Source of the DNA: Paracoccaceae bacterium
GTDB lineage: Bacteria > Pseudomonadota > Alphaproteobacteria > Rhodobacterales > Rhodobacteraceae
Length of the DNA: 64,000 nucleotides
Assembly (NCBI GenBank): GCA_026419405.1
Contig: JANZZL010000065.1
Span: 1-64,000, forward strand
Direction of reading: 5' to 3'
The position numbers and the translations under genes are program-made. Under the pieces are notes generated by a model. It worked only from the letters and a program-made list of their open reading frames with translations, was not told the DNA's origin and did not search any database. Shown in pieces: positions 1-64,000 of the stretch; position 1 is the first letter of the stretch; the number at the start of each line of letters is the position of its first letter.

Positions 1-837
1 CGCTGGGCCACCGCCGGCAGACGCGGCCACCCCGCGGCCGAGGCCGCCGCCCGCGCCGCCGGGCTCGCGCTCGCCGCGCTCGCCGCGGGGGCGGTGCTGG
101 CCGGCCTCGCCGGCCTCGCGCTCTGGTCGCTGGCCGGGGCCTGGACCTTCCCCGACGCGCTGCCGCAGGGGCTGACGCTGCGCACCTGGGCCCGCCACGG
201 CCCCGCCCTCGCCGGGCCGCTCGCCGAAACCCTGCTGATCGCCGCCGCGGCCACGGCGGCCGCGCTCGTCCTCGCCCTCGCCTGCCTCGAGGCCGAGCAC
301 CGCCACGGCCTCACCCCCGGCGCGCGCAGCCTGTGGCTGCTCTACCTGCCGCTGCTGGTGCCGCAGATCGCCTTCCTGTTCGGGCTCCAGACGCTGGCGC
401 TCGCGGCCGGGGCGCGGGCGGGGCGGCTGCCGGTGATCGCCGCGCACCTCGTCTTCGTCCTGCCTTACGTGTTCCTCTCGCTCTCGGGGCCCTGGCGGGC
501 CTGGGATGCGCGTCTCGCCACGCTGGCGCGCACGCTGGGCGCCTCGCCCGCGCGCACGCTCCGCGCCGTGCGGCTGCCGATGCTGCTCCGCCCCGTGCTC
601 ACCGCCGCCGCCGTCGGCTTCGCCGTCTCGGTCGCCCAGTATCTGCCCACGCTCCTGCCCGGCGGCGGGCGGGTGGCCACGCTCACCACCGAGGCGGTGG
701 CGCTCGCCGCCGGGGGCGACCGGCGGCTGATCGGCCTCGCCGCGCTCGCCCAGACCGGCGCGGTGGTGCTGCCCTTCGCGCTGGCGCTGATCCTGCCGCG
801 GCTCGCCTTCCGCAACCGCCGGGGGATGCATGGCTGA
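1..837 (+). CDS. ABC transporter permease, YnjC/ThiP type (5' end outside window)
   Basis: This is the C-terminal part of an inner-membrane permease; the open frame already runs at base 1, so about 278 residues are visible. Several hydrophobic segments are present. A typical EAA loop lies at roughly bases 523-588 (TLGASPARTLRAVRLP), the site where permeases contact the ATPase. The final helices are followed by a short basic tail. The stop codon overlaps the start of the ATPase gene by 8 bases, so the two are coupled. Large two-lobed permeases of the YnjC, ThiP or FbpB families have this C-terminal half. The substrate cannot be read from the sequence; thiamine or a metal is possible from family membership. 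An internal GTG at 94 is unlikely to be the real start. Confidence 0.82.
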   Translation, partial: RWATAGRRGHPAAEAAARAAGLALAALAAGAVLAGLAGLALWSLAGAWTFPDALPQGLTLRTWARHGPALAGPLAETLLIAAAATAAALVLALACLEAEHRHGLTPGARSLWLLYLPLLVPQIAFLFGLQTLALAAGARAGRLPVIAAHLVFVLPYVFLSLSGPWRAWDARLATLARTLGASPARTLRAVRLPMLLRPVLTAAAVGFAVSVAQYLPTLLPGGGRVATLTTEAVALAAGGDRRLIGLAALAQTGAVVLPFALALILPRLAFRNRRGMHG

Positions 838-1465
838 GCGCGGGCTCGTCCTCGACGGGCTCCGCATCGCCCGCGGGGCCGCGCCGCTGATCGCGCTCGA
901 CGCGCGGATCCCGCCGGGCGGGGTGCTGACGCTCATGGGCCCCTCCGGCATCGGCAAGTCCACCCTGCTTGCCGCCGTCACCGGCACGCTCGCGCCGCCC
1001 TTCCGCATGGCGGGGCGCATCCTGCTCGACGGGCGGGACATCACCTCGCTTCCCACCGAGCGGCGGCGCGTCGGCATCCTGTTCCAGGACGAGCTCCTGT
1101 TCCCCCACCTCTCGGTCGGCGGCAACCTCGCCTTCGGCCTGCCCCCGGGCGGCAGCCGCGCCCAGCGCCGCGCCCGGATCGAGGCGGCACTGGCCGAGGT
1201 GGACCTCGCCGGCTTCGCCGGCCGCGACCCCGCGACGCTCTCGGGCGGGCAGAAGGCGCGGGTGGCGCTGATGCGGATGCTGCTCTCGGACCCGCGCGCT
1301 CTGCTGCTCGACGAGCCCTTCGCGCGGCTCGATGCCGCGCTCCGCGACCAGACGCGCCGGCTCGTCTTCGACCTCGCCCGCGACCGCGGCCTGCCGGTGC
1401 TGCTCGTCACCCACGACGCGGCGGATGCCACGGCGGCCGGCGGCGAGGTGATCCGGCTCGGATGA
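830..1465 (+). CDS. ABC transporter ATP-binding protein, YnjD-like
   Basis: A 211-residue ATPase that powers the permease just upstream. The Walker A motif GPSGIGKST is at residues 37-45, the Q-loop region (LFQDE) near 84-88, the signature LSGGQKAR at 137-144, Walker B LLLDEP at 158-163 and the switch histidine (VTHD) near 195. The segment after Walker B (FARLDAALRD) is close to E. coli YnjD as I remember it. The protein lacks the extra C-terminal regulatory domain of sugar or polyamine importers, as expected for the short YnjD/ThiQ group. It is the last gene of its operon. The substrate is unknown. Confidence 0.88.
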   Translation: MAERGLVLDGLRIARGAAPLIALDARIPPGGVLTLMGPSGIGKSTLLAAVTGTLAPPFRMAGRILLDGRDITSLPTERRRVGILFQDELLFPHLSVGGNLAFGLPPGGSRAQRRARIEAALAEVDLAGFAGRDPATLSGGQKARVALMRMLLSDPRALLLDEPFARLDAALRDQTRRLVFDLARDRGLPVLLVTHDAADATAAGGEVIRLG

Positions 1466-1773
1466 GCCGCCGCTGGAGAGACCGCGCCTGCGCGGCTGCC
1501 GCCCCTCCAGGCCGCCGAGGGCCTTCCCGCGCCGGCCCTGGCCGCCCCCCGCGCGCGGCTTCCGCCCGCCGCCCGGACGGGAATGGTTAACGCCCGCCGC
1601 CCGGCCCGGCGGCGCGCTGCGTGTCATACGCCCTGTGCACGCCCTGTGCACGGGTTGTGCTGGGCCCTGCCGCGGCTCCGGTGCCCGGTTGAGGCGGCGT
1701 GCGGCCCCCGTTGCAGGCGGCCCGCGCTTCGCCCAGAATGGCGGCCCGAGCCACCCCCGAGGATGCCGCCCCG
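1466..1773. other. Gene-free interval between the ABC operon and rpe
   Basis: I see no coding region here. A GC-rich hairpin (CCGCGC-CT-GCGCGG, about 1479-1492, inside a wider CTGGAG/CTCCAG pair) follows the ATPase stop and could end that operon, although no T-run follows it. An 11-base unit GCCCTGTGCAC is repeated in tandem at 1630-1651, upstream of rpe. No clear promoter is visible. Confidence 0.5.
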
Positions 1774-2469
1774 ATGCCCTTCGACCGCTCGCTCCGGATC
1801 GCGCCGTCGATCCTCGCCGCCGACTTCGCCGACTTCGGCGCCGAATGCCGGGCGGTCGAGGCGGCGGGGGCGGACTGGGTCCACATCGACGTCATGGACG
1901 GCCATTTCGTGCCCAACATCACGTTCGGCCCGGCAATGGTCAAGGCCTTGAGGAAGCACGTGAAAACCGTGATGGACGTGCACCTGATGATCGCCCCGGT
2001 CGATCCCTTCGTCGCGGCCTTCGCCGAGGCCGGGGCCGACATCATCACCGCCCACATCGAGGCCGGGCCGCATATCCACCGCACGCTCCAGGCGATCCGC
2101 GGCGCCGGCTGCAAGGCGGGGCTCGCGCTCAACCCCGGCACCGGGCTCGACGGCGTCGAGGGGCTTCTCGACCTCGTGGACCTCGTCTGCGTGATGACCG
2201 TGAACCCCGGCTTCGGCGGCCAGCAATTCATTGACATGACAGGGAAAATCCGCCGCCTCCGTCAGCTCGTCGGCGACCGCCCGGTGCATATCGAGATCGA
2301 CGGCGGCGTGGATGCGACGACCGCGCCGCTCGTCGCCGCGGCCGGCGCCGACGTGCTGGTGGCCGGCTCGGCGGTGTTCCGCGGCGGCTCGGCCGCCGAG
2401 CCCGCCGCCTACGCGCGCAACATCGCCGCGATCCGCGCCGCGGCGGAACAGGCACGGAGGGCCGCCTGA
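1774..2469 (+). CDS. rpe: Ribulose-phosphate 3-epimerase
   Basis: Interconverts D-ribulose 5-phosphate and D-xylulose 5-phosphate in the pentose phosphate and Calvin pathways. The 231-residue TIM barrel has the family landmarks: APSIL at 10-14, HIDVMDG at 37-43 with the metal/catalytic Asp39, DVHLM at 68-72, NPGFGGQ at 144-150 and EIDGGV at 174-179 with catalytic Asp176. The ATG at 1774 was chosen because the homologous region begins right after it and a GAGG sits about 12 bases upstream; ATG at 1738 or 1699 would add non-homologous residues. The stop overlaps the next start as TGATG, so the two genes are coupled. Confidence 0.96.
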   Translation: MPFDRSLRIAPSILAADFADFGAECRAVEAAGADWVHIDVMDGHFVPNITFGPAMVKALRKHVKTVMDVHLMIAPVDPFVAAFAEAGADIITAHIEAGPHIHRTLQAIRGAGCKAGLALNPGTGLDGVEGLLDLVDLVCVMTVNPGFGGQQFIDMTGKIRRLRQLVGDRPVHIEIDGGVDATTAPLVAAAGADVLVAGSAVFRGGSAAEPAAYARNIAAIRAAAEQARRAA

Positions 2470-3023
2470 TGGCCGCAACCCCGCCCGTCTGCGACTTCGG
2501 CTGGAAGGCCCCGGCCTTCTCGCTTCCCGCAACCGACGGGAAGACCTATTCGCTTCAGGACGTTGCGGGCCCGAACGGCACGCTCGTCATGTTCATCTGC
2601 AACCACTGCCCCTATGTGCTCGGCGCCCTCGACCGGATCATCGAGGATGCCCGCACGCTGCAGTCGCTCGGCATCGGCGTGGCCGCGATCTGCTCGAACG
2701 ACGCCGCGGCCTACCCCGAGGACAGCTTCCCCAGGATGCGCGAGATGGCGCTCCGCCACGCCTTCCCCTTCCCCTACCTGCACGACGAGAGCCAGGAGGT
2801 CGCCCACGCCTGGGGCGCGGCCTGCACGCCCGACTTCTTCGGCCTGAACCGGGCGCTCGAACTCCAGTACCGCGGTCGGCTCGACGCCGCCGGCCGCAAC
2901 CCCGCCCCGCCCGGCCTGCGCCGCGACCTCGTCGAGGCGATGCGGCAGATCGCCGAGACCGGGGCCGGCCCGCGCGACCAGACGCCCTCGATCGGCTGCT
3001 CGATCAAGTGGAAGGCGGCGTGA
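2469..3023 (+). CDS. Thioredoxin-fold protein of the AhpC/TSA (peroxiredoxin-like) family
   Basis: A 184-residue cytosolic protein with no signal peptide. Its N-terminal half looks like a redoxin domain, starting with the APAFSLP turn near 14-20 and carrying CNHCPY at 44-49, a CxxC pair at the usual active-site place. This type of protein ('thioredoxin family', PF00578-like) is common in proteobacteria, but its substrate is not established. It overlaps rpe by one base and is followed by a palindromic repeat and then gph. It could be a thiol peroxidase or a disulfide reductase; the sequence does not decide. Confidence 0.8.
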   Translation: MAATPPVCDFGWKAPAFSLPATDGKTYSLQDVAGPNGTLVMFICNHCPYVLGALDRIIEDARTLQSLGIGVAAICSNDAAAYPEDSFPRMREMALRHAFPFPYLHDESQEVAHAWGAACTPDFFGLNRALELQYRGRLDAAGRNPAPPGLRRDLVEAMRQIAETGAGPRDQTPSIGCSIKWKAA

Positions 3024-3043
3024 GGACCGCCCTCCCCCGCGCC

Positions 3044-3112
3044 CCCTTCCCCTTGTTCCAAATACGCCCGGGGGGGCCCGGCCGGAAGGCCGGGCGGGGG
3101 GCGGGAAGCCCC
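3044..3112 (+). repeat. Palindromic intergenic repeat, copy 1
   Basis: A C-rich lead-in, the core CTTGTTCCAAATACGCC, a G-run and then nested GC palindromes (GGCCCGGCCGG / CCGGCCGGGC) lie between the thioredoxin-fold gene and gph. The same core (CTTGTCGCAAATACGCC, then a G-run) occurs on the minus strand inside putA at 45880-45936. Position and structure resemble REP-type repeats of Rhodobacterales. No open frame is preserved here. Confidence 0.65.
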
Positions 3113-3132
3113 CCTCCGCCGGCACCCCGCGC

Positions 3133-3780
3133 ATGAGGCCCCTCGTCTTCGACCTCGACGGCACGCTGATCGACAGCGCGCCCGACATCCACCGCGTCGC
3201 GAACGCGGTGCTCGCGCTCGAGGGGCTGGCGCCGATCAGCTTCGCCGAGGCGCGCTCGTTCATCGGCAGCGGCGTGTCCGCCTTCGTCGCCCGCGCCCTC
3301 GCGGCGCGGGGCCTGCCCGCCGAAGGCGACCGCCATGCCCGCATGGTCGCGGCCTTCACCGAACGCTACGAGCACGCGCACGAGCTCACGACACCCTACC
3401 CCGGCGCGGCCGAGGCGCTCGCGCGGCTGGCCGCCGCGGGCCACCCGCTCGGGCTCTGCACCAACAAGCCGCTCGGCCCCACCCTGGCGGCCCTGCGCCA
3501 CTTCCGCCTCGAGGGCCTTTTCGCGGCGGTCGTCGGCGGCGACAGCCTGCCCGAGCGCAAGCCCCATCCCGCGCCGCTCCTCGAGACGGTGGCCCGGCTC
3601 GGCGGCGGCGCAGCGGTCTTCGTGGGCGACAGCGAGGTCGACGCCGAGACCGCCCGGCGCGCCGGCGTGCCGTTCCTGCTGTTCACCGAGGGCTACCGCA
3701 AGGCGCCCGCCGAGGCCCTTCCGCAGCGGGCGGCCTTCGCCGACTGGGCGGCGCTGCCCGACCTCGTCGCCGCGCTCTGA
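3133..3780 (+). CDS. gph: Phosphoglycolate phosphatase, HAD superfamily
   Basis: Removes the phosphate of 2-phosphoglycolate, the by-product of Rubisco oxygenation or DNA repair. The 215-residue HAD protein carries motif I DLDGT with nucleophile Asp7 and Asp9, motif II CTN at 109-111, Lys143 in ERKPHP and the acidic motif GDSEVD at 165-170. The cap domain after motif I is helical, as in the Gph/PGMB group. The ATG at 3133 directly precedes motif I. The gene lies in the same direction as rpe, an association also seen in E. coli, but 110 bases containing a palindromic repeat separate it from the preceding gene. Confidence 0.9.
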   Translation: MRPLVFDLDGTLIDSAPDIHRVANAVLALEGLAPISFAEARSFIGSGVSAFVARALAARGLPAEGDRHARMVAAFTERYEHAHELTTPYPGAAEALARLAAAGHPLGLCTNKPLGPTLAALRHFRLEGLFAAVVGGDSLPERKPHPAPLLETVARLGGGAAVFVGDSEVDAETARRAGVPFLLFTEGYRKAPAEALPQRAAFADWAALPDLVAAL

Positions 3781-3801
3781 TCCGGCCGGGAGAGGAGGGC
3801 G

Positions 3802-3833
3802 CAGCCCGCGACCGACACAGCCCGCGACCGACG
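3802..3833. repeat. 16-base tandem duplication
   Basis: The unit CAGCCCGCGACCGACA is present twice in direct succession (second copy with one change at the last base) between gph and tRNA-His. No function is apparent. Confidence 0.6.
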
Positions 3834-3882
3834 CGGGCGAAGCGAGGCGAGACGCCTGCCGCTGGGCAAGATTGCCGGGGGA

Positions 3883-3959
3883 TGGTACCGCCTCCCCGGC
3901 TCGAACGGGGGACCCCCAGATCCACAATCTGGTGCTCTAACCAACTGAGCTAAGGCGGC
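3883..3959 (-). tRNA. tRNA-His (GTG), alphaproteobacterial A73 type
   Basis: The 77-base minus-strand sequence folds into a full cloverleaf: acceptor GCCGCCT/AGGCGGT, D-stem GCTC/GAGC, anticodon stem CCAGA/TCTGG with loop TTGTGGA (anticodon GTG), and T-stem CCCCG/CGGGG with loop TTCGAGC. CCA is encoded. The first pair is G1:U72, the discriminator is A73, and the base before G1 is a T, so the usual G-1 is not encoded. This combination is known for the divergent tRNA-His/HisRS pair of one alphaproteobacterial group. Confidence 0.95.
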
Positions 3960-4014
3960 ACTCGAGAGCGCATTTACCCCCCGGCCCCCGCGATTGCAAG
4001 GCCCGCCCGGCGCC

Positions 4015-4473
4015 TCAGGGGAGCCCGGCGGCGCCGAGGCCCGGATCGCGCGCGGCCTGGAGCCGCAGCGCCGCGTGGCGCGCGAACTTCTGCAGCAGCG
4101 CCCGCCGCCGCGCCGGCGGCAGCGGCGTCTCGGGGCCGAGCCGGACGATCTCGGCATCGTAGGCATCGGCGAGGATCAGCCCCGTGCCCTCCGGCAGCAG
4201 CTCCGCCGGGAAGGCCGCGTCCACCGCCCAGAAGAAGCGGTCGCAGAAGCCGAGATAGCCCTGCCACTTGCGGTCGCCCACGAAGTCGGCGCGCGAGGAC
4301 TTGCACTCCACCACCCAGAGCTCGCCCTTCGGGCCGAGCGCCATCACGTCCACCCTCAGCCCCGGCGCAGGCACCAGTTCCTCGACCGTCGCGAAGCCGT
4401 GGCCGAGCAGGTGGCGGCAGACGCCGCGGGCGAGGAGCTGGCCGGGGGTGAGCGGGACGAGCGTGTCGGGCAT
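4015..4473 (-). CDS. mmcB: MmcB family DNA repair protein
   Basis: A 152-residue protein of the MmcB (DUF1052) family, members of which belong to the SOS regulon of Caulobacter and probably act on damaged DNA. The central segment has a nuclease-like PD-(D/E)xK layout: Asp42 in LRVDVMA and E56-C-K58 in WVVECKSS. The ATG at 4473 gives the usual length; longer frames only add low-complexity residues. A degenerate LexA box lies 13 bases upstream of the start. The gene stands alone between the methyltransferase and tRNA-His. The exact biochemical activity is not known. Confidence 0.85.
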   Translation of the reverse strand: MPDTLVPLTPGQLLARGVCRHLLGHGFATVEELVPAPGLRVDVMALGPKGELWVVECKSSRADFVGDRKWQGYLGFCDRFFWAVDAAFPAELLPEGTGLILADAYDAEIVRLGPETPLPPARRRALLQKFARHAALRLQAARDPGLGAAGLP

Positions 4474-4485
4474 GGCCCCGACCTT

Positions 4486-4500
4486 GGACGAAACGTGAAC
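4486..4500 (-). promoter_or_regulatory. Degenerate LexA (SOS) box of mmcB
   Basis: Plus-strand sequence GGAC-GAAACGT-GAAC is one base away from GAAC-N7-GAAC, the alphaproteobacterial LexA site (GTTC-N7-GTTC on the gene strand). It ends 13 bases before the mmcB start codon, where a repressor would block transcription start. Confidence 0.6.
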
Positions 4501-4661
4501 GCCTGTAAAGCCGCGCCTGCCGGCGCGCCGGCCGGCGGCAGCCCGGCGCGGGCGGGCTCCCTTCTCCGAGCGCCTCCGCGAACCGGCACGAGAGCCGTTG
4601 CCCGGCGCGGGCGGGGCTATGCCGCGGCGCGCCGCGCCGGCGCCCGCACGGCCGGGGCGGC

Positions 4662-5417
4662 TCAGGGCCGGTGCGCCCGGAAGCGCAGGCGGACGTAGTC
4701 GGCGACCCAGCCGGAACCCGGCTCGTGCAGCGCGCAGAGCAGCGCCAGCGCGCGGGCCAGCAGATCCGGCCGGTCCTCGGGCGCGAGATCGGCGACGAAC
4801 GGGCCGGCGAAGGTCTCGAGCCAGCCGGCCATGCCGGTCGGCAGCGGCGTCGGGCGGGGGATCAGCGCGATCTCGTCCACCGCGAATCCGGCCGCCGCGA
4901 GCCGGGCGGCCTGGCGGGCGGGCGAGGGGAAATCCCACGGCATGCACGGCCCCAGGCCCCGCGCCGTCCGCGCCGCGTTGAGCGCGGTGACGATGGCGGC
5001 GACATTGCCGAAGCCGCCCTGTTCGGCGACGAACCGACCGCCCGGCCGCAGAGCGGCGAAGGCCCGGGCGAAGACCGGCCGCGGATCGGCGATCCAGTGC
5101 AGGGCGGCATTGGAGAACACGGCGTCGAAGCCGCGCTCGGGCCAGGGGTCGCGCGCGTCCTGCCGCCAGATCCGCAGGCCGCGCCGCTCGGCCTGCGCCG
5201 CCATCTCGGCCGCCGGCTCGAGCCCGATGACCTCGGCCCCCGCCGCGGCGATCCGCGCGGTCAGTACCCCGTCGCCGCAGCCGAGGTCGAGGATGCGCTC
5301 GCCTGGGCGCGGGTCGAGCAGGGCCAGCACCTCGGCGCCGAGCGCGGGGACGAAGGCCGCATGGCGCCGGTAGGCCGCCGCCGACCAGTCCTGCCCGCCT
5401 GCCGGCGCCTCCGCCAT
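4662..5417 (-). CDS. SAM-dependent methyltransferase, Tam-like
   Basis: A 251-residue class I methyltransferase. SAM-binding motif I is LDLGCGDG near 43-50, with the acidic residue of motif II in GLEPAAEM near 65-72 and the SNAALHWI segment typical of trans-aconitate methyltransferase-like enzymes. Its ATG shares one base with the mraY stop (TGATG on the minus strand), so it is the last gene of the dcw operon. Resemblance to Tam suggests a small carboxylate as substrate, but coupling to cell-wall genes leaves room for an envelope role. Confidence 0.8.
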   Translation of the reverse strand: MAEAPAGGQDWSAAAYRRHAAFVPALGAEVLALLDPRPGERILDLGCGDGVLTARIAAAGAEVIGLEPAAEMAAQAERRGLRIWRQDARDPWPERGFDAVFSNAALHWIADPRPVFARAFAALRPGGRFVAEQGGFGNVAAIVTALNAARTARGLGPCMPWDFPSPARQAARLAAAGFAVDEIALIPRPTPLPTGMAGWLETFAGPFVADLAPEDRPDLLARALALLCALHEPGSGWVADYVRLRFRAHRP

Positions 5418-6499
5418 CAGCGCAGCTTCAGCGTGGCGAGTCCGATCAGGGCGAGGATCAGGCTGATGATCCAGAAGCGGATCACGATCTGCGGCTCGGC
5501 CCAGCCCTTCTTCTCGTAGTGGTGATGGATCGGCGCCATCAGGAACACCCGCTTGCCGGTGCGCTTGAAGTAGAGCACCTGGATGATGACCGAGAGCGCC
5601 TCGACCACGAACAGGCCGCCGACGATGGCCAGCACGATCTCGTGCTTGGTGCAGACGGCGATGGCGCCAAGCGCGCCGCCGAGGGCGAGCGAGCCGGTGT
5701 CGCCCATGAACACCGCCGCGGGCGGCGCGTTGTACCACAGGAAGCCCAGGCCCCCGCCGATCAGCCCGGCGGTGAAGACGAGGATCTCGCCGGTGCCGGG
5801 CACGTAGTGCACGTCGAGGTATTCGGTGAAGTCCACGCGGCCCACGGCATAGGCGATCACGCCCAGCGTGCCGGCGGCGATCATCACCGGCATGATGGCA
5901 AGGCCGTCGAGCCCGTCGGTCAGGTTCACCGCGTTCGCCGCGCCGACGATGACAATCATGGCGAAGGGCACGAAGAAGTAGCCGAGGTTGATCAGCACGT
6001 CCTTGAACACCGGCACGGCGAGCTGGTTGGTGAGCGGGCCGGGGTGCAGCGACGAGGCGGCGTAGCCCGCGGCCGCGGCAACGACGAGGCCGATCGCCAT
6101 GCGCAGCCGCCCCGAGACGCCGCGCGAGGTCTGCTTGGTCACCTTGGCGTAGTCGTCGGCGAAGCCGATGGCGCCGAAGGCCATGGTGACACCGAGGACC
6201 AGCCAGACGAAGGGGTTGTCGAGCCGCGCCCAGAGCAGCGTCGCCACGATGAGCGCCGAGAGCACGAGGAGCCCGCCCATGGTCGGCGTGCCGGCCTTGG
6301 CGAAGTGGGTCTGCGGCCCGTCCTCGCGGATCGGCTGGCCCTTCTTCTGGCGCACGCGCAGCAGGTCGATCAGCGGCCGGCCGAACAGGAAGCCGAACAG
6401 CAGCGCGGTGAAGAACGCGCCGCCCGCGCGGAAGGTGATGTAGCGGAACAGGTTGAAGAAGTCGCCGCCGTCGGAGAAGGCGGTCAGCCAGTAGAGCAT
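5417..6499 (-). CDS. mraY: Phospho-N-acetylmuramoyl-pentapeptide-transferase
   Basis: Integral membrane enzyme that transfers phospho-MurNAc-pentapeptide from UDP to undecaprenyl phosphate, making lipid I. At 360 residues it has normal length and about ten hydrophobic segments. The catalytic motifs are all present: DDYAK at 115-119, NLTDGLDGL at 192-200 and the histidine cluster PIHHHYE near 322-328. It starts three bases after the murF stop and overlaps the following methyltransferase by one base. In most alphaproteobacteria murD and ftsW follow mraY; here they do not. Confidence 0.98.
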
Positions 6500-6502
6500 C
6501 GT

Positions 6503-7933
6503 CTATCCCTCGTTCTGGGCCGGATGGCCCAGCCTGCGGATCGCCTCCACCACGAGGGACACGCGGCTCGCCTTCGAGCCCTTTACCAGCACCACGTCGC
6601 CCGCGTCGATCAGGGTATGGGCCCGGGCGGCCAGGCCTTCGGCGGTTTCGTGCCACTCGCCGCGCTGCGAGGCGGGCAGCGCCTCGTGCAGCGCGCGCAT
6701 CAGCGGGCCGACGCAGTGCACCAGCGCGACCGAGGCCATCGCCGGGTGCCGCGCGAGGGCGGCGTGCAGCTCGCGCTCGGTCGGGCCGAGTTCCAGCATG
6801 TCGCCGAGGATCGCGATGCGCCGGCCGCGGCCGATCCGCCCGACCCCGTCCCGGGGTGCGGCGGCGGCCAGCATGTCGAGCGCCGCCGCGACCGAGGCGG
6901 GGTTGGCGTTGTAGGCGTCGTCGAAGAGGTCGAAGGTCAGGTGGTCGTCGACCACGTCCATGACGAGGCGCTCGCGCATCCCCCGGCCCGCCACCGGGCG
7001 CCAGAGGCCCATGTCGCAGGCCGCCACCGCCGGGTCGAGGCCGAAGGCCTCGGCCACCGCCAGCACCGCGAGCGCGTTGAGACCGAAGTGCCGGCCCGAG
7101 GACATCACCCTGACCAGCACCTCGCCCCGGGGCGAGCGGGCGCGCACCACCGTCATGTCGCCGGCAAGTTCGGCCGAGACGAGGCGCCAGTCGGCCCCGG
7201 CGCTCTCGCCGAAGGTGACGATGCGGGCACCCACTGCCTCGGCCTTCGCCTTGAGGATCGGCCAGGTCTCGATGTCGCGGTTGAGGATCGCCACCCCGCC
7301 CGGCCTCAGCCCCTCGAGGATCGAGGCCTTCTCGTGCGCGATGCCGGCCACGCTGTCGAAGGCGGCGAGATGCGCCGGCGCGACGGTGGTGATCACCGCC
7401 ACGTCGAGCGCGGCCATCCGCGCCAGCGGCGCGATCTCGCCGGGGGCGTTCATGCCGATCTCGACCACCGCGAAGTCGGCCTCGGCCGGCAGGCGCGCCA
7501 GGGTCAGCGGCACGCCCCAGTGGTTGTTGAAGCTCTTCTCGGCGGCGTGGACCGACCCCTGCCCGCCCAGCACGGCGCGCAGCATCTCCTTCGTCGAGGT
7601 CTTGCCGACCGAGCCGGTGATGCCGACGACGCGCGCCCGCGCCCGCGCCCGCCCCGCGCGACCCAGCGCCTCGAGCGCGGGCTGCACCGCCGGCACGATG
7701 ACGAGGGGGTCCTCGGCGAGCCCCTCGGGCACGCGGGAGACGAGCGCCCCCGCCGCCCCGCGCGCAAGCGCGTCGGCCGCGAAGTCGTGCCCGTCGCGCG
7801 CGGCGGTCAGCGCCACGAAGAGGTCGCCGGGCGCGATCTCGCGGCTGTCGATCGAGAGGCCCGAGACGGCGAAGCTGCGGGTGGCGCGGCCGCCGGTGAC
7901 GGCGGCGATGTCGGCCGATGTCCAGAGCGCCAC
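6503..7933 (-). CDS. murF: UDP-N-acetylmuramoyl-tripeptide--D-alanyl-D-alanine ligase
   Basis: Adds D-Ala-D-Ala to UDP-MurNAc-tripeptide in the cytoplasm. The 476 residues show the Mur ligase order: N-terminal substrate domain (SIDSREIAPGDLFVAL, 27-42), the ATP-binding loop GSVGKTS at 107-113, the central FNNHWGVPLT block and the C-terminal ligase domain with DAYNANPAS. The start is a GTG that immediately follows the TAG stop of murE, so translation is probably coupled. It is part of the minus-strand dcw operon. Confidence 0.97.
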   Translation of the reverse strand: MALWTSADIAAVTGGRATRSFAVSGLSIDSREIAPGDLFVALTAARDGHDFAADALARGAAGALVSRVPEGLAEDPLVIVPAVQPALEALGRAGRARARARVVGITGSVGKTSTKEMLRAVLGGQGSVHAAEKSFNNHWGVPLTLARLPAEADFAVVEIGMNAPGEIAPLARMAALDVAVITTVAPAHLAAFDSVAGIAHEKASILEGLRPGGVAILNRDIETWPILKAKAEAVGARIVTFGESAGADWRLVSAELAGDMTVVRARSPRGEVLVRVMSSGRHFGLNALAVLAVAEAFGLDPAVAACDMGLWRPVAGRGMRERLVMDVVDDHLTFDLFDDAYNANPASVAAALDMLAAAAPRDGVGRIGRGRRIAILGDMLELGPTERELHAALARHPAMASVALVHCVGPLMRALHEALPASQRGEWHETAEGLAARAHTLIDAGDVVLVKGSKASRVSLVVEAIRRLGHPAQNEG

Positions 7934-9412
7934 CTAGATTCTCCCGTCCAGCGCGGCGACGGCCACGCTCGCCTGTTCGACGTCGTCGAAGGGAAACACC
8001 GTGTCGCCCACCGTCTGCCCGCGCTCGTGCCCCTTGCCCATCACGAGGAGCGCATCCCCCGGACCGAGCGCATCGACCGCCCGCAGGATCGCCTCGGCCC
8101 GGTCGCCGACCTCCTTGGCCCCCGGACAGCCGGCGAGGACCTCGGCGCGGATCGCGGCGGGATCCTCGGAACGGGGGTTGTCGTCGGTGACGAAGACCAC
8201 ATCGGCGTGCTCGGCCGCGGCCCGGCCCATCAGCGGCCGCTTGCCGCGGTCGCGGTCGCCGCCGGCGCCGATCACCGCGACGAGGCGGCCCATGACATGC
8301 GGCCGCAGCGCGCGGAGCGCGGTCGCCACCGCGTCGGGCGTATGGGCATAGTCGACGAACACCGCCGCCCCGTTGTCGCGCGTCGCGGCGTGCTGCATCC
8401 GGCCGCGCACGGTCTCGAGGCGGGGCAGCACGCGGGCGATGTCGGCGGCCGCCTCGCCCGAGGCGAGCGCGAGCCCGGCGGCGACCAGCACGTTCTCGGC
8501 CTGGAAGCCGCCGATCAGGCCGAGGCGGAGCTGGTGCACCTCGCCCCCGATCGAGAAGCGCAGTTCCTGCCCGGTGGCGTCGAAGCGCTGGCCGAGCAGA
8601 CGGATCGCGGCCTCGGGCCGCCGGCCGGTGCCGAGCACGCGCGCCCCGGCGGCCGCCGCGGCCTCGGCCACGCGGGGCCCGTAGGCATCGTCGAGGTTGA
8701 CGACCGCGGTGCCCTCGGCGGGCAGCAGCCGGGTGAAGAGCCCGAGCTTGGCCGCGAGGTAGGCATCCATCGTGCCGTGGTAGTCGAGATGGTCGCGGCT
8801 GAGGTTGGTGAAGGCCGCCGCCGTCAGCGCCACCCCGTCGAGGCGGCGCTGGTCGAGCCCGTGCGACGAGGCCTCCATGGCAAGATGCGTCACCCCCGCG
8901 CGGGCCATCCCGGCCAGCAGCCCGTGCAGCTCCACCGGCTCGGGCGTGGTGTGCGAGAGCGGCGCAGAGAAGGCCCCCTCCACCCCGACCGTGCCGAGGT
9001 TGCAGGCCGCCCGGCCGAGGGCCGCCCAGATCTGCCGGGTGAAGCTTGCCACGCTGGTCTTGCCGTTGGTGCCGGTCACGGCGACCACGGTTTCGGGCTG
9101 CGCCCCGAACCACAGCGCGGCGGCGCGCGCCAGCGCCTCGCGCGGGTCGGCCGCGACGACGAGCGGGGCCGGCGAGGCCGCCAGCGCCCCGGCCGCGAGC
9201 CGCGCCCCCTCGGCATCGGTCAGCACCGCGCTGGCACCCATGCCGAGCGCGTAGGGAATGAACTCGCCCCCGTGCACCCGGCTGCCGGGCAGCGCGGCGA
9301 AGAGCATCCCCTCGCGCACCTTCCGGCTGTCGACCGCAAGCCCGGTGACGCGCGCCTCGCGGCCGCCCTGGGCGGTCAGCCCGAGGTCGGAGAGTGATTT
9401 CGACGCGCCCAT
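7934..9412 (-). CDS. murE: UDP-N-acetylmuramoyl-L-alanyl-D-glutamate--2,6-diaminopimelate ligase
   Basis: Adds meso-diaminopimelate to UDP-MurNAc-L-Ala-D-Glu. The 492-residue protein has the VDSR motif at 27-30, the ATP loop GTNGKTS at 114-120, and the signature TDDNPRSE in the C-terminal domain; DNPR is the motif that selects diaminopimelate over lysine, as expected for a Gram-negative cell. It lies 22 bases after ftsI and abuts murF without a gap. Confidence 0.97.
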   Translation of the reverse strand: MGASKSLSDLGLTAQGGREARVTGLAVDSRKVREGMLFAALPGSRVHGGEFIPYALGMGASAVLTDAEGARLAAGALAASPAPLVVAADPREALARAAALWFGAQPETVVAVTGTNGKTSVASFTRQIWAALGRAACNLGTVGVEGAFSAPLSHTTPEPVELHGLLAGMARAGVTHLAMEASSHGLDQRRLDGVALTAAAFTNLSRDHLDYHGTMDAYLAAKLGLFTRLLPAEGTAVVNLDDAYGPRVAEAAAAAGARVLGTGRRPEAAIRLLGQRFDATGQELRFSIGGEVHQLRLGLIGGFQAENVLVAAGLALASGEAAADIARVLPRLETVRGRMQHAATRDNGAAVFVDYAHTPDAVATALRALRPHVMGRLVAVIGAGGDRDRGKRPLMGRAAAEHADVVFVTDDNPRSEDPAAIRAEVLAGCPGAKEVGDRAEAILRAVDALGPGDALLVMGKGHERGQTVGDTVFPFDDVEQASVAVAALDGRI

Positions 9413-9434
9413 GCCCGGTGCCCCCGCCCCGCCG

Positions 9435-11222
9435 TCAGTTGCGGGCGAGTGTTACCCCGTCCTCCCCGGCGGTTGCAATCGCGGGCCGCACGCCGAGGAT
9501 CGGCGCGATGCGGCGGATGATCTCGGCCGCGACCGGAACCGCCGTCCAGCCGGCGGTGCGGCGCGGCTCGGGGCCCGAGGTCTCGACCGGCTCGTCGAGC
9601 GAAACGACGATGACATAGGCCGGGTTGTCGGAGGGGAACATGCCCGCGAAGGTGGTGATGACCTTGTCGCTGTGATAGCCGCGCCCGTCGCGCAGCGGCT
9701 TGTCGGCGGTGCCGGTCTTGCCGCCCACGGAATAGCCCGGCACGTCGGCCAGCGTCGCGGTGCCGCGCGCCACCGTCTCGCGCAGCATCGAGCGGACGAT
9801 CGCCGAGGTCTGCTCGGAGATCACGCGCTCGCCGCGCAGGGGGATGTCGCGGTGCAGGATCGTCGGCGTCACCTTGTAGCCGCCGTTGACCAGCGTCGCG
9901 TAGGCGGCGGCGAGGTGCAGCGGCGAGGCCGAGGTGCCGTGGCCGTAGGAGATTGTCATCACCGAGATCTCGGGCCAGTTCTTCTGCGGGAAGAGCGGCT
10001 GGACACCCGGCGCCTCGGCCATCTCGATTGCGGTGGGCGCGAGCAGGCCGAGGCGGGCCAGGAAGGCCTTCTGCCGCTCGGCCCCGATCATCAGCGCGAT
10101 GCGCGCGGTGCCGACGTTGGAGCTCTTGACGATGACGTCGGTGACCGAGAGCTCGGGGCCGTAGTTGCGGAAGTCGCGGATGCGGTGGCGGCCGTGGGTC
10201 ATCGGGCTGCGGGTGTCGATCCGCGTCTCGGGGGTGACGAGGCCGAGGTCCAGCGCCTGGGCCACGGTGAAGATCTTGTAGGTCGAGCCGAGCTCGTAGA
10301 CGCCCTGGACCGCACGGTTGAACAGCGGGTTGTCGGAGGCGTCGCCCGAGGTCGGCGGCGCGGGCCGGTCGTTGGGGTCGAAATCGGGCAGCGAGGCCAT
10401 GGCGACGACCTCGCCGGTCCGGGCATCCATCACCACCGCCGCGGCGCCCTTGGCGTTCATCAGCGCCATGCCGGCCTCCAGCACCTGCTCGACCGCCGCC
10501 TGCACCGAGAGGTCGAGCGAGAGCACCAGCGGCCGGCCCTGGTTGGCGGGGTCGCGCAGGCGTTCGTCGAAGGTCTTCTCGACGCCGGCGGTGCCGATCA
10601 CCTCGGCGGAATGGACCCCCTCGCGGCCGAAGGCGGCGCCGCCCAGCACATGCGCCGCCAGCGCGCCGTTGGGGTAGAGGCGCATCTCGCGCGGGCCGAA
10701 CAGCAGCCCCGGATCGCCGATGTCGTGCACCGCCTGGCGCTGCTCGGGGCTGATCCGGCGCTTGATCCAGACGAAGGTGCGCCCGCCGGTGAACTGCCGG
10801 ATCAGCCGGTCGCGGTCGAGATCGGGGAAGATCGAGGCGAGCGCGCGGGCCGAGCCCTCGGGGTCGATCATCTGGCGCGGCTGGGCGTAGAGCGACCAGG
10901 TGACGAGGTTGGTCGCGAGCAGCTGGCCGTTGCGGTCGGTGATGTCGGCGCGGTTGGCGAGGATCTGCGCCCCCGAGCCCGCCGAGCGCGGCTCGGCCGG
11001 GTCGGTCGCGGCGAGCACGCCCATGCGGATGCCGACCGTGCCGAAGGCGCAGAGGAAGAACAGCGCCAGCACGAAGAGCCGCCCCTCGGCGCGGGCGCGG
11101 GCGCGGTCGCGCAGTTCCTCGTGGCGCAGGCGGATGTTCTCGCGCTCGATCGCATCGGGGTTCTCGCCCTTCGCGCGGGCCGCGAGGATGCGGGCGAGCG
11201 GACGCAGCGGCGTGCGGATCAT
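9435..11222 (-). CDS. ftsI: Peptidoglycan D,D-transpeptidase FtsI (penicillin-binding protein 3)
   Basis: Septal transpeptidase. From the ATG at 11222 the product is 595 residues: a basic cytoplasmic N-terminus, a transmembrane helix at about 48-70, a PBP dimerisation domain (from about 88), and the transpeptidase domain with the three active-site motifs STYK (Ser313, Lys316), SSN (367-369) and KTG (502-504). The start overlaps the ftsL stop as ATGA, which argues against longer frames reaching to 11426. In the dcw operon it follows ftsL, its partner in the divisome. Confidence 0.97.
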   Translation of the reverse strand: MIRTPLRPLARILAARAKGENPDAIERENIRLRHEELRDRARARAEGRLFVLALFFLCAFGTVGIRMGVLAATDPAEPRSAGSGAQILANRADITDRNGQLLATNLVTWSLYAQPRQMIDPEGSARALASIFPDLDRDRLIRQFTGGRTFVWIKRRISPEQRQAVHDIGDPGLLFGPREMRLYPNGALAAHVLGGAAFGREGVHSAEVIGTAGVEKTFDERLRDPANQGRPLVLSLDLSVQAAVEQVLEAGMALMNAKGAAAVVMDARTGEVVAMASLPDFDPNDRPAPPTSGDASDNPLFNRAVQGVYELGSTYKIFTVAQALDLGLVTPETRIDTRSPMTHGRHRIRDFRNYGPELSVTDVIVKSSNVGTARIALMIGAERQKAFLARLGLLAPTAIEMAEAPGVQPLFPQKNWPEISVMTISYGHGTSASPLHLAAAYATLVNGGYKVTPTILHRDIPLRGERVISEQTSAIVRSMLRETVARGTATLADVPGYSVGGKTGTADKPLRDGRGYHSDKVITTFAGMFPSDNPAYVIVVSLDEPVETSGPEPRRTAGWTAVPVAAEIIRRIAPILGVRPAIATAGEDGVTLARN

Positions 11223-11587
11223 TCCGGGATCTCCTCCTGCTGCTGCGGGCCCGGACCGACGACGTCGACCGGGGCTGCGGACATCTGCAGCAGCCCCGGC
11301 GGCGGCGGGAAGGCGACCGCATCGACCGTGCCGAACTGCTCGGGCAGCAGCGGCAGCAGCCCGAGCCGGTCGAAGTTGAGCTCGGCGAGGTCGCGCAGCC
11401 GGTCGGGGCGGTTGAGATAGGCCCATTCGGCGCGCAGCACCGAGAGCGCCTCGCGCGTCTCGGCGATGCGCCGTTCCAGCCGCTGCACCTCGTCGAGGGC
11501 GGCCTGGGTGGCATAGTTCTCGCGGTAGGCCCAGAAGGCCAGCGCCATGACGCCGAGCGCGGCGAGCACGGAGAGGAAGGCCCTCAT
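11219..11587 (-). CDS. ftsL: Cell division protein FtsL
   Basis: A small bitopic divisome protein of 122 residues. A transmembrane helix at about 3-19 is followed by a heptad-like helix (roughly 25-60, with [12 protein letters not shown]) and then the conserved YLNRPDRL...LNFDRLGL segment typical of alphaproteobacterial FtsL, ending in a Pro/Gln-rich tail. It overlaps rsmH by four bases (ATGA) and ftsI by four bases. Sequence conservation in this family is low; position between rsmH and ftsI supports the call. Confidence 0.9.
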
Positions 11588-12591
11588 CGCCCGAGCTCCT
11601 TCAGCGCCAGGGCGGGCAGGCCCAGCGCGGCGCGGTCGGCGGCGCGGGCGGCGGCGCGGGCGGGGGCGGCGGTGCGCTCGGCCACGCGCAGCATCGCCGA
11701 GCGGGCGCGCGGGTTGCGGGCGATCTCGGCGGCATCGGGCGCGACGGCCCGGCCGAGCAGGCGGAAGGAGGGCTCTGCGGCCTGCGGCAGGGGGGCGTGC
11801 CGGCTGCCGCCGCCGGCGCCCGAGCGGCTCTGGAGAAAGCGCTTCACGATGCGGTCCTCGAGCGAATGGAAGGTGACGACGGCGAGCCGCCCCCCGGGCC
11901 TCAGCGCGCGTTCGGCGGCCTCGAGGCCGCGGACGAGCTGGCCGAACTCGTCGTTCACCGCGATGCGGAGCGCCTGGAAGCTGCGCGTCGCCGGGTGGCT
12001 CTGGCCCGGCCCGGGCCGCGGCAGGCAGCGCGCGACGACGGCGGCGAGCTGCAGCGTGGTGGCAAGCGGCCGGGCGGCGACGATGGCGCGGGCGATGCGG
12101 CGCGCGGCGCGCTCCTCGCCATACTGGAACAGGATGTCGGCAAGCCGCGCCTCGGGCAGCGTGTTGACCAGGTCGGCCGCGGTCGGGCCCTGGCCGCCCA
12201 TGCGCATGTCGAGCGGGCCATCCTTCTGGAACGAGAAGCCGCGCGCGGCCTCGTCGAGCTGCATCGAGGACACGCCGAGGTCGAGCACCACGCCGTCGGC
12301 CGGCCCGCCCGCGATCGCGTCGAGCCGGTCGAAGGTGCCCTCGACGAGGCGCAGGCGGTCACCGTAGGCCGCCGCCCAGGGCCGGGCGAGCGCGAAGACG
12401 GAGGGGTCGCGGTCGATGCCGATCACGCGGGCGGCCCCGGCATCGAGGAGCGCGCGCGCGTAGCCTCCCGCGCCGAAGGTGCCGTCGACCCAGAGGCCGG
12501 CGACGGGCGCCACGCGGTCGAGCAGCGGTCCGAGCAGGACGGGGATGTGGGGGGCGTCTGGCGGGGTCGCGCGGGCAGTCGCGGCGGCCAT
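11584..12591 (-). CDS. rsmH: 16S rRNA (cytosine(1402)-N(4))-methyltransferase
   Basis: Methylates N4 of C1402 in the ribosomal P site. The 335-residue protein starts with the family hallmark HIPVLL (15-20), followed by SAM motif [11 protein letters not shown] at 36-45, IDRDP near 59-63, and the [11 protein letters not shown] and [10 protein letters not shown] blocks. Formerly called MraW. It starts three bases after the mraZ stop and overlaps ftsL by four bases. Confidence 0.97.
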
Positions 12592-12594
12592 GCC

Positions 12595-13104
12595 TCAGCC
12601 TCCCTTCGCGGGCAGCTCGGGCAGGAGCGAGAACACGTCGGCGCCCTCGGGCAGGGAACCGAGCACGGCGTCGAGCCGCGCCTTCTCGCGCGCCTCGTAG
12701 GTTTCGGGCTTCCAGATCTGGAAGGTGTCGGCGGTGCCGGCGAAGTAGACCTCGCCCTCGAGCCCGAGCTTGTCGCGCAGCTTCTGGCTCAGCACGATGC
12801 GGCCGTCCTCGTCCACCTCGGCATCGGTCGAGAGGGTGTAGAGCAGCGTCTCCATCGCGCGGCGCTCGGGCGAGCCGCGCTGCATGAGCGCGACGCGGGC
12901 GTCCACGTCCTCCATCGCGGTCATCGAGAAGCATTCCAGATAGTGGCGGCGCTCGTCGCCGTAGACGATGACGAAGCGCGGGCGCTTGCCGGTTTCCCAG
13001 TCGGGGTCCTGGGCCTCGAGCACGCGGCGGAAGCTGGCCGGGATGGAGACCCGGCCCTTGCCGTCCACCTTCTGGCGGAACTCGCCTCTGAACACCCGCG
13101 CCAC
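12595..13104 (-). CDS. mraZ: Transcriptional regulator MraZ
   Basis: DNA-binding regulator that heads the dcw cluster and represses it in E. coli. It contains two AbrB-like halves; the first is seen in FRGEFRQKVDGKGRVSIP near residues 5-22. A GTG start at 13104 gives 169 residues and the usual N-terminus (MARVFRGEF). A TTG at 13191 is possible but would place the leader hairpin inside the gene. A strong GGAGAGGAG lies about 24-32 bases upstream of the GTG, in front of an ACG codon, so the exact start is uncertain. The gene follows a terminator-bearing leader and candidate MraZ repeats. Confidence 0.92.
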   Translation of the reverse strand: MARVFRGEFRQKVDGKGRVSIPASFRRVLEAQDPDWETGKRPRFVIVYGDERRHYLECFSMTAMEDVDARVALMQRGSPERRAMETLLYTLSTDAEVDEDGRIVLSQKLRDKLGLEGEVYFAGTADTFQIWKPETYEAREKARLDAVLGSLPEGADVFSLLPELPAKGG

Positions 13105-13158
13105 GCCTGCCGCGCCCTTCTGCCTCGTCCCGTTCTCCTCTCCGGTGTCCCGGACAGG

Positions 13159-13198
13159 AAAACGGCGGATTGGGTTGCTGCCACCGCCCAATCCGCCG
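13159..13198 (-). terminator. Leader terminator (attenuator) of the mraZ operon
   Basis: Minus-strand CGGCGGATTGGG pairs perfectly with CCCAATCCGCCG over a 12-base loop (stems 13187-13198 and 13163-13174), followed by TTTTCC. This is a textbook intrinsic terminator placed inside the leader of an essential operon, so it must be bypassed for dcw expression. Confidence 0.85.
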
Positions 13199-13375
13199 CC
13201 CTCGTCCCATCGCTGGGGTGTCCGACTGCGCAGGCCACCTGGGGGGATGCTGCTCGCTTGCGCGCCGGATCTCTCTTACCGATGAAGCGGTTGCCTGTAT
13301 GAACCTGCCTCTGGTTCTGCGGGGGTTCTGCGCGCCCCTCCTGTCCCGTCCTCATCTTGGCCAAGGGATGACATG
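13159..13375 (-). ncRNA. upsM: UpsM-like leader RNA of the dcw operon
   Basis: The minus-strand leader of mraZ is long and contains no gene. It ends in a perfect 12-bp hairpin followed by TTTT, about 55 bases before the mraZ start. In Rhodobacter sphaeroides a 268-nt mraZ leader with a Rho-independent terminator yields the sRNA UpsM when transcription stops there and dcw mRNA when it reads through. Counting 268 bases back from the mraZ start gives about 13372, close to where I place the 5' end, but no convincing -10/-35 pair is visible. The match rests on architecture and position, not on alignment. Confidence 0.65.
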
Positions 13376-13388
13376 GGATTTCATGGAA
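13364..13388. promoter_or_regulatory. Candidate MraZ-binding direct repeats
   Basis: On the plus strand AGGGA (13364), TGGGA (13374) and TGGAA (13384) occur at exact 10-base spacing. MraZ is known to bind TGGGN repeats separated by 5 bases in front of mraZ. The repeats sit near the predicted 5' end of the leader, where autorepression would act. A further TGGGA at 13405 is one base out of phase. Confidence 0.5.
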
Positions 13389-13800
13389 ATCAACTGATTT
13401 CTCATGGGAAAGGACGGCAGATTGCCGGGCCGCGGCCACCCGGAGCGCCGAGTCAGCCCCCCTTGCGCAGCATGTGCCTGGCCGTATCCGCCAATACCAC
13501 AACATCTTGTGGCGCTCAGGTGCGAGGCTCTTTCCCACGATTTCCCGGAGTTTTCCGTCCGCGTGCCCGGCGGACCCCGCCCCGCCGCCCCGCCGGGCGC
13601 TGCCGGGGCCGACTCACGCCCGCTCCCGGCCCCGTGATTCGCCGTGAGCGGCATCCCGAGGGGCCTTCGACGGGCCGGAACCGGCCGGATCCGGCCCCTT
13701 GCGCCGGGACCCGGCCGGGGCCAGCCCGGCGACTGCCCGGCGACTGCCCGGGAATTCGGCAGGTCGCCCGAAAAATGGGTCAGGAATTCATATGCAATTG

Positions 13801-13811
13801 CTGCATGGCAG
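13801..13811. promoter_or_regulatory. PhaR-like palindrome CTGC-ATG-GCAG
   Basis: CTGCATGGCAG matches CTGC-N3-GCAG, the operator type reported for the polyhydroxyalkanoate regulator PhaR of Paracoccus. It lies in an unusually AT-rich patch with further TGC/GCA steps, about 50 bases upstream of the putative promoter of the sRNA at 13864. No phasin or PHA gene is nearby, so the match may be accidental. Confidence 0.3.
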
Positions 13812-13863
13812 AAATGCGCATCGGAGTATTGTGCATCCGCAGCAAAGGACCAAATATGAGCCC

Positions 13864-14007
13864 AACGGCGGGCGCCACGGTGTCCGCCCGGGAAATCAGA
13901 AAGCCCTTCCTCCTCCCTGGGTTTTCTGTTTCCGGCGGCGGCCCCCTCCTCCTCCCTGGGGTCGCCGCCAATCCTTCGGGCCGGAGCCTCGCGCTCCGGC
14001 CCTTTTT
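13864..14007 (+). ncRNA. Candidate CcsR/cuckoo-type tandem-hairpin sRNA
   Basis: Two successive hairpins each present CCTCCTCCC in the loop: stem 13898-13906/13919-13927 and stem 13934-13945/13958-13969. An intrinsic terminator follows. Loops of CCUCCUCCC are the hallmark of the CcsR sRNAs of Rhodobacter, which act in stress defence and usually lie downstream of a DUF1127 gene; no such gene is present here. A weak promoter (TTGTGC at 13829, 17 bases, AAATAT at 13852) would start transcription near 13864, but the 5' end is a guess. The RNA is divergent from mraZ and convergent with uvrD. Confidence 0.75.
13978..14007 (+). terminator. Intrinsic terminator of the candidate sRNA
   Basis: GGGCCGGAGC pairs perfectly with GCTCCGGCCC over the loop CTCGC and is followed by TTTTT. 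The T-run is only on the plus strand, so it serves the sRNA and not the convergent uvrD gene. Confidence 0.9.
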
Positions 14008-14029
14008 CATCCCCGCCGGGGCCGGAGGA

Positions 14030-16399
14030 TCAGAACGGAACGTCGCCGGCGCGGTCGGCCGCCACCACGAAGCGCGCCACCACCTTCTTCCCGCCCGCCT
14101 TGTCGAAGGCGATGTCGAGCTTGTCGCCCTCGATGCCGGTGACGGTGCCGTAGCCGAACTTCTGGTGGAACACCCGGTCGCCCCGGGCGAAGGCCGGAAC
14201 CGCCTCGAGGTCGATGGTGATGTGGCGCGCCTCCTGCGGCTGCGCCATCGGGCGCAGGGCGATGCGCTCCTGCATCCGCCGCCAGCCGGGCGAGTTGTAG
14301 ACATCGGCCCGGGCGACGCGCGCCTCCATCGCCGAGGCCGCCGCGGGCGCCGCCGCGCCGAAGCCGCCGCCGCGGAGGCCGGGCGGCGTCAGCACCTCGA
14401 CGTGGTCCTCGGGAAGCTCGTCGATGAAGCGCGAGGGCAGCTGGCTCTGCCACTGGCCGTAGACGCGCCGGTTCGCGGCGAAGGAGATGATGCAGAGCTC
14501 CTCGGCGCGGGTGATGCCCACGTAGGCGAGCCGACGTTCCTCCTCGAGGCCCTTCAGCCCGCTCTCGTCCATGCTGCGCTGGCTGGGAAACAGCCCGTCC
14601 TCCCAGCCCGGCAGGAACACGACCGGGAATTCCAGCCCCTTGGCCGCGTGCAGCGTCATGACGGTGACCTTCGGCCCGCCCTCCTCGGCCTCGTTGTCGA
14701 GGATGAGCGCGACGTGTTCGAGGAAGCCCTGGAGATTCTCGAATTCCTCGAGCGCCTTGACGAGCTCCTTGAGGTTCTCGAGCCGGCCGGCCGCCTCGGG
14801 CGACTTCTCGTTCTGCCACATCGCCGTGTAGCCCGATTCCTCGAGGATCGTCTCGGCGAGCGCGACGTGGTTCTCCTTCGGGTCGAGCGCCGCCCCGTGC
14901 CAGCGGCCGAAGCCCTGGAGCAGCGCCTGGAGCTCGGCCCGGGCCTTCCCCGTGACCTCGCCGGCCGCGAGCATCAGCCGCGCGCCCTCGAACAGGCTGA
15001 CCCCGTTCGCGCGCGCGGCCTGCTGCATCCGCTGCAGCGCCTTCTCGCCGAGCCCGCGCCTGGGCACGTTGACGATGCGCTCGAAGGCGAGGTCGTCGTC
15101 GGGGCTGACGGCGACGCGGAAGTAGGCCATCGCGTCGCGGATCTCCTGGCGTTCGTAGAAGCGCGGGCCGCCGACCACGCGGTAGGGCAGGCCGATGGTC
15201 AGGAAGCGGTCCTCGAAGGCGCGCATCTGGTGGGTGGCGCGCACGAGGATGGCGATCTCGTCGGGGGCGAAGCGCCGCAGGCCCCGGGTGCCCTGCCCCA
15301 GCGCCTCGATCTCCTCGCCGATCCAGCGCGCCTCCTCCTCGCCGTCCCAGTGGCCGATGAGGCGGAGCTTCTCGCCCTGCCGCGCCTCGGTCCAGAGCGT
15401 CTTGCCGAGCCGGTCCCTGTTGGCCGCGATCAGTCCCGAGGCGGCGGCGAGGATGTGCGGGGTGGAGCGGTAGTTCTGCTCGAGCCGGACCACCTTCGCG
15501 CCGGGAAAGTCCTTCTCGAAGCGCAGGATGTTGCCGACCTCGGCGCCGCGCCAGCCGTAGATCGACTGGTCGTCGTCGCCCACGCAGCAGATGTTGCGGT
15601 GCCCGCCGGCGAGCAGCCGGAGCCAGAGATACTGCGCGACGTTGGTGTCCTGGTATTCGTCCACGAGGATGTAGCGGAACCAGCGGCGATACTGCGCCAG
15701 CACGTCCTCGTGGCGGCGGAAGATCGTGAGGCAGTGCAGCAGCAGGTCGCCGAAATCGACCGCGTTCAGCGTGCGCAGCCGCTCCTGATATTCGGCGTAG
15801 AGCCGCCCGCCCATGTGGTTGAAGCCCGCCGCCTCGGCGGCGGGAAGGTCCTCGGGCGTCCAGGCGCGGTTCTTCCAGTGGTCGATGAGGCCGGCGAGCT
15901 GGCGCGCGGGCCAGCGCTTCTCGTCGATGTTGGCGGCCAGCACGAGCTGGCGCAGCAGCCGCACCTGGTCGTCGGTGTCGAGGATGGTGAAGTTCGGCCT
16001 GAGGCCCGCGAGTTCGGCGTGCCGGCGCAAGAGCTTGACGCCGATCGCGTGGAAGGTGCCGAGCCAGGGCATCCCCTCGACCGCCTGGCCGAGCAGGCGC
16101 CCGACGCGCTCCTTCATCTCGCGCGCGGCCTTGTTGGTGAAGGTGACGGCGAGGATCTCGTTCGGGCGCGCGCGGCCGGTGTGGATGAGATGCGCGATGC
16201 GCGCGGTCAGCGCCTTGGTCTTGCCGGTGCCCGCGCCGGCCAGCATCAGCACGGGGCCCTCGAGCGCCTCGACCGCCTCGCGCTGCGCGGGGTTGAGGTC
16301 GTCGAGATACGGGGCGGGACGCGCGGCCATCGCCCGCGCCGAAAGCGGCGCGCGGGCGGCGGCGGCAGCGAAGGCTTCGTGGTCGTCGAAGGTGCTCAT
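14030..16399 (-). CDS. uvrD: ATP-dependent DNA helicase UvrD/PcrA family
   Basis: A 789-residue SF1 3'-5' helicase for nucleotide excision and mismatch repair. Walker A is AGAGTGKT at 54-61, followed by TFTNKAA (motif Ia), DEYQDTN (motif II), GDDDQSIYGWRGA (motif III), QNYRS, VMTLHAAKGLEF (motif V) and VGITRAEE (motif VI), all in order. The C-terminus ends in the PcrA/UvrD-type Tudor-like segment (GDRVFHQKFGYGTV). A perfect LexA box lies 42 bases upstream of the ATG at 16399, so SOS induction is expected. Confidence 0.95.
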   Translation of the reverse strand: MSTFDDHEAFAAAAARAPLSARAMAARPAPYLDDLNPAQREAVEALEGPVLMLAGAGTGKTKALTARIAHLIHTGRARPNEILAVTFTNKAAREMKERVGRLLGQAVEGMPWLGTFHAIGVKLLRRHAELAGLRPNFTILDTDDQVRLLRQLVLAANIDEKRWPARQLAGLIDHWKNRAWTPEDLPAAEAAGFNHMGGRLYAEYQERLRTLNAVDFGDLLLHCLTIFRRHEDVLAQYRRWFRYILVDEYQDTNVAQYLWLRLLAGGHRNICCVGDDDQSIYGWRGAEVGNILRFEKDFPGAKVVRLEQNYRSTPHILAAASGLIAANRDRLGKTLWTEARQGEKLRLIGHWDGEEEARWIGEEIEALGQGTRGLRRFAPDEIAILVRATHQMRAFEDRFLTIGLPYRVVGGPRFYERQEIRDAMAYFRVAVSPDDDLAFERIVNVPRRGLGEKALQRMQQAARANGVSLFEGARLMLAAGEVTGKARAELQALLQGFGRWHGAALDPKENHVALAETILEESGYTAMWQNEKSPEAAGRLENLKELVKALEEFENLQGFLEHVALILDNEAEEGGPKVTVMTLHAAKGLEFPVVFLPGWEDGLFPSQRSMDESGLKGLEEERRLAYVGITRAEELCIISFAANRRVYGQWQSQLPSRFIDELPEDHVEVLTPPGLRGGGFGAAAPAAASAMEARVARADVYNSPGWRRMQERIALRPMAQPQEARHITIDLEAVPAFARGDRVFHQKFGYGTVTGIEGDKLDIAFDKAGGKKVVARFVVAADRAGDVPF

Positions 16400-16440
16400 C
16401 GCGCGCAGTCTAGCGCGGCAGCGGGCGGAGCGAAAGAATT

Positions 16441-16455
16441 GTTCGCACTTCGTTC
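16441..16455. promoter_or_regulatory. Perfect LexA (SOS) box upstream of uvrD
   Basis: GTTC-GCACTTC-GTTC is an exact match to the alphaproteobacterial LexA site GTTC-N7-GTTC. It lies 42 bases before the uvrD start (minus strand) and 76 bases before the membrane-protein gene (plus strand), so it could control either. Confidence 0.85.
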
Positions 16456-16530
16456 GCGGCCGGTCCCTGCGGCCTTGCCATGCCGCGGGCGACGGCGGAT
16501 GCTGTGGCGGTCCGGCCGGAGGGGATGACG

Positions 16531-17076
16531 ATGGGCGATCTGGTTCAGGGCCTGCTCAAGGGCCTCCTGGTCGTGGCGATCCTGACGCTGATCGCCTGGC
16601 TCATGTCCCGCGCCCGGCCGGCCGAGACCGGGCCGGCGGGCGGGCGCATCCGCCCCAACCGCGCGCTGATCGCGGTGCTCAGCCTCGGCGCGCTCGGCAT
16701 CGCGGGGCTTGCGCTGACCGCGGCGGCGCGCTGGAACGGCGGCGCCCCGGCGCTGCTCGTCGGCGGCGGGTTCCTGGCCCTGGGGGCGCTGGTCGCCACG
16801 TCGCTGACCACCGCCTACGACGTCACCTGGACGGCGGAGTCGGTGACCGGCCCGGCCACGCACGGCGTCTGGCCCTTCGGGCCACGCCGCGACACGGTGC
16901 GCTTTGCCGACATCGCCGAGGCCGGACAGACCTGGACCGGCTCGCTCTACGTGCGCGACGGCGCGGGCCGGCGGGTGATGTGGAACTACGCCTACGGCGG
17001 CTACACCGCGCTGATGGCGGCGATCGAACGGGCGCGGCCGGACATGTTCGGCCCCGGCGCGGAGCCGGACGGCTGA
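16531..17076 (+). CDS. Small membrane protein of unknown function
   Basis: I do not recognise a family. The 181-residue product has three hydrophobic segments at about 8-25, 45-65 and 72-93 and a soluble C-terminal half rich in beta-like stretches (TAYDVTWTAESVTGP, then a WPFGPRRDTVRFADI block), which might resemble the PH-like domains of other small membrane proteins. The ATG at 16531 has GGAGG at the right distance; the ATG at 16525 touches it. It is divergent from uvrD and shares its intergenic region with the LexA box, so an SOS link is possible. Confidence 0.7.
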   Translation: MGDLVQGLLKGLLVVAILTLIAWLMSRARPAETGPAGGRIRPNRALIAVLSLGALGIAGLALTAAARWNGGAPALLVGGGFLALGALVATSLTTAYDVTWTAESVTGPATHGVWPFGPRRDTVRFADIAEAGQTWTGSLYVRDGAGRRVMWNYAYGGYTALMAAIERARPDMFGPGAEPDG

Positions 17077-17115
17077 GCCTTCCCCGCGGCGCGGCTTGCG
17101 GCTAACGCTGGCGGC

Positions 17116-18261
17116 ATGGACCTCGACCTGCGCTACCCGGCCGTCTCCGACCTCCGCGAGAGGGCGCGGCGGCGCATCCCGCACTTCGCCTTCGAGTATC
17201 TCGACAGCGGCACCGGGGCCGAGCTTCAGGTGCGCCGCAACCGCGAGGCGCTGGATGCGGTGTGGTTCCTGCCCTCGGCGCTGCCGGGCCGGGTGGACCC
17301 CGACTTCAGGACGACCTTCCTCGGGCAGGACTGGGACCGGCCGTTCGGCATCGCGCCGCTCGGCATGTCGGGGCTGATGTGGCCCGGCGCCGAGGCGCTG
17401 CTGGCGCGGCACGCCGCACAGGCGCGCATCCCCTACTGCCTGTCCACCGTGGCCACGCGGCTGCCCGAGGAGATCGGGCCGCTCGCCCAGGGCACGGGCT
17501 GGTTCCAGCTCTACGTGCCGGCCCGCGGCGACATCCTGCGCGACATCCTGCGCCGGGCGCGGGAGAGCGGCTTTTCCAAGCTCGTGCTCACCGTGGACGT
17601 GCCCGACGACAGCCGGCGCGAGCGCCAGCGGCGGGCGAACCTCACCCTGCCGCCGAAGGTGACGCCGCGGATGGTCTGGGAGATGCTGCGCCACCCTGCC
17701 TGGTCGCTCGGCACCGCGCGGTTCGGCCGCCCGCGGCTGCGGCTGGCCGAGAGCTACGTCGCGAGCCGCAAGAGCCGGTCCTCGCTCGCGCACGCCGGCC
17801 ACGTCATCCGCGGCACGCCCGACTGGGACACGCTGAGGGAGATCCGCGACCTCTGGTCGGGCGACCTGATCCTGAAGGGCGTGATGGACCCCGAGGTGGC
17901 GGTGCGGCTGCGCGCCCACGGCGCCGACGCGATCTGGGTCTCGAACCACGGCGGACGGCAGCTCGAGGCCGCGCCGGCGGCGATCACGATGCTGCCGAAG
18001 GTGCGCGCGGCACTGGGGCCGGAGGTGCCGGTGCTGTTCGACAGCGGGGTGTCGAGCGGCATGGACGTGCTGCGGGCGCTGGCGCTCGGCGCCGACTTCG
18101 TGATGCTGGGCCGCGCCTGGCACTATGCGGTCGCGGCACTCGGCGCGAAGGGGCCGGGGCACCTGCACCACATCCTGACCGAGGACATGCGGCTCAACAT
18201 GGCGCAGGTCGGCGCGCACCGGATCGCGGACCTTGCCGCCCGTCTCTGCCCGCCCCTCTGA
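17116..18261 (+). CDS. lldD: FMN-dependent alpha-hydroxy-acid dehydrogenase (L-lactate dehydrogenase type)
   Basis: A 381-residue TIM-barrel flavoenzyme that oxidises L-lactate or another 2-hydroxy acid. The family signature SNHGGRQLEAAP near 276-287 contains the active-site histidine (His278). LTVDVPDDSRRERQRRAN, the FMN-binding LKGVMDPEVA and the FDSGVSSGMDVLRAL phosphate site are also present. The N-terminal segment is shortened but starts with the usual DLRERARRRIP. It stands alone, 40 bases after the membrane-protein gene. LldD, glycolate oxidase-like and mandelate dehydrogenase members cannot be separated by eye. Confidence 0.85.
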   Translation: MDLDLRYPAVSDLRERARRRIPHFAFEYLDSGTGAELQVRRNREALDAVWFLPSALPGRVDPDFRTTFLGQDWDRPFGIAPLGMSGLMWPGAEALLARHAAQARIPYCLSTVATRLPEEIGPLAQGTGWFQLYVPARGDILRDILRRARESGFSKLVLTVDVPDDSRRERQRRANLTLPPKVTPRMVWEMLRHPAWSLGTARFGRPRLRLAESYVASRKSRSSLAHAGHVIRGTPDWDTLREIRDLWSGDLILKGVMDPEVAVRLRAHGADAIWVSNHGGRQLEAAPAAITMLPKVRAALGPEVPVLFDSGVSSGMDVLRALALGADFVMLGRAWHYAVAALGAKGPGHLHHILTEDMRLNMAQVGAHRIADLAARLCPPL

Positions 18262-18357
18262 GCAGGGTCGGTCGCAAATCCTTCGCACTGCGTCCTTCCG
18301 CCTATTGCGCCGCACCGCAGCATGCCTAGAGTGCCGTCGGGCTCACGGGGGGACGCC

Positions 18358-21300
18358 ATGCCGCACTTCAGGAAGATCCTCATCGCCAACCGGGGCGAGA
18401 TCGCGATCCGCGTGATGCGCGCGGCCAACGAGCTGGGCAAGCGGACGGTCGCCATCTACGCCGAGGAGGACAAGCTTTCGCTGCACCGGTTCAAGGCCGA
18501 CGAGGCCTACCGCGTCGGCGCGGGGCTGGGGCCGGTGCAGGCCTATCTCTCGATTCCCGACATCATCCGCGTGGCGCGCGAGGCGGGCGCCGACGCGATC
18601 CACCCCGGCTACGGCCTGCTTTCCGAGAACCCCGAGTTCGTCGAGGCCTGCAACCGCGCCGGCATCGCCTTCATCGGCCCGACGGCCGAGACCATGCGCA
18701 AGCTGGGCGACAAGGCCTCGGCCCGCAAGGTGGCGATCGCGGCCGGCGTGCCGGTGATTCCGGCGACCGAGGTGCTGGGCGACGACATGGAGGCGATCGC
18801 GCGCGAGGCCGAGGCGATCGGCTATCCCTTGATGCTGAAGGCCTCCTGGGGCGGGGGCGGGCGGGGCATGCGGCCGATCAACCACCCCGGCGAACTGGCC
18901 GAGAAGATCCGCGAGGGACGGCGCGAGGCCGAGGCGGCCTTCGGCAACGGCGAGGGCTACCTCGAGAAGATGATTCCGCGCGCGCGCCACGTCGAGGGGC
19001 AGATCCTCGGCGACAGGCACGGCACGATCTACCACCTGTGGGAGCGCGACTGTTCGGTGCAGCGCCGCAACCAGAAGGTCGTGGAGCGCGCCCCCGCCCC
19101 CTATCTGACGCAGGCGCAGCGCGAGGAGCTCTGCGACCTCGGCGTCAGGATCGCCCGCGCGGTGGGCTACGAATGCGCCGGCACCGTCGAGTTCCTGATG
19201 GACATGGCGACGGGCGCCTTCTACTTCATCGAGGTCAACCCGCGCATCCAGGTCGAGCACACCGTCACCGAGGAGGTGACGGGCATCGACATCGTGCAGG
19301 CGCAGATCCGCATCGCCGAGGGCGCGACGCTGGCCGAGGCGACCGGCGTCGCCTCGCAGGAGGAGGTGAAGCTCAACGGCCACGCGATCCAGTGCCGGAT
19401 CACGACCGAGGACCCGCTCAACAACTTCATCCCCGACTACGGCCGCATCACCGCCTACCGCGGCGCGACCGGCATGGGCATCCGGCTCGACGGCGGCACC
19501 GCCTATTCGGGCGCGGTCATCACCCGCTACTACGACTCGCTGCTCGAGAAGGTGACGGCCTGGGCGCCGACGCCCGAGGGTGCGATCGCGCGGATGGACC
19601 GGGCGCTGAGGGAGTTCCGCATCCGCGGCGTGGCGACCAACATCGCCTTCGTCGAGAACCTGCTGAAGCACCCGAAGTTCCTGTCGAACGAATACCACAC
19701 CCGGTTCATCGACGAGACGCCGGAGCTGTTCAGCTTCCGCAAGCGGCGCGACCGGGCGACGAAGATCCTGACCTACATCGCCGACATCACCGTGAACGGC
19801 CACCCCGAGACGGTTGGCCGCCCGCGCCCCTCGCCCGATGCGCGCCAGCCGCGGCCCCCTGCCCTGCGCGGCGACCCCGCGCCGGGGACCAAGCAGCTCC
19901 TCGAGGAGAAGGGGCCGAAGGCGGTGGCCGACTGGATGCTGGCGCAGACCCGCGTGCTGGTCACCGACACCACGATGCGGGATGCGCACCAGTCGCTCTT
20001 GGCCACGCGGATGCGCTCGATCGACATGATCCGCGTCGCCCCCGCCTATGCGGCCAACCTGCCGGACCTGTTCAGCGTGGAATGCTGGGGCGGGGCGACC
20101 TTCGACGTGGCCTACCGCTTCCTGCAGGAATGCCCCTGGCAGCGGCTGCGCGACCTGCGCGCGCGGATGCCGAACCTGCTCCTGCAGATGCTGCTGCGGG
20201 GCGCGAACGGGGTGGGTTACACCAACTATCCCGACAACGTGGTGCGCTTCTTCGTGAAGCAGGCCGCCGAGACGGGGGTGGACCTGTTCCGCGTGTTCGA
20301 CAGCCTCAACTGGGTGGAGAACATGCGCGTCGCCATGGATGCGGTGCTCGAGTCGGGGCGCATCCTGGAGGGCACGATCTGCTACACCGGCGAGATGCTC
20401 GACCCCGCGCGGTCGAAGTACGACCTGAAATACTACCTGAAGATGGCGCGCGAGCTGGCCGATGCCGGCAGCCACGTCATCGGCCTGAAGGACATGGCGG
20501 GGCTGCTCAAGCCGGCGACCGCGCGGGTGCTCGTGAAGGCGCTGAAGGAGGAGGTGGGGCTGCCGGTGCACCTGCACACCCACGACACCGCCGGCATCGC
20601 CTGCGGCACGATCCTCGCGGCCGCCGAGGCGGGGGTGGACGCGGTCGATGCCGCGATGGATTCGCTGTCGGGCAACACCAGCCAGGCGACGCTGGGCACG
20701 GTGGTCGAATCGCTGCGCTACACCGACCGGCCGACGGGGCTCGACATCGGCGCGATCCGCGAGATCTCGAACTACTGGGAGCAGGTGCGCGCCCACTACG
20801 CGGCCTTCGAGAGCGGCATGCAGTCGCCCGCCTCGGAGGTCTACCTGCACGAGATGCCGGGCGGGCAGTTCACCAACCTCAAGGCGCAGGCGCGCTCGCT
20901 GGGGCTCGAGGAGCGCTGGCACGAGGTGGCCGAGGCCTATGCCGAGGTGAACCGGATGTTCGGCGACATCGTGAAGGTCACCCCCTCGTCGAAGGTGGTG
21001 GGCGACATGGCGCTGATGATGGTGGCGCAGGGGCTGACGCGGGAGGACGTGGAGAACCCCGCGCGCGAGGTGGCCTTCCCCGAGTCGGTCGTGGACATGA
21101 TGCGGGGCAACCTGGGCCAGCCCCCCGGCGGCTGGCCCGAGGCGCTGCAGCGGAAGGTGCTGAAGGGCGAGACGCCGATCACCGACCGCCCCGGCCTGCA
21201 TGCCGAGCCGGTGGACATCGAGGCGACGCGGGCGCGCGTCTCGGCCGAGCTCGAGGGCTTCAGGCTCGACGACGAGGACCTCAACGGCTACCTGATGTAT

Positions 21301-21798
21301 CCCAAGGTCTTCCTCGACTACATGGGCCGCCACCGGATCTACGGCCCGGTGCGCACCCTGCCCACCAAGACCTTCTTCTACGGGATGGAGCCGGGCGAGG
21401 AGATCGAGGCCGAGATCGACCCCGGCAAGACGCTCGTCATCCGGCTCCAGGCCGTGGGCGAGACCGACGATGCCGGCGAGGTCCGGGTGTTCTTCGAGCT
21501 GAACGGACAGCCCCGCGTCGTGCGCGTGCCCAACCGCGCGGTGCAGGCGACCACGGCGCGCCGGCCGAAGGCCGAACCCGGCAACCCCGGCCATGTCGGC
21601 GCGCCGATGCCCGGCGTGGTCTCGACGGTGGCGGTGAAGGAGGGGCAGACGGTCCGCCCCGGCGACATCCTGCTCACCATCGAGGCGATGAAGATGGAGA
21701 CCGGGCTCTATGCCGAGCGCGAGGGCACGGTGAAGGCGATCCATGTCCAGCCGGGCGGGCAGATCGACGCCAAGGACCTGCTGGTGGAGATCGCATGA
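18358..21798 (+). CDS. pyc: Pyruvate carboxylase
   Basis: Biotin enzyme that carboxylates pyruvate to oxaloacetate to refill the TCA cycle. The 1146 residues hold the biotin carboxylase domain (ILIANRGEIAIRV near 7-19, the SWGGGGRGM ATP-grasp loop, EVNPRIQVEHTVTEE), the carboxyltransferase domain (VTDTTMRDAHQSLLATRMR), the tetramerisation region, and a C-terminal biotinyl domain with EAMKME, biotin being attached to Lys1112. The ATG at 18358 was chosen for its GGGGG-type ribosome site and homology; an ATG at 18322 would add 12 non-homologous residues. A GC hairpin starts right after the stop. Confidence 0.97.
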   Translation: MPHFRKILIANRGEIAIRVMRAANELGKRTVAIYAEEDKLSLHRFKADEAYRVGAGLGPVQAYLSIPDIIRVAREAGADAIHPGYGLLSENPEFVEACNRAGIAFIGPTAETMRKLGDKASARKVAIAAGVPVIPATEVLGDDMEAIAREAEAIGYPLMLKASWGGGGRGMRPINHPGELAEKIREGRREAEAAFGNGEGYLEKMIPRARHVEGQILGDRHGTIYHLWERDCSVQRRNQKVVERAPAPYLTQAQREELCDLGVRIARAVGYECAGTVEFLMDMATGAFYFIEVNPRIQVEHTVTEEVTGIDIVQAQIRIAEGATLAEATGVASQEEVKLNGHAIQCRITTEDPLNNFIPDYGRITAYRGATGMGIRLDGGTAYSGAVITRYYDSLLEKVTAWAPTPEGAIARMDRALREFRIRGVATNIAFVENLLKHPKFLSNEYHTRFIDETPELFSFRKRRDRATKILTYIADITVNGHPETVGRPRPSPDARQPRPPALRGDPAPGTKQLLEEKGPKAVADWMLAQTRVLVTDTTMRDAHQSLLATRMRSIDMIRVAPAYAANLPDLFSVECWGGATFDVAYRFLQECPWQRLRDLRARMPNLLLQMLLRGANGVGYTNYPDNVVRFFVKQAAETGVDLFRVFDSLNWVENMRVAMDAVLESGRILEGTICYTGEMLDPARSKYDLKYYLKMARELADAGSHVIGLKDMAGLLKPATARVLVKALKEEVGLPVHLHTHDTAGIACGTILAAAEAGVDAVDAAMDSLSGNTSQATLGTVVESLRYTDRPTGLDIGAIREISNYWEQVRAHYAAFESGMQSPASEVYLHEMPGGQFTNLKAQARSLGLEERWHEVAEAYAEVNRMFGDIVKVTPSSKVVGDMALMMVAQGLTREDVENPAREVAFPESVVDMMRGNLGQPPGGWPEALQRKVLKGETPITDRPGLHAEPVDIEATRARVSAELEGFRLDDEDLNGYLMYPKVFLDYMGRHRIYGPVRTLPTKTFFYGMEPGEEIEAEIDPGKTLVIRLQAVGETDDAGEVRVFFELNGQPRVVRVPNRAVQATTARRPKAEPGNPGHVGAPMPGVVSTVAVKEGQTVRPGDILLTIEAMKMETGLYAEREGTVKAIHVQPGGQIDAKDLLVEIA

Positions 21799-21820
21799 GG
21801 GCGGCGCCCGCGCGCCGCCC
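21799..21820. terminator. GC hairpin after pyc
   Basis: GGGCGGCG pairs perfectly with CGCCGCCC over a six-base loop, starting with the base after the pyc stop. It lies between convergent genes and may act in both directions, although there is no T-run. Confidence 0.5.
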
Positions 21821-21874
21821 GGCGCGAAGGGCCGCCACCGGCCGCGGCGGCCCCGGAGCGACGGTCCGGTCCGG

Positions 21875-22117
21875 TCAGGTCGGGATGTTGCCCGCCTCCT
21901 GCGCCGCCTTCAGCTCGTCGGCATCGAGCTGGCCGTCGCCGTTGGTGTCGGCGGCCTTGAAGGTCTCCTCGGTCAGATCGGGGAACGCGGCCTTCAGCTC
22001 CTCGTAGGAGTAGGTGCCGTTGCCGTCGGTGTCGGTGATGGCAGTCTCGGCCTGCGCCTGAGTCACGGCAAGCGCAGAGACGGTGCCCAGGGCCAGAAGG
22101 ATCTTCTTCATCGTCAT
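21875..22117 (-). CDS. Secreted EF-hand calcium-binding protein
   Basis: An 80-residue protein with a signal peptide (about residues 1-23, ending TQAQA). Two EF-hand loops follow: DTDGNGTYSYEE (about 29-40) and DTNGDGQLDADE (about 57-68), with aspartates and glycines in the canonical positions. It is probably a periplasmic calcium-binding protein; its partner is not known. A second ATG at 22111 would shorten the signal peptide by two residues. The 5' leader contains two small hairpins. Confidence 0.85.
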   Translation of the reverse strand: MTMKKILLALGTVSALAVTQAQAETAITDTDGNGTYSYEELKAAFPDLTEETFKAADTNGDGQLDADELKAAQEAGNIPT

Positions 22118-22336
22118 CTCCGGTTGCAGTGCGTCGCGGCCTTCCGGCCGCGGGCGGAGGCCCCATGCCTCCGCGGCGGCGATGTATTGAAGACGTTTCC
22201 GGATTCCAGATCCCGGCGGGCGGCGGGACGGCCGGACTCACGGCGATTTGAAAGGCCGCGGACGGGCTCGGCCCCTTCCGCCCGGCCGCCCGCGCCGGGG
22301 CGGCGACCGGGCGCCGGGTCCGGCGGAGGCCGGCCG

Positions 22337-23038
22337 TCAGCCGCCGGGCGCGGGGGCGAAGCGCCTGCCCTTTGCCATGCGCAGCCGGAGCTTGCGGAGG
22401 AGCGAGCGGTGGCGCTGGTCCTCGGTCGGGCCCGAGCGGTTCAGCAGCGCGTCGCTGCCGTGGCGCAGCCCGTTGGTGAAGCCGTCGAAGCCGTCGATGA
22501 TCCGGCGGGGATGGAGCGCAAGCGCCGCCTCGTCCCGCAGGAACACGGCGATGAAGTCGTTCCAGCCGTCGTTCTCCTGGCGGCCGGTGAAGGATTCGAG
22601 GCACAGCGTCCGGTAGCCGGAGCGCCGGCCCCAGGTCTCCAGCGCCCGCCCGGCATCGGGGTAGAAGCGCCAGCAGTCCACCGGATAGCGGTGGAACGCG
22701 CCGTTCGAGGGCACGTTCATGTAGAGCAGGCCCGCCGGCTTCAGGACGCGCAGCACCTCGAGGAAGACGAGCCAGAAGAGCTCGGCATGCTCGAAGACCG
22801 AGGAACTCACGCAGGCATCGAAGGAGGCATCGGGGAACGGGAGCGCGTAGGGATCGGTGAGAACCACATCGACGCCCCGCCCGGGCGTGAAGTCAACGCC
22901 GACATACTCGGTCCCCCCGGGGGCCACCTCGCGCAGCGAGCCGTTGATGTCCTGCGCGCCGAGGTCGAGGACACGGCCGCCCCCCGGAAGGTAGGTGTCG
23001 AAGAAGAGCTTGCCGTGCTTCATTGCCGTGTAGTGCAT
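22337..23038 (-). CDS. Class I SAM-dependent methyltransferase
   Basis: A 233-residue methyltransferase of the Methyltransf_11 kind. Motif I is RVLDLGAQD near 22-30; VDFTPGRGVDVV forms motif II, and LPFPDASFDACVSSSVFEHAE carries the region after it. The C-terminal part (CLESFTGRQENDGWNDF) resembles methyltransferases found beside glycan or lipopolysaccharide genes, but the neighbours here give no pathway. ATG at 23038 was preferred over GTG at 23047; ATG at 23023 is also possible. The substrate is unknown. Confidence 0.72.
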   Translation of the reverse strand: MHYTAMKHGKLFFDTYLPGGGRVLDLGAQDINGSLREVAPGGTEYVGVDFTPGRGVDVVLTDPYALPFPDASFDACVSSSVFEHAELFWLVFLEVLRVLKPAGLLYMNVPSNGAFHRYPVDCWRFYPDAGRALETWGRRSGYRTLCLESFTGRQENDGWNDFIAVFLRDEAALALHPRRIIDGFDGFTNGLRHGSDALLNRSGPTEDQRHRSLLRKLRLRMAKGRRFAPAPGG

Positions 23039-23184
23039 CGTCGCCACTCGCGCCCGCTGCGGCGCGATATTGACGGCGCCTTGCGCAGACGTCCAGCCGC
23101 ATGCCGCGCCTCGGGGCCGGGCCCTTCCCTTCGACGCGCCTCCGGATAGTGTGGGCGGACGCCCCGAGCCAGTGAGTCCCGCCC

Positions 23185-23991
23185 GTGCAGAAGATTCTCG
23201 TGATGACCGACATCCACATCGTCGAGGCGGGCCGGACGATCATCGGGCTCGACCCGCTGGCACGGTTCCGCGCCGCGCTCGACCACGCGCTCGCCCGCCA
23301 CCCCGATGCGGCGGCGCTGGTGCTGATGGGCGACCTGACCCATCACGGCACGCCGGCGCAGTATGCCCGCCTCGCCGGCGTGCTCGCGGGCCTGCCCGTG
23401 CCGCTGCTGCCGATGCTCGGCAACCACGACCGGCGCGAGGCGTTCCTGGCCGCCTTCCCGCAGGCGCCGCGGACGGCGGAGGGGCACGTGCAGGCAGTGC
23501 TCGACCTTCCCCATCACCGGCTGGTGACGCTCGACACGCTCGACGGGCCGCCCTACCCGCCCGACCACCATGCCGGGCGGCTCTGCGCCGCGCGGACGGC
23601 CTGGCTCGAGGCGGCGCTCGCGGGCGCGGGCGGGCGGCGGGGTCTGGTCTTCGCCCACCACCCGCCCCATCCGACCGGGATTCCGGGGATGGACGCGATC
23701 CCGCTCGCCGACGGAGACGCGCTGCTGGCGCTTCTTTCCCGGCACGGCGCGCATCTCTTCTGCGGGCACGTCCACCGCACGATCTCGGGCAGCACCGCAG
23801 GCGTGCCCTGGACGATGTTCAAGTCCACCTGCCACCAGGGCCCGCTCGACCTCGTGACGCCCGATTCCTCGCTCGCCATCGACGAGCCGGGGGCCTACGG
23901 CGTGATCCTGCTGCCGCCCGGCGCGGTCATCGCGCATTCCGAGGACGTGCTGCCCGCGGCCGAGATCCGGCGCGACCGGGCGGAGGGCTGA
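23185..23991 (+). CDS. Calcineurin-like metallophosphoesterase (CpdA/GpdQ type)
   Basis: A 268-residue cytosolic phosphodiesterase. The dinuclear metal ligands are all seen: D9-x-H11 in MTDIH, Asp50 in GDLT, GNHD at 79-82, His158 in FAHHPPH and GHVH at 194-197. This layout fits cyclic-nucleotide or glycerophosphodiester phosphodiesterases (CpdA/GpdQ); the sequence does not decide between 3',5'-cAMP and other phosphodiesters. It starts with GTG. tRNA-Gly follows in the same direction. Confidence 0.85.
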   Translation: MQKILVMTDIHIVEAGRTIIGLDPLARFRAALDHALARHPDAAALVLMGDLTHHGTPAQYARLAGVLAGLPVPLLPMLGNHDRREAFLAAFPQAPRTAEGHVQAVLDLPHHRLVTLDTLDGPPYPPDHHAGRLCAARTAWLEAALAGAGGRRGLVFAHHPPHPTGIPGMDAIPLADGDALLALLSRHGAHLFCGHVHRTISGSTAGVPWTMFKSTCHQGPLDLVTPDSSLAIDEPGAYGVILLPPGAVIAHSEDVLPAAEIRRDRAEG

Positions 23992-24079
23992 GGGTGTGGC
24001 GAAAATTCCCGCCGGCGACCCCATTTCCCCCCTTGCGGGCCCCCGGCCGGGTTTGTAAATGACCGCCTGTCCAACCGGC

Positions 24080-24154
24080 GCGGGCGTAGCTCAGGGGTAG
24101 AGCATTACCTTGCCAAGGTAAGGGTCGTGAGTTCGAATCTCATCGCCCGCTCCA
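24080..24154 (+). tRNA. tRNA-Gly (GCC)
   Basis: A 75-base cloverleaf with acceptor GCGGGCG/CGCCCGC, D-stem GCTC/GAGC, anticodon stem TTACC/GGTAA with loop TTGCCAA (anticodon GCC), T-stem GTGAG/CTCAT with loop TTCGAAT, discriminator T and encoded CCA. Confidence 0.97.
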
Positions 24155-24179
24155 GTTGGGACACTGCTGGGTGAAGCGT

Positions 24180-24205
24180 GAATGGCGCCCCTCGGGGCGC
24201 CATTC
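24180..24205. terminator. Perfect hairpin downstream of tRNA-Gly
   Basis: GAATGGCGCCCC and GGGGCGCCATTC form a perfect 12-bp inverted repeat around TC, 25 bases after the tRNA. It could end the tRNA transcript, but no T-run follows. Confidence 0.5.
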
Positions 24206-24673
24206 GCTTGCACGGGGAGCCGGGCGCGCCGTGCGGGCGCCGTGCAGGCACCCCGGCGCCTGGCGCAGGCTGGTCCGGCGCGGCCCGAGGTCTCTGCCGG
24301 GCGGACGCCCGGGAGCTCCCGGCGGGACCCCAGGGCGCGCCTTGTCCCCTCGAGGGGCCTCCGAGAGGCGAGCGTGGGCCCCCGGTCCGTGCCCGGCCCC
24401 GGGCGGGCGCGAGATGGAGCCGGCGCCGCGAGGTCACCGGAGAGACAGGGGCCTGGGCGCGAACGGGGATGCGCGGCTGTGCGGGCGCAACCGGGCGCGC
24501 GCCCGCCGCCTGACCCGCTTCGGCCTGCGGTGCAGGCAGGGGCGTCCGATGCGCCTGACCGGAGGTTGACGGGCCGGGGGGCCTGTCCGGCGCCCGCCCG
24601 GCCGTGCGTGAGGGTTTCGCAGGGCGGGGAAGCACACCCGCCCCGGATCCGGTGAGGCGGGATGTCCCTGCGG
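24206..24673. other. Gene-free GC-rich block after tRNA-Gly
   Basis: About 470 bases hold no recognisable gene on either strand. Open frames are low-complexity Arg/Pro/Gly-rich products without a plausible start. Many short palindromes occur (for example CCCGGGAGCTCCCGG and CCCCTCGAGGGG). The block separates tRNA-Gly from an accessory-looking group of genes. I found no second copy of the tRNA 3' end that would mark an attachment site. Confidence 0.5.
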
Positions 24674-25573
24674 TCAGTCGCCCTCTCTCCAGCGCAGGGA
24701 CTCGACCAGAAGCCGGAAGGCCGGCGAGGCGTGGCGGCGGTTGGGATAGTAGAGATGGTAGGCCGGCAACGGCGGCGTCCATTCGGCGAGCACCTGGACC
24801 AGCCGACCCTGCCGCAGGTGGTCCTGAACCTGATCCAGCGGCAGATAGGCGAGCCCCATCCCGGCCAGCGTCGCGTCGAGGATCAGCTCGATGGTATTGG
24901 CGACCAATGGCCCCCCGATCCGCACCCGCGTCTCGCGCCCGCCGCGCAGGAGCCGCCAGGCGTTCAGCGTATCCGAGGTCGGCAGCCGCAGGTTGATCGC
25001 GCGGTGACCGGCAAGGTCCTCCGGCGTGCGGGGCGCGGGATGCCGGTCGAAATAGCCGGGCGCCGCGACGATCGCCATCGGAAGATCGCGGCAGAGGCGG
25101 ACCGCGATCATGTCCTTCGCCACATGTTCGCCCAGGCGCACGCCGGCGTCGAACCGCTCGGCGACCACGTCGGTCAGGCCATAGTCCACGACCACCTCGA
25201 CCGAGATGTCGGGGTAGTCGGGCAGCAAGCGGGCCAGCGCCGGCATCAGCACCGTCTTGGCCGCGTGTTCGGTGGCGGTGATGCGGATATGGCCGACCGG
25301 CTTGTCACGAAACTCCGACAGTCCCGCGATCTCGGCGTCGAGGTCGTGGAGGAGGGGCGCGATCCGGGCCGCCAGCCTTTCGCCCGCGATCGTGGGCGCG
25401 ACCGAGCGGGTGGTCCGGGTCAGAAGCCGCATGGCGAGCCGCTCTTCCAGCCGCCGCACGATCTGGCTGAGCGCCGACTGGGTGACGCCGAGCCGGCGCG
25501 CGGCGCGGGTGAAGCTGCCCTCTTCCGCCACGACGGCGAAGGCCGCCAGGTCTGCGATGTCTTCGCGGCGCAT
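24674..25573 (-). CDS. LysR family transcriptional regulator
   Basis: A 299-residue LTTR with an N-terminal winged HTH (about 5-62, containing FTRAARRLGVTQSALSQIV) and a type 2 periplasmic-like effector domain. It resembles the large YafC/DsdC-like group. It is divergent from the hydrolase gene at 25686, and three inverted repeats lie in the 112-base spacer, so it most likely controls that gene and itself. The effector is unknown. Lower GC and extra ATs in the spacer differ from surrounding DNA. Confidence 0.9.
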   Translation of the reverse strand: MRREDIADLAAFAVVAEEGSFTRAARRLGVTQSALSQIVRRLEERLAMRLLTRTTRSVAPTIAGERLAARIAPLLHDLDAEIAGLSEFRDKPVGHIRITATEHAAKTVLMPALARLLPDYPDISVEVVVDYGLTDVVAERFDAGVRLGEHVAKDMIAVRLCRDLPMAIVAAPGYFDRHPAPRTPEDLAGHRAINLRLPTSDTLNAWRLLRGGRETRVRIGGPLVANTIELILDATLAGMGLAYLPLDQVQDHLRQGRLVQVLAEWTPPLPAYHLYYPNRRHASPAFRLLVESLRWREGD

Positions 25574-25583
25574 TCATCACCAG

Positions 25584-25598
25584 ATTGATGACTTCAAT
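25584..25598. promoter_or_regulatory. LysR T-N11-A box 1
   Basis: ATTGA-TGACT-TCAAT is a perfect inverted repeat with T-N11-A spacing, 11 bases upstream of the LysR start, suited to autoregulation. Confidence 0.6.
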
Positions 25599-25599
25599 G

Positions 25600-25618
25600 A
25601 GATTATACCGGCTAATCT
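25600..25618. promoter_or_regulatory. LysR T-N11-A box 2
   Basis: AGATTA-TACCGGC-TAATCT is a perfect inverted repeat containing ATTA-N7-TAAT (T-N11-A). It is adjacent to box 1, as in regulatory and activation site pairs of LysR-type promoters. Confidence 0.6.
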
Positions 25619-25621
25619 CTG

Positions 25622-25638
25622 ATGCGGTCATCCCGCAT
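25622..25638. promoter_or_regulatory. Third inverted repeat in the divergent promoter
   Basis: ATGCGG-TCATC-CCGCAT is a perfect 6-bp inverted repeat three bases after box 2. It is GC-rich and lacks the T-N11-A form, so another regulator or an mRNA hairpin is possible. Confidence 0.4.
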
Positions 25639-25685
25639 GTTCATCCCGTCGCAACCGGGCAGTGCCCAGGCCACAGGAGATGAAG

Positions 25686-26606
25686 ATGCAGAAGATCAGC
25701 TTCACCAACAGCAACAACCCCGCGATCACCCTCTCGGCGGTGCTCAACCTGCCCGAGGGCTTCGACGAGAACGGCAGCTACCCCGCCATCGTCGTCTCGC
25801 ATCCCGGCGGCGGCGTGAAGGAGCAGACGGCAGGCACCTACGCGGCCGAACTCGCCCGCCGGGGCTTCGTGACCATCGCCTACGACGCCTCGCATCAGGG
25901 CGAAAGCACCGGAACGCCGCGCCAGCTGGAGAACCCGCATGTCCGCACCGAGGATGTCAGCGCCGTCATCGACCACCTGACCACCCTGCCCTTCGTCGAC
26001 CGCAGCCGGATCGGCGCGATGGGGATCTGCGCGGGCGCGGGCTATACCGTCAATGCCGCGATCAACGACCGGCGGATCAGGGCGGTGGGCACGGTCAGCG
26101 CGGTGAACATCGGCGCGATGTTCCGCAACGGCTGGGACAACAGCGTCAAGGATGCCGACGCCCTGCCGCTTCTCGAGATGGGGTCGAACGCCCGCACCGC
26201 CGATGCGGCAAGCGGCACCCATGCGCCGATGCCGCTGGCCCCGATGAACGAGGCCGACGCCCCGAACGAGGAACTGCGCCAGGCCTGGGAATACTACCAC
26301 ACGCAGCGCGCCCAGTGCGCCACCGCGCCGGGCTTCGCCACGGCCCGCAGCCTGACGCAGCTCGTCACCTATGACGCCTATCACATGGCCGATGTCTACC
26401 TGACCCAGCCGCTCCTCGTCGTTGCCGGTTCGGTCGCCGGCAGCAAATGGATGAGCGACGACCTGCTGGCCCGCGCCGCCAGCACCGACAAGGCGCTGCA
26501 TGTGGTCGAGGGAGCGAACCACATGGACCTCTACGACGGGCGCGACCAGGTGGCCGAGGCCGTCTCGGTCCTGGCGCAGTTCTTCGCCGAGAGGCTGGGC
26601 AACTGA
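25686..26606 (+). CDS. Alpha/beta hydrolase with cysteine nucleophile (dienelactone hydrolase-like)
   Basis: A 306-residue hydrolase. The nucleophile elbow reads GICAGAG at 113-119, so Cys115 takes the usual serine position, as in dienelactone hydrolases and the YcjY-like group. HPGGGVKEQ near 39-47 forms the oxyanion region, GSVAGSKWMSDD probably holds the acid, and His279 in GANHMDLYD is the catalytic histidine. ATG at 25686 has GGAG six bases upstream; ATG at 25680 would leave no spacing. It is divergent from the LysR gene and followed by an oxidoreductase. The substrate is unknown. Confidence 0.82.
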   Translation: MQKISFTNSNNPAITLSAVLNLPEGFDENGSYPAIVVSHPGGGVKEQTAGTYAAELARRGFVTIAYDASHQGESTGTPRQLENPHVRTEDVSAVIDHLTTLPFVDRSRIGAMGICAGAGYTVNAAINDRRIRAVGTVSAVNIGAMFRNGWDNSVKDADALPLLEMGSNARTADAASGTHAPMPLAPMNEADAPNEELRQAWEYYHTQRAQCATAPGFATARSLTQLVTYDAYHMADVYLTQPLLVVAGSVAGSKWMSDDLLARAASTDKALHVVEGANHMDLYDGRDQVAEAVSVLAQFFAERLGN

Positions 26607-26677
26607 CGTCTTCGTCCCGGGGCCGCCCGGGCGTGCCCCGGGGCATGCCTTTTCCGTCGGACGACAGGGGGCGTGCG

Positions 26678-27325
26678 ATGCGTATCGGAATTCTCGGCGC
26701 GTGCCAGACGGGCGGGCGGCTCGGCACCATCCTTGCCCGCGCGGGGCATGAGGTGGTGTTCAGCCATGCCCGTTCGCGCGACAAGCTGGAGCGGCTGGCG
26801 CGCGAGGCCGGACCCACCGCCCGCGCCGGCACCCCGGCCGAGGCGGCGGGCGCGGATCCGGTGCTGCCGGCCGTCCACTGGTCGCGGCTCGACGACGTGC
26901 CGGAACAGGCCGGCGATCTGGCAGGCAGGATCGTCCTGACCTGCTCGCTCGCGATGAGCGAGGACGACAGCCATCTCGTGATCGGCCATACCTCCTCGGG
27001 TCCCGAGGCGCTGGCGGCGCGGCTGCCCGGGGCGAAGGTGGTGGCCGCCTTCAACACCGTGCCCGGCGAGTTGCCGTTCCCGGTCTTCGAGGCCAGCGGC
27101 CGGACCGCCCTGCCCCCCGACCTGATCCGTCGCGGCGACGGTCCGGCCGCCAAGGCCCGGGTGGCGGAGCTGATCGCCGAGGTCGGCTTCAAGCCCGTCG
27201 GTCTGGGCAAGCTGCGGACCGCCCGCCACATGGAACCTTCCGGGCTGGTGATTTCGCTCCTGGCCTGTGGCGGAGACGGTGGGCCGGAACTCGGCTGCCG
27301 TTTCCTCCGCGTGCCGCGGGAATGA
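26678..27325 (+). CDS. NAD(P)-binding protein of the F420-dependent NADP reductase-like family
   Basis: A 215-residue protein starting with a Rossmann motif (GILGACQTGGRLG, 4-16). The order VVFSHARSRDKLERLA, then ARAGTPAEAAGADPVLPAV, then VVAAFNTVPGE matches the NADPH oxidoreductase/coenzyme F420-dependent family. It is smaller and more diverged than usual: the second glycine of the nucleotide motif is replaced (GACQTG instead of GAGNIG), which may weaken cofactor binding. It lies 71 bases after the hydrolase, in the same direction, and may share its LysR control. Confidence 0.7.
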   Translation: MRIGILGACQTGGRLGTILARAGHEVVFSHARSRDKLERLAREAGPTARAGTPAEAAGADPVLPAVHWSRLDDVPEQAGDLAGRIVLTCSLAMSEDDSHLVIGHTSSGPEALAARLPGAKVVAAFNTVPGELPFPVFEASGRTALPPDLIRRGDGPAAKARVAELIAEVGFKPVGLGKLRTARHMEPSGLVISLLACGGDGGPELGCRFLRVPRE

Positions 27326-28242
27326 CGCGAAGGGGCGGCCGACGCGTCCCCGCCGCCGCCTCATCTTTCCCTGGCGGCAGCCTCGGATGCCGTTTCCTCG
27401 GCAGGCACCGCGAACTCTGCGGGAAGGCCGGCAGGATCGCCATGGCGATCGGATGCGCGATCACCCGCGGCCGGATGCCGCGGAACACCTCGCCGACGGG
27501 GCCATAGGCATTTCGGCACGACGACGGCGTTCAATCGTGAGGCGGCCGGAACCTGCCCGGCGCACGATGCGGTGGACTGGAGGAGGTCGGCCAGCGCCTC
27601 CCCGGCGTTCGCGCCGAGCCGGCCCGGATCGGCCGCGCGGCGCCGAGAGGTCGAAGCTCGCTGGCGCGGCCGGTCGCCATGCGCAGCGCCTCGCGCGACA
27701 ACATGAAGCGGCTGAGCCTGGCGCGCCGCCGCCCCCGGCTGCGCGACGCGGCGGGCCTCGTCAGGATGTCGGTGCCGGCATGCGGCGCGAGGATCGCGCC
27801 GTCGCGGCGGCGCAGGCAGGTCAGCCGCCTCGGCCGCCCGGCGTCTGCGCCCTGGCCCTGGCCTCGCACGGCGCCAGGCCGACCCCGGCGAACAGGCCGG
27901 CGACGGGGGCCCTGCCCCCCGTGGCAGGTTCGGCGCGAGACCTCGGCCTCGATCCGCCGCAGGGCCCGCCTGCCCTGCCGTCGCGCCGCAGGCGCAGGGA
28001 TCGATCGCGGCAGGGCCGCGTGCGGCGGCCTCGCGACAGCCCGGGCACGTCGTCGGCCACCGACAGGTTCGGCCCCAGAAAGCACATGCCGGATGCCATG
28101 CCCGGCCTTCGCACGGCGGGCGCGAGACGCCCTCACGGCACGGGTCGGCGGGGCGGAGTCCCTGGCGGTTTCGCCGAGCCGGCATGCAAGCCCGGCGGAC
28201 TGCCCGAGGGGGCGGGGGGGAGGCCTCTGCGCCCGCCCGGCG
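27326..28242. other. Gene-free block, possible decayed gene
   Basis: About 920 bases contain no gene I can support. Long frames on both strands are Arg/Ala/Pro-rich and lack a plausible start, a ribosome site and a known motif. A minus-strand stretch around 28000-28110 (reading MCFLGPNLSVADDV) looks more protein-like, but it breaks down after about 25 codons, so a frameshifted remnant is possible. The block separates the LysR/hydrolase group from the polyol operon. Confidence 0.4.
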
Positions 28243-28971
28243 TCAGACGCTCATGAACCCGCCATCGACCGGCAGGGCGACCCCGTTCAGCATGGCGGCG
28301 GCGTCGCTGAGCAGGAACAGCACCACCTCGCCCACCTCCTCGGGCGTGGCGAAGCGGCCGACGGGGATCCGCGCCAGCATCCCGGCGGCCTTGTCCGGGT
28401 CGCTCCAGGCCTTCACCGCCATCGGCGTCAGCGTCACCGTGGGGTTGACCGCGTTGACCCGGATTCCCCGGCGGCCGAGCTCGTTGGCCATCACCCGGGT
28501 CAGCCCGTCGAGCCCGGCCTTCGAGGCGCAGTAGGCGGCGTGGTCGGCGAAGCCGATGAAGGAGGAGACCGACGAGACGTTGACGATCGCCCCCGGCAGG
28601 CCGCGCGCGATGCGGTCGCGCGCGTATTCCTGCGCGACGATCATCGGCGCGCGGGTGTTGACCGCGATCAGCCGGTCGAAGGCCTCGACGGTGGTGTCGA
28701 GGAAGGCCTGGAGCTCGGTCGTGCCGGCGTTGTTGATCAGGTAGTCGCAGGGCAGCCCCGCCCGGGCGGCGGCGCGCGCCGCCTCGGCGTCGGCCAGATC
28801 GACCTCGACCACCTCGATGCCGAGCTCGTCCCGCAGCGCCGCCACATCCGCCGCGCTGCGGGTCAGCGCGCAGACCTCGGCGCCGCGCGCCACGAGCATG
28901 CCGGCCAGCGCCCGGCCGATGCCCTTGCCGGCGCCGGTCAGCATCACCCGCTTGCCCGCGAGCCCGCTCAC
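28243..28971 (-). CDS. Short-chain dehydrogenase, L-xylulose reductase (DCXR)-like
   Basis: A 242-residue classical [11 protein letters not shown] at 12-19 binds NAD(P), NNAG is at 80-83, and the catalytic set is Ser133/134, Tyr147 and Lys151. The stretch VNAVNPTV...KAWSDPDKA...RIPVGRFA follows mammalian dicarbonyl/L-xylulose reductase closely, which suggests interconversion of a ketose and a polyol such as L-xylulose and xylitol. It is the last gene of the minus-strand polyol operon, and its ATG overlaps the ATPase stop by four bases. Confidence 0.85.
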
Positions 28972-30029
28972 AGCCGCACCCCGGTCGCGGTGTCGAAGAG
29001 ATGCGCCCGGCGCGGGTCGATGCGGAAGGGCAGCGTCTGGCCCGGCTCGCCCTCGATCCGGTCGCGGACCAGCGCGTCGATGAGCTGGCCGCCGAGCCGG
29101 CCGAAGATCAGCGTCTCGGACCCGGTGGGCTCGAACACCGAGACCTTGACGGGGATGCCGCCCTCGCCCACCGAGATGTGCTCGGGCCGGATGCCGTAGG
29201 TCACCCTGCGCCCGTCCTCGGCGGCGGCGCCCTCGAGCGGCAGCGCCGTGCCGTCGGCGGTCTCCACCACGCGGCGGCCGTCGCGGGTGGCAAGCCGGCC
29301 CTCGAGGAAGTTCATCGCCGGGCTGCCGATGAAGCCGGCCACGAAGAGGTTCGCGGGCCGGTCGTAGAGATCGAGCGGCCGGCCGATCTGCTCTACCCGG
29401 CCGTCGCGCATGACCACGATCTTGTGCGCCATGGTCATCGCCTCGATCTGGTCGTGGGTGACGTAGACGGTGGTCGTCCTGAGGCGCTGGTGCAGCTCCT
29501 TGATCTCCACCCGCATCGAGACGCGCAGCTTGGCGTCGAGGTTCGAGAGCGGCTCGTCGAACAGGAACACCTGCGGGTCGCGCACGATCGCCCGCCCCAT
29601 CGCCACGCGCTGGCGCTGCCCGCCCGAGAGCTGCCTGGGGTAGCGGTCGAGATACTTCGTGAGGTCGAGGATCTCGGCGGCCTTTCGGACCTTCTCCTCG
29701 ATCTCGGCCTTCGGGCGCTTCTGCATGAGCAGCGGAAAGCCCATGTTCTGCGCCACGGTCTTGTGCGGATAGAGCGCGTAGGACTGGAACACCATGGCGA
29801 TGTCGCGCTCCTTGGGGAGCATGTCGTTGACCACGCGCCCGCCGATGCTGATCGTGCCCCCGCTCACCTCCTCGAGCCCGGCGATCATCCGCAGCAGCGT
29901 GGACTTGCCGTAGCCCGAGGGGCCGACGAGCACCACGAACTCGCCGTCCTCGATGTCCACGTCCACGCCGTGCATGACCTGCACGCCGCCGTAGCGCTTG
30001 GTGACCCCGCGGATCTGAACGGTTGCCAT
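28968..30029 (-). CDS. Polyol/sugar ABC transporter ATP-binding protein (UgpC/SmoK type)
   Basis: A 353-residue ATPase of the MalK/UgpC class. Walker A is GPSGYGKST at 36-44 (Tyr where most members have Cys), the Q-loop FQSYALYPH is at 81-89, LSGGQ at 134-138, Walker B FLFDEP at 155-160 and the histidine in YVTHDQ. A C-terminal TOBE-type regulatory domain starts near 240. It energises the permease pair encoded at 31286-33010 although two genes separate them. Relatives include SmoK of the Rhodobacter sorbitol/mannitol operon. Confidence 0.93.
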
Positions 30030-30042
30030 GGCGCCTCTTCTC

Positions 30043-31086
30043 CTACTGCGGCAGCTCGATCTGCATCTTGACCTGGCCCTTCGGCGCGGAGGCCGCGATC
30101 TCGAAGGCCCGCACGCTCTCGGAGAAGCCGAAGGTGCGGGTGATCAGCGGCTTCACGTCGATCGCGCCCGAGGCGAGCATCGCCACGCAGCGCGGGAAGA
30201 CATGGGCGTAGCGGAAGATGTTCTCGACGCGCGCCTCGCGCACCATGGCCGCGCCCGCGTCGTAGGCCACCGGTTCGGACTGGCCGCCGATCATCACCAC
30301 GCAGCCGCCGGGGCAGAGCGCCTCGAACACGGTGGCCGCGGCGCGCGGGCTGCCGGTGGCCTCGAACACCACGTCCACGCCCCAGCCGTCGGTCTCCCTG
30401 AGGATCTGCTGCGCCGGGCTGCCCCGGCTCGCGTTGATCGGGGTGATCGGGCCGAGGGAGGCCGCGATCTCGAGCTTGGCGTCGTCGATGTCGGTGACGT
30501 AGACCCGCGCGCAGCCTGCCGCCAGCGCCGCCAGCGCGGTGAGAAGCCCGATCGGCCCGGCGCCGAGGATCAGGCCCGTGTCGCCGGGGCGGATCCGCGC
30601 CTTGGTCGCGGCATGGACGCCGACGGCGAGCGGCTCGACCATCGCGCCCTCGGCGAAGCTGACGTTGTCGGGCAGGCGGAAGGTGAAGTCGGCCGGGTGC
30701 ACGCAGGTCGGCCGCAGGATGCCGTGCACCGGCGGCGTCGCCCAGAAGCGCACCGCCGGATCGACGTTGTACATCCCGAGCCGCGTGGCGCGGCTGTGCG
30801 GGTCGGGGATGCCCGGCTCCATGCAGACCCGGTCGCCGACCGCAAAACCCGTGACCTCGGACCCGACCTCGATGACGGTGCCCGCGGCCTCGTGGCCGAG
30901 GATCATCGGCGCATTGACCACGAAGGGCCCGATCCGGCCATGCGTGTAGTAATGCACGTCGGACCCGCAGATGCCCACGGTGTGGAGCCGGATGCGCAGG
31001 TCGCGCGGGCCCAGGACCTCCTCGCGCTCGATGGGGAAGTCGCGCAGCGACAGCTCTCCCTTGCGCTCAAGAACCAGCGACTGCAT
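30043..31086 (-). CDS. Zinc-dependent polyol dehydrogenase (xylitol/L-iditol 2-dehydrogenase type)
   Basis: A 347-residue medium-chain dehydrogenase that oxidises a polyol to a 2-ketose with NAD. Catalytic zinc ligands are Cys40 in [16 protein letters not shown], His65 and Glu66 in GHEAAG; the HYYTHGRIG run is typical of xylitol and sorbitol dehydrogenases. The Rossmann motif is LGAGPIGLL. The structural zinc loop (about 91-108) has none of the four cysteines, as in some sorbitol dehydrogenases. The gene lies between the ATPase gene and the small membrane-protein gene of the ABC operon. Confidence 0.9.
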
Positions 31087-31089
31087 CCG

Positions 31090-31281
31090 TTATCCCCTCC
31101 TCACGATCCAGACGCCCAGCACCACCGAGATCGCCGCCGCGATCCACACCGACAGCCCCAGCGGTTCGAGGAAGCGCAGCCAGAAGAGCGACAGCGCCAC
31201 CCACAGCACGACGGCGATGAACAGCCGGTCGAACCAGTTGGTCTCGATCGGCAGGAAGCCGGGTTTCCTCTCCTCGCTCAT
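31090..31281 (-). CDS. Small two-helix membrane protein (DUF2160-like) of the polyol transport operon
   Basis: A 63-residue protein with two hydrophobic helices at about 19-38 and 43-60 and a short charged N-terminus (SEERKPGFLPIETNWFDR). Small proteins of this kind, often annotated DUF2160, occur next to permease genes of glycerol and polyol importers in alphaproteobacteria. It is packed three to four bases from both neighbours. It may be an accessory subunit of the importer, but no function is established. Confidence 0.75.
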   Translation of the reverse strand: MSEERKPGFLPIETNWFDRLFIAVVLWVALSLFWLRFLEPLGLSVWIAAAISVVLGVWIVRRG

Positions 31282-31285
31282 CCCC

Positions 31286-32125
31286 TCACCCCTTGACCGC
31301 GCCGAAGGTCAGGCCCGTGACGATGTGCCGCTGCACCAGGCTGAACACGATCAGCGCCGGAATCAGCGTGAACACCGAGATCGCGGCCATGATGCCCCAG
31401 GCGGTGCCGGTCGTCGTCACGTATTCCGAAAGCCCGGTCGTCAGCGTGCGGGCGGTGAAGTTGGTGAGCGTCGCCGCCAGCAGGTATTCGTTCCAGGCGA
31501 AGACCCAGGTCAGGATCAGCGTGACGGCGAGCCCGGGCCGCGCGAGCGGCAGGATCACGTCCCAGATCACCCGCCAGGCAGAGGCGCCATCGACGAGCGC
31601 GGCCTCGTCGAGCTCCTTCGGGATGGCGTCGAGCGTGGGCCGCAGCGTCCAGATCGCGAAGGGCAGGTTGAAGGTGCAGTAGACGAGGATCATCCCGATC
31701 CGGGTATCGAGCAGCGAGAAGTCCCCGATCCGGTAGACCTGGGTCAGCAGCAGGAACAGCGGCAGCAGGAACACCGCGGGCGGCGCCATGCGGTTGGTGA
31801 TCGTCCAGAAGAAGATGCTCTCCTTGCCCGGCAGGTCGTAGCGGGTGAGCGCGTAGCAGGCGAGGAAGCCGAGCGCCGTGACGAGCACCGCGTTGCCGCT
31901 CGAGATGACGAGCGAGTTCACCATGTAGCCGCGCAGGGTCGGGCTTTCGAGCACCTCGACGTAGTTCGACCAGTCGAGGCTGCGCAGCAGGATGTCGGGG
32001 GTGGAGAACAGCTCCACCGGCGCCTTCATCGAGATCACGAACATCCAGTAGATCGGGAACAGTGTCACGAAGCTGAGCAGGCTCCAGAGCGCGACCGAGA
32101 GCCAGGGGGTCTTCCTGCTGCGCAT
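31286..32125 (-). CDS. Polyol ABC transporter permease 2 (MalG/SmoG type)
   Basis: A 279-residue inner-membrane permease with six predicted helices. The EAA loop ([20 protein letters not shown]) lies near residues 175-194, followed by LPLARPGL. The C-terminus ([12 protein letters not shown]) is typical of the MalG/UgpE class. It sits three bases after permease 1. Confidence 0.93.
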
Positions 32126-32128
32126 CGC

Positions 32129-33010
32129 CTACCTCCTCGTCGTGCGCGGCGCGATCAGGCCGACGTAGAGCAGCCAGCAGACCACGATCGTCAGGTAGAG
32201 CACGATCACCGACACGGCCGAGCCGTAGCCGTAGTTCGTGCGCGGGAAGACCTCCTTGAAGATGTGCACGCCGAGGAAGCGCGTGGCCGATCCCGGCCCC
32301 CCGCCGGTCAGCATCAGCACCTCGTCCACGGTCCGCATCGCGTCCATCAGGCGGATGAAGACGGTGGCGATCAGCGCCGGGGCGATCATCGGCAGCGTGA
32401 TGTGCCGGAAGATCTGCCAGCGGTCGGCCCCGTCGATCTGCGCCTGCTCGAAGGGGTCGGGCGGCAGCGAGACGAGCGCGGCGATGAGCGAGAGCGTGAC
32501 CAGGGGCGTCCAGTGCCAGACATCCATGATCACGGTGATCACGAAGGCGGCGAGCGCGCTCGTGCCGATGTTGAGGTCGAAGCCGACCGTGTTCCTGAGC
32601 AGGTAGGGGATGATGCCGATCGAGGGCGTCGTCATCAGCTTCCAGACCGAGCCGACGATGATCGGCGCCATGATCAGCGGGAGCGTATGGATGGTGCGGA
32701 AGAAGGCCTTGCCGGGGAAGTCGCGCATGAAGGCCTGGGCGAGGAGATAGCCGAGGATCACCTGCGAGGAGACGGCGAAGAACACGAAGGCCAGCGTCAC
32801 CCCCAGCGAGGCGAGGAAGCCGCGGTCGAAGACCAGCGCGCGGTAGTTGTTCGCCCAGTTGAAGACCTTCTCGGGGTTGGCGGCGAAGGGGTTCCATTCG
32901 TGGAACGAGACCCAGACCACGTAGAGGAAGGGAAACACACCGAAGAGCCCGAGCAGCAGCAGCGTGGGCGAGAGCAGGAGCCAGCCGAATCCGGTTCGCT
33001 TCAGCCTCAT
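32129..33010 (-). CDS. Polyol ABC transporter permease 1 (MalF/SmoF type)
   Basis: A 293-residue inner-membrane permease of the MalF/UgpA class with six predicted helices. The EAA-like loop reads EQAQIDGADRWQIFRHITLP near 192-212. The segment LLLLGLFGVFPFLYVVWVSF is the first helix. It forms the channel with permease 2. A strong hairpin separates it from the binding-protein gene. Confidence 0.93.
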   Translation of the reverse strand: MRLKRTGFGWLLLSPTLLLLGLFGVFPFLYVVWVSFHEWNPFAANPEKVFNWANNYRALVFDRGFLASLGVTLAFVFFAVSSQVILGYLLAQAFMRDFPGKAFFRTIHTLPLIMAPIIVGSVWKLMTTPSIGIIPYLLRNTVGFDLNIGTSALAAFVITVIMDVWHWTPLVTLSLIAALVSLPPDPFEQAQIDGADRWQIFRHITLPMIAPALIATVFIRLMDAMRTVDEVLMLTGGGPGSATRFLGVHIFKEVFPRTNYGYGSAVSVIVLYLTIVVCWLLYVGLIAPRTTRR

Positions 33011-33074
33011 GGGACCGGTCCTCCGCGCGTTGCAGGCGCGCCCGCGGGCCGCCCGATTGCCGTTCCGGGGTGGC

Positions 33075-33101
33075 GGGCTGCCCGGCCCTTGCGGGCAGCC
33101 C
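33075..33101 (-). terminator. Stem-loop between binding-protein and permease genes
   Basis: GGGCTGCCCG pairs perfectly with CGGGCAGCCC over seven bases. It has no T-run. Such intergenic stem-loops after binding-protein genes usually protect the upstream mRNA, giving more binding protein than membrane subunits. Confidence 0.55.
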
Positions 33102-33125
33102 GGTGAGCAGGATCGCGATGCGCCC

Positions 33126-34559
<1,434 letters not shown>

Positions 34560-34634
34560 CCGATTCCTCCCGGTTGAGGCGAGGGTGCCTCGCCATGGGT
34601 TGCCTTCTACCGGAGGCGGGAGGGGAAATCAAGA

Positions 34635-34660
34635 TTTGTTGTTTTGCCATGCAAAAATGG
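34635..34660. promoter_or_regulatory. Candidate ROK repressor operator, left copy
   Basis: A 26-base AT-rich element beginning TTTGTTGTTTTGCC and containing the perfect inverted repeat TTTTGC-CAT-GCAAAA. It agrees with the element at 34810-34835 in 20 of 26 positions and lies 76 bases upstream of the binding-protein start. Confidence 0.6.
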
Positions 34661-34809
34661 AAGAACGGTCGCGCCGCAGCGGCGCCGGAACGACGGAGGA
34701 CACGCCCGGGACCTGCAAATCATGCGCTCTGTCATTCTGCGTTTGCGAAAAATCACGCTGCACCTGCAAAATCGCTGCCATGGCGGCGCATGACGAACCG
34801 GCGATTTAT

Positions 34810-34835
34810 TTTGTTGTTTGTCCGCGCAAATAGGG
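34810..34835. promoter_or_regulatory. Candidate ROK repressor operator, right copy
   Basis: A 26-base element beginning TTTGTTGTTTGTCC with TTTG-TCCGCG-CAAA at its centre, 45 bases upstream of the epimerase start. The similarity to the left copy, and to XylR-type operators rich in TTTGTT, suggests binding by the ROK protein encoded at 35796. Confidence 0.6.
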
Positions 34836-34879
34836 GTATCCGTTCCTCGCGAAGCAGCGGCCGCGGGAGGGAATCGGTC

Positions 34880-35764
34880 ATGGGGCGTCTCGGCATCCAC
34901 TCTTTCGTCTGGACGGGCGGTCAGACCCAGGAGGGCCTGGAGATGGCGCTGCGCAAGACCGCCGAGCACGGCTTCCGCACCATCGAGTTCGCCTATCTCA
35001 GGCCCGAGAGGTTCAACCTCGACCGGCTCGCCACCCTGGCGCGATCGCTCGATGTCGAGATCGGCGTCACCATGGGCCTGCCGCGCGACCGCGACGTCTC
35101 GAGCGAGGATCCCGCGATCGTCGCCGCGGGCGAGGCGATGCTTGCGGATGCGGTGCGCGCGGTGCGCGACATCGGCGGCAACAAGCTCGGCGGCATCCTC
35201 TATTCGGCACACACCAAGTACGACCGCCAGCCCACCCGGCGCGGCTGGGACAACAGCGCGGCGGCGATCGCCCGCACTGCCGAGCTCGCCCGCCAGAGCG
35301 GCATCGACCTGGTGCTGGAGGTCGTCAACCGGTTCGAGTCCAACCTGCTCAACACCACGGCCCAGGGGCTGAAGTTCATCGCCGACACAGGCTCGGACCA
35401 CGTGCGGCTGCACCTCGACACCTTCCACATGAACATCGAGGAGGCGAACCCCGCCGCGGCGATCCGCCTTGCCGGCGACCGGCTGGGCTATTTCCACATC
35501 GGCGAGTCGAACCGCGGCTACCTCGGCGACGGGGTGATCGACTTCGACCTGATCTTCGACGCGCTGCTCGACATCGACTATTCCCGCGACATCGTGTTCG
35601 AGAGCTTCTCGACCGCCGTCGTCGACGAGGGCCTGTCGCTCGCCTGCGCGATCTGGCGGGATACCTGGACCGACAACGATCCGCTCGCGGCGCATGCGAA
35701 GCGGTTCATCGAGATGAAGATGGAGGAGGCGCGCCGGCGGCGCGCGACCAACGCCCGCCCGTGA
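34880..35764 (+). CDS. Sugar epimerase of the D-tagatose 3-epimerase/allulose 3-epimerase family
   Basis: A 294-residue TIM-barrel (AP-endonuclease 2-like) enzyme. Ligands and catalytic residues of D-tagatose 3-epimerases can be placed: Glu147 in LEVVNRFE, Asp180 and His183 in LHLDTFHMNIEE, His206 in YFHIGESNRG, Arg212 and Glu241 in VFESF. It would epimerise free ketohexoses at C3, for example L-tagatose to L-sorbose. ATG at 34880 has GGAGG nine bases upstream. It is the first gene of the plus-strand polyol arm. Confidence 0.85.
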   Translation: MGRLGIHSFVWTGGQTQEGLEMALRKTAEHGFRTIEFAYLRPERFNLDRLATLARSLDVEIGVTMGLPRDRDVSSEDPAIVAAGEAMLADAVRAVRDIGGNKLGGILYSAHTKYDRQPTRRGWDNSAAAIARTAELARQSGIDLVLEVVNRFESNLLNTTAQGLKFIADTGSDHVRLHLDTFHMNIEEANPAAAIRLAGDRLGYFHIGESNRGYLGDGVIDFDLIFDALLDIDYSRDIVFESFSTAVVDEGLSLACAIWRDTWTDNDPLAAHAKRFIEMKMEEARRRRATNARP

Positions 35765-35795
35765 ACCGCGCGCCCCGGCGCCCCGGCAGGACAGC

Positions 35796-37058
35796 ATGGC
35801 AGAGGCCGCATCGACAGGAAGCTCTCCGCGCCGCATCCGCCTGAGCAACGCGGCGGCGGCGCTGCGCGCGCTGCATGCCGGCGGGCCGCTCAGCCGCGCC
35901 GAGCTTGCCCGGCGGCTCGGCCTCAACCGCTCCTCCTCGGGGCAGATCGTCGCCGAGCTCACCCAGGCGGGCCTGGTGCGCGAGGTGGAGGACACCTCGG
36001 CCGGGCGGAAGGACCGGCAGCGCGGCGCGGGTCGGCCGGGGATCCTGCTCGGACTGGCGGACGATGCCGCCTTCTTCGTCGGGATCGAGATCGGGGTGGA
36101 GCACATCTCGGCCGTGACCATCGACCTCTCCGGGCGGATCCGCAGCCAGCGCCGCGAGCCGTTCGACGCCCCCCGCTCGCCGGTCGCCGACACCGTCGCC
36201 CGGGCCGTGGAGCTCGCCTTCGCCGGCGAGGACAGCGCGGTGCGCGAGCGCTGCCGGGGCGTCGGGGTCTCGTCGCCGGTGCACATCACCGGCGAGGGCC
36301 GCGTGAGCCTCGCGCCGCTGATCGGCTGGCGGGACCTGCCGCTCCTCGACATCCTGCGCGCGGCGCTGCCCGTCCGCGTGCCGGTGGCGATCGAGAACGA
36401 CGCCAATGCCTTCGCCCTGGGCGACGCCTACAAGCACGGCGCCGCGGGCGTGACCCTCTTCCTGCTGATGGAGACCGGCGTCGGCGGCGGCATCCTGATC
36501 GACGGGCGGCTGTTCCGCGGCAGCCACGGGCTTGCCGGCGAGATCGGCCACATGCTGGTGCCCGGCAGCGGCGGCATCAGCCTCGAGGAGCTGATCGGGC
36601 GCGAGGCGCTGGTCGCCCGCTATCGCGCCGAGGCGGGCCGGCCGGCGGCCGAGATCGAGGATTTCCTTGCCGCGGTGCGCGACCGCGAGCCGGCCGCCGT
36701 GCTGATCGCCGAGGACTGGTCGCGCCATCTCGGCCACACGCTGTTCCAGGCCTGCCGGATGATCGACCCCGACCGGATCGTGCTGGGCGGCTCGGTCGCC
36801 GCGCTCTACCCGCTGGTGGCCGCGCGGGTTGCCGCGCACATGGCCACGACCCGCGCGGTGGCCTTTCCGGTTCCCCCGATCGCCGTCGACGAGGATGCCG
36901 AGTTCGGCTCGGCCTTCGGCGCGGCCTGCCTGATGCACCAGCGCTTCCTGTCGGGCGAGATCGAGGCGCCGGCGGTGCCCGGGGCCGCGCCGCCCGCCAC
37001 CCCGGAGGCCGCGCCGCGCGCCGCACCCGGCCGCCGGCGCCGGACGGCCGTGCCATGA
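35796..37058 (+). CDS. ROK family transcriptional repressor
   Basis: A 420-residue protein with an N-terminal winged HTH (about 15-62, LSRAELARRLGLNRSSSGQIV) and a ROK sugar-kinase-like domain (VGIEIGVEHISAVTIDLSG, ENDANAFALGDA, ETGVGGGILIDG). The ROK zinc-binding cysteine cluster is not seen, as in some regulators. It resembles XylR and NagC-type repressors and most likely controls both arms of the polyol locus. The Ala/Pro/Arg-rich C-terminal tail is specific to this copy. The stop overlaps the kinase start by four bases (ATGA). Confidence 0.9.
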   Translation: MAEAASTGSSPRRIRLSNAAAALRALHAGGPLSRAELARRLGLNRSSSGQIVAELTQAGLVREVEDTSAGRKDRQRGAGRPGILLGLADDAAFFVGIEIGVEHISAVTIDLSGRIRSQRREPFDAPRSPVADTVARAVELAFAGEDSAVRERCRGVGVSSPVHITGEGRVSLAPLIGWRDLPLLDILRAALPVRVPVAIENDANAFALGDAYKHGAAGVTLFLLMETGVGGGILIDGRLFRGSHGLAGEIGHMLVPGSGGISLEELIGREALVARYRAEAGRPAAEIEDFLAAVRDREPAAVLIAEDWSRHLGHTLFQACRMIDPDRIVLGGSVAALYPLVAARVAAHMATTRAVAFPVPPIAVDEDAEFGSAFGAACLMHQRFLSGEIEAPAVPGAAPPATPEAAPRAAPGRRRRTAVP

Positions 37059-38038
37059 CCGGCGGCGCCGCGCTTGCGCCCGACGCCCTCGGGCCCACGG
37101 TCACGGTGGGCGAGATCCTCGTCGAGATCGTCGCCACCACGATCGGCGAGGGCTTCCGCGAACCGCAGCCGCTCTTCGGCCCCTACCCCAGCGGCGCGCC
37201 GGCGATCTTCATCGACCAGTGCGGCCGCATCGGCGGCAGCGCCGCGATGATCGGCGCGGTCGGCGCCGACGACTTCGGCCGGCTGAACCTAGACCGGCTG
37301 GCGCGCGACGGCGTGGACGTCTCGGCGGTGGCGATCGACCCCGACCTCCCCACCGGCAGCGCCTTCGTGCGCTCCCGCGCCGACGGCACGCGCGACTTCG
37401 TCTACAACATCGCCGCCTCGGCCGCGGCCCGCTTCGGCTGGACCGCGCCGGTCGAGGCGCTGGTCACCCGCGCCGGGCACCTGCACGTCATGGGCACGGC
37501 GCTGTCGATGCCGAGCGCCGCGGCGGTGATCGAGCGCGCCGTGGGCATCGTGAAGGGCCGCGGCGGCACGCTCTCGCTGGACCCGAACCTGCGCAAGGAA
37601 CTCAGGCCCGATCCCGCGACCGAGGCGCGCTTCGCCCGGCTGGTCGCCTCGGCCGACCTGCTGCTGCCCTCGGGCGAGGAGCTGGAGCGCGCCGCCGGCG
37701 TGGCGGGCGAGGCGGCGGCAATGGAACGGCTCTTCGCGCTCGGCGTGCGCGAGATCGTGCTCAAGCGCGGCGCGGCGGGGGCGACCTGCTTCCGCCCCGG
37801 CGCGGCGCCGGTCGAGGGCCCGGCCTTCGTCGTGGAGGAGGTGGACCCGACCGGCGCGGGCGACTGCTTCGGCGGCGCCTATGTCGCCTGCCGCCGCCTC
37901 GGCATGGGGGTGGAACAGGCGCTGACCTATGCCTGCGCCGCCGGGGCGCGCAACGTCAGCCTGCGCGGCCCGATGGAGGGCGCGGGCACGCGGGCCGAGC
38001 TCGACGCCTTCATCGCCGCCACCGAGAGGCGCGGCTGA
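37055..38038 (+). CDS. PfkB family carbohydrate kinase
   Basis: A 327-residue ribokinase-fold kinase. The C-terminal signature reads DPTGAGDCFGGAY, with catalytic base Asp270, and the N-terminal half has GRIGGSAAMIGAVGADDFG. Context suggests a ketohexose such as D-tagatose or D-fructose as substrate, because a GatZ/KbaZ-family enzyme follows with a one-base overlap (TGATG). Substrate specificity cannot be read from the sequence. Confidence 0.88.
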   Translation: MTGGAALAPDALGPTVTVGEILVEIVATTIGEGFREPQPLFGPYPSGAPAIFIDQCGRIGGSAAMIGAVGADDFGRLNLDRLARDGVDVSAVAIDPDLPTGSAFVRSRADGTRDFVYNIAASAAARFGWTAPVEALVTRAGHLHVMGTALSMPSAAAVIERAVGIVKGRGGTLSLDPNLRKELRPDPATEARFARLVASADLLLPSGEELERAAGVAGEAAAMERLFALGVREIVLKRGAAGATCFRPGAAPVEGPAFVVEEVDPTGAGDCFGGAYVACRRLGMGVEQALTYACAAGARNVSLRGPMEGAGTRAELDAFIAATERRG

Positions 38039-39327
38039 TGGCGGACACGCTCCTCTCGCTTGCCGCCGACCGCCGCCGCGGCATCCTGCGCGGCGTCACC
38101 TCGGTGTGCTCGGCCCATCCGCTTGTCCTGCGCGCGACGCTCCGCTTCGCCGCGGCGACCGGCAGCACCGCGCTGATCGAGGCGACCTGCAACCAGGTGA
38201 ACCATCGCGGCGGCTACACCGGGATGCAGCCCGCCGACTTCGCCGCCCTCGTCCGGCGCATCGCCGCCGAGGAGGGGTGCCCCGGCGCGCGGATCGTGCT
38301 CGGCGGCGACCACCTCGGCCCGAACCCCTGGCGCGACCGGCCGGCGGAGGAGGCCATGGCCGAGGCCGAACGGATGGTCGCCGCCTATGCCGCCGCGGGC
38401 TTCGCCAAGCTGCATCTCGATGCCTCGATGGGCTGTGCCGGCGAGCCCGCCGCGCTCGACGACGCGACGACCGCCCGGCGCGCGGCGCGGCTCGCGGCCG
38501 TGGCCGAGGCCGCCGCGGCCGGGGCCGGCCTGCCGCCGCCGCTCTACGTGATCGGCACCGAGGTGCCGCCGCCAGGCGGCGCCGACCACGCGCTTGCGGC
38601 GATCACGCCGACCGCGCCCGAGGCGGCGCGGCGCACCATCGCCGTCCACCGCGAGACCTTCGCCGCCGCGGGGCTCGGCGCGGCCTTCGACCGCGCCATC
38701 GGGCTCGTCGTCCAGCCCGGCGTGGAGTTCTCCAACCGCGACGTGGTGCGGCACGACCCCGCCCGCAGCGCGCCCCTGACGGCGCTTCTCGCCGAGGAGC
38801 CGCAGTTCGTCTACGAGGCGCATTCCACCGACTACCAGGGCGCGGCGGCGCTGGCGACGCTGGTCGCGGGCGGGTTCCAGATCCTCAAGGTCGGCCCCGA
38901 GCTGACCTTCGTGCTGCGCGAGGCGCTCTACGCGCTCGACCTCGTTGCCTCCGACCTCGTCGCGGGCTACGGCGACCGGCCGCTGATGCGCGCGATGGAG
39001 GCGCTGATGCTGGCCGAACCCGGCCACTGGCAGCGCCACTATCCGGGCGGGCCCGACGAGCAGCGGCTGCTGCGCCACTACAGCCTGTCGGACCGCATCC
39101 GCTACTACTGGGCCCATCCGGCGGCGCAGGCGGCGGTGGACCGCCTGACGACCGCGCTCGCCGGGCGGCGGGTGCCCGCGCCGATCCTCTGGCAGCATCT
39201 GCCCCGCGCCGCCGACCGTTTCGCCGACCGACCGCTCGACCCCGAGGCGGTGCTGGTCTGGCGCGTCACCGAAACGCTGGCCGCCTATCACGCCGCCGGC
39301 ACCCTACAGGGAGGAAGGACAGGATGA
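38038..39327 (+). CDS. GatZ/KbaZ family protein, probable D-tagatose 6-phosphate 4-epimerase
   Basis: A 429-residue protein of the GatZ/KbaZ family (PF08013). It starts with GILRGVTSVCSAHPLVL, followed by IEATCNQVNHRGGYTGM, IVLGGDHLGPNPW, HLDASMGCAG and the VYEAHSTDYQ block. In enterobacteria GatZ/KbaZ assist the class II tagatose-bisphosphate aldolase GatY/KbaY, but no aldolase gene is present here. In Agrobacterium a member of this family is D-tagatose 6-phosphate 4-epimerase, making fructose 6-phosphate. The kinase just upstream makes that role more likely. Confidence 0.85.
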   Translation: MADTLLSLAADRRRGILRGVTSVCSAHPLVLRATLRFAAATGSTALIEATCNQVNHRGGYTGMQPADFAALVRRIAAEEGCPGARIVLGGDHLGPNPWRDRPAEEAMAEAERMVAAYAAAGFAKLHLDASMGCAGEPAALDDATTARRAARLAAVAEAAAAGAGLPPPLYVIGTEVPPPGGADHALAAITPTAPEAARRTIAVHRETFAAAGLGAAFDRAIGLVVQPGVEFSNRDVVRHDPARSAPLTALLAEEPQFVYEAHSTDYQGAAALATLVAGGFQILKVGPELTFVLREALYALDLVASDLVAGYGDRPLMRAMEALMLAEPGHWQRHYPGGPDEQRLLRHYSLSDRIRYYWAHPAAQAAVDRLTTALAGRRVPAPILWQHLPRAADRFADRPLDPEAVLVWRVTETLAAYHAAGTLQGGRTG

Positions 39328-40049
39328 CCGCACTTGAAGGCAAGATCGCCGCCGTCACCGGGGCGGCCTCGGGCATCGGGCTCGCCACGGTCGAGGCGCT
39401 GATCGGCGCGGGCGCGCGCGTCGTGCTGATCGACCGCGACACCGCCGCGCTGAAGGCGGCCTGCGATCGGCTCGGGCCCGCCGCGATGCCGCTCACGCTC
39501 GACCTGCTCGACGCGAAGGCCTGCGCCTCGATCCTCGAGGGCATCCTCGGCGCCGCCGGCGGGCTCGACATCTTCCACGCCAACGCCGGAACCTACATCG
39601 GCGGCGACCTGACCGCGACCACGCCCGAGGCCATCGACCGGATGCTGAACCTCAACGTCAACGCGGTGATGAAGAACGTGCATGCGGTGATCCCGCACAT
39701 GATCGCCAGGGGCAGCGGCGACATCGTCATCACCTCGTCGGTCGCCGGCCATTTCCCCGTGCCGTGGGAGCCGGTCTATTCCGCCTCGAAATGGGCGATG
39801 ACCTGCTTCACCCAGACCATGCGCCGACAGCTTCTGAAGCACGGCATCCGCGTGGGCCAGGTCTCGCCCGGCCCGGTGATCAGCGCGCTGCTGGCCGACT
39901 GGCCCGAGGAGAACCTGCGCAAGGCCAAGGAGGCCGGCGCGCTGATCGAGCCGAAGGAGGTGGCCGAGGCGATCCTGTTCATGCTGACGCGGCCGCGCAC
40001 GGTGACGATCCGCGACGTCATCATCCTGCCCTCGACCTTCGACATCTGA
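39324..40049 (+). CDS. Short-chain dehydrogenase, ribitol 2-dehydrogenase-like
   Basis: A 241-residue SDR with TGAASGIG at 12-19, ANAG at 86-89, and Tyr152 and Lys156. The run LDIFHANAGTYIGG, then WEPVYSASK, then the ending RDVIILPSTFDI follows Klebsiella ribitol 2-dehydrogenase along the whole length. It would oxidise a pentitol or hexitol at C2. It overlaps the preceding gene by four bases and is followed eight bases later by another SDR. Confidence 0.87.
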   Translation: MTALEGKIAAVTGAASGIGLATVEALIGAGARVVLIDRDTAALKAACDRLGPAAMPLTLDLLDAKACASILEGILGAAGGLDIFHANAGTYIGGDLTATTPEAIDRMLNLNVNAVMKNVHAVIPHMIARGSGDIVITSSVAGHFPVPWEPVYSASKWAMTCFTQTMRRQLLKHGIRVGQVSPGPVISALLADWPEENLRKAKEAGALIEPKEVAEAILFMLTRPRTVTIRDVIILPSTFDI

Positions 40050-40057
40050 GGCGGGCC

Positions 40058-40831
40058 ATGGGCTATCTGGAGAGGTTCCGCCTCGACGGCGAGGTGGCGG
40101 TGGTGACCGGCGGCGGCCGGGCGATCGGGCTCGCCTGCGTCGAGGCGCTGGCCGAGGCCGGCGCCCGCGTGGTGGTGATCGAGCGCGCCGAGGCCGACGC
40201 CGCCGCGGCGCTGGCGCTGCGCGAGAAGGGCTACGCGGTCGAGCTGCGGACCGGCAGCGTGACCGACGCCGCGCGGATGGAGGCGATCGCGGACGGCCTC
40301 GCTGCGGCCGGCACGCCCGCGACGGTGCTCGTCAACAACGCCGGCATCGGCCAGAGCGGCATCCCCTCGGAAGCCGTCTCCGACGAGGACTGGCTGAGGA
40401 TGATGGATGTCAACCTCAACGGCGTCTTCTGGTGCAGCCGCGCCTTCGGCCGGCACATGATCGCGCTCGGGCGCGGGGCCATCGTCAACCTCGGCTCGAT
40501 GTCGGGCCTGATCGCCAACCGCCCCCAGCCGCAGACGCCCTACAACGTCTCGAAGGCCGCCGTGCACCACCTGACGCGCTCGATGGCGGCCGAATGGGCG
40601 CAGCACGGCATCCGCGTCAACGCCGTGGCGCCCACCTACATCGAGACGCCGATGGTGACGCAGGTTGAGGCCAACCGGGAGCGCATCCCCGTCTGGCTCG
40701 CCGATACGCCGATGGGCCGGATGGGCCGGCCCGAGGAGGTGGCGGCCGCGGTCCTGTTCCTCGCCTCGCCCGCCGCGAGCCTGACGACCGGCGCGATCCT
40801 GACGACCGACGGCGGCTTCACCTGCTGGTAG
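40058..40831 (+). CDS. Short-chain dehydrogenase, galactitol 2-dehydrogenase-like
   Basis: A 257-residue SDR with TGGGRAIG at 17-24, NNAG at 93-96, and Tyr162 and Lys166. The segments FRLDGEVAVVTG, VNLNGVFWCSRAFGRHMI, AIVNLGSMSG and FLASPAASLTTGAI closely follow galactitol dehydrogenase of Rhodobacter sphaeroides (galactitol to L-tagatose) and related arabinitol dehydrogenases. It closes the plus-strand polyol arm. The next gene is convergent, with only 16 bases between the stops. Confidence 0.87.
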   Translation: MGYLERFRLDGEVAVVTGGGRAIGLACVEALAEAGARVVVIERAEADAAAALALREKGYAVELRTGSVTDAARMEAIADGLAAAGTPATVLVNNAGIGQSGIPSEAVSDEDWLRMMDVNLNGVFWCSRAFGRHMIALGRGAIVNLGSMSGLIANRPQPQTPYNVSKAAVHHLTRSMAAEWAQHGIRVNAVAPTYIETPMVTQVEANRERIPVWLADTPMGRMGRPEEVAAAVLFLASPAASLTTGAILTTDGGFTCW

Positions 40832-40847
40832 GCGGCGGCGGCGGGGC

Positions 40848-42311
40848 TCAGCGCGGCGCGCCGACCGCCCGCCCCGCCCCCTCCGGCCGGGGCAGGCGCG
40901 CATGCGCCGCCCAGACCTCGGCGAGCCGCGCCGCCACGGTCTCGCCCGGCGGGCTCGGCCGCCGCGTCGCGAGGCTGACGTGGATCAGCATGTGCTCGCC
41001 CGTGGCCTTCAGCGCGCCGCCCGCGCGCATCTCGTGCCAGAGGTGCATCCGCTTGCCCTCGGCCCCCAGAAGCTGGGTGCGGATCTCGATGCGCTCGCCG
41101 GCATGGACCTCGCCGAGGTGGCGGATGTGCGTCTCGGCGGTGAAGAAGCTGCCGCCCGTGGCGATATAGTCCGCATCGCAGCCCACGATCTCCATGAAGC
41201 GGTCGGTGGCGTCGCCGAAGGCCTGGAGGTAGCGCGCCTCGTTCATGTGGCCGTTGTAGTCGGTCCAGTCGAGCGGCACGGCGCGGGCACCGGTCAGGAT
41301 CGGGCCCGAGAGATCGGGCGCGGGACGGCCGATGCGGGCGTCGTGCTCCCGCAGGAGCCGCCCCGCCCCCCAGCCGTCGCGCGGGTCGGCGGCGTAGCCC
41401 TTCAGGCTGCGCAGGATGCCCACGAGGTTGCGGTCGCGGATCCGCTCCAGCTCGCGGATCGTGAAGGCGCCCGACTGCGCGTCGGACTGCGCGGCGATCG
41501 TCTCCACCAGTTCGTCGGTCAGCTCGGGGACGTCGGTGAGCTTCGTCCAGGGCCACTTCAGGCAGGGGCCGAACTGGGCGATGAAGTGGCGCATCCCCGC
41601 CTCGCCGCCGGCGATCCGGTAGGTCTCGAACAGGCCCATCTGCGCCCACCTGAGGCCGAAGCCGTAGCGGATCGCGTCGTCGATCTCTTCGGTCGTGGCC
41701 ACGCCGTCCTTGACCAGCCAGAGCGCCTCGCGCCAGACCGCCTCGAGGAAGCGGTCGGCGATATGGGCGTCGATCTCCTTGCGGACGAGGAGCGGGTGCA
41801 TGCCGATGCCGGTCAGCACGGCGCGGGCCTGCTCCACCACCTCGGGCGGGTTCGCAGGCGAGGGCACGAGTTCGGCGAGCGGCAGCAGATAGACCGGGTT
41901 GAACGGATGGGTGACGAGGATGCGGGCCGGATCGGCCGCGTTCTCCTGAAGCTCCGACGGCCGGAAGCCGGAGGTCGAAGAGCCGATCAGGGCCCGCGGT
42001 GCGTGTCGCTGGATCTCGGCGTAGACCCGGTGCTTCAGCTCCAGCCGCTCGGGCACCGCCTCGACCACCCATTCCGCCCCGGCGACCGCCTCGGCGAGCG
42101 AAGTGCCCACGCTCAGCCGCCCCTCGTCGGGCAGCGCCACGTCGTGCAGGCCCGGCAGCGCGGCGCGGGCATTGGCCAGCACCTCGCCCACCTTGCGCGG
42201 CGCCTCCGGGTCGGGGTCGGCGACCGCCACGTCCCAGCCCATCAGCAGGAATCGCGCGGCCCATCCCGCGCCGATCACGCCCCCGCCCACCACTGCCGCC
42301 TTGCGTCTCAT
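40848..42311 (-). CDS. lcdH: L-carnitine dehydrogenase fused to a betainyl-CoA thioesterase domain
   Basis: A 487-residue fusion. Residues 1 to about 320 form a 3-hydroxyacyl-CoA dehydrogenase-like domain (GGGVIGAG at 9-16, HPFNPVYLLPLAELV, GFGLRWAQMGLFETYRIAGGEAGM). From about residue 340 a hot-dog thioesterase domain follows (LDWTDYNGHMNEARYLQAFGDAT). Rhizobial carnitine dehydrogenases have the same layout. It oxidises L-carnitine to 3-dehydrocarnitine, and the thioesterase would release glycine betaine from betainyl-CoA. The cleavage enzyme between the two steps is encoded upstream in the same operon. Confidence 0.92.
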   Translation of the reverse strand: MRRKAAVVGGGVIGAGWAARFLLMGWDVAVADPDPEAPRKVGEVLANARAALPGLHDVALPDEGRLSVGTSLAEAVAGAEWVVEAVPERLELKHRVYAEIQRHAPRALIGSSTSGFRPSELQENAADPARILVTHPFNPVYLLPLAELVPSPANPPEVVEQARAVLTGIGMHPLLVRKEIDAHIADRFLEAVWREALWLVKDGVATTEEIDDAIRYGFGLRWAQMGLFETYRIAGGEAGMRHFIAQFGPCLKWPWTKLTDVPELTDELVETIAAQSDAQSGAFTIRELERIRDRNLVGILRSLKGYAADPRDGWGAGRLLREHDARIGRPAPDLSGPILTGARAVPLDWTDYNGHMNEARYLQAFGDATDRFMEIVGCDADYIATGGSFFTAETHIRHLGEVHAGERIEIRTQLLGAEGKRMHLWHEMRAGGALKATGEHMLIHVSLATRRPSPPGETVAARLAEVWAAHARLPRPEGAGRAVGAPR

Positions 42312-42383
42312 CCGCCGTTCCTCCCTCGAGATCGCCGCATCGCCCCGCCCCGTCCGCCGCGCACCCCGGTCGGGCGGCCCGCC

Positions 42384-42923
42384 TCACCGCGCGGCCGCGC
42401 CGGCGAAGACCTGGAGCCGCGACAGGTCGTAGCCGTTCCATTCCAGGATCGCCATCGCCGCCCTGAGCCGGTCGGGCGGGATCGTCGGCTCGCGGTTCAG
42501 GATCCAGCCCGCCCGCCCCGAGGGCACGCCCACGACAGCGGTTCGGTAGCCCTCGTCCACCCAGAGCACCCAGTAGGGCCCGCGGAACGGCAGGCCGCGG
42601 AACGAGACCTCGAAGCGCCCCGGCCCGGCCGGCACGGCGCGGCCCTCGATGCGCCGTCCGCCCGAGGCGGTGGGGCAGGCGTTCACGATGCCGAGCGAGC
42701 CGTCCGCCAGCAGCGTGTAGTCCGCCGTGGCCGGCCCGCAGCCGGCCTGGAAGGGCACCGGATAGCGGGCGACCTCGTGCCAGCGCCCCGCATAGCGGGC
42801 CGCATCGAGCGCGGCGATCGAGGTCATCGGCACGCGCGCATCGCGGTAGGAGGGCGCGACCGCGGCGCAGCCCGCCAGCGCGGCGGCGACGAGAAGCGGC
42901 AGGGCCGCCGTCAGCGCGCGCAT
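42384..42923 (-). CDS. blc: Outer-membrane lipocalin (Blc family)
   Basis: A 179-residue lipoprotein. The signal ends in a lipobox LAGC (about 16-19). Lipocalin motifs follow: RYAGRWHEVARYP near 43-55, the FEVSFRGLPFRGPYWVLWVDEGY block and the ILNREPTIPPD segment. Blc proteins bind lipids or fatty acids at the outer membrane. The start at 42923 overlaps the previous gene by 13 bases, so it is part of the carnitine operon; a link to acylcarnitine-derived fatty acids is conceivable but not shown. Confidence 0.88.
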   Translation of the reverse strand: MRALTAALPLLVAAALAGCAAVAPSYRDARVPMTSIAALDAARYAGRWHEVARYPVPFQAGCGPATADYTLLADGSLGIVNACPTASGGRRIEGRAVPAGPGRFEVSFRGLPFRGPYWVLWVDEGYRTAVVGVPSGRAGWILNREPTIPPDRLRAAMAILEWNGYDLSRLQVFAGAAAR

Positions 42924-43384
42924 GCCGTGACCCGCCGCCCGTCGGGCCCGAACTGCGCCGTGCAGCCGGGCACCACCGTGGTGGCCGAGCAGCGGCCCGT
43001 CCGCGCCTCGGGCGCGGCGGCGAGGCACACCCCTTCGCAGTCGGTCGCGCGGCGGCATTCCCGGCCGGCGTCGGCGGTGGCGCGGGCGCAGAACCAGCCG
43101 AAGGCGCCCTGGCGGAAGAGCTCGGTGCCGCTGGCCGCGCAGCGCTCGCGCCAGCGCGTCTCCTCGCGCACGAGCGCCGCCGCGCCGCGCTGCCCGCAGG
43201 CCCATTCGCCGCTGGGCCCGAGGCGGATCACCTCCTCGCCGCGTGCCCGGCAGGCCTCCTGCGCGGCGGCGACGCGCGCCTCGGCGCGCTGACGCGCGGC
43301 CGCGCGCGCCGCCTCGAGGTCGGGCGAGACGCCGCCGTCGCCGCAGGCGGCGAGGAGCAGGACCGCAAGGACGAGCCGCCTCAT
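42911..43384 (-). CDS. Cysteine-rich lipoprotein of unknown function
   Basis: I recognise no family. The 157-residue product has a lipoprotein signal with lipobox LLAAC (Cys14). A helical Ala/Arg/Glu-rich segment (about 22-44) follows and then ten further cysteines, probably paired in the periplasm (GEWACGQ, RERCAASG, FGWFCARA, GRECRRATDCEGVC, VVPGCTAQ). WACG and WFCA suggest two related repeats. It overlaps the dehydrocarnitine cleavage gene by four bases and the lipocalin gene by 13, so it belongs to the carnitine operon. Confidence 0.75.
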   Translation of the reverse strand: MRRLVLAVLLLAACGDGGVSPDLEAARAAARQRAEARVAAAQEACRARGEEVIRLGPSGEWACGQRGAAALVREETRWRERCAASGTELFRQGAFGWFCARATADAGRECRRATDCEGVCLAAAPEARTGRCSATTVVPGCTAQFGPDGRRVTACAR

Positions 43385-44295
43385 GCCGCAACCGGCGCGC
43401 GCTTGACGAGGCCGAGGCGGGCGCGCACCTCCTCGGGCCCGATCACCCGGGCGCCGAGGTTCTCGATGATCGTCACCGCGCGCTCGACGAGCTGCGCATT
43501 GGTGGCAAGCTGCCCCTTGCCCAGCCAGAGGTTGTCCTCGAGCCCCACGCGCACATTGCCCCCGGCAAGCACCGCGGCCGCGACATAGGGCATCTGGTTG
43601 CGCCCCAGCGAGAAGGCCGAGAAGGTCCAGCCCTTGGGCACGTTGTTGACCATCGCCATGAAGGTGTTGAGGTCGTCCGGCGCGCCCCAGGGCACGCCCA
43701 TGCAGAGCTGCACCAGGCAGGGCTCGCGCAGCACGCCGAGGCGGACCAGCTCCTGCGCATACCACAGATGCCCGGTGTCGAAGGCCTCGATCTCGGGCTT
43801 CACGCCCAGCCGCTCCATCTCGGCGCCCATCGCCCGGAGCATGCCGGGGGTGTTGACCATCACGTAGTCGGCCTCGGCGAAGTTCATCGTGCCGCAGTCG
43901 AGCGTGGTGATCTCGGGCAGGCACTGGCGGACATGTTCCATCCGCTCGGAGGCGCCCGCCATGTCGCTGCCGGGCGCCGGGGGCAGCGGCGCCTCGGGGC
44001 CGCCCAGGACCAGGTCGCCGCCCATCCCGGCGGTCAGGTTCAGCACCACGTCCACCTCGGCGGCGCGGATCCGTTCGGTGACCTCGCGGTAGAGCTCGAC
44101 CCGGCGCGAGGGGCGCCCCGTGTCGGGCTCGCGCACGTGGCAGTGCACGATCGCCGCGCCGGCCTTCGCGGCGTCGATCGCCGCGGCGGCGATCTCGGCG
44201 GGCGAGCGCGGCACGTGCGGGCTGCGGTCCTGCGTGCTTCCCGAGCCGGTGACAGCGCAGGTGACGAAGACCTCGCGGTTCATGGCAAGCGGCAT
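43381..44295 (-). CDS. BKACE-family beta-keto acid cleavage enzyme, probable dehydrocarnitine cleavage
   Basis: A 304-residue TIM-barrel enzyme of the 3-keto-5-aminohexanoate cleavage (BKACE, DUF849) family. The zinc ligands His51 and His53 lie in VHCHVRE, with further family blocks LNLTAGMGG, SLDCGTMNF-like LDCGTMNF, and VRVGLEDNLWLGKG. Members of this family join a beta-keto acid with acetyl-CoA. Next to carnitine dehydrogenase/thioesterase the likely reaction is dehydrocarnitine plus acetyl-CoA to acetoacetate plus betainyl-CoA. ATG at 44295 has GAGGAGGGA seven bases upstream; it is the first gene of the operon. Confidence 0.9.
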   Translation of the reverse strand: MPLAMNREVFVTCAVTGSGSTQDRSPHVPRSPAEIAAAAIDAAKAGAAIVHCHVREPDTGRPSRRVELYREVTERIRAAEVDVVLNLTAGMGGDLVLGGPEAPLPPAPGSDMAGASERMEHVRQCLPEITTLDCGTMNFAEADYVMVNTPGMLRAMGAEMERLGVKPEIEAFDTGHLWYAQELVRLGVLREPCLVQLCMGVPWGAPDDLNTFMAMVNNVPKGWTFSAFSLGRNQMPYVAAAVLAGGNVRVGLEDNLWLGKGQLATNAQLVERAVTIIENLGARVIGPEEVRARLGLVKRAPVAA

Positions 44296-44376
44296 GGGCG
44301 TCCCTCCTCGGCCCCCGAACAGAATCGATTCCGCCGCCCCCGGCAAGTCCGGAAGCGACACGGATCCGCGAGCTGT

Positions 44377-47300
44377 TCAGGCCGCGGCCGCGGCCGGCGC
44401 CGAGACCTCGGCAAGCAGCGCCGCATTGCCGCCCGAGGCGGTGGTGTCGACGCAGAGGTGACGCTCGTGATGGGCATGCGCGAGGTCGGGCATGCCCGTG
44501 ACGAGCGGCAGGATCGGACCCGTCCGGGAGGCGAGCGCCTCGGCATGGGCCCGGCCCTCCTCTGCATCGCCCCACCAGAGCGCGCCGGAGAAGTTGCGCA
44601 GCTCAGCAAGCGCCGCCGGCGCGAGCCGGCCCGTCGCCTCGGCCGCCGCCCCGCCCAGCGCCCGCACCGCCTCGGCCTGGGCGCGCGCCGCCGCCGGCCC
44701 CGGCCCGAGGCAGAGGAGCGGCGGGCGCGGATGCAGGCGGAGGCGGTTCATCTCGCCGGTCGGGCCCGGCAGGTCGATCGGCGGCGGGGCGCGGCCCGGT
44801 TCGGCGGCGTCGAGCGCCGCCTGCGCCTCGGCCTGGCTCATCTCGCGCTCCCAGGCCGCGGGCGCGGCGGCGGGGGGCATGTGCAGGAAGCGGCGCAGGT
44901 AGTGCGGCCCGCCCGCCTTCGGCCCGGTGCCCGAGAGCCCCTCGCCGCCGAAGGGCTGGGAGCCGACGACCGCGCCGATCTGGTTGCGGTTGACATAGGC
45001 GTTGCCGGCGCGGATCGCGTCGGTCACCGCCTGCACGCGGTCGTCGATCCGGGTGTGCAGGCCGAAGGTAAGCCCGTAGCCGGTGGCGTTGATGTCGGCG
45101 ACGACGCGCGCGAGGTCGCCCGCCGCGAAGGTGGCGACATGCAGCACCGGGCCGAAGGTCTCGCGCCCGCCGAGATCGGCGATGGAGCTCACGCGGATCA
45201 GCGCGGGGGCGACGAAGTGGCCCTGCGCCGGCGCGGCGAGCTGCTTCAGGAGCCGCCCCTCGGCGCGGGCGCGGTCCACGTAGGCACCGATCGCCGCGCG
45301 TGCCTCGGCGTCGATCAGCGGGCCGACGTCGGTCGAGAGCGCCCAGGGATCGCCGAGGCGCAGCGTGTCCATCGCGCCCGCGAGCATCTCCATCACGCCG
45401 GCGGCGATGTCCTCCTGGAGGTAGAGGCAGCGCAGCGCCGAGCAGCGCTGCCCGGCCGACTGGAAGGCCGAGGCGAGCACGTCGCGCACCGCCTGTTCGG
45501 GCAGCGCGGTGGAATCGACGATCATCGCGTTGAGCCCGCCGGTCTCGGCGACGAGCGGCGCGCCGGGGGCGAGATGGCGCGCCATCGCCCGGCGGATCGC
45601 CAGCGCGGTTTCGGTGCCGCCGGTGAAGGCCACCCCGTCCACCCGCGGGTCGGAGGTGAGCGCCGCGCCGACCGTCGGCCCGTCGCCCGGCAGGAGCTGG
45701 AGCGCGCTGCGCGGCACCCCGGCCTCGTGCAGCAGCCGCACCGCCTCGAAGGCGACGAGCGGGGTCTGCTCGGCGGGCTTGGCGAGCACCGCGTTGCCGG
45801 CGGCGAGCGCGGCGGCGACCTGGCCGGTGAAGATCGCGAGCGGGAAGTTCCAGGGGCTGATGCAGGCGACCCGGCCGAGAGGCCGGGGGGCGCCGCCCCC
45901 CGGACCCCCCGGCGTATTTGCGACAAGAGGAAGGGAGGCGATCTCGGCTGCGTAGTAGCGCAGGAAGTCCACCGCCTCGCGCAGTTCGGCGACCGTGTCG
46001 GGGAGCGTCTTGCCCGCCTCGCGGGTGATCACCGCGAAGAGCCGGCCGAAGTTCTCCTCGTAGAGCTGCGAGGCCTTGCGCAGCACCGCCGCGCGTTCCC
46101 CCGGGGGGGCGTCCCAGGGCCGGGCCGCCGCGAGCGCGGCGGCGACCTCGGCGGGGGTGGCGTCGCGCACCGTGCCCAGGATGTCGGCGGGGTCGGCGGG
46201 GTTCCCGACCGTGCGCGCCGGCGCGCCGGTCGCGGGCACCGCGAGCAGCGGCGCGGCCTCGAAGCGCGCCGTGCGGAAGGGGCCGCGCGCGGCCTCGATC
46301 TCGGCGAGCGTGGGGGCGTGGGTGAGGTCCCAACCCCGGGAGTTCGCCCGGCCGGGGAACAGCCTGTGCCCGGTGCGCAGGCCCGAGGGGCGCGCCCGCG
46401 ACAGGGTGTCGAAGGGGCAGGCCGCGACCGTCTCGGCAGGCACCTCCTCGTTCACGATCTGGTTGACGAAGGAGGAATTCGCCCCGTTCTCGAGGAGTCG
46501 CCGGACGAGGTAGGCGAGCAGATCACGGTGTGCGCCGACGGGGGCGTAGATCCGGCAGCCGGTGCCCTCGGTGCGGTGCACGATCTCGTGCAGCCGCTCG
46601 CCCATGCCGTGCAGGCGCTGGAACTCGAAGGCGTCCTTCGGCACGCCGGCGTTCCCCGCCATGTCGAGCACCGCCGCCACGGTATGGGCGTTGTGGGTGG
46701 CGAACTGGGGATAGAGCCGACCGGTCATCCCCAGCAGGCGGCGGGCGTTGGCGATGTAGCTGACGTCGGTCGCCGCCTTGCGGGTGAAGACCGGGAAGGC
46801 CGCCATGCCCTTGACCTGGGCGAGCTTGATCTCGCTGTCCCAGTAGGCGCCCTTGACGAGGCGCACCATGAGGCGGCGCCCCTCGCGTTCGGCGAGCGCG
46901 TCGAGCCAGTCGATGACCGGCCCGGCGCGGTGGCCGTAGGCCTGCACCACGACGCCGAATCCCTCCCAGCCGGCAAGTGCACGGTCGGCGAGCGCCGCCT
47001 CGATGACGTCGAGCGAGAGCGAGAGCCGCTCGGCCTCCTCGGCATCGACGTTGAGCCCGATCCCGGCATGGGCGGCGGCAAGCGCCAGAGCGCGCAGGCG
47101 GGGCACCAGCTCGTCCATCACCCGGTCGGCCTGGGCCACCTCGTAGCGCGGGTGCAGCGCCGAGAGCTTGACCGAGATGCCGGGATTGCGGCGGATGTCG
47201 CCGTGCGTGGCGGCCTTCGCCACCGCCGCGACCGCGGCCTGGTAGGCGGCGAGATAGCGCAGCGCGTCGGCCTCGGTGCGGGCGGCCTCGCCCAGCATGT

Positions 47301-47883
47301 CGTAGCTGTAGGTGAAGCCCCGCGCCTCGAACTCGGCGGCGCGCCGCATCGCCGACTCGATGGTCTCGCCCAGCACGAACTGCCGGCCCATCTCCTTCAG
47401 CGCGCGTGCTACCGCGGCGCGGATCACCGGCTCGCCCAGGCGCTTCACTGCGGCGCGCAGGTGGCCGGCGATCCCCGGCTCGCGGTCGTCGAGCACCCGG
47501 CCGGTCAGCATCAGCGCCCAGGTCGAGGCGTTGACCAGCGGCGAGGCGGAACGGCCGAGGTGGCGGCCCCAGTCCGAGGGGGCGATCTTGTCCTCGATCA
47601 GGGCGTCCATCGTCTCGGCATCGGGCACCCTGAGGAGCGCCTCGGCAAGGCACATCAGCGCCACGCCCTCGTCGGTGGAGAGCCCGTATTCGGCGAGGAA
47701 CACCTCCATCAGTCCCGGCCGCGAGGAGGCGCGGATGGCGCGCACGTAGTCCGCAGCGGCCGCGGCGATGCGCTCGCGGTCGGCATGGCTCAGCGCCGCC
47801 TCGCGGATCAGCCGGTCGATGACCTCGCTCTCGGGGCCCCAGGTGGCGGCGTCGATGGCGGCGCGGAGACGGGCGAGGGACAT
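44377..47883 (-). CDS. putA: Bifunctional proline dehydrogenase / glutamate-semialdehyde dehydrogenase
   Basis: Converts proline to glutamate in two steps. The 1168 residues hold a FAD-binding proline dehydrogenase barrel (about 140-440, with VRLVKGAYWDSEIK), an aldehyde dehydrogenase domain (about 530-990, with CISPWNFPLAIFTGQ, ETGGLNAM and the catalytic cysteine in QSAGQRCSA) and the C-terminal conserved region. The N-terminal ribbon-helix-helix repressor domain of E. coli PutA is missing. Residues about 650-668 come from a palindromic repeat inserted in frame. An Lrp-type regulator is divergent from it. Confidence 0.96.
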   Translation of the reverse strand: MSLARLRAAIDAATWGPESEVIDRLIREAALSHADRERIAAAAADYVRAIRASSRPGLMEVFLAEYGLSTDEGVALMCLAEALLRVPDAETMDALIEDKIAPSDWGRHLGRSASPLVNASTWALMLTGRVLDDREPGIAGHLRAAVKRLGEPVIRAAVARALKEMGRQFVLGETIESAMRRAAEFEARGFTYSYDMLGEAARTEADALRYLAAYQAAVAAVAKAATHGDIRRNPGISVKLSALHPRYEVAQADRVMDELVPRLRALALAAAHAGIGLNVDAEEAERLSLSLDVIEAALADRALAGWEGFGVVVQAYGHRAGPVIDWLDALAEREGRRLMVRLVKGAYWDSEIKLAQVKGMAAFPVFTRKAATDVSYIANARRLLGMTGRLYPQFATHNAHTVAAVLDMAGNAGVPKDAFEFQRLHGMGERLHEIVHRTEGTGCRIYAPVGAHRDLLAYLVRRLLENGANSSFVNQIVNEEVPAETVAACPFDTLSRARPSGLRTGHRLFPGRANSRGWDLTHAPTLAEIEAARGPFRTARFEAAPLLAVPATGAPARTVGNPADPADILGTVRDATPAEVAAALAAARPWDAPPGERAAVLRKASQLYEENFGRLFAVITREAGKTLPDTVAELREAVDFLRYYAAEIASLPLVANTPGGPGGGAPRPLGRVACISPWNFPLAIFTGQVAAALAAGNAVLAKPAEQTPLVAFEAVRLLHEAGVPRSALQLLPGDGPTVGAALTSDPRVDGVAFTGGTETALAIRRAMARHLAPGAPLVAETGGLNAMIVDSTALPEQAVRDVLASAFQSAGQRCSALRCLYLQEDIAAGVMEMLAGAMDTLRLGDPWALSTDVGPLIDAEARAAIGAYVDRARAEGRLLKQLAAPAQGHFVAPALIRVSSIADLGGRETFGPVLHVATFAAGDLARVVADINATGYGLTFGLHTRIDDRVQAVTDAIRAGNAYVNRNQIGAVVGSQPFGGEGLSGTGPKAGGPHYLRRFLHMPPAAAPAAWEREMSQAEAQAALDAAEPGRAPPPIDLPGPTGEMNRLRLHPRPPLLCLGPGPAAARAQAEAVRALGGAAAEATGRLAPAALAELRNFSGALWWGDAEEGRAHAEALASRTGPILPLVTGMPDLAHAHHERHLCVDTTASGGNAALLAEVSAPAAAAA
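45880..45936 (-). repeat. Palindromic repeat, copy 2, inserted in frame in putA
   Basis: Read on the minus strand: CTTGTCGCAAATACGCC, a G-run, then GC palindromes, as in the copy at 3044-3112. It encodes about 19 residues (LPLVANTPGGPGGGAPRP) in the loop before the RPLG...CISPWN block of the aldehyde dehydrogenase domain, where E. coli PutA has a shorter unrelated loop. Confidence 0.7.
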
Positions 47884-47993
47884 GCGGCTTTCCTTCTGTT
47901 CCGCCCATGATAGCGTGGCCCGGCGAGGCGTTCGGCCCGATTTTCGAAGCTGTGCAGGAGATTCGACCGAAGATGTCCGATATTGCAGGACGA

Positions 47994-48452
47994 ATGGATG
48001 CCCCCGACCTGGACCGCTACGACCGGGCGATTCTGGCCGAGCTGGCGGCGGACGGCCGCATGAGCATCGCCGACCTCGCCCGCCGGATCGGCCTCTCGAA
48101 GAGCCCGACGCAGGCGCGGCTCAGGCGCCTCGAGGCGAGCGGCGTGATCACCGGCTACCGCGCGATGCTCGACCCGGTGCGCCTGGGGCTCGCCCATGTC
48201 GCCTTCGTCGAGGTGCGCCTGTCGGACACGCGCGAGGCGGCGCTCCAGGCCTTCAACGCCGCGGTCCGCAAGGTGCCCGAGGTCGAGGAATGCCACATGA
48301 TGGCCTCGGCCTTCGACTACCTGCTCAAGGTCCGCACCTCGGACATCGCCGCCTACCGCCGCGTGCTGGGCGAGCGCATCAGCGCCCTGCCGCATGTCGC
48401 GGCGACCTCGACCTACGTCGCGATGGAGGCGGTGAAGGACACCGGCTTCTAG
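47994..48452 (+). CDS. putR: Lrp/AsnC family regulator, probable proline-responsive activator of putA
   Basis: A 152-residue regulator with an N-terminal HTH (DRAILAELAADGRMSIADLARRIGLSKSPTQARLRRL, about 8-45) and an Lrp C-terminal RAM-like domain. PutR proteins of Agrobacterium and Rhodobacter capsulatus are divergent from putA and activate it with proline; the arrangement here is the same. ATG at 47994 was chosen, leaving 110 bases for the shared promoter; ATG at 47973 is equally open. GCAGGA occurs twice in this spacer and could be part of the binding site. Confidence 0.88.
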   Translation: MDAPDLDRYDRAILAELAADGRMSIADLARRIGLSKSPTQARLRRLEASGVITGYRAMLDPVRLGLAHVAFVEVRLSDTREAALQAFNAAVRKVPEVEECHMMASAFDYLLKVRTSDIAAYRRVLGERISALPHVAATSTYVAMEAVKDTGF

Positions 48453-49678
48453 TGCCGGAGCAGCACCACCGGCTGGTCGCCCGCGATCAGCACGAGGGCG
48501 CCGGTGGCGTCGATGTCGAAGCGGCTGACGCGGGAGAGCGCCGCGAGATAGTCGCGCTCGAGCGTCATCAGCGCCTCGGGGCAGGCCATCCTCGTGGCCG
48601 CCATCTGCCCGAACGAGAGGCCCTCGCCCGAAACCCCGTAGCCGCCGGTGTAGCGGTTGCAGCCCGACCGGCCCGAGGCGCGTCCGTCGCGGAAGACCAG
48701 CGTCACCTCCGCCCCGTCGGGGATGCCCCGGCCGCCCAGGTCCTCGGCGCGCCAGACCACGCCGCGCAGCAGGGCCTCGGGGTCGCCGCCCGCGCCCGAC
48801 AGCGTGCCCTCGGCGGTCGCGACGGTGACGGTCGCCGGATAGGGCATGCCGGTCATCGCGTCGCGGGCGATGGCGTCGGCGACGGTGAAGGCGAGGCCGG
48901 TCCCGCCCACCGCGTAGCGCCGCGCCCCGTCCACGATCTCGGGGGCGCCGACCGGGCCCGAGACGGGCGCGCCGTCCATCGGGCCGAAGGTCGCCTCGCC
49001 GTTCTCGACCCGGAGCGTCCAGAACGGCTCGGTGCCGTGCGCGAGGAAGGCGGCGAGGTTTCGCTCGAGCGCGGCCAGGCAGGGGGGAAGCTCGGCGCCG
49101 CGGAAGCTCACCGTCATCGCGTTGCCCTTCGACCAGGCCCAGGTGCCGGGATCGTCCGGCGCCTCGAACCGCGCGCCCGAGGCGCCGATGGCGGGGGCGA
49201 GGTCCACGTAGGTGCCGCCAATGCGCAGCCGCGCGCCCCTGCCGAGGATGCCCACCTCCACCTCGGCCTCGCCGCAGCGGAAGGTGGTGGCGAAGCCCAT
49301 CGGCACCACGCGCCGGAGCCCGACCGTGCCCAGCGCCGCATCCCCGCTGCCCGCGGGCACCGCCACCGGCTCGCTCGCCCAGACCGGCACGCCGCCCACG
49401 AGGAGGCCGCCGCGGAGCGTGAGCGCGCCCTCCGGCGCCGCGAGCGCGAAGGGCAGAGGCACCTGCCGGTCGCCCGCATCCGCGCGGAATTCGGCGACCA
49501 GCGCCCCGGTCTCGTCGCGCAGCTCGACGACGATCTCGGCGCCGGGTTCGAGCGCGATGCGCTCGCGGTAGGCGAGATCGCCGGTGATCTGGCGGGCCTC
49601 TGCCATCGGGATCCCTCCGAGAACGGCGGCGGCAAGGGCGGGCGCGACCGCACGGCGGATGCGTGACCGGATGGGCAT
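48449..49678 (-). CDS. Periplasmic META (HslJ-like) domain protein with a YbaY-like N-terminus
   Basis: A 409-residue exported protein with a signal peptide (about 1-28, ending MAEA). The N-terminal third (LAYRERIALEPGAEIVVELRD) resembles the YbaY/GlyGly-lipoprotein fold. A middle domain carries FRCGEAEVEVG and ACLAALERN-like cysteine features with the phrase HGTEPFWTLRV. The C-terminal META domain contains GRSGCNRYTGGY and MAATRMACPEALM, as in heat-shock protein HslJ. An envelope stress role is likely but unproven. Its TAG and that of putR share the tetranucleotide CTAG. Confidence 0.82.
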   Translation of the reverse strand: MPIRSRIRRAVAPALAAAVLGGIPMAEARQITGDLAYRERIALEPGAEIVVELRDETGALVAEFRADAGDRQVPLPFALAAPEGALTLRGGLLVGGVPVWASEPVAVPAGSGDAALGTVGLRRVVPMGFATTFRCGEAEVEVGILGRGARLRIGGTYVDLAPAIGASGARFEAPDDPGTWAWSKGNAMTVSFRGAELPPCLAALERNLAAFLAHGTEPFWTLRVENGEATFGPMDGAPVSGPVGAPEIVDGARRYAVGGTGLAFTVADAIARDAMTGMPYPATVTVATAEGTLSGAGGDPEALLRGVVWRAEDLGGRGIPDGAEVTLVFRDGRASGRSGCNRYTGGYGVSGEGLSFGQMAATRMACPEALMTLERDYLAALSRVSRFDIDATGALVLIAGDQPVVLLRH

Positions 49679-49811
49679 GGCGACCTCGTTTCTCGTGTCC
49701 TGCGACTTTGCCAGAGAAGCGCACTTCCCGTCCATGACGCGCATGACCGCCCGGTCCTTGGCCCCGGCGCCGCTTTACGTTGCGCCAGCCTGCGCTAGGC
49801 TGCCGCGGCCC

Positions 49812-49895
49812 GCCCGCGTGGTGGAATGGCAGACACAGGGGACTTAAACTCCCCAGCCTTCGGGCGTGCCGGTTCGAGTCCGGCCGCGGGCACCA
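49812..49895 (+). tRNA. tRNA-Leu (TAA)
   Basis: An 84-base class II tRNA: acceptor GCCCGCG/CGCGGGC, anticodon stem GGGGA/TCCCC with loop CTTAAAC (anticodon TAA), a variable arm GCCTTCGGGC, T-stem GCCGG/CCGGC with loop TTCGAGT, A73 and encoded CCA. Confidence 0.96.
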
Positions 49896-49997
49896 GGAGC
49901 ACGCCGGACCCTTGCGGCGCCGCGATCGCGCGGCGGCAGGGAACCCGACCGGGGTGCGGCGCGTTGCCGCCTCCGGGATCAGCCGGGGAGCGGAACC

Positions 49998-51149
49998 GTG
50001 AGCGAGCTCGAAGCGACCGACGACGGCGCCGCGCGCAGCCCGGTCGTCGATGCCTGCGTGATCGGGCTCTTCCTGCTGGCCGCGGTCGCCTCCCTGGTGC
50101 TCGCCCGCACTTTCCTGATGCCGGTGATCCTGGCCTTCCTGCTCTCGCTCACCTTCTCGCCCGTGCGCCGCGCGCTCGGCCGCGCGGGCATGCCCGCCTG
50201 GGCGGTCGCCACGCTCGTCACGCTGGGGCTCGTCGGCGGGATCCTCGCCGCGCTCCTCGCGCTCTCGGGACCCGTGCGCAGCTATGTCGCCGACGCGCCG
50301 GCGATCCTGCGCGAGGTCGAATGGAAGCTGCGCGACGTCAGTTCCGCGCTCGAGAGCGTCTCGAAGGCCAGCGCGGAGGTGGAGCGCGTCACCGCCGGAC
50401 CGGGACCTGCCGAGCCGCAGGTGTCGATCCGCGAGCCCGGCGCGATCGAGCGCGCGGCCTGGAACACGCCCTTCGCGGTGGCGCAGTTCGTGCTGACGCT
50501 GACGCTCCTGTTCTTCCTGATCGCGTCGGGCGACCTGTTCTACGAGAAGCTGGTGCAGGCAAGCCCCACCTTCCGCGACAAGCGCCGCGCCATCGGCATC
50601 GCCTACGACATCGAGCGCAAGATCAGCCGCTACTTCCTGACCATCGCCACGATCAACGCCGGGCTCGGCGTCTCGATCGGCGTCACGCTCTGGCTGCTCG
50701 GCATGCCGAATCCGGCGGTATTCGGCGCGATGGCCTTCCTGTTCAACTTCGTGCCCTATCTGGGCGCAATCCTCGGCACCGCGATCACGCTCGCGATCGG
50801 TCTCGTCACCTACGACCACGCCGGTCCGGCCGCGCTGGCCGCGGCGGCCTACCTGACGCTGACCACGATCGAGGGGCAGCTCGTCACCCCCTATGCGGTG
50901 GGGCGCAGCCTCAAGCTCAACCCCGTGGTGGTCTTCGTTGCGGTCGCCTTCTGGGGCTGGGCCTGGTCGGTGATCGGCATGATCATCGCGGTGCCGGTGC
51001 TGATCGCGCTGCGCGCCTTCTGCGAGCACGTCCCCGCGCTCGCCGGGCTCGGCATCTTCCTGTCGGGGCGCGAGGAGCCCGACGCGCCGGCCCCTGCCCC
51101 GCCACCGGCCCCGGCCGCCGCCGAGGCACCGCGCGCGGCCGCGGCCTGA
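49998..51149 (+). CDS. AI-2E family (UPF0118) transporter
   Basis: A 383-residue polytopic membrane protein. Paired N-terminal helices (about 17-34 and 36-53) are followed by a periplasmic segment (about 90-150), five to six further helices, and the family block ERKISRYFLTIATINAGLG, then FNFVPYLGAILG and QLVTPYAVGRSLKLNPV. The family was named for autoinducer-2 export, but members differ in substrate (for example Na+/H+ exchange). GTG at 49998 was chosen because it has GGGGAG upstream and longer frames would run into tRNA-Leu. Confidence 0.88.
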   Translation: MSELEATDDGAARSPVVDACVIGLFLLAAVASLVLARTFLMPVILAFLLSLTFSPVRRALGRAGMPAWAVATLVTLGLVGGILAALLALSGPVRSYVADAPAILREVEWKLRDVSSALESVSKASAEVERVTAGPGPAEPQVSIREPGAIERAAWNTPFAVAQFVLTLTLLFFLIASGDLFYEKLVQASPTFRDKRRAIGIAYDIERKISRYFLTIATINAGLGVSIGVTLWLLGMPNPAVFGAMAFLFNFVPYLGAILGTAITLAIGLVTYDHAGPAALAAAAYLTLTTIEGQLVTPYAVGRSLKLNPVVVFVAVAFWGWAWSVIGMIIAVPVLIALRAFCEHVPALAGLGIFLSGREEPDAPAPAPPPAPAAAEAPRAAAA

Positions 51150-51158
51150 GAGCCGCGA

Positions 51159-51181
51159 CCGGAGGGCAATGCGCCTTCCGG
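51159..51181 (+). terminator. Hairpin after the AI-2E-family gene
   Basis: CCGGAGGGC pairs with GCCTTCCGG over AATGC (nine pairs, one G:U), ten bases after the stop and between convergent genes. There is no T-run. Confidence 0.5.
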
Positions 51182-51211
51182 CGCGTCGGGAAACTCCCGG
51201 TCCGGCGGCGC

Positions 51212-52255
51212 TCAGAACGGCAGCGGATGCGCCTTGTGCGCGGCGTCGATCTCGTCGCGCAGCTCGGCGCCCAGCGTCACCTCGGCCGCGCCGAGCACGG
51301 TGGCGAGCTGCGCAAGCGAGGTCGCCCCGACGATCGGGATCACCGGGAACGGCCGCCCGGCCACCCAGGCCAGCGCCATCTGCACCGGGTCGAGCCCGTG
51401 GCGCCGCGCGATGCCGAGGTAGGCATCGACCGCCCCCCAGACCCGCGGCGTGATCCGCCCCCCGAGGTCGGGGGTGAACGACCGCCGGGTGCCCGGGGGC
51501 GTGACGTCGCCGGAATACTTCCCCGTCAGCAGCCCCGCGGCGAGCGGCGTGTAGGCCAGCAGCGTCACCTCCTCGTTCACGCCGAGCTCGGCCAGGTCGG
51601 TATCGTAGTAGCGGCAGAGCAGCGAATACTCGTTCTGGATCGAGGCGGCGCGCGGCCAGCCCCGCGCCTCGGCGATGCGCAGCCACTGCGCCATGCCCCA
51701 GGCGGTCTCGTTCGACAGGCCGAAGTGGCGCACCTTGCCCGCGCGCACCAGGCGGTCCATCCGCTCCAGCACGGCCTCCATGTGGGCGACGGTCGCGGCC
51801 CGGTCCTGGCCGCTCGGGTCGTAGCGCCACATCCTGCGGAAGTGGTAGGAGCCCCGGTTCGGCCAGTGGAGCTGGTAGAGGTCGATCACGTCGGTCCGCA
51901 TCCGCCGGAGCGAGGCATCGACGCAGGCCTCGACCAGGTCGGGCGTGATCGGCGCGCCGTCGCGCACCAGCCGCTGCCCCTCGCCGGTGATCTTGGTGGC
52001 GATCACCAGGTCGCCGCGCCGCCCGGTGCGGGCGATCCAGCTGCCGATGATCTCCTCGGTCCGGCCCACGGTCTCGGCGCGCACGGGGTTCGTGGGATAC
52101 ATTTCGGCGGTGTCGAGGAAGTCCACGCCCCGCTCGAGCGCCATGTCGATCTGGGCATGGGCCTCGCTTTCCGTGTTCTGGCTGCCCCAGGTCATCGTGC
52201 CGAGGCAGAATTCCGACACCATCAGGCCGGTGCGGCCGAGCGGCTTTCTCTTCAT
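51212..52255 (-). CDS. Aldo/keto reductase, Tas-like
   Basis: A 347-residue NADPH-dependent oxidoreductase with the catalytic tetrad Asp48 (FLDTAEMY), Tyr53, Lys88 (IATKI) and His130 (YQLHWPNRG). Length and segments such as GTMTWGSQNTE, QNEYSLL and PIVGATSLAQL follow E. coli Tas and plant-type AKR subfamilies. It stands alone. The physiological substrate is unknown. Confidence 0.9.
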   Translation of the reverse strand: MKRKPLGRTGLMVSEFCLGTMTWGSQNTESEAHAQIDMALERGVDFLDTAEMYPTNPVRAETVGRTEEIIGSWIARTGRRGDLVIATKITGEGQRLVRDGAPITPDLVEACVDASLRRMRTDVIDLYQLHWPNRGSYHFRRMWRYDPSGQDRAATVAHMEAVLERMDRLVRAGKVRHFGLSNETAWGMAQWLRIAEARGWPRAASIQNEYSLLCRYYDTDLAELGVNEEVTLLAYTPLAAGLLTGKYSGDVTPPGTRRSFTPDLGGRITPRVWGAVDAYLGIARRHGLDPVQMALAWVAGRPFPVIPIVGATSLAQLATVLGAAEVTLGAELRDEIDAAHKAHPLPF

Positions 52256-52324
52256 CGCGCGTCCCTCGCTTTCCGGCTGCGGACCCTAGCGGGCGGGGCG
52301 GCAGGGGCAAGGGTGGCCGGTTGA

Positions 52325-52339
52325 GAACGGAAAGAGAAC
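52325..52339 (+). promoter_or_regulatory. Perfect LexA (SOS) box of the imuA-like gene
   Basis: GAAC-GGAAAGA-GAAC matches the alphaproteobacterial LexA site exactly. It ends 16 bases before the imuA-like ATG and 70 bases from the divergent aldo/keto reductase start. Confidence 0.85.
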
Positions 52340-52355
52340 ATCCTATCCTCGGCCC

Positions 52356-52943
52356 ATGCCGATTCACGCCCTCTCCCGCGCCGGGCCGCGCCCGGTCCTC
52401 TCGCCTGCGCCGGGGATCGCTCTGGCCAGGGGCCGGGTGCACGAGGCCGCGGGCCCCGCCCGGCGCACGCTGGCCGCCATGCTGGCCGGCGCGGCCGAGG
52501 GGCCGGTGCTCTGGATCGCGCCGGCCTGGGCGCCCGAGCGGCTGCACCCCGAGGGGCTGCACGCCTTCCTCGATGCCGGGCGGCTCCTCCTCGCGCTGCC
52601 CAGGCGCGCCGAGGACCTGCTCTGGACGATGGAGGAGGCGCTGCGCGCGGGCCTCGTGCCGGTGGTGGTGGCCGATCTCGCCGGCCCGCCGGGGCTGACG
52701 CCGGTGCGCCGGCTCCAGCTCGCCGCCGAGGCGGGGGCCGCGGCCACGGGCCAGCCGCCGACCGGCCTCCTGCTCACCCCCGGCGAGGGCGGCGCGGCGG
52801 GGGTGGAGAGCCGCTGGCACATCGCGCCCGCCCATTCGGCCACCCGCACCGCCTGGCGGCTCGAGCGCCGCCGCGCGCGCACCGACCCGCCGCGTGCCTG
52901 GACGCTGCGGCCGGGCGCGGCGGGCCTCGTCGCCGAGGGCTGA
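52356..52943 (+). CDS. ImuA-like SOS protein (RecA/SulA-related), without imuB or dnaE2
   Basis: A 195-residue protein. The arrangement GIALARGRVHEAAGPARRT, then GPVLWIAP, then LHAFLDAGRLLLAL and the region EDLLWTMEEAL resembles ImuA proteins, the RecA-like partners of the ImuB-DnaE2 mutagenesis complex; no intact Walker A is visible. A perfect LexA box precedes it. The usual imuB and dnaE2 genes do not follow; the next gene is a small lipoprotein on the other strand. The call rests on pattern similarity plus SOS control. Confidence 0.72.
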   Translation: MPIHALSRAGPRPVLSPAPGIALARGRVHEAAGPARRTLAAMLAGAAEGPVLWIAPAWAPERLHPEGLHAFLDAGRLLLALPRRAEDLLWTMEEALRAGLVPVVVADLAGPPGLTPVRRLQLAAEAGAAATGQPPTGLLLTPGEGGAAGVESRWHIAPAHSATRTAWRLERRRARTDPPRAWTLRPGAAGLVAEG

Positions 52944-52964
52944 GCGGCGGCGGCCCGGCGCGCG

Positions 52965-53105
52965 CTAGGGGCAGACCGTCCCGGTGCGGGACAGCTCGCC
53001 CACCCCCGGCTCGCACTGGCCGAACTCGGGCTCGGGCGTGCAGGCCGCCACGAGCCCGGCGAGGGCGGCGGCCACGATCAGGGCAGACAGACGCGGCAGG
53101 GGCAT
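52965..53105 (-). CDS. Small lipoprotein
   Basis: A 46-residue product with a lipoprotein signal (lipobox VAAC, Cys22) and a short mature part of about 25 residues containing two further cysteines (GQCEPG and GTVCP). ATG at 53105 has CCGGAG upstream. No family is recognised. It is convergent with the imuA-like gene, 21 bases apart. Confidence 0.6.
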   Translation of the reverse strand: MPLPRLSALIVAAALAGLVAACTPEPEFGQCEPGVGELSRTGTVCP

Positions 53106-53257
53106 CGCGATGACTCCGGATGGATGATCCCGGCGCAGCATGGCCCGCAACCGGCCGCGGCGGCGTTGACCTGCATCAAGCCCCGGCCGCGCCGCGGCGA
53201 GGACGCCGCCCCGACGCGCGGCAGAGATGCTAGACTGCCTCCGGCGGGAGGTGCCCC

Positions 53258-53872
53258 ATGATGCCGCTTGCCCCCGATCCGCGCCCCGCCCCGATGACAC
53301 GGCGCCGGGCGCTCGCCCTCGGCCTCGCCTGGTCGGCGCTGGCCGGCCGGCCGGCGCGGGCCGCGCCGGAACGCTACCTGATCGACACCGCCGTCTCGCG
53401 GGTGGATTTCGAGGCCGACTACGGCCGGCAGGTGATCGCCGGCACCATGCCGGTGGCCGATGCCGACATCGTGCTCGACTTCGCCCGACCCGCGCGAAGC
53501 CGCATCCGCGTGGCGCTCGACGTGCGGGGCGCGCGCGTCCCCTTCCCCTTCGCGGCCGAGGCGATGAAGGGCCGCTCGGTGCTCGACGCCGCGCGCTTCC
53601 CCTTCATCCTGTTCGAGAGCACCGCGGTCCGCGCCGAGGGCACGCGCGCGCGGCTCGAGGGGCGGGTGACGATCCGCGGCGTCACCCGGCCCGTGGCGCT
53701 CGACGCCGAGTTCTTCCGCCAGCGCGGCACCGCGCCCGGCGACCGCTCGGCGCTGTCGATCCACATCCGCAGCCGGGTCAACCGGTCGGACTACGGGGCG
53801 ACGGGCTTCTCCGACCTCGTCGGCGACGAGGTGCGCCTGCGCATCATCGCCCGCATCCGGCGGGCCGGGTGA
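53258..53872 (+). CDS. YceI family protein
   Basis: A 204-residue exported protein. The N-terminus has a Tat-like TRRRALALG run followed by a hydrophobic stretch and cleavage near RPARA. The YceI lipocalin-like domain starts with YLIDTAVSRVDFEADYG and includes MKGRSVLDAARFPFILFES, GRVTIRGVTRPVALD and SRVNRSDYGATGF. YceI proteins bind isoprenoid-type lipids in the periplasm. GGGAGG lies seven bases before ATG 53258; an in-frame ATG at 53294 would shorten the Tat-like region. Confidence 0.88.
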   Translation: MMPLAPDPRPAPMTRRRALALGLAWSALAGRPARAAPERYLIDTAVSRVDFEADYGRQVIAGTMPVADADIVLDFARPARSRIRVALDVRGARVPFPFAAEAMKGRSVLDAARFPFILFESTAVRAEGTRARLEGRVTIRGVTRPVALDAEFFRQRGTAPGDRSALSIHIRSRVNRSDYGATGFSDLVGDEVRLRIIARIRRAG

Positions 53873-53962
53873 GGCCGGGCGCCGGGCGGGATCGCCCCTT
53901 GCGCCCGCCGCGCCGAGGGTGAAGGGTGGCCCGACCGACCACCTGCCGCCCCCGCCGGCCCG

Positions 53963-55189
53963 ATGCGCCTCCTCGTCTCCTTCGCCGCCCTGTTCCTGTC
54001 GGTGATCCTGCTCCAGCTCGGATCGGGCGGGGTGGTGCCGCTCGACGCGCTCTCGGGCGCGGTGCTCGGCTTCTCGACGAACCAGATCGGCCTTCTCGGC
54101 TCGGCGCATTTCCTGGGCTTCTTCGTGGGCTGCTGGGGCGCGCCGCGGCTGATGGGATCGGTCGGCCATTCCCGCGCCTTCGCGGCCTTCTGCGCGGCGG
54201 GCACCATCGGCATCCTCGCGCACATGCTCGTCGTCCACCCCTGGGCCTGGGCGGGGCTGCGGATGCTCTCGGGCCTCTGCGTCGCGGGCTGCTACACGGT
54301 GATCGAGGCCTGGCTCCAGGCCAAGGTCACGAACGAGACGCGCGGCCGGGCGATGGGCACCTACCGGGTGGTGGACATCCTCGGCTCGCTCGGGGCGCAG
54401 CTCTTCATCGGCGTGCTCGAGCCCGCCTCCTACGCCGCCTACAACCTGCTGGCGCTCTGCTGCTGCGCGGCGCTGCTGCCGCTGACCCTGACCCGGGTCG
54501 AGCAGCCCGAGACGCCCGAGACCCCCCGCCTGCGCCCCCGCCTCGCCTGGGACCGCTCGCCGCTCGGCGCGGCGGGCGTCGTCGTCTCGGGCGTGACCGG
54601 AGCGGCGTTCCGCATGGTCGGGCCGGTCTACGGGCTTGCCGTTGGCCTCTCGGCCGACCAGATCGCGCTGTTCCTCGCCGCCTATGTCGTGGGCGGTGGG
54701 CTCGCCCAGTATCCGATGGGCTGGCTCGCCGACCGCTTCGACCGCCGCTCGGTGCTGGTCGGGCTCTCGCTCGCCTCGGTCCTCTCCTGCGGGCTGACCA
54801 TCGCGCTCTCCGGCGCGGGGACGGCGGCGGTGTTCCTCGCCGCGGCCTTCTTCGGCTTCACCACGATCCCGATCTATTCCGTCTCCTCGGCCCATGCCCA
54901 CGACTTCGCGGCCGCGCACGAGCGGGTGGAGCTCTCGGCCGCACACATGTTCCTCTACGCGATCGGCGCCACCGCCTCGCCGCTCGTCGCCTCGGCGCTG
55001 ATCGCGGCCTACGGGCCGGCGGCGATGTTCGCCCTGATCGCGCTGGCCCATGTGGCGCTGATCGCCTTCGGCCTCGCGCGGATGCAGGCGCGCCCCGTGC
55101 CCGGCATCCGCACCGCCTACCAGTACATCCCCCGCACCTCGTTCCTGATCGGGCGGCTGCTCGGCCGCGGCCGCGACGGGCGGGATTGA
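53963..55189 (+). CDS. MFS transporter
   Basis: A 408-residue protein with twelve predicted helices. The loop between helices 2 and 3 is reduced, but GWLADRFDRRSVLVG in the second half is a typical MFS A-motif. RGRAMGTYRVVDILGSLGAQ and AAHERVELSAAHMFLYAIG resemble the YcaD/DHA-like group. The substrate is unknown. It starts 90 bases after yceI, in the same direction. Confidence 0.88.
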   Translation: MRLLVSFAALFLSVILLQLGSGGVVPLDALSGAVLGFSTNQIGLLGSAHFLGFFVGCWGAPRLMGSVGHSRAFAAFCAAGTIGILAHMLVVHPWAWAGLRMLSGLCVAGCYTVIEAWLQAKVTNETRGRAMGTYRVVDILGSLGAQLFIGVLEPASYAAYNLLALCCCAALLPLTLTRVEQPETPETPRLRPRLAWDRSPLGAAGVVVSGVTGAAFRMVGPVYGLAVGLSADQIALFLAAYVVGGGLAQYPMGWLADRFDRRSVLVGLSLASVLSCGLTIALSGAGTAAVFLAAAFFGFTTIPIYSVSSAHAHDFAAAHERVELSAAHMFLYAIGATASPLVASALIAAYGPAAMFALIALAHVALIAFGLARMQARPVPGIRTAYQYIPRTSFLIGRLLGRGRDGRD

Positions 55190-55255
55190 CACCGCTCAAG
55201 GCGGGGCCCCGGCCGGGCGGCGATCCTCTCTTCCTCATCACAGGGAGAACGGCAG

Positions 55256-56011
55256 ATGGACATCCGATTCGACGGCAGGACCGCCCTCGTCACCGGCGCT
55301 GGCTCGGGCATCGGCGCGGCGATCGCGCGCCAGCTCGCCGCCTCGGGGGCGACCGTGGTGCTCGGCGATCTCGACGAGGCCGGCATGGCCGCGGTCGCGG
55401 GCGACATCGCGCGCGCCGGGGGCCGCGCGCTCTCGGTCCGGCTCGACGTGGCCGAGCCGGCCTCGGTCGAGGCGGCGGTGGCGTTCTGCGAGGCGCAGAC
55501 CGGCGCGCTCCACCTCCTCGTCAACAACGCCGGGATCGGCGGGCCGCAGGCCCCGACCGGCGAATACCCGGTGGACGGCTGGGAGAAGGTGATCGCGGTC
55601 AACCTTACCGGCGTCTTCCTCGGCCTGCGCTACGGCCTGCCCGCGATCGAGCGCGCCGGCGGCGGCGCGGTCGTCAACGTCTCCTCGATCCTCGGCTCGG
55701 TCGCCTTCGCGGGCGCGCCCGCCTACGTCGCGGCCAAGCACGGCGTGAACGGGCTGACGAAGTGCGCCGCCGCCGAATACGCCACCCGCGGCGTGCGCAT
55801 CAACGCCGTCGGGCCGGCCTTCATCCGCACGCCGCTGCTCGAGAAGAACCTCTCCGCCGAGGTCATGGCGGCGCTCGCCGGGATGCACCCGGTGAAGCGG
55901 ATCGGCGAGGCCGACGAGGTGGCCACGCTCGTGCTCTACCTGCTCTCCGACCGAGCGAGCTTCGTGACGGGCTCGTATCATCTGGTTGACGGAGGCTACA
56001 CGGCGCTCTGA
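55256..56011 (+). CDS. Short-chain dehydrogenase/reductase (FabG-like)
   Basis: A 251-residue SDR with TGAGSGIG near 13-20, NNAGIGG near 85-91, the serine in VNVSSILGS, and YVAAKHG carrying the catalytic Tyr and Lys. The C-terminus ends [25 protein letters not shown] lies seven bases upstream of the ATG. Without a metabolic neighbour the substrate cannot be assigned; 3-hydroxy acyl or polyol substrates are both possible. Confidence 0.88.
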
Positions 56012-56171
56012 CCGTCGCCGGCGCGGGGCGTCCGCGCCGCCCCGGCGGCGCGGTGCCGGGCGGCCCGGCCGGCCCCGCACCCGGCCCTCATCCCGCGAGG
56101 GCGCACCCGAGCCTCTGGCCCTTCCGGCCCGCGGGCGCTACACCTCGCGCCGCAACGGACGGGACAGGACG

Positions 56172-57890
56172 ATGGCGCGCATCCTCATCACCTCGGCGAT
56201 CCCCTACATCAACGGCATCAAGCACCTCGGCAACCTCGTCGGCTCGCAGCTTCCCGCCGACCTCTTCGCGCGCTACTTCCGCGCCCGCGGCCACGAGGTG
56301 CTGTTCCTCTGCGCCACCGACGAGCACGGCACGCCCGCCGAGCTCGCCGCCGCGAAGGCGGGCAAGCCGGTCGAGGTCTACTGCGCCGAGATGTGGGCGG
56401 TGCAGAAGCGGCTCTCGGACGGCTTCCGCCTCTCCTTCGACCACTTCGGCCGGTCCTCCAGCCCACAGAACCACCGGCTCACCCAGCACTTCGCCGGCCG
56501 CCTCGCCGCGAACGGCCTGATCGCCGAGGTCACCGAGAGGCAGTTCTTCTCGAAGGCCGACAACCGCTTCCTGCCCGACCGCTACATCGAGGGCACCTGC
56601 CCCAACTGCGGCTACGAGCGCGCGCGCGGCGACCAGTGCGAGAACTGCACCAAGCAGCTCGACCCGACCGACCTGATCAATCCCCGCTCGGCGATCTCGG
56701 GCTCGACCGACCTCGAGCTGCGCGAGACCAAGCACCTCTACCTGCGCCAGTCCGCGCTCAGGGACCGGCTCGAGGCCTGGATCGACAGCAAGACCGACTG
56801 GCCGGTGCTGACCACCTCGATCGCGAAGAAGTGGCTCAACGACGGCGAGGGCCTGAAGGACCGCGGCATCACCCGCGACCTGCACTGGGGCGTGCCGGTC
56901 CGCAGGGGCGACGAGCCCTGGCCGGGGATGGAGGGCAAGGTCTTCTACGTCTGGTTCGACGCGCCCATCGAGTACATCGCCTGCGCCAAGGAATGGGCCG
57001 ACGCGCGCGGCCTGCCCGACGCCGCCTGGGAACGCTGGTGGCGCGAGGACAAGGGCGCCGCCGACGTGCGCTACATCCAGTTCATGGGCAAGGACAACGT
57101 GCCCTTCCACACGATCTCCTTCCCGGCGACGATCATGGGGTCGGGCGAGCCCTGGAAGCTCGTGGACTACATCAAGTCGTTCAACTACCTCAACTACGAC
57201 GGCGGCCAGTTCTCCACCAGCCAGGGCCGGGGCGTGTTCATGGACCAGGCGCTGTCGATCCTGCCGGCCGACTACTGGCGCTGGTGGCTGCTCAGCCACG
57301 CGCCCGAGAACTCCGACAGCGAGTTCACCTGGGAGAACTTCCAGGCCTCGGTCAACAAGGACCTCGCCGACGTGCTCGGCAACTTCGTCAGCCGCGTCAC
57401 CAAGTTCTGCCGCGCGAAGTTCGGCGAGACGGTGCCCGAGGGCGGCGAGGCGGACGCGCACGCGGCGGCGCTCGTCGCCGAGCTCGAGACCCGCGTGCGC
57501 GCCTACGAGGGCCACATGGAGGCGATGGAGGTGCGCAAGGCCGCGGCCGAGCTGCGCGCGATCTGGGTCGCGGGCAACGAATACCTCCAGTCGGCCGCGC
57601 CCTGGGCGGTGCACAAGGAGGATCCCGCACGCGCCGCGGCCATGGTGCGCCTCGGGCTCAACCTCGTCCGGCTCTACGCCGTCCTCTCCGAACCCTTCAT
57701 CCCCGATGCCGCGGCGGCCATGCTCGCGGCGATGGGCACCTCCGACCGCGCGTGGCCGGGACCGATCGGCGAGGCGCTGGCGGTGCTGCCACCGGGGCAT
57801 GCCTTCACAACGCCGGACGTGCTCTTCAAGAAGATCGCCGACGAGGAGCGCGAGGACTGGGCGCGCCGCTTCGCCGGCCGGCGCGACTGA
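56172..57890 (+). CDS. metG: Methionyl-tRNA synthetase
   Basis: A class I synthetase of 572 residues charging tRNA-Met. The HIGH-type motif is HLGN near 19-22 in [11 protein letters not shown], followed by [10 protein letters not shown] zinc knuckle [17 protein letters not shown] is intact. The KMSKS loop is written FSTSQGRG, a form without the two lysines. The anticodon-binding domain follows ([19 protein letters not shown]), and no C-terminal tRNA-binding EMAP-like domain is attached. ATG at 56172 was chosen by homology; the frame continues upstream into low-complexity residues. Confidence 0.96.
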
Positions 57891-57960
57891 CCCGCCCCGG
57901 GGGCGGCGCGGGGGCCGCCGCCCTTGACGCCGCGGTGGCCCTGCCCCACCGTCGGGCGGC

Positions 57961-58692
57961 ATGTTCCCGATCCGCGACCACAACCCCTCGGGCCGCACGC
58001 CCTACGTGACCTACGCGCTGATCGCGGCGAACGTGGCCGTGTTCCTCATGATGCTGCCGCTCTACGGCGATCCGCGGGCGCTGGAGGCGGCCTTCCGCAC
58101 CTGGGGGCTGGTGCCGGCGACGAGCGGCGCGCGGGCCTACCTCACCTCGATGTTCCTGCACGCGGGCTTGCTGCACCTGGCCGGCAACATGCTGTTCCTG
58201 TGGGTCTTCGGCGACAACATGGAGGACGAGATGGGCCATCTGCCCTTCCTCGGCTTCTACCTCGCCTCGGGCGTCGCCTCGGCCTGGGCGCAGGTCGCGG
58301 CGGACCCGGCCTCGCCCGTCCCCATGGTCGGCGCCTCGGGCGCCATCGCGGGGGTGATGGGGGGCTATCTGCTCCTGTTTCCGCGGGCGCGCGTCGATGT
58401 GCTCTTCATCATCGTGATCCTGATCCGGGTGATCCCGGTGCCGGCCTGGATCGTGCTGGGCGCCTGGTTCGCCATCCAGATCTTCTCGGGGGCGGCCACC
58501 CCGACCGAGGGCGGCGGCGTCGCCTACTGGGCCCACGCCGGCGGCTTCGCCGCGGGCCTCCTGCTGACCGTGCCGCTCTGGCTGCGGCTCGGCGGGCCGG
58601 CCTTCTGGAACCGCACCGCCGGGCGGCCGCCCCACCCCGAGGCGGCCTACCGCCTCCGGCGGACCTCGATTCCCCGCGTGCCGCGCCGCTGA
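57961..58692 (+). CDS. Rhomboid family intramembrane serine protease
   Basis: A 243-residue polytopic protein with six helices. The catalytic dyad is Ser126 in GASGAIAG and His192 in YWAHAGGFAAG. FLHAGLLHLAGNMLFLWVFGDNMED is the conserved L1 loop and helix 2 block. It cleaves membrane proteins within the bilayer; substrates in this group are unknown. It is convergent with the inositol-phosphatase gene. Confidence 0.92.
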   Translation: MFPIRDHNPSGRTPYVTYALIAANVAVFLMMLPLYGDPRALEAAFRTWGLVPATSGARAYLTSMFLHAGLLHLAGNMLFLWVFGDNMEDEMGHLPFLGFYLASGVASAWAQVAADPASPVPMVGASGAIAGVMGGYLLLFPRARVDVLFIIVILIRVIPVPAWIVLGAWFAIQIFSGAATPTEGGGVAYWAHAGGFAAGLLLTVPLWLRLGGPAFWNRTAGRPPHPEAAYRLRRTSIPRVPRR

Positions 58693-58741
58693 CCGCCCCC
58701 CGCCTTCCGGCCCGAAGCCGCCGCCTGCCGCCGCCTGCCGC

Positions 58742-58752
58742 GGGGGGGGGGG
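58742..58752. repeat. Homopolymer of 11 G
   Basis: Eleven G residues in a row lie between the convergent rhomboid and inositol-phosphatase genes, two bases before the stop codon of the latter. It is prone to slippage in replication and in sequencing. Confidence 0.8.
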
Positions 58753-58754
58753 CC

Positions 58755-59546
58755 TCAGGGCGCGCGCAGCACCTCGGCAAGCGGGCCGAAGAGATGCTGG
58801 TTGGCGCAGAGGATCGAGCCCGAGTCGAACACGCTCTCGCCGGCGCGCACCGCCTCGACGAGGCCGCCCGCCTCGCGCACGATCAGCATGCCCGCCGCCA
58901 TGTCCCAGGGCTTCAGCTCGCGCTCCCAGAACCCGTCGAGCCGGCCGGCCGCGACATAGGCGAGGTCGAGCGCCGCGGCGCCCCAGCGGCGCATCCCCGC
59001 CGTCATCGGCATCAGGCGCGAGAGGTCGCGGACCATGGCCGGCAGCGTCCTCTTGGCGCCGAAGGGCACCCCGGTGGCGAACACCGCCTCCTCCATGCGC
59101 CGCCGACCGGAAACGCGCAGCCGCCGCTGGTCGTTGAGCCAGGCCCCCTGCCCCTTCTCGGCGTAGAACATCTCGTCCTTCGCCGGGTCGAAGACCACCG
59201 CGGCGACGATCTCGCCCTTGTGTTCCAGCGCGATCGACACCGCCCAGTGCGGCAGGCCGTGCAGGAAGTTCGTCGTGCCGTCGAGCGGATCGACGATCCA
59301 GCGCCGCGTCGGGTCGGCGCCCTCGGTCGCGCCCGTCTCCTCGCCGAGCCAGCCGTAGTTCGGCCGCGCGCCGAGCAGCTCCTCGCGCAGGATCCGCTCG
59401 GCGGCGACATCGGCCTTCGACACGAAGTCGCCCGGCCCCTTGGCCGAGACCTGGAGGTTCTCCACCTCGCGGAAGTCCTTCACCAGCGAACGCCCGGCCT
59501 TGCGAGCCGCCTTCAGCATGATGTTAAGATTGGCGCTGCCGTGCAT
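58755..59546 (-). CDS. Inositol monophosphatase family protein (SuhB-like)
   Basis: A 263-residue metal-dependent phosphatase. Metal ligands are Glu69 in LGEE and the DPLDGTT motif at 86-92 (Asp86, Asp89), with the C-terminal KPWDMAAG block. The family covers inositol 1-phosphatase, fructose 1,6-bisphosphatase and CysQ-type enzymes; the length and the FVSKADVAAE region fit SuhB best. ATG at 59546 has GGGGAGG eight bases upstream. The frame continues upstream to 59621 without homology. Confidence 0.9.
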   Translation of the reverse strand: MHGSANLNIMLKAARKAGRSLVKDFREVENLQVSAKGPGDFVSKADVAAERILREELLGARPNYGWLGEETGATEGADPTRRWIVDPLDGTTNFLHGLPHWAVSIALEHKGEIVAAVVFDPAKDEMFYAEKGQGAWLNDQRRLRVSGRRRMEEAVFATGVPFGAKRTLPAMVRDLSRLMPMTAGMRRWGAAALDLAYVAAGRLDGFWERELKPWDMAAGMLIVREAGGLVEAVRAGESVFDSGSILCANQHLFGPLAEVLRAP

Positions 59547-59684
59547 CTCTGGAACCTCCCCGGCTCGGCGTCGCGCTATACTTGCCTCGGCGCCGGAAGG
59601 AAAGGCGCCGGAAGCCGTCACAGAACCGTGCTAGCATGAGCCGGGCGCGGCGCCGCCGCGGCCAGACACGGGGGGAGGCCAGAG

Positions 59685-60188
59685 ATGACCCACAGGGAGC
59701 GCTTTTCCGAGGCGGACTGGGCCGGCGTGATCGCCGCGCCGATGGTGGCGAGCTTCGCGGTGACGGCGGGCGATCCCGGCGGCCTCGTCGGGGCGGTGCA
59801 GGAAGCCCTGGCCACGGCCCGCGCGCTGGGCCAGGCCCGGCGCGAGGCGGCCGAGGGCTCGCTCGTCGCCGAGGTGATCGCCGCCTGGGGCGATGCCGAC
59901 AGCCGCACCCGGCTGCGCGAGGGGATCCGCGAGCTCGCCCGCGGCAGGACGCCGGCCGAGGCGACGGCGGCCGCGGTCGCGCGGCTGGGCGAGATCGCCC
60001 GCAGCGTCGAGGCCGCGGCGCCGGACGAGGCGGCGGCCTTCAAGGCCTGGCTGCGCGACATCGCGCAGAAGGTGGCCGAGGCCGGCACCGAGGGCGGCTT
60101 CCTCGGCTTCGGCGGCGAGAAGGTCTCGGAGGCCGAGCGCCGCACGCTGGCCGAGATCGACAGCGCGCTCGCCGGGCCCGGCGCCTGA
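59685..60188 (+). CDS. Hypothetical alpha-helical protein
   Basis: I do not recognise this protein. It has 167 residues, no signal peptide and no membrane helix, and is almost wholly helical and acidic. Features are an N-terminal FSEADWAGVIAAPMVASFAVTAGDPGG, a long Ala/Arg/Glu helix region (about 38-110) and a glycine-rich GGFLGFGGEKVSEAE near the end. GGGGGAGG precedes the ATG. It may form an operon with the glycine-rich gene 95 bases downstream. Confidence 0.7.
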   Translation: MTHRERFSEADWAGVIAAPMVASFAVTAGDPGGLVGAVQEALATARALGQARREAAEGSLVAEVIAAWGDADSRTRLREGIRELARGRTPAEATAAAVARLGEIARSVEAAAPDEAAAFKAWLRDIAQKVAEAGTEGGFLGFGGEKVSEAERRTLAEIDSALAGPGA

Positions 60189-60283
60189 CCGGACCGGAGG
60201 CGCGAGGGAAGGGTTGCCCCAGCCGGACAGGGGCCGGCCGGCAAGGGGGGAGTGGGGAAAGGCCCGGGAGAGGGAACAGGGAC

Positions 60284-60586
60284 ATGGAGCAGATCATCGC
60301 GCAGCTGGTCGGCGGCGCGGTCGGCGGGCTCGGCGGCGGCAAGGCCGTCAAGGGCGCCGACATGGGCGCGCTCGGCAACCTCATCGCCGGGGCGATCGGC
60401 GGGGTCGGCGGCGGGCAGCTCCTCGGTGGTCTCCTCGGCGGGCTCGGCGGTGCGGCGGGCGATGCCGCCGCGGCGGCCGGCGGGGTCGACATCGCGGCGC
60501 TGGCCGGGAACCTCGTCGGCGGCGGCGTCGCCGGCCTCATCGTGCAGGTCGTCGTCGGCCTGATCCTCAAGCGCCTGAAGGGCTGA
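60284..60586 (+). CDS. Small glycine-rich hydrophobic protein
   Basis: A 100-residue product without a signal peptide, dominated by glycine-zipper-like stretches: VGGAVGGLGGGKAVKG (9-24), AGAIGGVGGGQLLGGLLGG (36-54) and a hydrophobic C-terminus VAGLIVQVVVGLILKRLKG. The pattern suggests insertion in or association with a membrane. AGGGAACAGG lies just upstream of the ATG. No function is known. Confidence 0.68.
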   Translation: MEQIIAQLVGGAVGGLGGGKAVKGADMGALGNLIAGAIGGVGGGQLLGGLLGGLGGAAGDAAAAAGGVDIAALAGNLVGGGVAGLIVQVVVGLILKRLKG

Positions 60587-60631
60587 ACCCGGCGGCGGGG
60601 CGGCCGGTCGCATCGGCCGGCCGTCCTGCGC

Positions 60632-61390
60632 CTAGCTGCGCCAGAGGCCGCGCCGCGCCAGCACCGCGCGCAGCAGCGTGGGGCGGTCGGACATGATTCC
60701 GTCCACCCCAAGGTCGATCAGACGTGCCATCTCGGCCTCCTCGTCCACCGTCCAGACGTGCACCTGCACGCCGCGCCGGTGCGCCGCCGCCACGAAGCGG
60801 CGCGTCACGACCGGGATCCCGCGGAAGCCGACCGGCACCTGAACCGCCGGGAACGCCGGCCGCGGCACGGGCAGGCCCCAGCCGGCGAGCCAGAGCCGCG
60901 CCACGCCCGCATGCGCCGGCGACCAGGCGAGCCCCTCGCCGAGCAGCGCCCGCAGGCGCGCCGTGCGCGCCGGCGCGAAGGAGCCGACGCAGACGCGCGC
61001 GAGCGCCCCCGCCGCGCGGATCGCCCGCGCCATCGGCTCCACCGCCGCGTCCGACTTCGCCTCGAGGTTCAGGAACAGCCCCGGAAAGGCCTCGAGCACC
61101 GCATCGAGCCGCGGCACCTCGCCCCCGCCCTTCAGCCGCACCCTCGCAAGCTCTGCCCAGGTCAGCCGGTCGATCCGCTCCGGCCGCCCGGCCATGCGCT
61201 CCAGCGTGTCGTCGTGGAAGATCACCGCCACCCCGTCGGCGGTGGCCTGCACGTCGGTCTCGACATGGCTGAAGCCCAGCGCCGCGGCCCGCGCGAAGGC
61301 GGGCACCGTGTTCTCCTCGGCCTCGCGCGCCCCGCCCCGGTGCGCGAAGGCGATCGGCCTCGGGTGGTCGAGGAACGGATGCGCCCTCAT
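60632..61390 (-). CDS. ugpQ: Glycerophosphodiester phosphodiesterase
   Basis: A 252-residue TIM-barrel hydrolase that releases glycerol 3-phosphate from deacylated phospholipids. His17 and Arg18 in AHRGG, ENT at 26-28, Glu44 and Asp46 in VETDVQ, and His59 in FHDDTLERMAG are the family motifs. No signal peptide is present, so the cytosolic UgpQ type is likely. Its ATG overlaps the LysR stop by four bases, an unusual coupling of an enzyme to a regulator. Confidence 0.92.
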   Translation of the reverse strand: MRAHPFLDHPRPIAFAHRGGAREAEENTVPAFARAAALGFSHVETDVQATADGVAVIFHDDTLERMAGRPERIDRLTWAELARVRLKGGGEVPRLDAVLEAFPGLFLNLEAKSDAAVEPMARAIRAAGALARVCVGSFAPARTARLRALLGEGLAWSPAHAGVARLWLAGWGLPVPRPAFPAVQVPVGFRGIPVVTRRFVAAAHRRGVQVHVWTVDEEAEMARLIDLGVDGIMSDRPTLLRAVLARRGLWRS

Positions 61391-62316
61391 GCCGGGGCGG
61401 CGGCGGGCCGGCCCGCGCGCTGGAGCGTGAGCGGGATCGTGCGCCCCAGCCGCAGCACCTCGGCCATGAAGGGCTTGGTCGCGTCCTCGGACCTGACCGC
61501 GGCATAGAGCCGCCGGGTGATGCCGCGCTCGGTCAGCGGCCGCGTCACGTAGTCGGACGAGAAGCGCACCTCGCGCACCACCCAGTCGGGCAGCACCGCC
61601 ACGCCGCGGTTCGAGGCGACGAGCAGCAGGATCACCGCCGTCAGCTCCACCTGCCGGATCGCGCGGGGCTCCACCTTGGCCGGGATCAGCAGCTGGCTGA
61701 ACACGTCGAGCCGCTGGCGCTCCACCGGGTAGGTGATCAGCGTCTCGCCGCGGAAGTCCTCGGCCGCGATCCAGGGCTTCGCCGCCAGCGGGTGCTGCGA
61801 GGAGGCGACGAACACCGGCTCGTAGTCGAACAGCGGCACGAACGCCACGCCGGCGAGGTCCTCGGGGTCGGAGGAGACCACCAGGTCCACCTCCTCGCGC
61901 ATCAGCGCCGGCAGCGCCCCGAAGGCGAGGCCGGGGCGGATGTCCACGTCCACGTCCGGCCACTTGCGGCGGAACTGCTCCAGCACCGGGAACAGCCATT
62001 CGAAGCAGGCGTGGCACTCGATGGCGATGTGCAGCCGCCCCGACCGCCCCGAACGCAGCGCCCGGAAGTCCTGCTCCAGCGCCTCGACCTCGGGCAGCAC
62101 CTGCTCGGCCAGGCGCAGCAGCCGCATCCCCGCCGCCGAGAGCCTGAGCGGCTTCGACCGGCGCACGAAGAGCTCGACGCCGACCTGCTCCTCCAGCCCC
62201 TTCACCTGATGGCTCAGCGCCGACTGGGTGATGTTGAGCATGTCGGCCGCCCGCGCGAGCCCCCCCGCCTCGTGGATCGCCCGGATCGTGCGCAGGTGCC
62301 GGAATTCCAGATGCAT
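61387..62316 (-). CDS. metR: LysR family regulator, MetR type
   Basis: A 309-residue LTTR with the HTH near 2-60 (LARAADMLNITQSALSHQVKGLEEQ) and an effector domain. The segment HLEFRHLRTIRAIHEAGG, then the IAIECHACFEWLFPVLEQFR block, follows MetR, the homocysteine-responsive activator of methionine genes. It is divergent from metF, a classic MetR target, and an inverted repeat lies between the genes. ATG at 62316 was chosen by homology. The downstream phosphodiesterase is coupled to it. Confidence 0.9.
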   Translation of the reverse strand: MHLEFRHLRTIRAIHEAGGLARAADMLNITQSALSHQVKGLEEQVGVELFVRRSKPLRLSAAGMRLLRLAEQVLPEVEALEQDFRALRSGRSGRLHIAIECHACFEWLFPVLEQFRRKWPDVDVDIRPGLAFGALPALMREEVDLVVSSDPEDLAGVAFVPLFDYEPVFVASSQHPLAAKPWIAAEDFRGETLITYPVERQRLDVFSQLLIPAKVEPRAIRQVELTAVILLLVASNRGVAVLPDWVVREVRFSSDYVTRPLTERGITRRLYAAVRSEDATKPFMAEVLRLGRTIPLTLQRAGRPAAAPA

Positions 62317-62328
62317 CTTGCGGCTCGC

Positions 62329-62345
62329 CTCATGAAAGAGATGAG
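62329..62345. promoter_or_regulatory. Candidate MetR-binding inverted repeat
   Basis: CTCAT-GAAAGAG-ATGAG is a perfect inverted repeat between metR and metF, overlapping TGAGA (62342-62346), which pairs with TCTCA (62359-62363). The area is AT-rich compared with its surroundings. Known MetR sites have the form TGAA-N5-TTCA, so the match is by position and symmetry, not by exact sequence. Confidence 0.5.
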
Positions 62346-62410
62346 AACTATGAATTTGTCTCACATCCGCCGGCGGCCTACAACAGGATCGGAATAGCGC
62401 CGAGGTCGTC

Positions 62411-63277
62411 ATGCCCCTTCCCTCCGTCTCCTTCGAGTTCTTCCCGCCGCAGTCGCTGGATGCCTCCTTCCGGCTGTGGGAGACGGTGCAGGTCCTCGCC
62501 CCGCTCGCGCCCGCCTTCGTCTCGGTCACCTACGGCGCGGGCGGCACCACGCGGCGGCTCACGCACGAGGCGGTGGCCGCCATCGGCACGCACTACGGGC
62601 TGAACGTCGCCGCGCACCTGACCTGCGTGGACGCGACCCGGGACGAGACGCTCGCGATCGCGGCAAGCTACGCCGAGGCGGGCGTGCGCGAGATCGTGGC
62701 GCTCCGGGGCGACGCGCCGAAGGGGGCGGTGCGCTTCACGCCGCACCCCGAGGGCTTCGCGCATTCGGTCGAGCTGATCGAGGCGCTGGCCGCGACCGGG
62801 CGCTTCACCATCCGCGTCGGCGCCTACCCCGAGCCGCATCCCGACGCCGCCGATCCGCTCGCCGACGTGCGCTGGCTGAAACGCAAGATCGAGGCGGGGG
62901 CGAGCTCGGCCATCACCCAGTTCTTCTTCGAGGCCGAGACCTTCTTCCGCTTCCGCGACGCCTGCGCCAGGGAAGGGATCGAGGCCCCCATCATCCCCGG
63001 CATCCTGCCGATCCAGAGCTGGGAGGGCGCGCGCCGCTTCGCCGCCCGCTGCGGCGCGAAGGTGCCCGCCTGGCTCGACGAGGCCTTCGCCGCCGCGCGG
63101 CGCGACAGGCGCGAGGAGCTGCTGGCGACCGCGCTCGCCACCGAGCTCTGCTCGGAGCTGATCGAGGGCGGGGTGGAGCACCTGCACTTCTACACCCTCA
63201 ACCGCCCGCACCTGACGCGCGAGGTCTGCCACGCGCTCGGCATCACGCCGAAGGCGGCGCTGCAGAAGGTCGCCTGA
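62411..63277 (+). CDS. metF: Methylenetetrahydrofolate reductase
   Basis: Reduces 5,10-methylene-THF to 5-methyl-THF for methionine synthesis with FAD. The 288-residue TIM barrel has FEFFPPQ near 8-14, FVSVTYGAGGTTR (37-49), HLTCVDATRDE, ALRGDAPKG, and AITQFFFEAETFFRFRD, all family landmarks. ATG at 62411 is divergent from the MetR-type regulator at 62316, with 94 bases between the starts. Confidence 0.96.
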   Translation: MPLPSVSFEFFPPQSLDASFRLWETVQVLAPLAPAFVSVTYGAGGTTRRLTHEAVAAIGTHYGLNVAAHLTCVDATRDETLAIAASYAEAGVREIVALRGDAPKGAVRFTPHPEGFAHSVELIEALAATGRFTIRVGAYPEPHPDAADPLADVRWLKRKIEAGASSAITQFFFEAETFFRFRDACAREGIEAPIIPGILPIQSWEGARRFAARCGAKVPAWLDEAFAAARRDRREELLATALATELCSELIEGGVEHLHFYTLNRPHLTREVCHALGITPKAALQKVA

Positions 63278-63435
63278 TCCCGTCGCCATGCGACATCGGC
63301 TCGCCGGGCCGCACGGCGGCCGCGCGGCCGAGGGAGGGTGTGCGGAGGCGCCGGACCGGCGGGGCGGGTGCCGCCGCCGCGCGGCCCGTCGCCCGGCCGA
63401 TGCCCGACGCGCCGCCAGTCACGCCGACCCTTCGC

Positions 63436-63481
63436 CCCGGCCTCGCGCCCCGGGCCCTCACGCCGACCCGTCACGCCGGCC
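63436..63481. repeat. 46-base direct repeat, copy A
   Basis: Agrees with 63745-63790 in 43 of 46 positions; the distance between copies is 309 bases. The unit contains the palindrome GGGCCC and reads CCCGGCCTCGCGCCCCGGG at its start. Confidence 0.7.
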
Positions 63482-63744
63482 TACCGCCCGGCCGCCGCAA
63501 CCGCCGACCCGTGGCGGCGCCGGTCCGCCCGGGAGGTCGCCCGCGGACGCGGACGCGGGCCACGGCAGGCGCCCCGCACCGCCCCGCCCCGCCGCGGCGA
63601 TGCGGCCCGTCGCCCCCTCCCGCCGGCGAGACTGTCCGGGGCCGGCCGCCGCCTCTCCCCCCTCCTGCCACTTCGGGAGAACGCGGCCCCCGCTTCCGGG
63701 AAGCCCGCCTGACCCGGTGAAGCGGGCGGGGGTCGCCTCGGCCG

Positions 63745-63790
63745 CCCGGCCTCGCGCCCCGGGCCCTCACGCCGGCCCGTCACACTGGCC
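63745..63790. repeat. 46-base direct repeat, copy B
   Basis: Second copy of the repeat at 63436-63481, with three substitutions towards its 3' end. No coding sequence is associated with it. Confidence 0.7.
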
Positions 63791-64000
63791 CGTCAACCAA
63801 AGCGTCGCCGCAGTCGTCGTGGCCGGGTCGGGCCGGTGCGCGCCGGGCAGGCCGCCCGGTGGCCGGCCAGCCGGCGCCCGGCTCCCTCCGGGCGTGCCCG
63901 ACGGAGGTGCCGCTTGCCCGAACCGCATGCTGCCACCTGCGCCGGGGCTCTGTCCGGCGGCGAGACGCTGCCCGCCATGTCGGCGCTTGCCGTCCTGCAG

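Follow-up and report, generated by a model that had tools for sequence, protein, structure and literature searches.

The locus considered here raises the question of what the element on the plus strand between mraZ and uvrD is, why it lies there, and where its usual partner gene has gone; the window, as the term is used below, is the whole stretch of DNA that was analysed, 64,000 nucleotides in length. In the explanation that we find probable, the element is a trans-acting sRNA of the CcsR/ar14 family, which occupies the ancestral uvrD-mraZ site of that family and derives from a ccaF1-CcsR operon that has been split. The element comprises the following features.

13864–14007, plus strand: predicted stand-alone sRNA of 144 nt, its start placed only from a conserved promoter-like sequence
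13867–13888, plus strand: predicted 5′ hairpin of 9 pairs (13867–13875 with 13880–13888)
13891–13933, plus strand: hairpin 1, with the anti-Shine-Dalgarno motif CCUCCUCCC in a 12-nt loop (13897–13906 paired with 13919–13928, extended by 13891–13895 with 13929–13933)
13934–13969, plus strand: hairpin 2, also with CCUCCUCCC in a 12-nt loop (13934–13945 paired with 13958–13969)
13978–14007, plus strand: intrinsic terminator from the terminator scan, 10 pairs (stem 13978–14002) followed by T5 (14003–14007)

As modelled, the 144-nt RNA would consist of four hairpins, namely the 5′ hairpin, two hairpins exposing CCUCCUCCC, and the terminator. An earlier note on this DNA had described two hairpins with the motif in 12-base loops and a T5 terminator on the plus strand between mraZ and uvrD, and both are present, at 13891–13969 and 13978–14007, respectively. 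Folding of 13864–14007 gives −90.1 kcal/mol vs −59.3 (sd 4.1) in 200 dinucleotide shuffles, none of which folds as well (0/200; z −7.5). A pair of CCTCCTCCC separated by 18–48 nt occurs once in the whole 3.5-Mb genome, and the backward pattern gives 0 occurrences. The 5′ hairpin, absent from the earlier note, is predicted as well; in one stand-alone relative (L028), the loop of this hairpin reads CCUCCC, so that the 5′ hairpins might be descendants of loop hairpins.

Covariance models bear on the identity of the element. The Rfam model ar14 (RF02344) is matched over positions 1–123 at 59.1 bits, which barely passes the curated cut-off of 58.8 and represents the sole non-tRNA Rfam match of the 64-kb window, whereas CcsR1 (RF02791) is matched over its full length (positions 1–83 of 83) at 47.3 bits, under its cut-off of 65.3. 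The two stem-loops of CcsR1, each exposing CCUCCUCCC, are both found; of the three CCUCCUCCC loop hairpins of ar14, two are found, and the third hairpin of the model is replaced by the terminator, whose loop (CUCGC) is without the motif. Judged by sequence and covariance model, the element is a CcsR/ar14 ('cuckoo') sRNA, in agreement with the CcsR/cuckoo-type assignment first made. Other Rfam families tried at the sRNA site, including 6C, Scr3202, ar7, and suhB, scored below their cut-offs. A second CcsR copy was not found in the same genome, either with the covariance model, which was run on 150 of 475 first-look candidates, or with an exact double-motif pattern. Within the family of the host, ar14 matches with E ≤ 0.001 occur in 205 of 248 genomes and exceed the cut-off in 31.

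The structure is also supported by covariation across 17 stand-alone loci. Among the 22 stem pairs, 8 have changes in both partners, and pairing holds in 95.4% of cells, values that were reached by none of 500 shuffles, and shifting the partner by 1–3 columns makes pairing fall to 40–59%; in this alignment, rows L178, L180, and L189 are offset by one in hairpin 1. Such compensatory changes among relatives, on which the earlier note had made its claim depend, affect both stems, and the loop motif is constant. When the rows are folded singly, both hairpins form in 17 of 17 loci. For each hairpin, moreover, the loop motif is unpaired in 284 of 292 two-hairpin units, which were drawn from all loci gathered by then and pre-filtered by folding energy.

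The genomic setting of the sRNA is defined by two genes and a leader.

12595–13104, minus strand: mraZ, the first dcw-cluster gene, divergent from the sRNA (NCBIfam and Pfam)
13159–13198, minus strand: in the mraZ leader, a terminator-like hairpin with T4 behind it, at an UpsM-like position, unlisted by the terminator scan (rule: 5 T)
14030–16399, minus strand: uvrD, the convergent neighbour (Pfam)

For mraZ, a GTG start is proposed from the conserved beginning of the protein. A search of named genomes with uvrD yielded 80 loci, with mraZ in range in 29, and no claim is made for the other 51. Between uvrD and mraZ, CCTCCTCC motifs are found in 28 of these 29 Rhodobacterales loci (the sole exception is L108), on the strand opposite to both genes, as in the window; two of the 28 (L045 and L077) contain a single exact motif. 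With the order uvrD-sRNA-mraZ kept in so many relatives, the interval is, on this comparison, the ordinary and ancestral place of the family, and the earlier description of it as a new location has to be abandoned. The published names of the R. sphaeroides RNAs, where CcsR was formerly RSs0680a and UpsM is RSs0682 (PMC3927594, PMC5089854), point the same way, as far as position can be inferred from the numbering. The arrays of L053 and L067 are very long, with 16 and 20 CCTCCTCC motifs, respectively, lying in a single locus downstream of uvrD. In L130 and L133, at least two DUF1127 genes stand in tandem, each near its own CCTCCTCC motifs, which possibly represent duplicated ccaF1-CcsR operons.

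This setting could be taken to mean that the sRNA is placed beside the dcw cluster in order to act on it, with loops that base-pair with the mraZ leader and thereby connect stress with division, a connection that the earlier note suggested. The adjacency of sRNA and mraZ is indeed conserved, and the dcw leader of R. sphaeroides is reported to be a target of sRNA regulation (StsR-UpsM; PMC8625941, PMC8307010). However, the sRNA is divergent from mraZ and is therefore not antisense to its leader; the predicted pairing of the loop with the mraZ start region, at −9.9 kcal/mol, does not stand out when 45 coding-like ORFs from the window are compared (best −19.1), and the best pairing in the leader (−16.1 vs a mononucleotide-shuffle mean of −15.0) is equalled by 29% of 300 shuffles. 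We consider a division link of this kind very improbable, and inherited gene order is the simplest explanation for the conserved place of the sRNA beside mraZ.

The unusual feature of the window locus is the missing ccaF1, not the location. In the published R. sphaeroides operon, ccaF1 is reported together with CcsR1-4, the CcsR RNAs are released from the ccaF1 transcript by RNase E with CcaF1 aiding the cleavage, the promoter is under RpoHI/RpoHII control, and a ccaF1 deletion strain was not obtainable (PMC10253847). Among the 28 loci with CCTCCTCC motifs between uvrD and mraZ, 23 contain a DUF1127 gene (ccaF1) in the same stretch; it is absent from L041 (Rhodovulum tesquicola), L043 (Palleronia rufa), L051 (Mangrovicoccus), L084 (Meridianimarinicoccus roseus), and L096 (Fluviibacterium aquatile), which gives an unselected frequency of 5/28 for the stand-alone state. 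Like the window, L051, L084, and L096 contain a single two-hairpin unit. No DUF1127 match was found at positions 9001–20000 of the window, where the cotranscribed upstream gene of the CIN1 operon would be expected, and the sRNA is in this sense stand-alone, as had been claimed; 12 further stand-alone regions, which were picked for lacking DUF1127, likewise contain none.

Upstream of the sRNA, three promoter features are recognized.

13801–13811, plus strand: left promoter dyad CTGC-ATG-GCAG, which fits exactly the site CTGCNNNGCAG reported for PhaR of R. sphaeroides
13829–13857, plus strand: core promoter-like stretch from the profile search, with a −35-like TTGTGC (13829–13834), 16–17 nt, and CAAATA/AAATAT
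13831–13842, plus strand: right promoter dyad GTGC-ATCC-GCAG, overlapping the −35-like TTGTGC

By profile search, the stretch at 13829–13857 and the promoter of linked ccaF1-CcsR operons are homologous, and the operon's promoter directly precedes the window sRNA; a simple sigma-70 scan reported no promoter at these positions. The DNA profile, which was trained on 16 stand-alone promoters including that of the window (L124 was dropped, having been missed by the script's rule), matches all 28 named loci, with a promoter homologous to that of the CIN1 operon in each. Since 5 of the 28 belong to the training set, the independent matches are the DUF1127-linked loci (23/23). The consensus of 116 promoter instances (104 distinct) reads GTCAGCA-N4-CCTATGCATTTGCTGCATAGCAGCATTGC-N9-ATTGTGCANNCGCAGCATNNGCCTATCTT, then TCAACGG, and the −10-like CAAATA of the window departs from the family consensus TATCTT.

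This departure belongs to the features that would be expected if the two loop hairpins were a decaying remnant of a CcsR array, no longer expressed or used, together with an array of the shortest possible length and a third hairpin without CCUCCUCCC. Decay is nevertheless improbable in our view: both loops and both stems are intact, with compensatory changes across the stand-alone loci, the promoter profile score is among the better ones (E 2.4e-19, the window itself being in the training set), and a strong terminator closes the sRNA.

The preferred reading, that of a still usable sRNA from a split operon, gains from what is found elsewhere in the genome. There are five DUF1127 matches, four of them above the cut-off. 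One of these genes, on another contig (C83:14000–24000, loci L114/L190), is CcaF1-like (69 aa, 66.7 bits with a local profile); it has no array and carries a copy of the ccaF1-CcsR promoter (E 4e-14). Promoter-bearing DUF1127 genes were found at 10 loci in 9 of the 16 stand-alone genomes, that of the window included, and none of the 10 has an array, although one CCTCCTCC motif is present in the part of L158 that was inspected; in the other 7 genomes, no promoter-bearing DUF1127 gene was found at the threshold used, both counts covering 34 of 49 DUF1127 matches. In 10 linked genomes (30 of 39 matches examined), there are 11 promoter-bearing DUF1127 loci, of which 9 have an array and 2 weaker ones, both from Pseudorhodobacter, do not.

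The gene adjoining the relocated copy, which we take to be quinone-oxidoreductase-like, also adjoins a DUF1127 gene in the genomes G384 (82% identity) and G321 (81% identity), the latter with a weak promoter score (E 0.0013); within the 3-kb loci compared, this neighbour was not found beside other promoter-bearing DUF1127 copies. In the UvrD tree, G384, G321, and the window form a clade with 99% support, and given the shared neighbour gene, the clade would thus share one split. The promoter directly before the sRNA and the promoter-bearing CcaF1-like gene elsewhere, whose neighbour is the same as in sister genomes, together argue that the ccaF1-CcsR operon has been split in this genome, a step that we hold with good confidence as part of the whole explanation. 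A duplication of ccaF1 with subsequent loss of the copy at this site would be indistinguishable from a move. Across the UvrD tree, parsimony counts 7 changes of the split state, 2 of which are forced by well-supported branches, and a single origin is not rejected (AU p 0.055). Because the search that supplied 10 of the 16 split rows started from similarity to the sRNA of the window, the frequency of splitting is not readable from this tree.

On the split-operon explanation, the ccaF1 reading frame would have been lost from between the operon promoter and the array, and the array reduced to one two-hairpin unit. The sRNA would then be made directly from the old operon promoter, as a primary transcript that ends at a terminator of its own, and release from a ccaF1 transcript would no longer be needed. 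As the CcaF1-like gene elsewhere lies under a copy of the same promoter, the two products would presumably still be made together. The mode of action may be analogous to that of NfeR1 of Sinorhizobium meliloti, whose three redundant loops are reported to cover the Shine-Dalgarno sequences of mRNAs (PMC10746234): either of the two identical anti-Shine-Dalgarno loops would cover the ribosome-binding sites of several mRNAs and thereby silence them. Lineages in which ccaF1 and CcsR have been parted by nature would show that cotranscription is dispensable, and they offer a clean system for asking what CcaF1 does for CcsR, a family for which effects on C1 metabolism and pyruvate dehydrogenase are reported (PMC8625941).

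A further question concerns the regulator of this shared promoter. The two TGC dyads of the window promoter lie 30 bp apart and are conserved in the promoter family as CTGC-ATR-GCAG and [CG]TGC-N4-GCAG; among 104 distinct promoters, the exact left dyad is present in 69, the right dyad in 97, and both in 63. Their spacing is 30–31 bp in 45 of 46 measurable instances (of 116), and looser spacing rules give other values in 24 of 76, of which 18 (−9) are spurious, the pattern having matched inside the right dyad. A binding site CTGCNNNGCAG is reported for R. sphaeroides PhaR, and S. meliloti phasin promoters are described as having two sites that flank the −35 (PMC12542648). On its own, CTGCNNNGCAG is not above chance in the window (4 vs 2.96 expected) and GTGCNNNNGCAG occurs 10 times vs 5.3 expected; only the double arrangement is rare. 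In the 3.5-Mb genome of the window, it occurs at three places (backward control 0), namely in the promoters of the sRNA and of a phasin-like gene that immediately precedes phaR, and within hrcA, a rarity that is partly circular because the gap range of 12–24 was set after both the window and the phasin promoter had been seen. The phaR gene is clear (TIGR01848, 159.4 bits vs 109.45), and the Pfam match of the phasin-like gene is just under its cut-off (22.6 vs 24.9).

Sixty other genomes of the family provide the independent test of the double dyad. With the window's own genome included (61 in total), there are 87 forward and 84 reverse occurrences vs 14 and 16 for the backward pattern, palindromic sites being counted on both strands, and 52 of the 61 genomes have at least one. 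Among the matches listed, the 29 double-dyad loci from other genomes divide into 8 of operon type, all with a DUF1127 gene (8/8), 7 at phasin and phaR genes, and 14 at neither. The phasin promoter of the window's genome (L221, contig C99, about 745–815) contains a pair of CTGC-N3-GCAG dyads at a spacing of 28 bp, as well as a third dyad that has the 10-mer TGCATCCGCA in common with the right dyad of the window; since this third dyad (TGCANNYGCA) is found in only 2 of the 8 phasin promoters examined, its support is weak.

Control of the sRNA promoter by the PHB repressor PhaR is plausible on these grounds. Tentatively, and with somewhat more doubt than belief, we extend this to a proposal that the PhaR regulon includes the ccaF1-CcsR stress RNAs of Rhodobacterales: a pair of PhaR dimers on one face of the promoter would tie both the anti-Shine-Dalgarno sRNA and CcaF1, its RNA-binding partner, to PHB granule state. 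Natural selection would have split the operon in several lineages, this one among them, and left each half with the double dyad, because what must stay is joint control linked to PHB rather than cotranscription or co-processing. There is about an even chance that the double dyad is instead the site of a dedicated non-PhaR regulator, or part of a core RpoH promoter only, with a convergent likeness to phasin promoters. Such a reading would suit the left-dyad centre, which is ATA or ATG in 60 of the 69 distinct operon/sRNA promoters with CTGCN3GCAG and purine-N-pyrimidine in the phasin-type sites listed, as well as the 4-nt centre of the right dyad, the spacing of mostly 30–31 bp in operons vs 28 bp in the phasin promoter here, and the published control of R. 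sphaeroides ccaF1, for which RpoHI/RpoHII alone are reported (PMC10253847); it accounts less readily for the exact match of the left dyad to the reported PhaR site, the genome-wide rarity of the double dyad and its co-occurrence with a phasin promoter, and the shared TGCATCCGCA. Among the matches listed, no literature joins the regulator PhaR with CcsR or CcaF1, the founding CcsR, CcaF1, and cuckoo papers lying outside that scope. Were PhaR to act at the double dyad, the carbon-storage state would feed directly into the CcsR sRNA family.

Compared with known systems, the window promoter resembles phasin (phaP) promoters with PhaR boxes in having a pair of CTGC-N3/4-GCAG-type dyads, spaced by about three turns of the helix, around the core promoter, an arrangement rare elsewhere in the genome, but differs from them in the central bases of the left dyad, the 4-nt centre of the right dyad, a spacing that is off by 2–3 bp, and the position relative to the −10. 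A neighbour in R. sphaeroides is UpsM, an sRNA formed by termination in the dcw leader, and a terminator-like hairpin is present in the mraZ leader of the window too; the window sRNA lies on the other strand and has another structure, with CCUCCUCCC loops that UpsM lacks. With CcsR1-4 of the R. sphaeroides ccaF1-CcsR operon ('CIN1 locus'), the window sRNA shares two hairpins per unit with CCUCCUCCC loops, a homologous promoter in relatives, and the same uvrD-mraZ place in Rhodobacterales loci; unlike them, it has no ccaF1 before it, consists of one unit only, and would need no processing from a ccaF1 transcript. It also resembles alpha-r14/NfeR1 of S. meliloti, the 'cuckoo' family whose RF02344 cut-off it passes, as a predicted stand-alone sRNA that has a promoter of its own and multiple, redundant anti-Shine-Dalgarno loops, although it has two loop motifs rather than three and another promoter, that of NfeR1 being described as LsrB/NtrC-controlled (PMC10746234).
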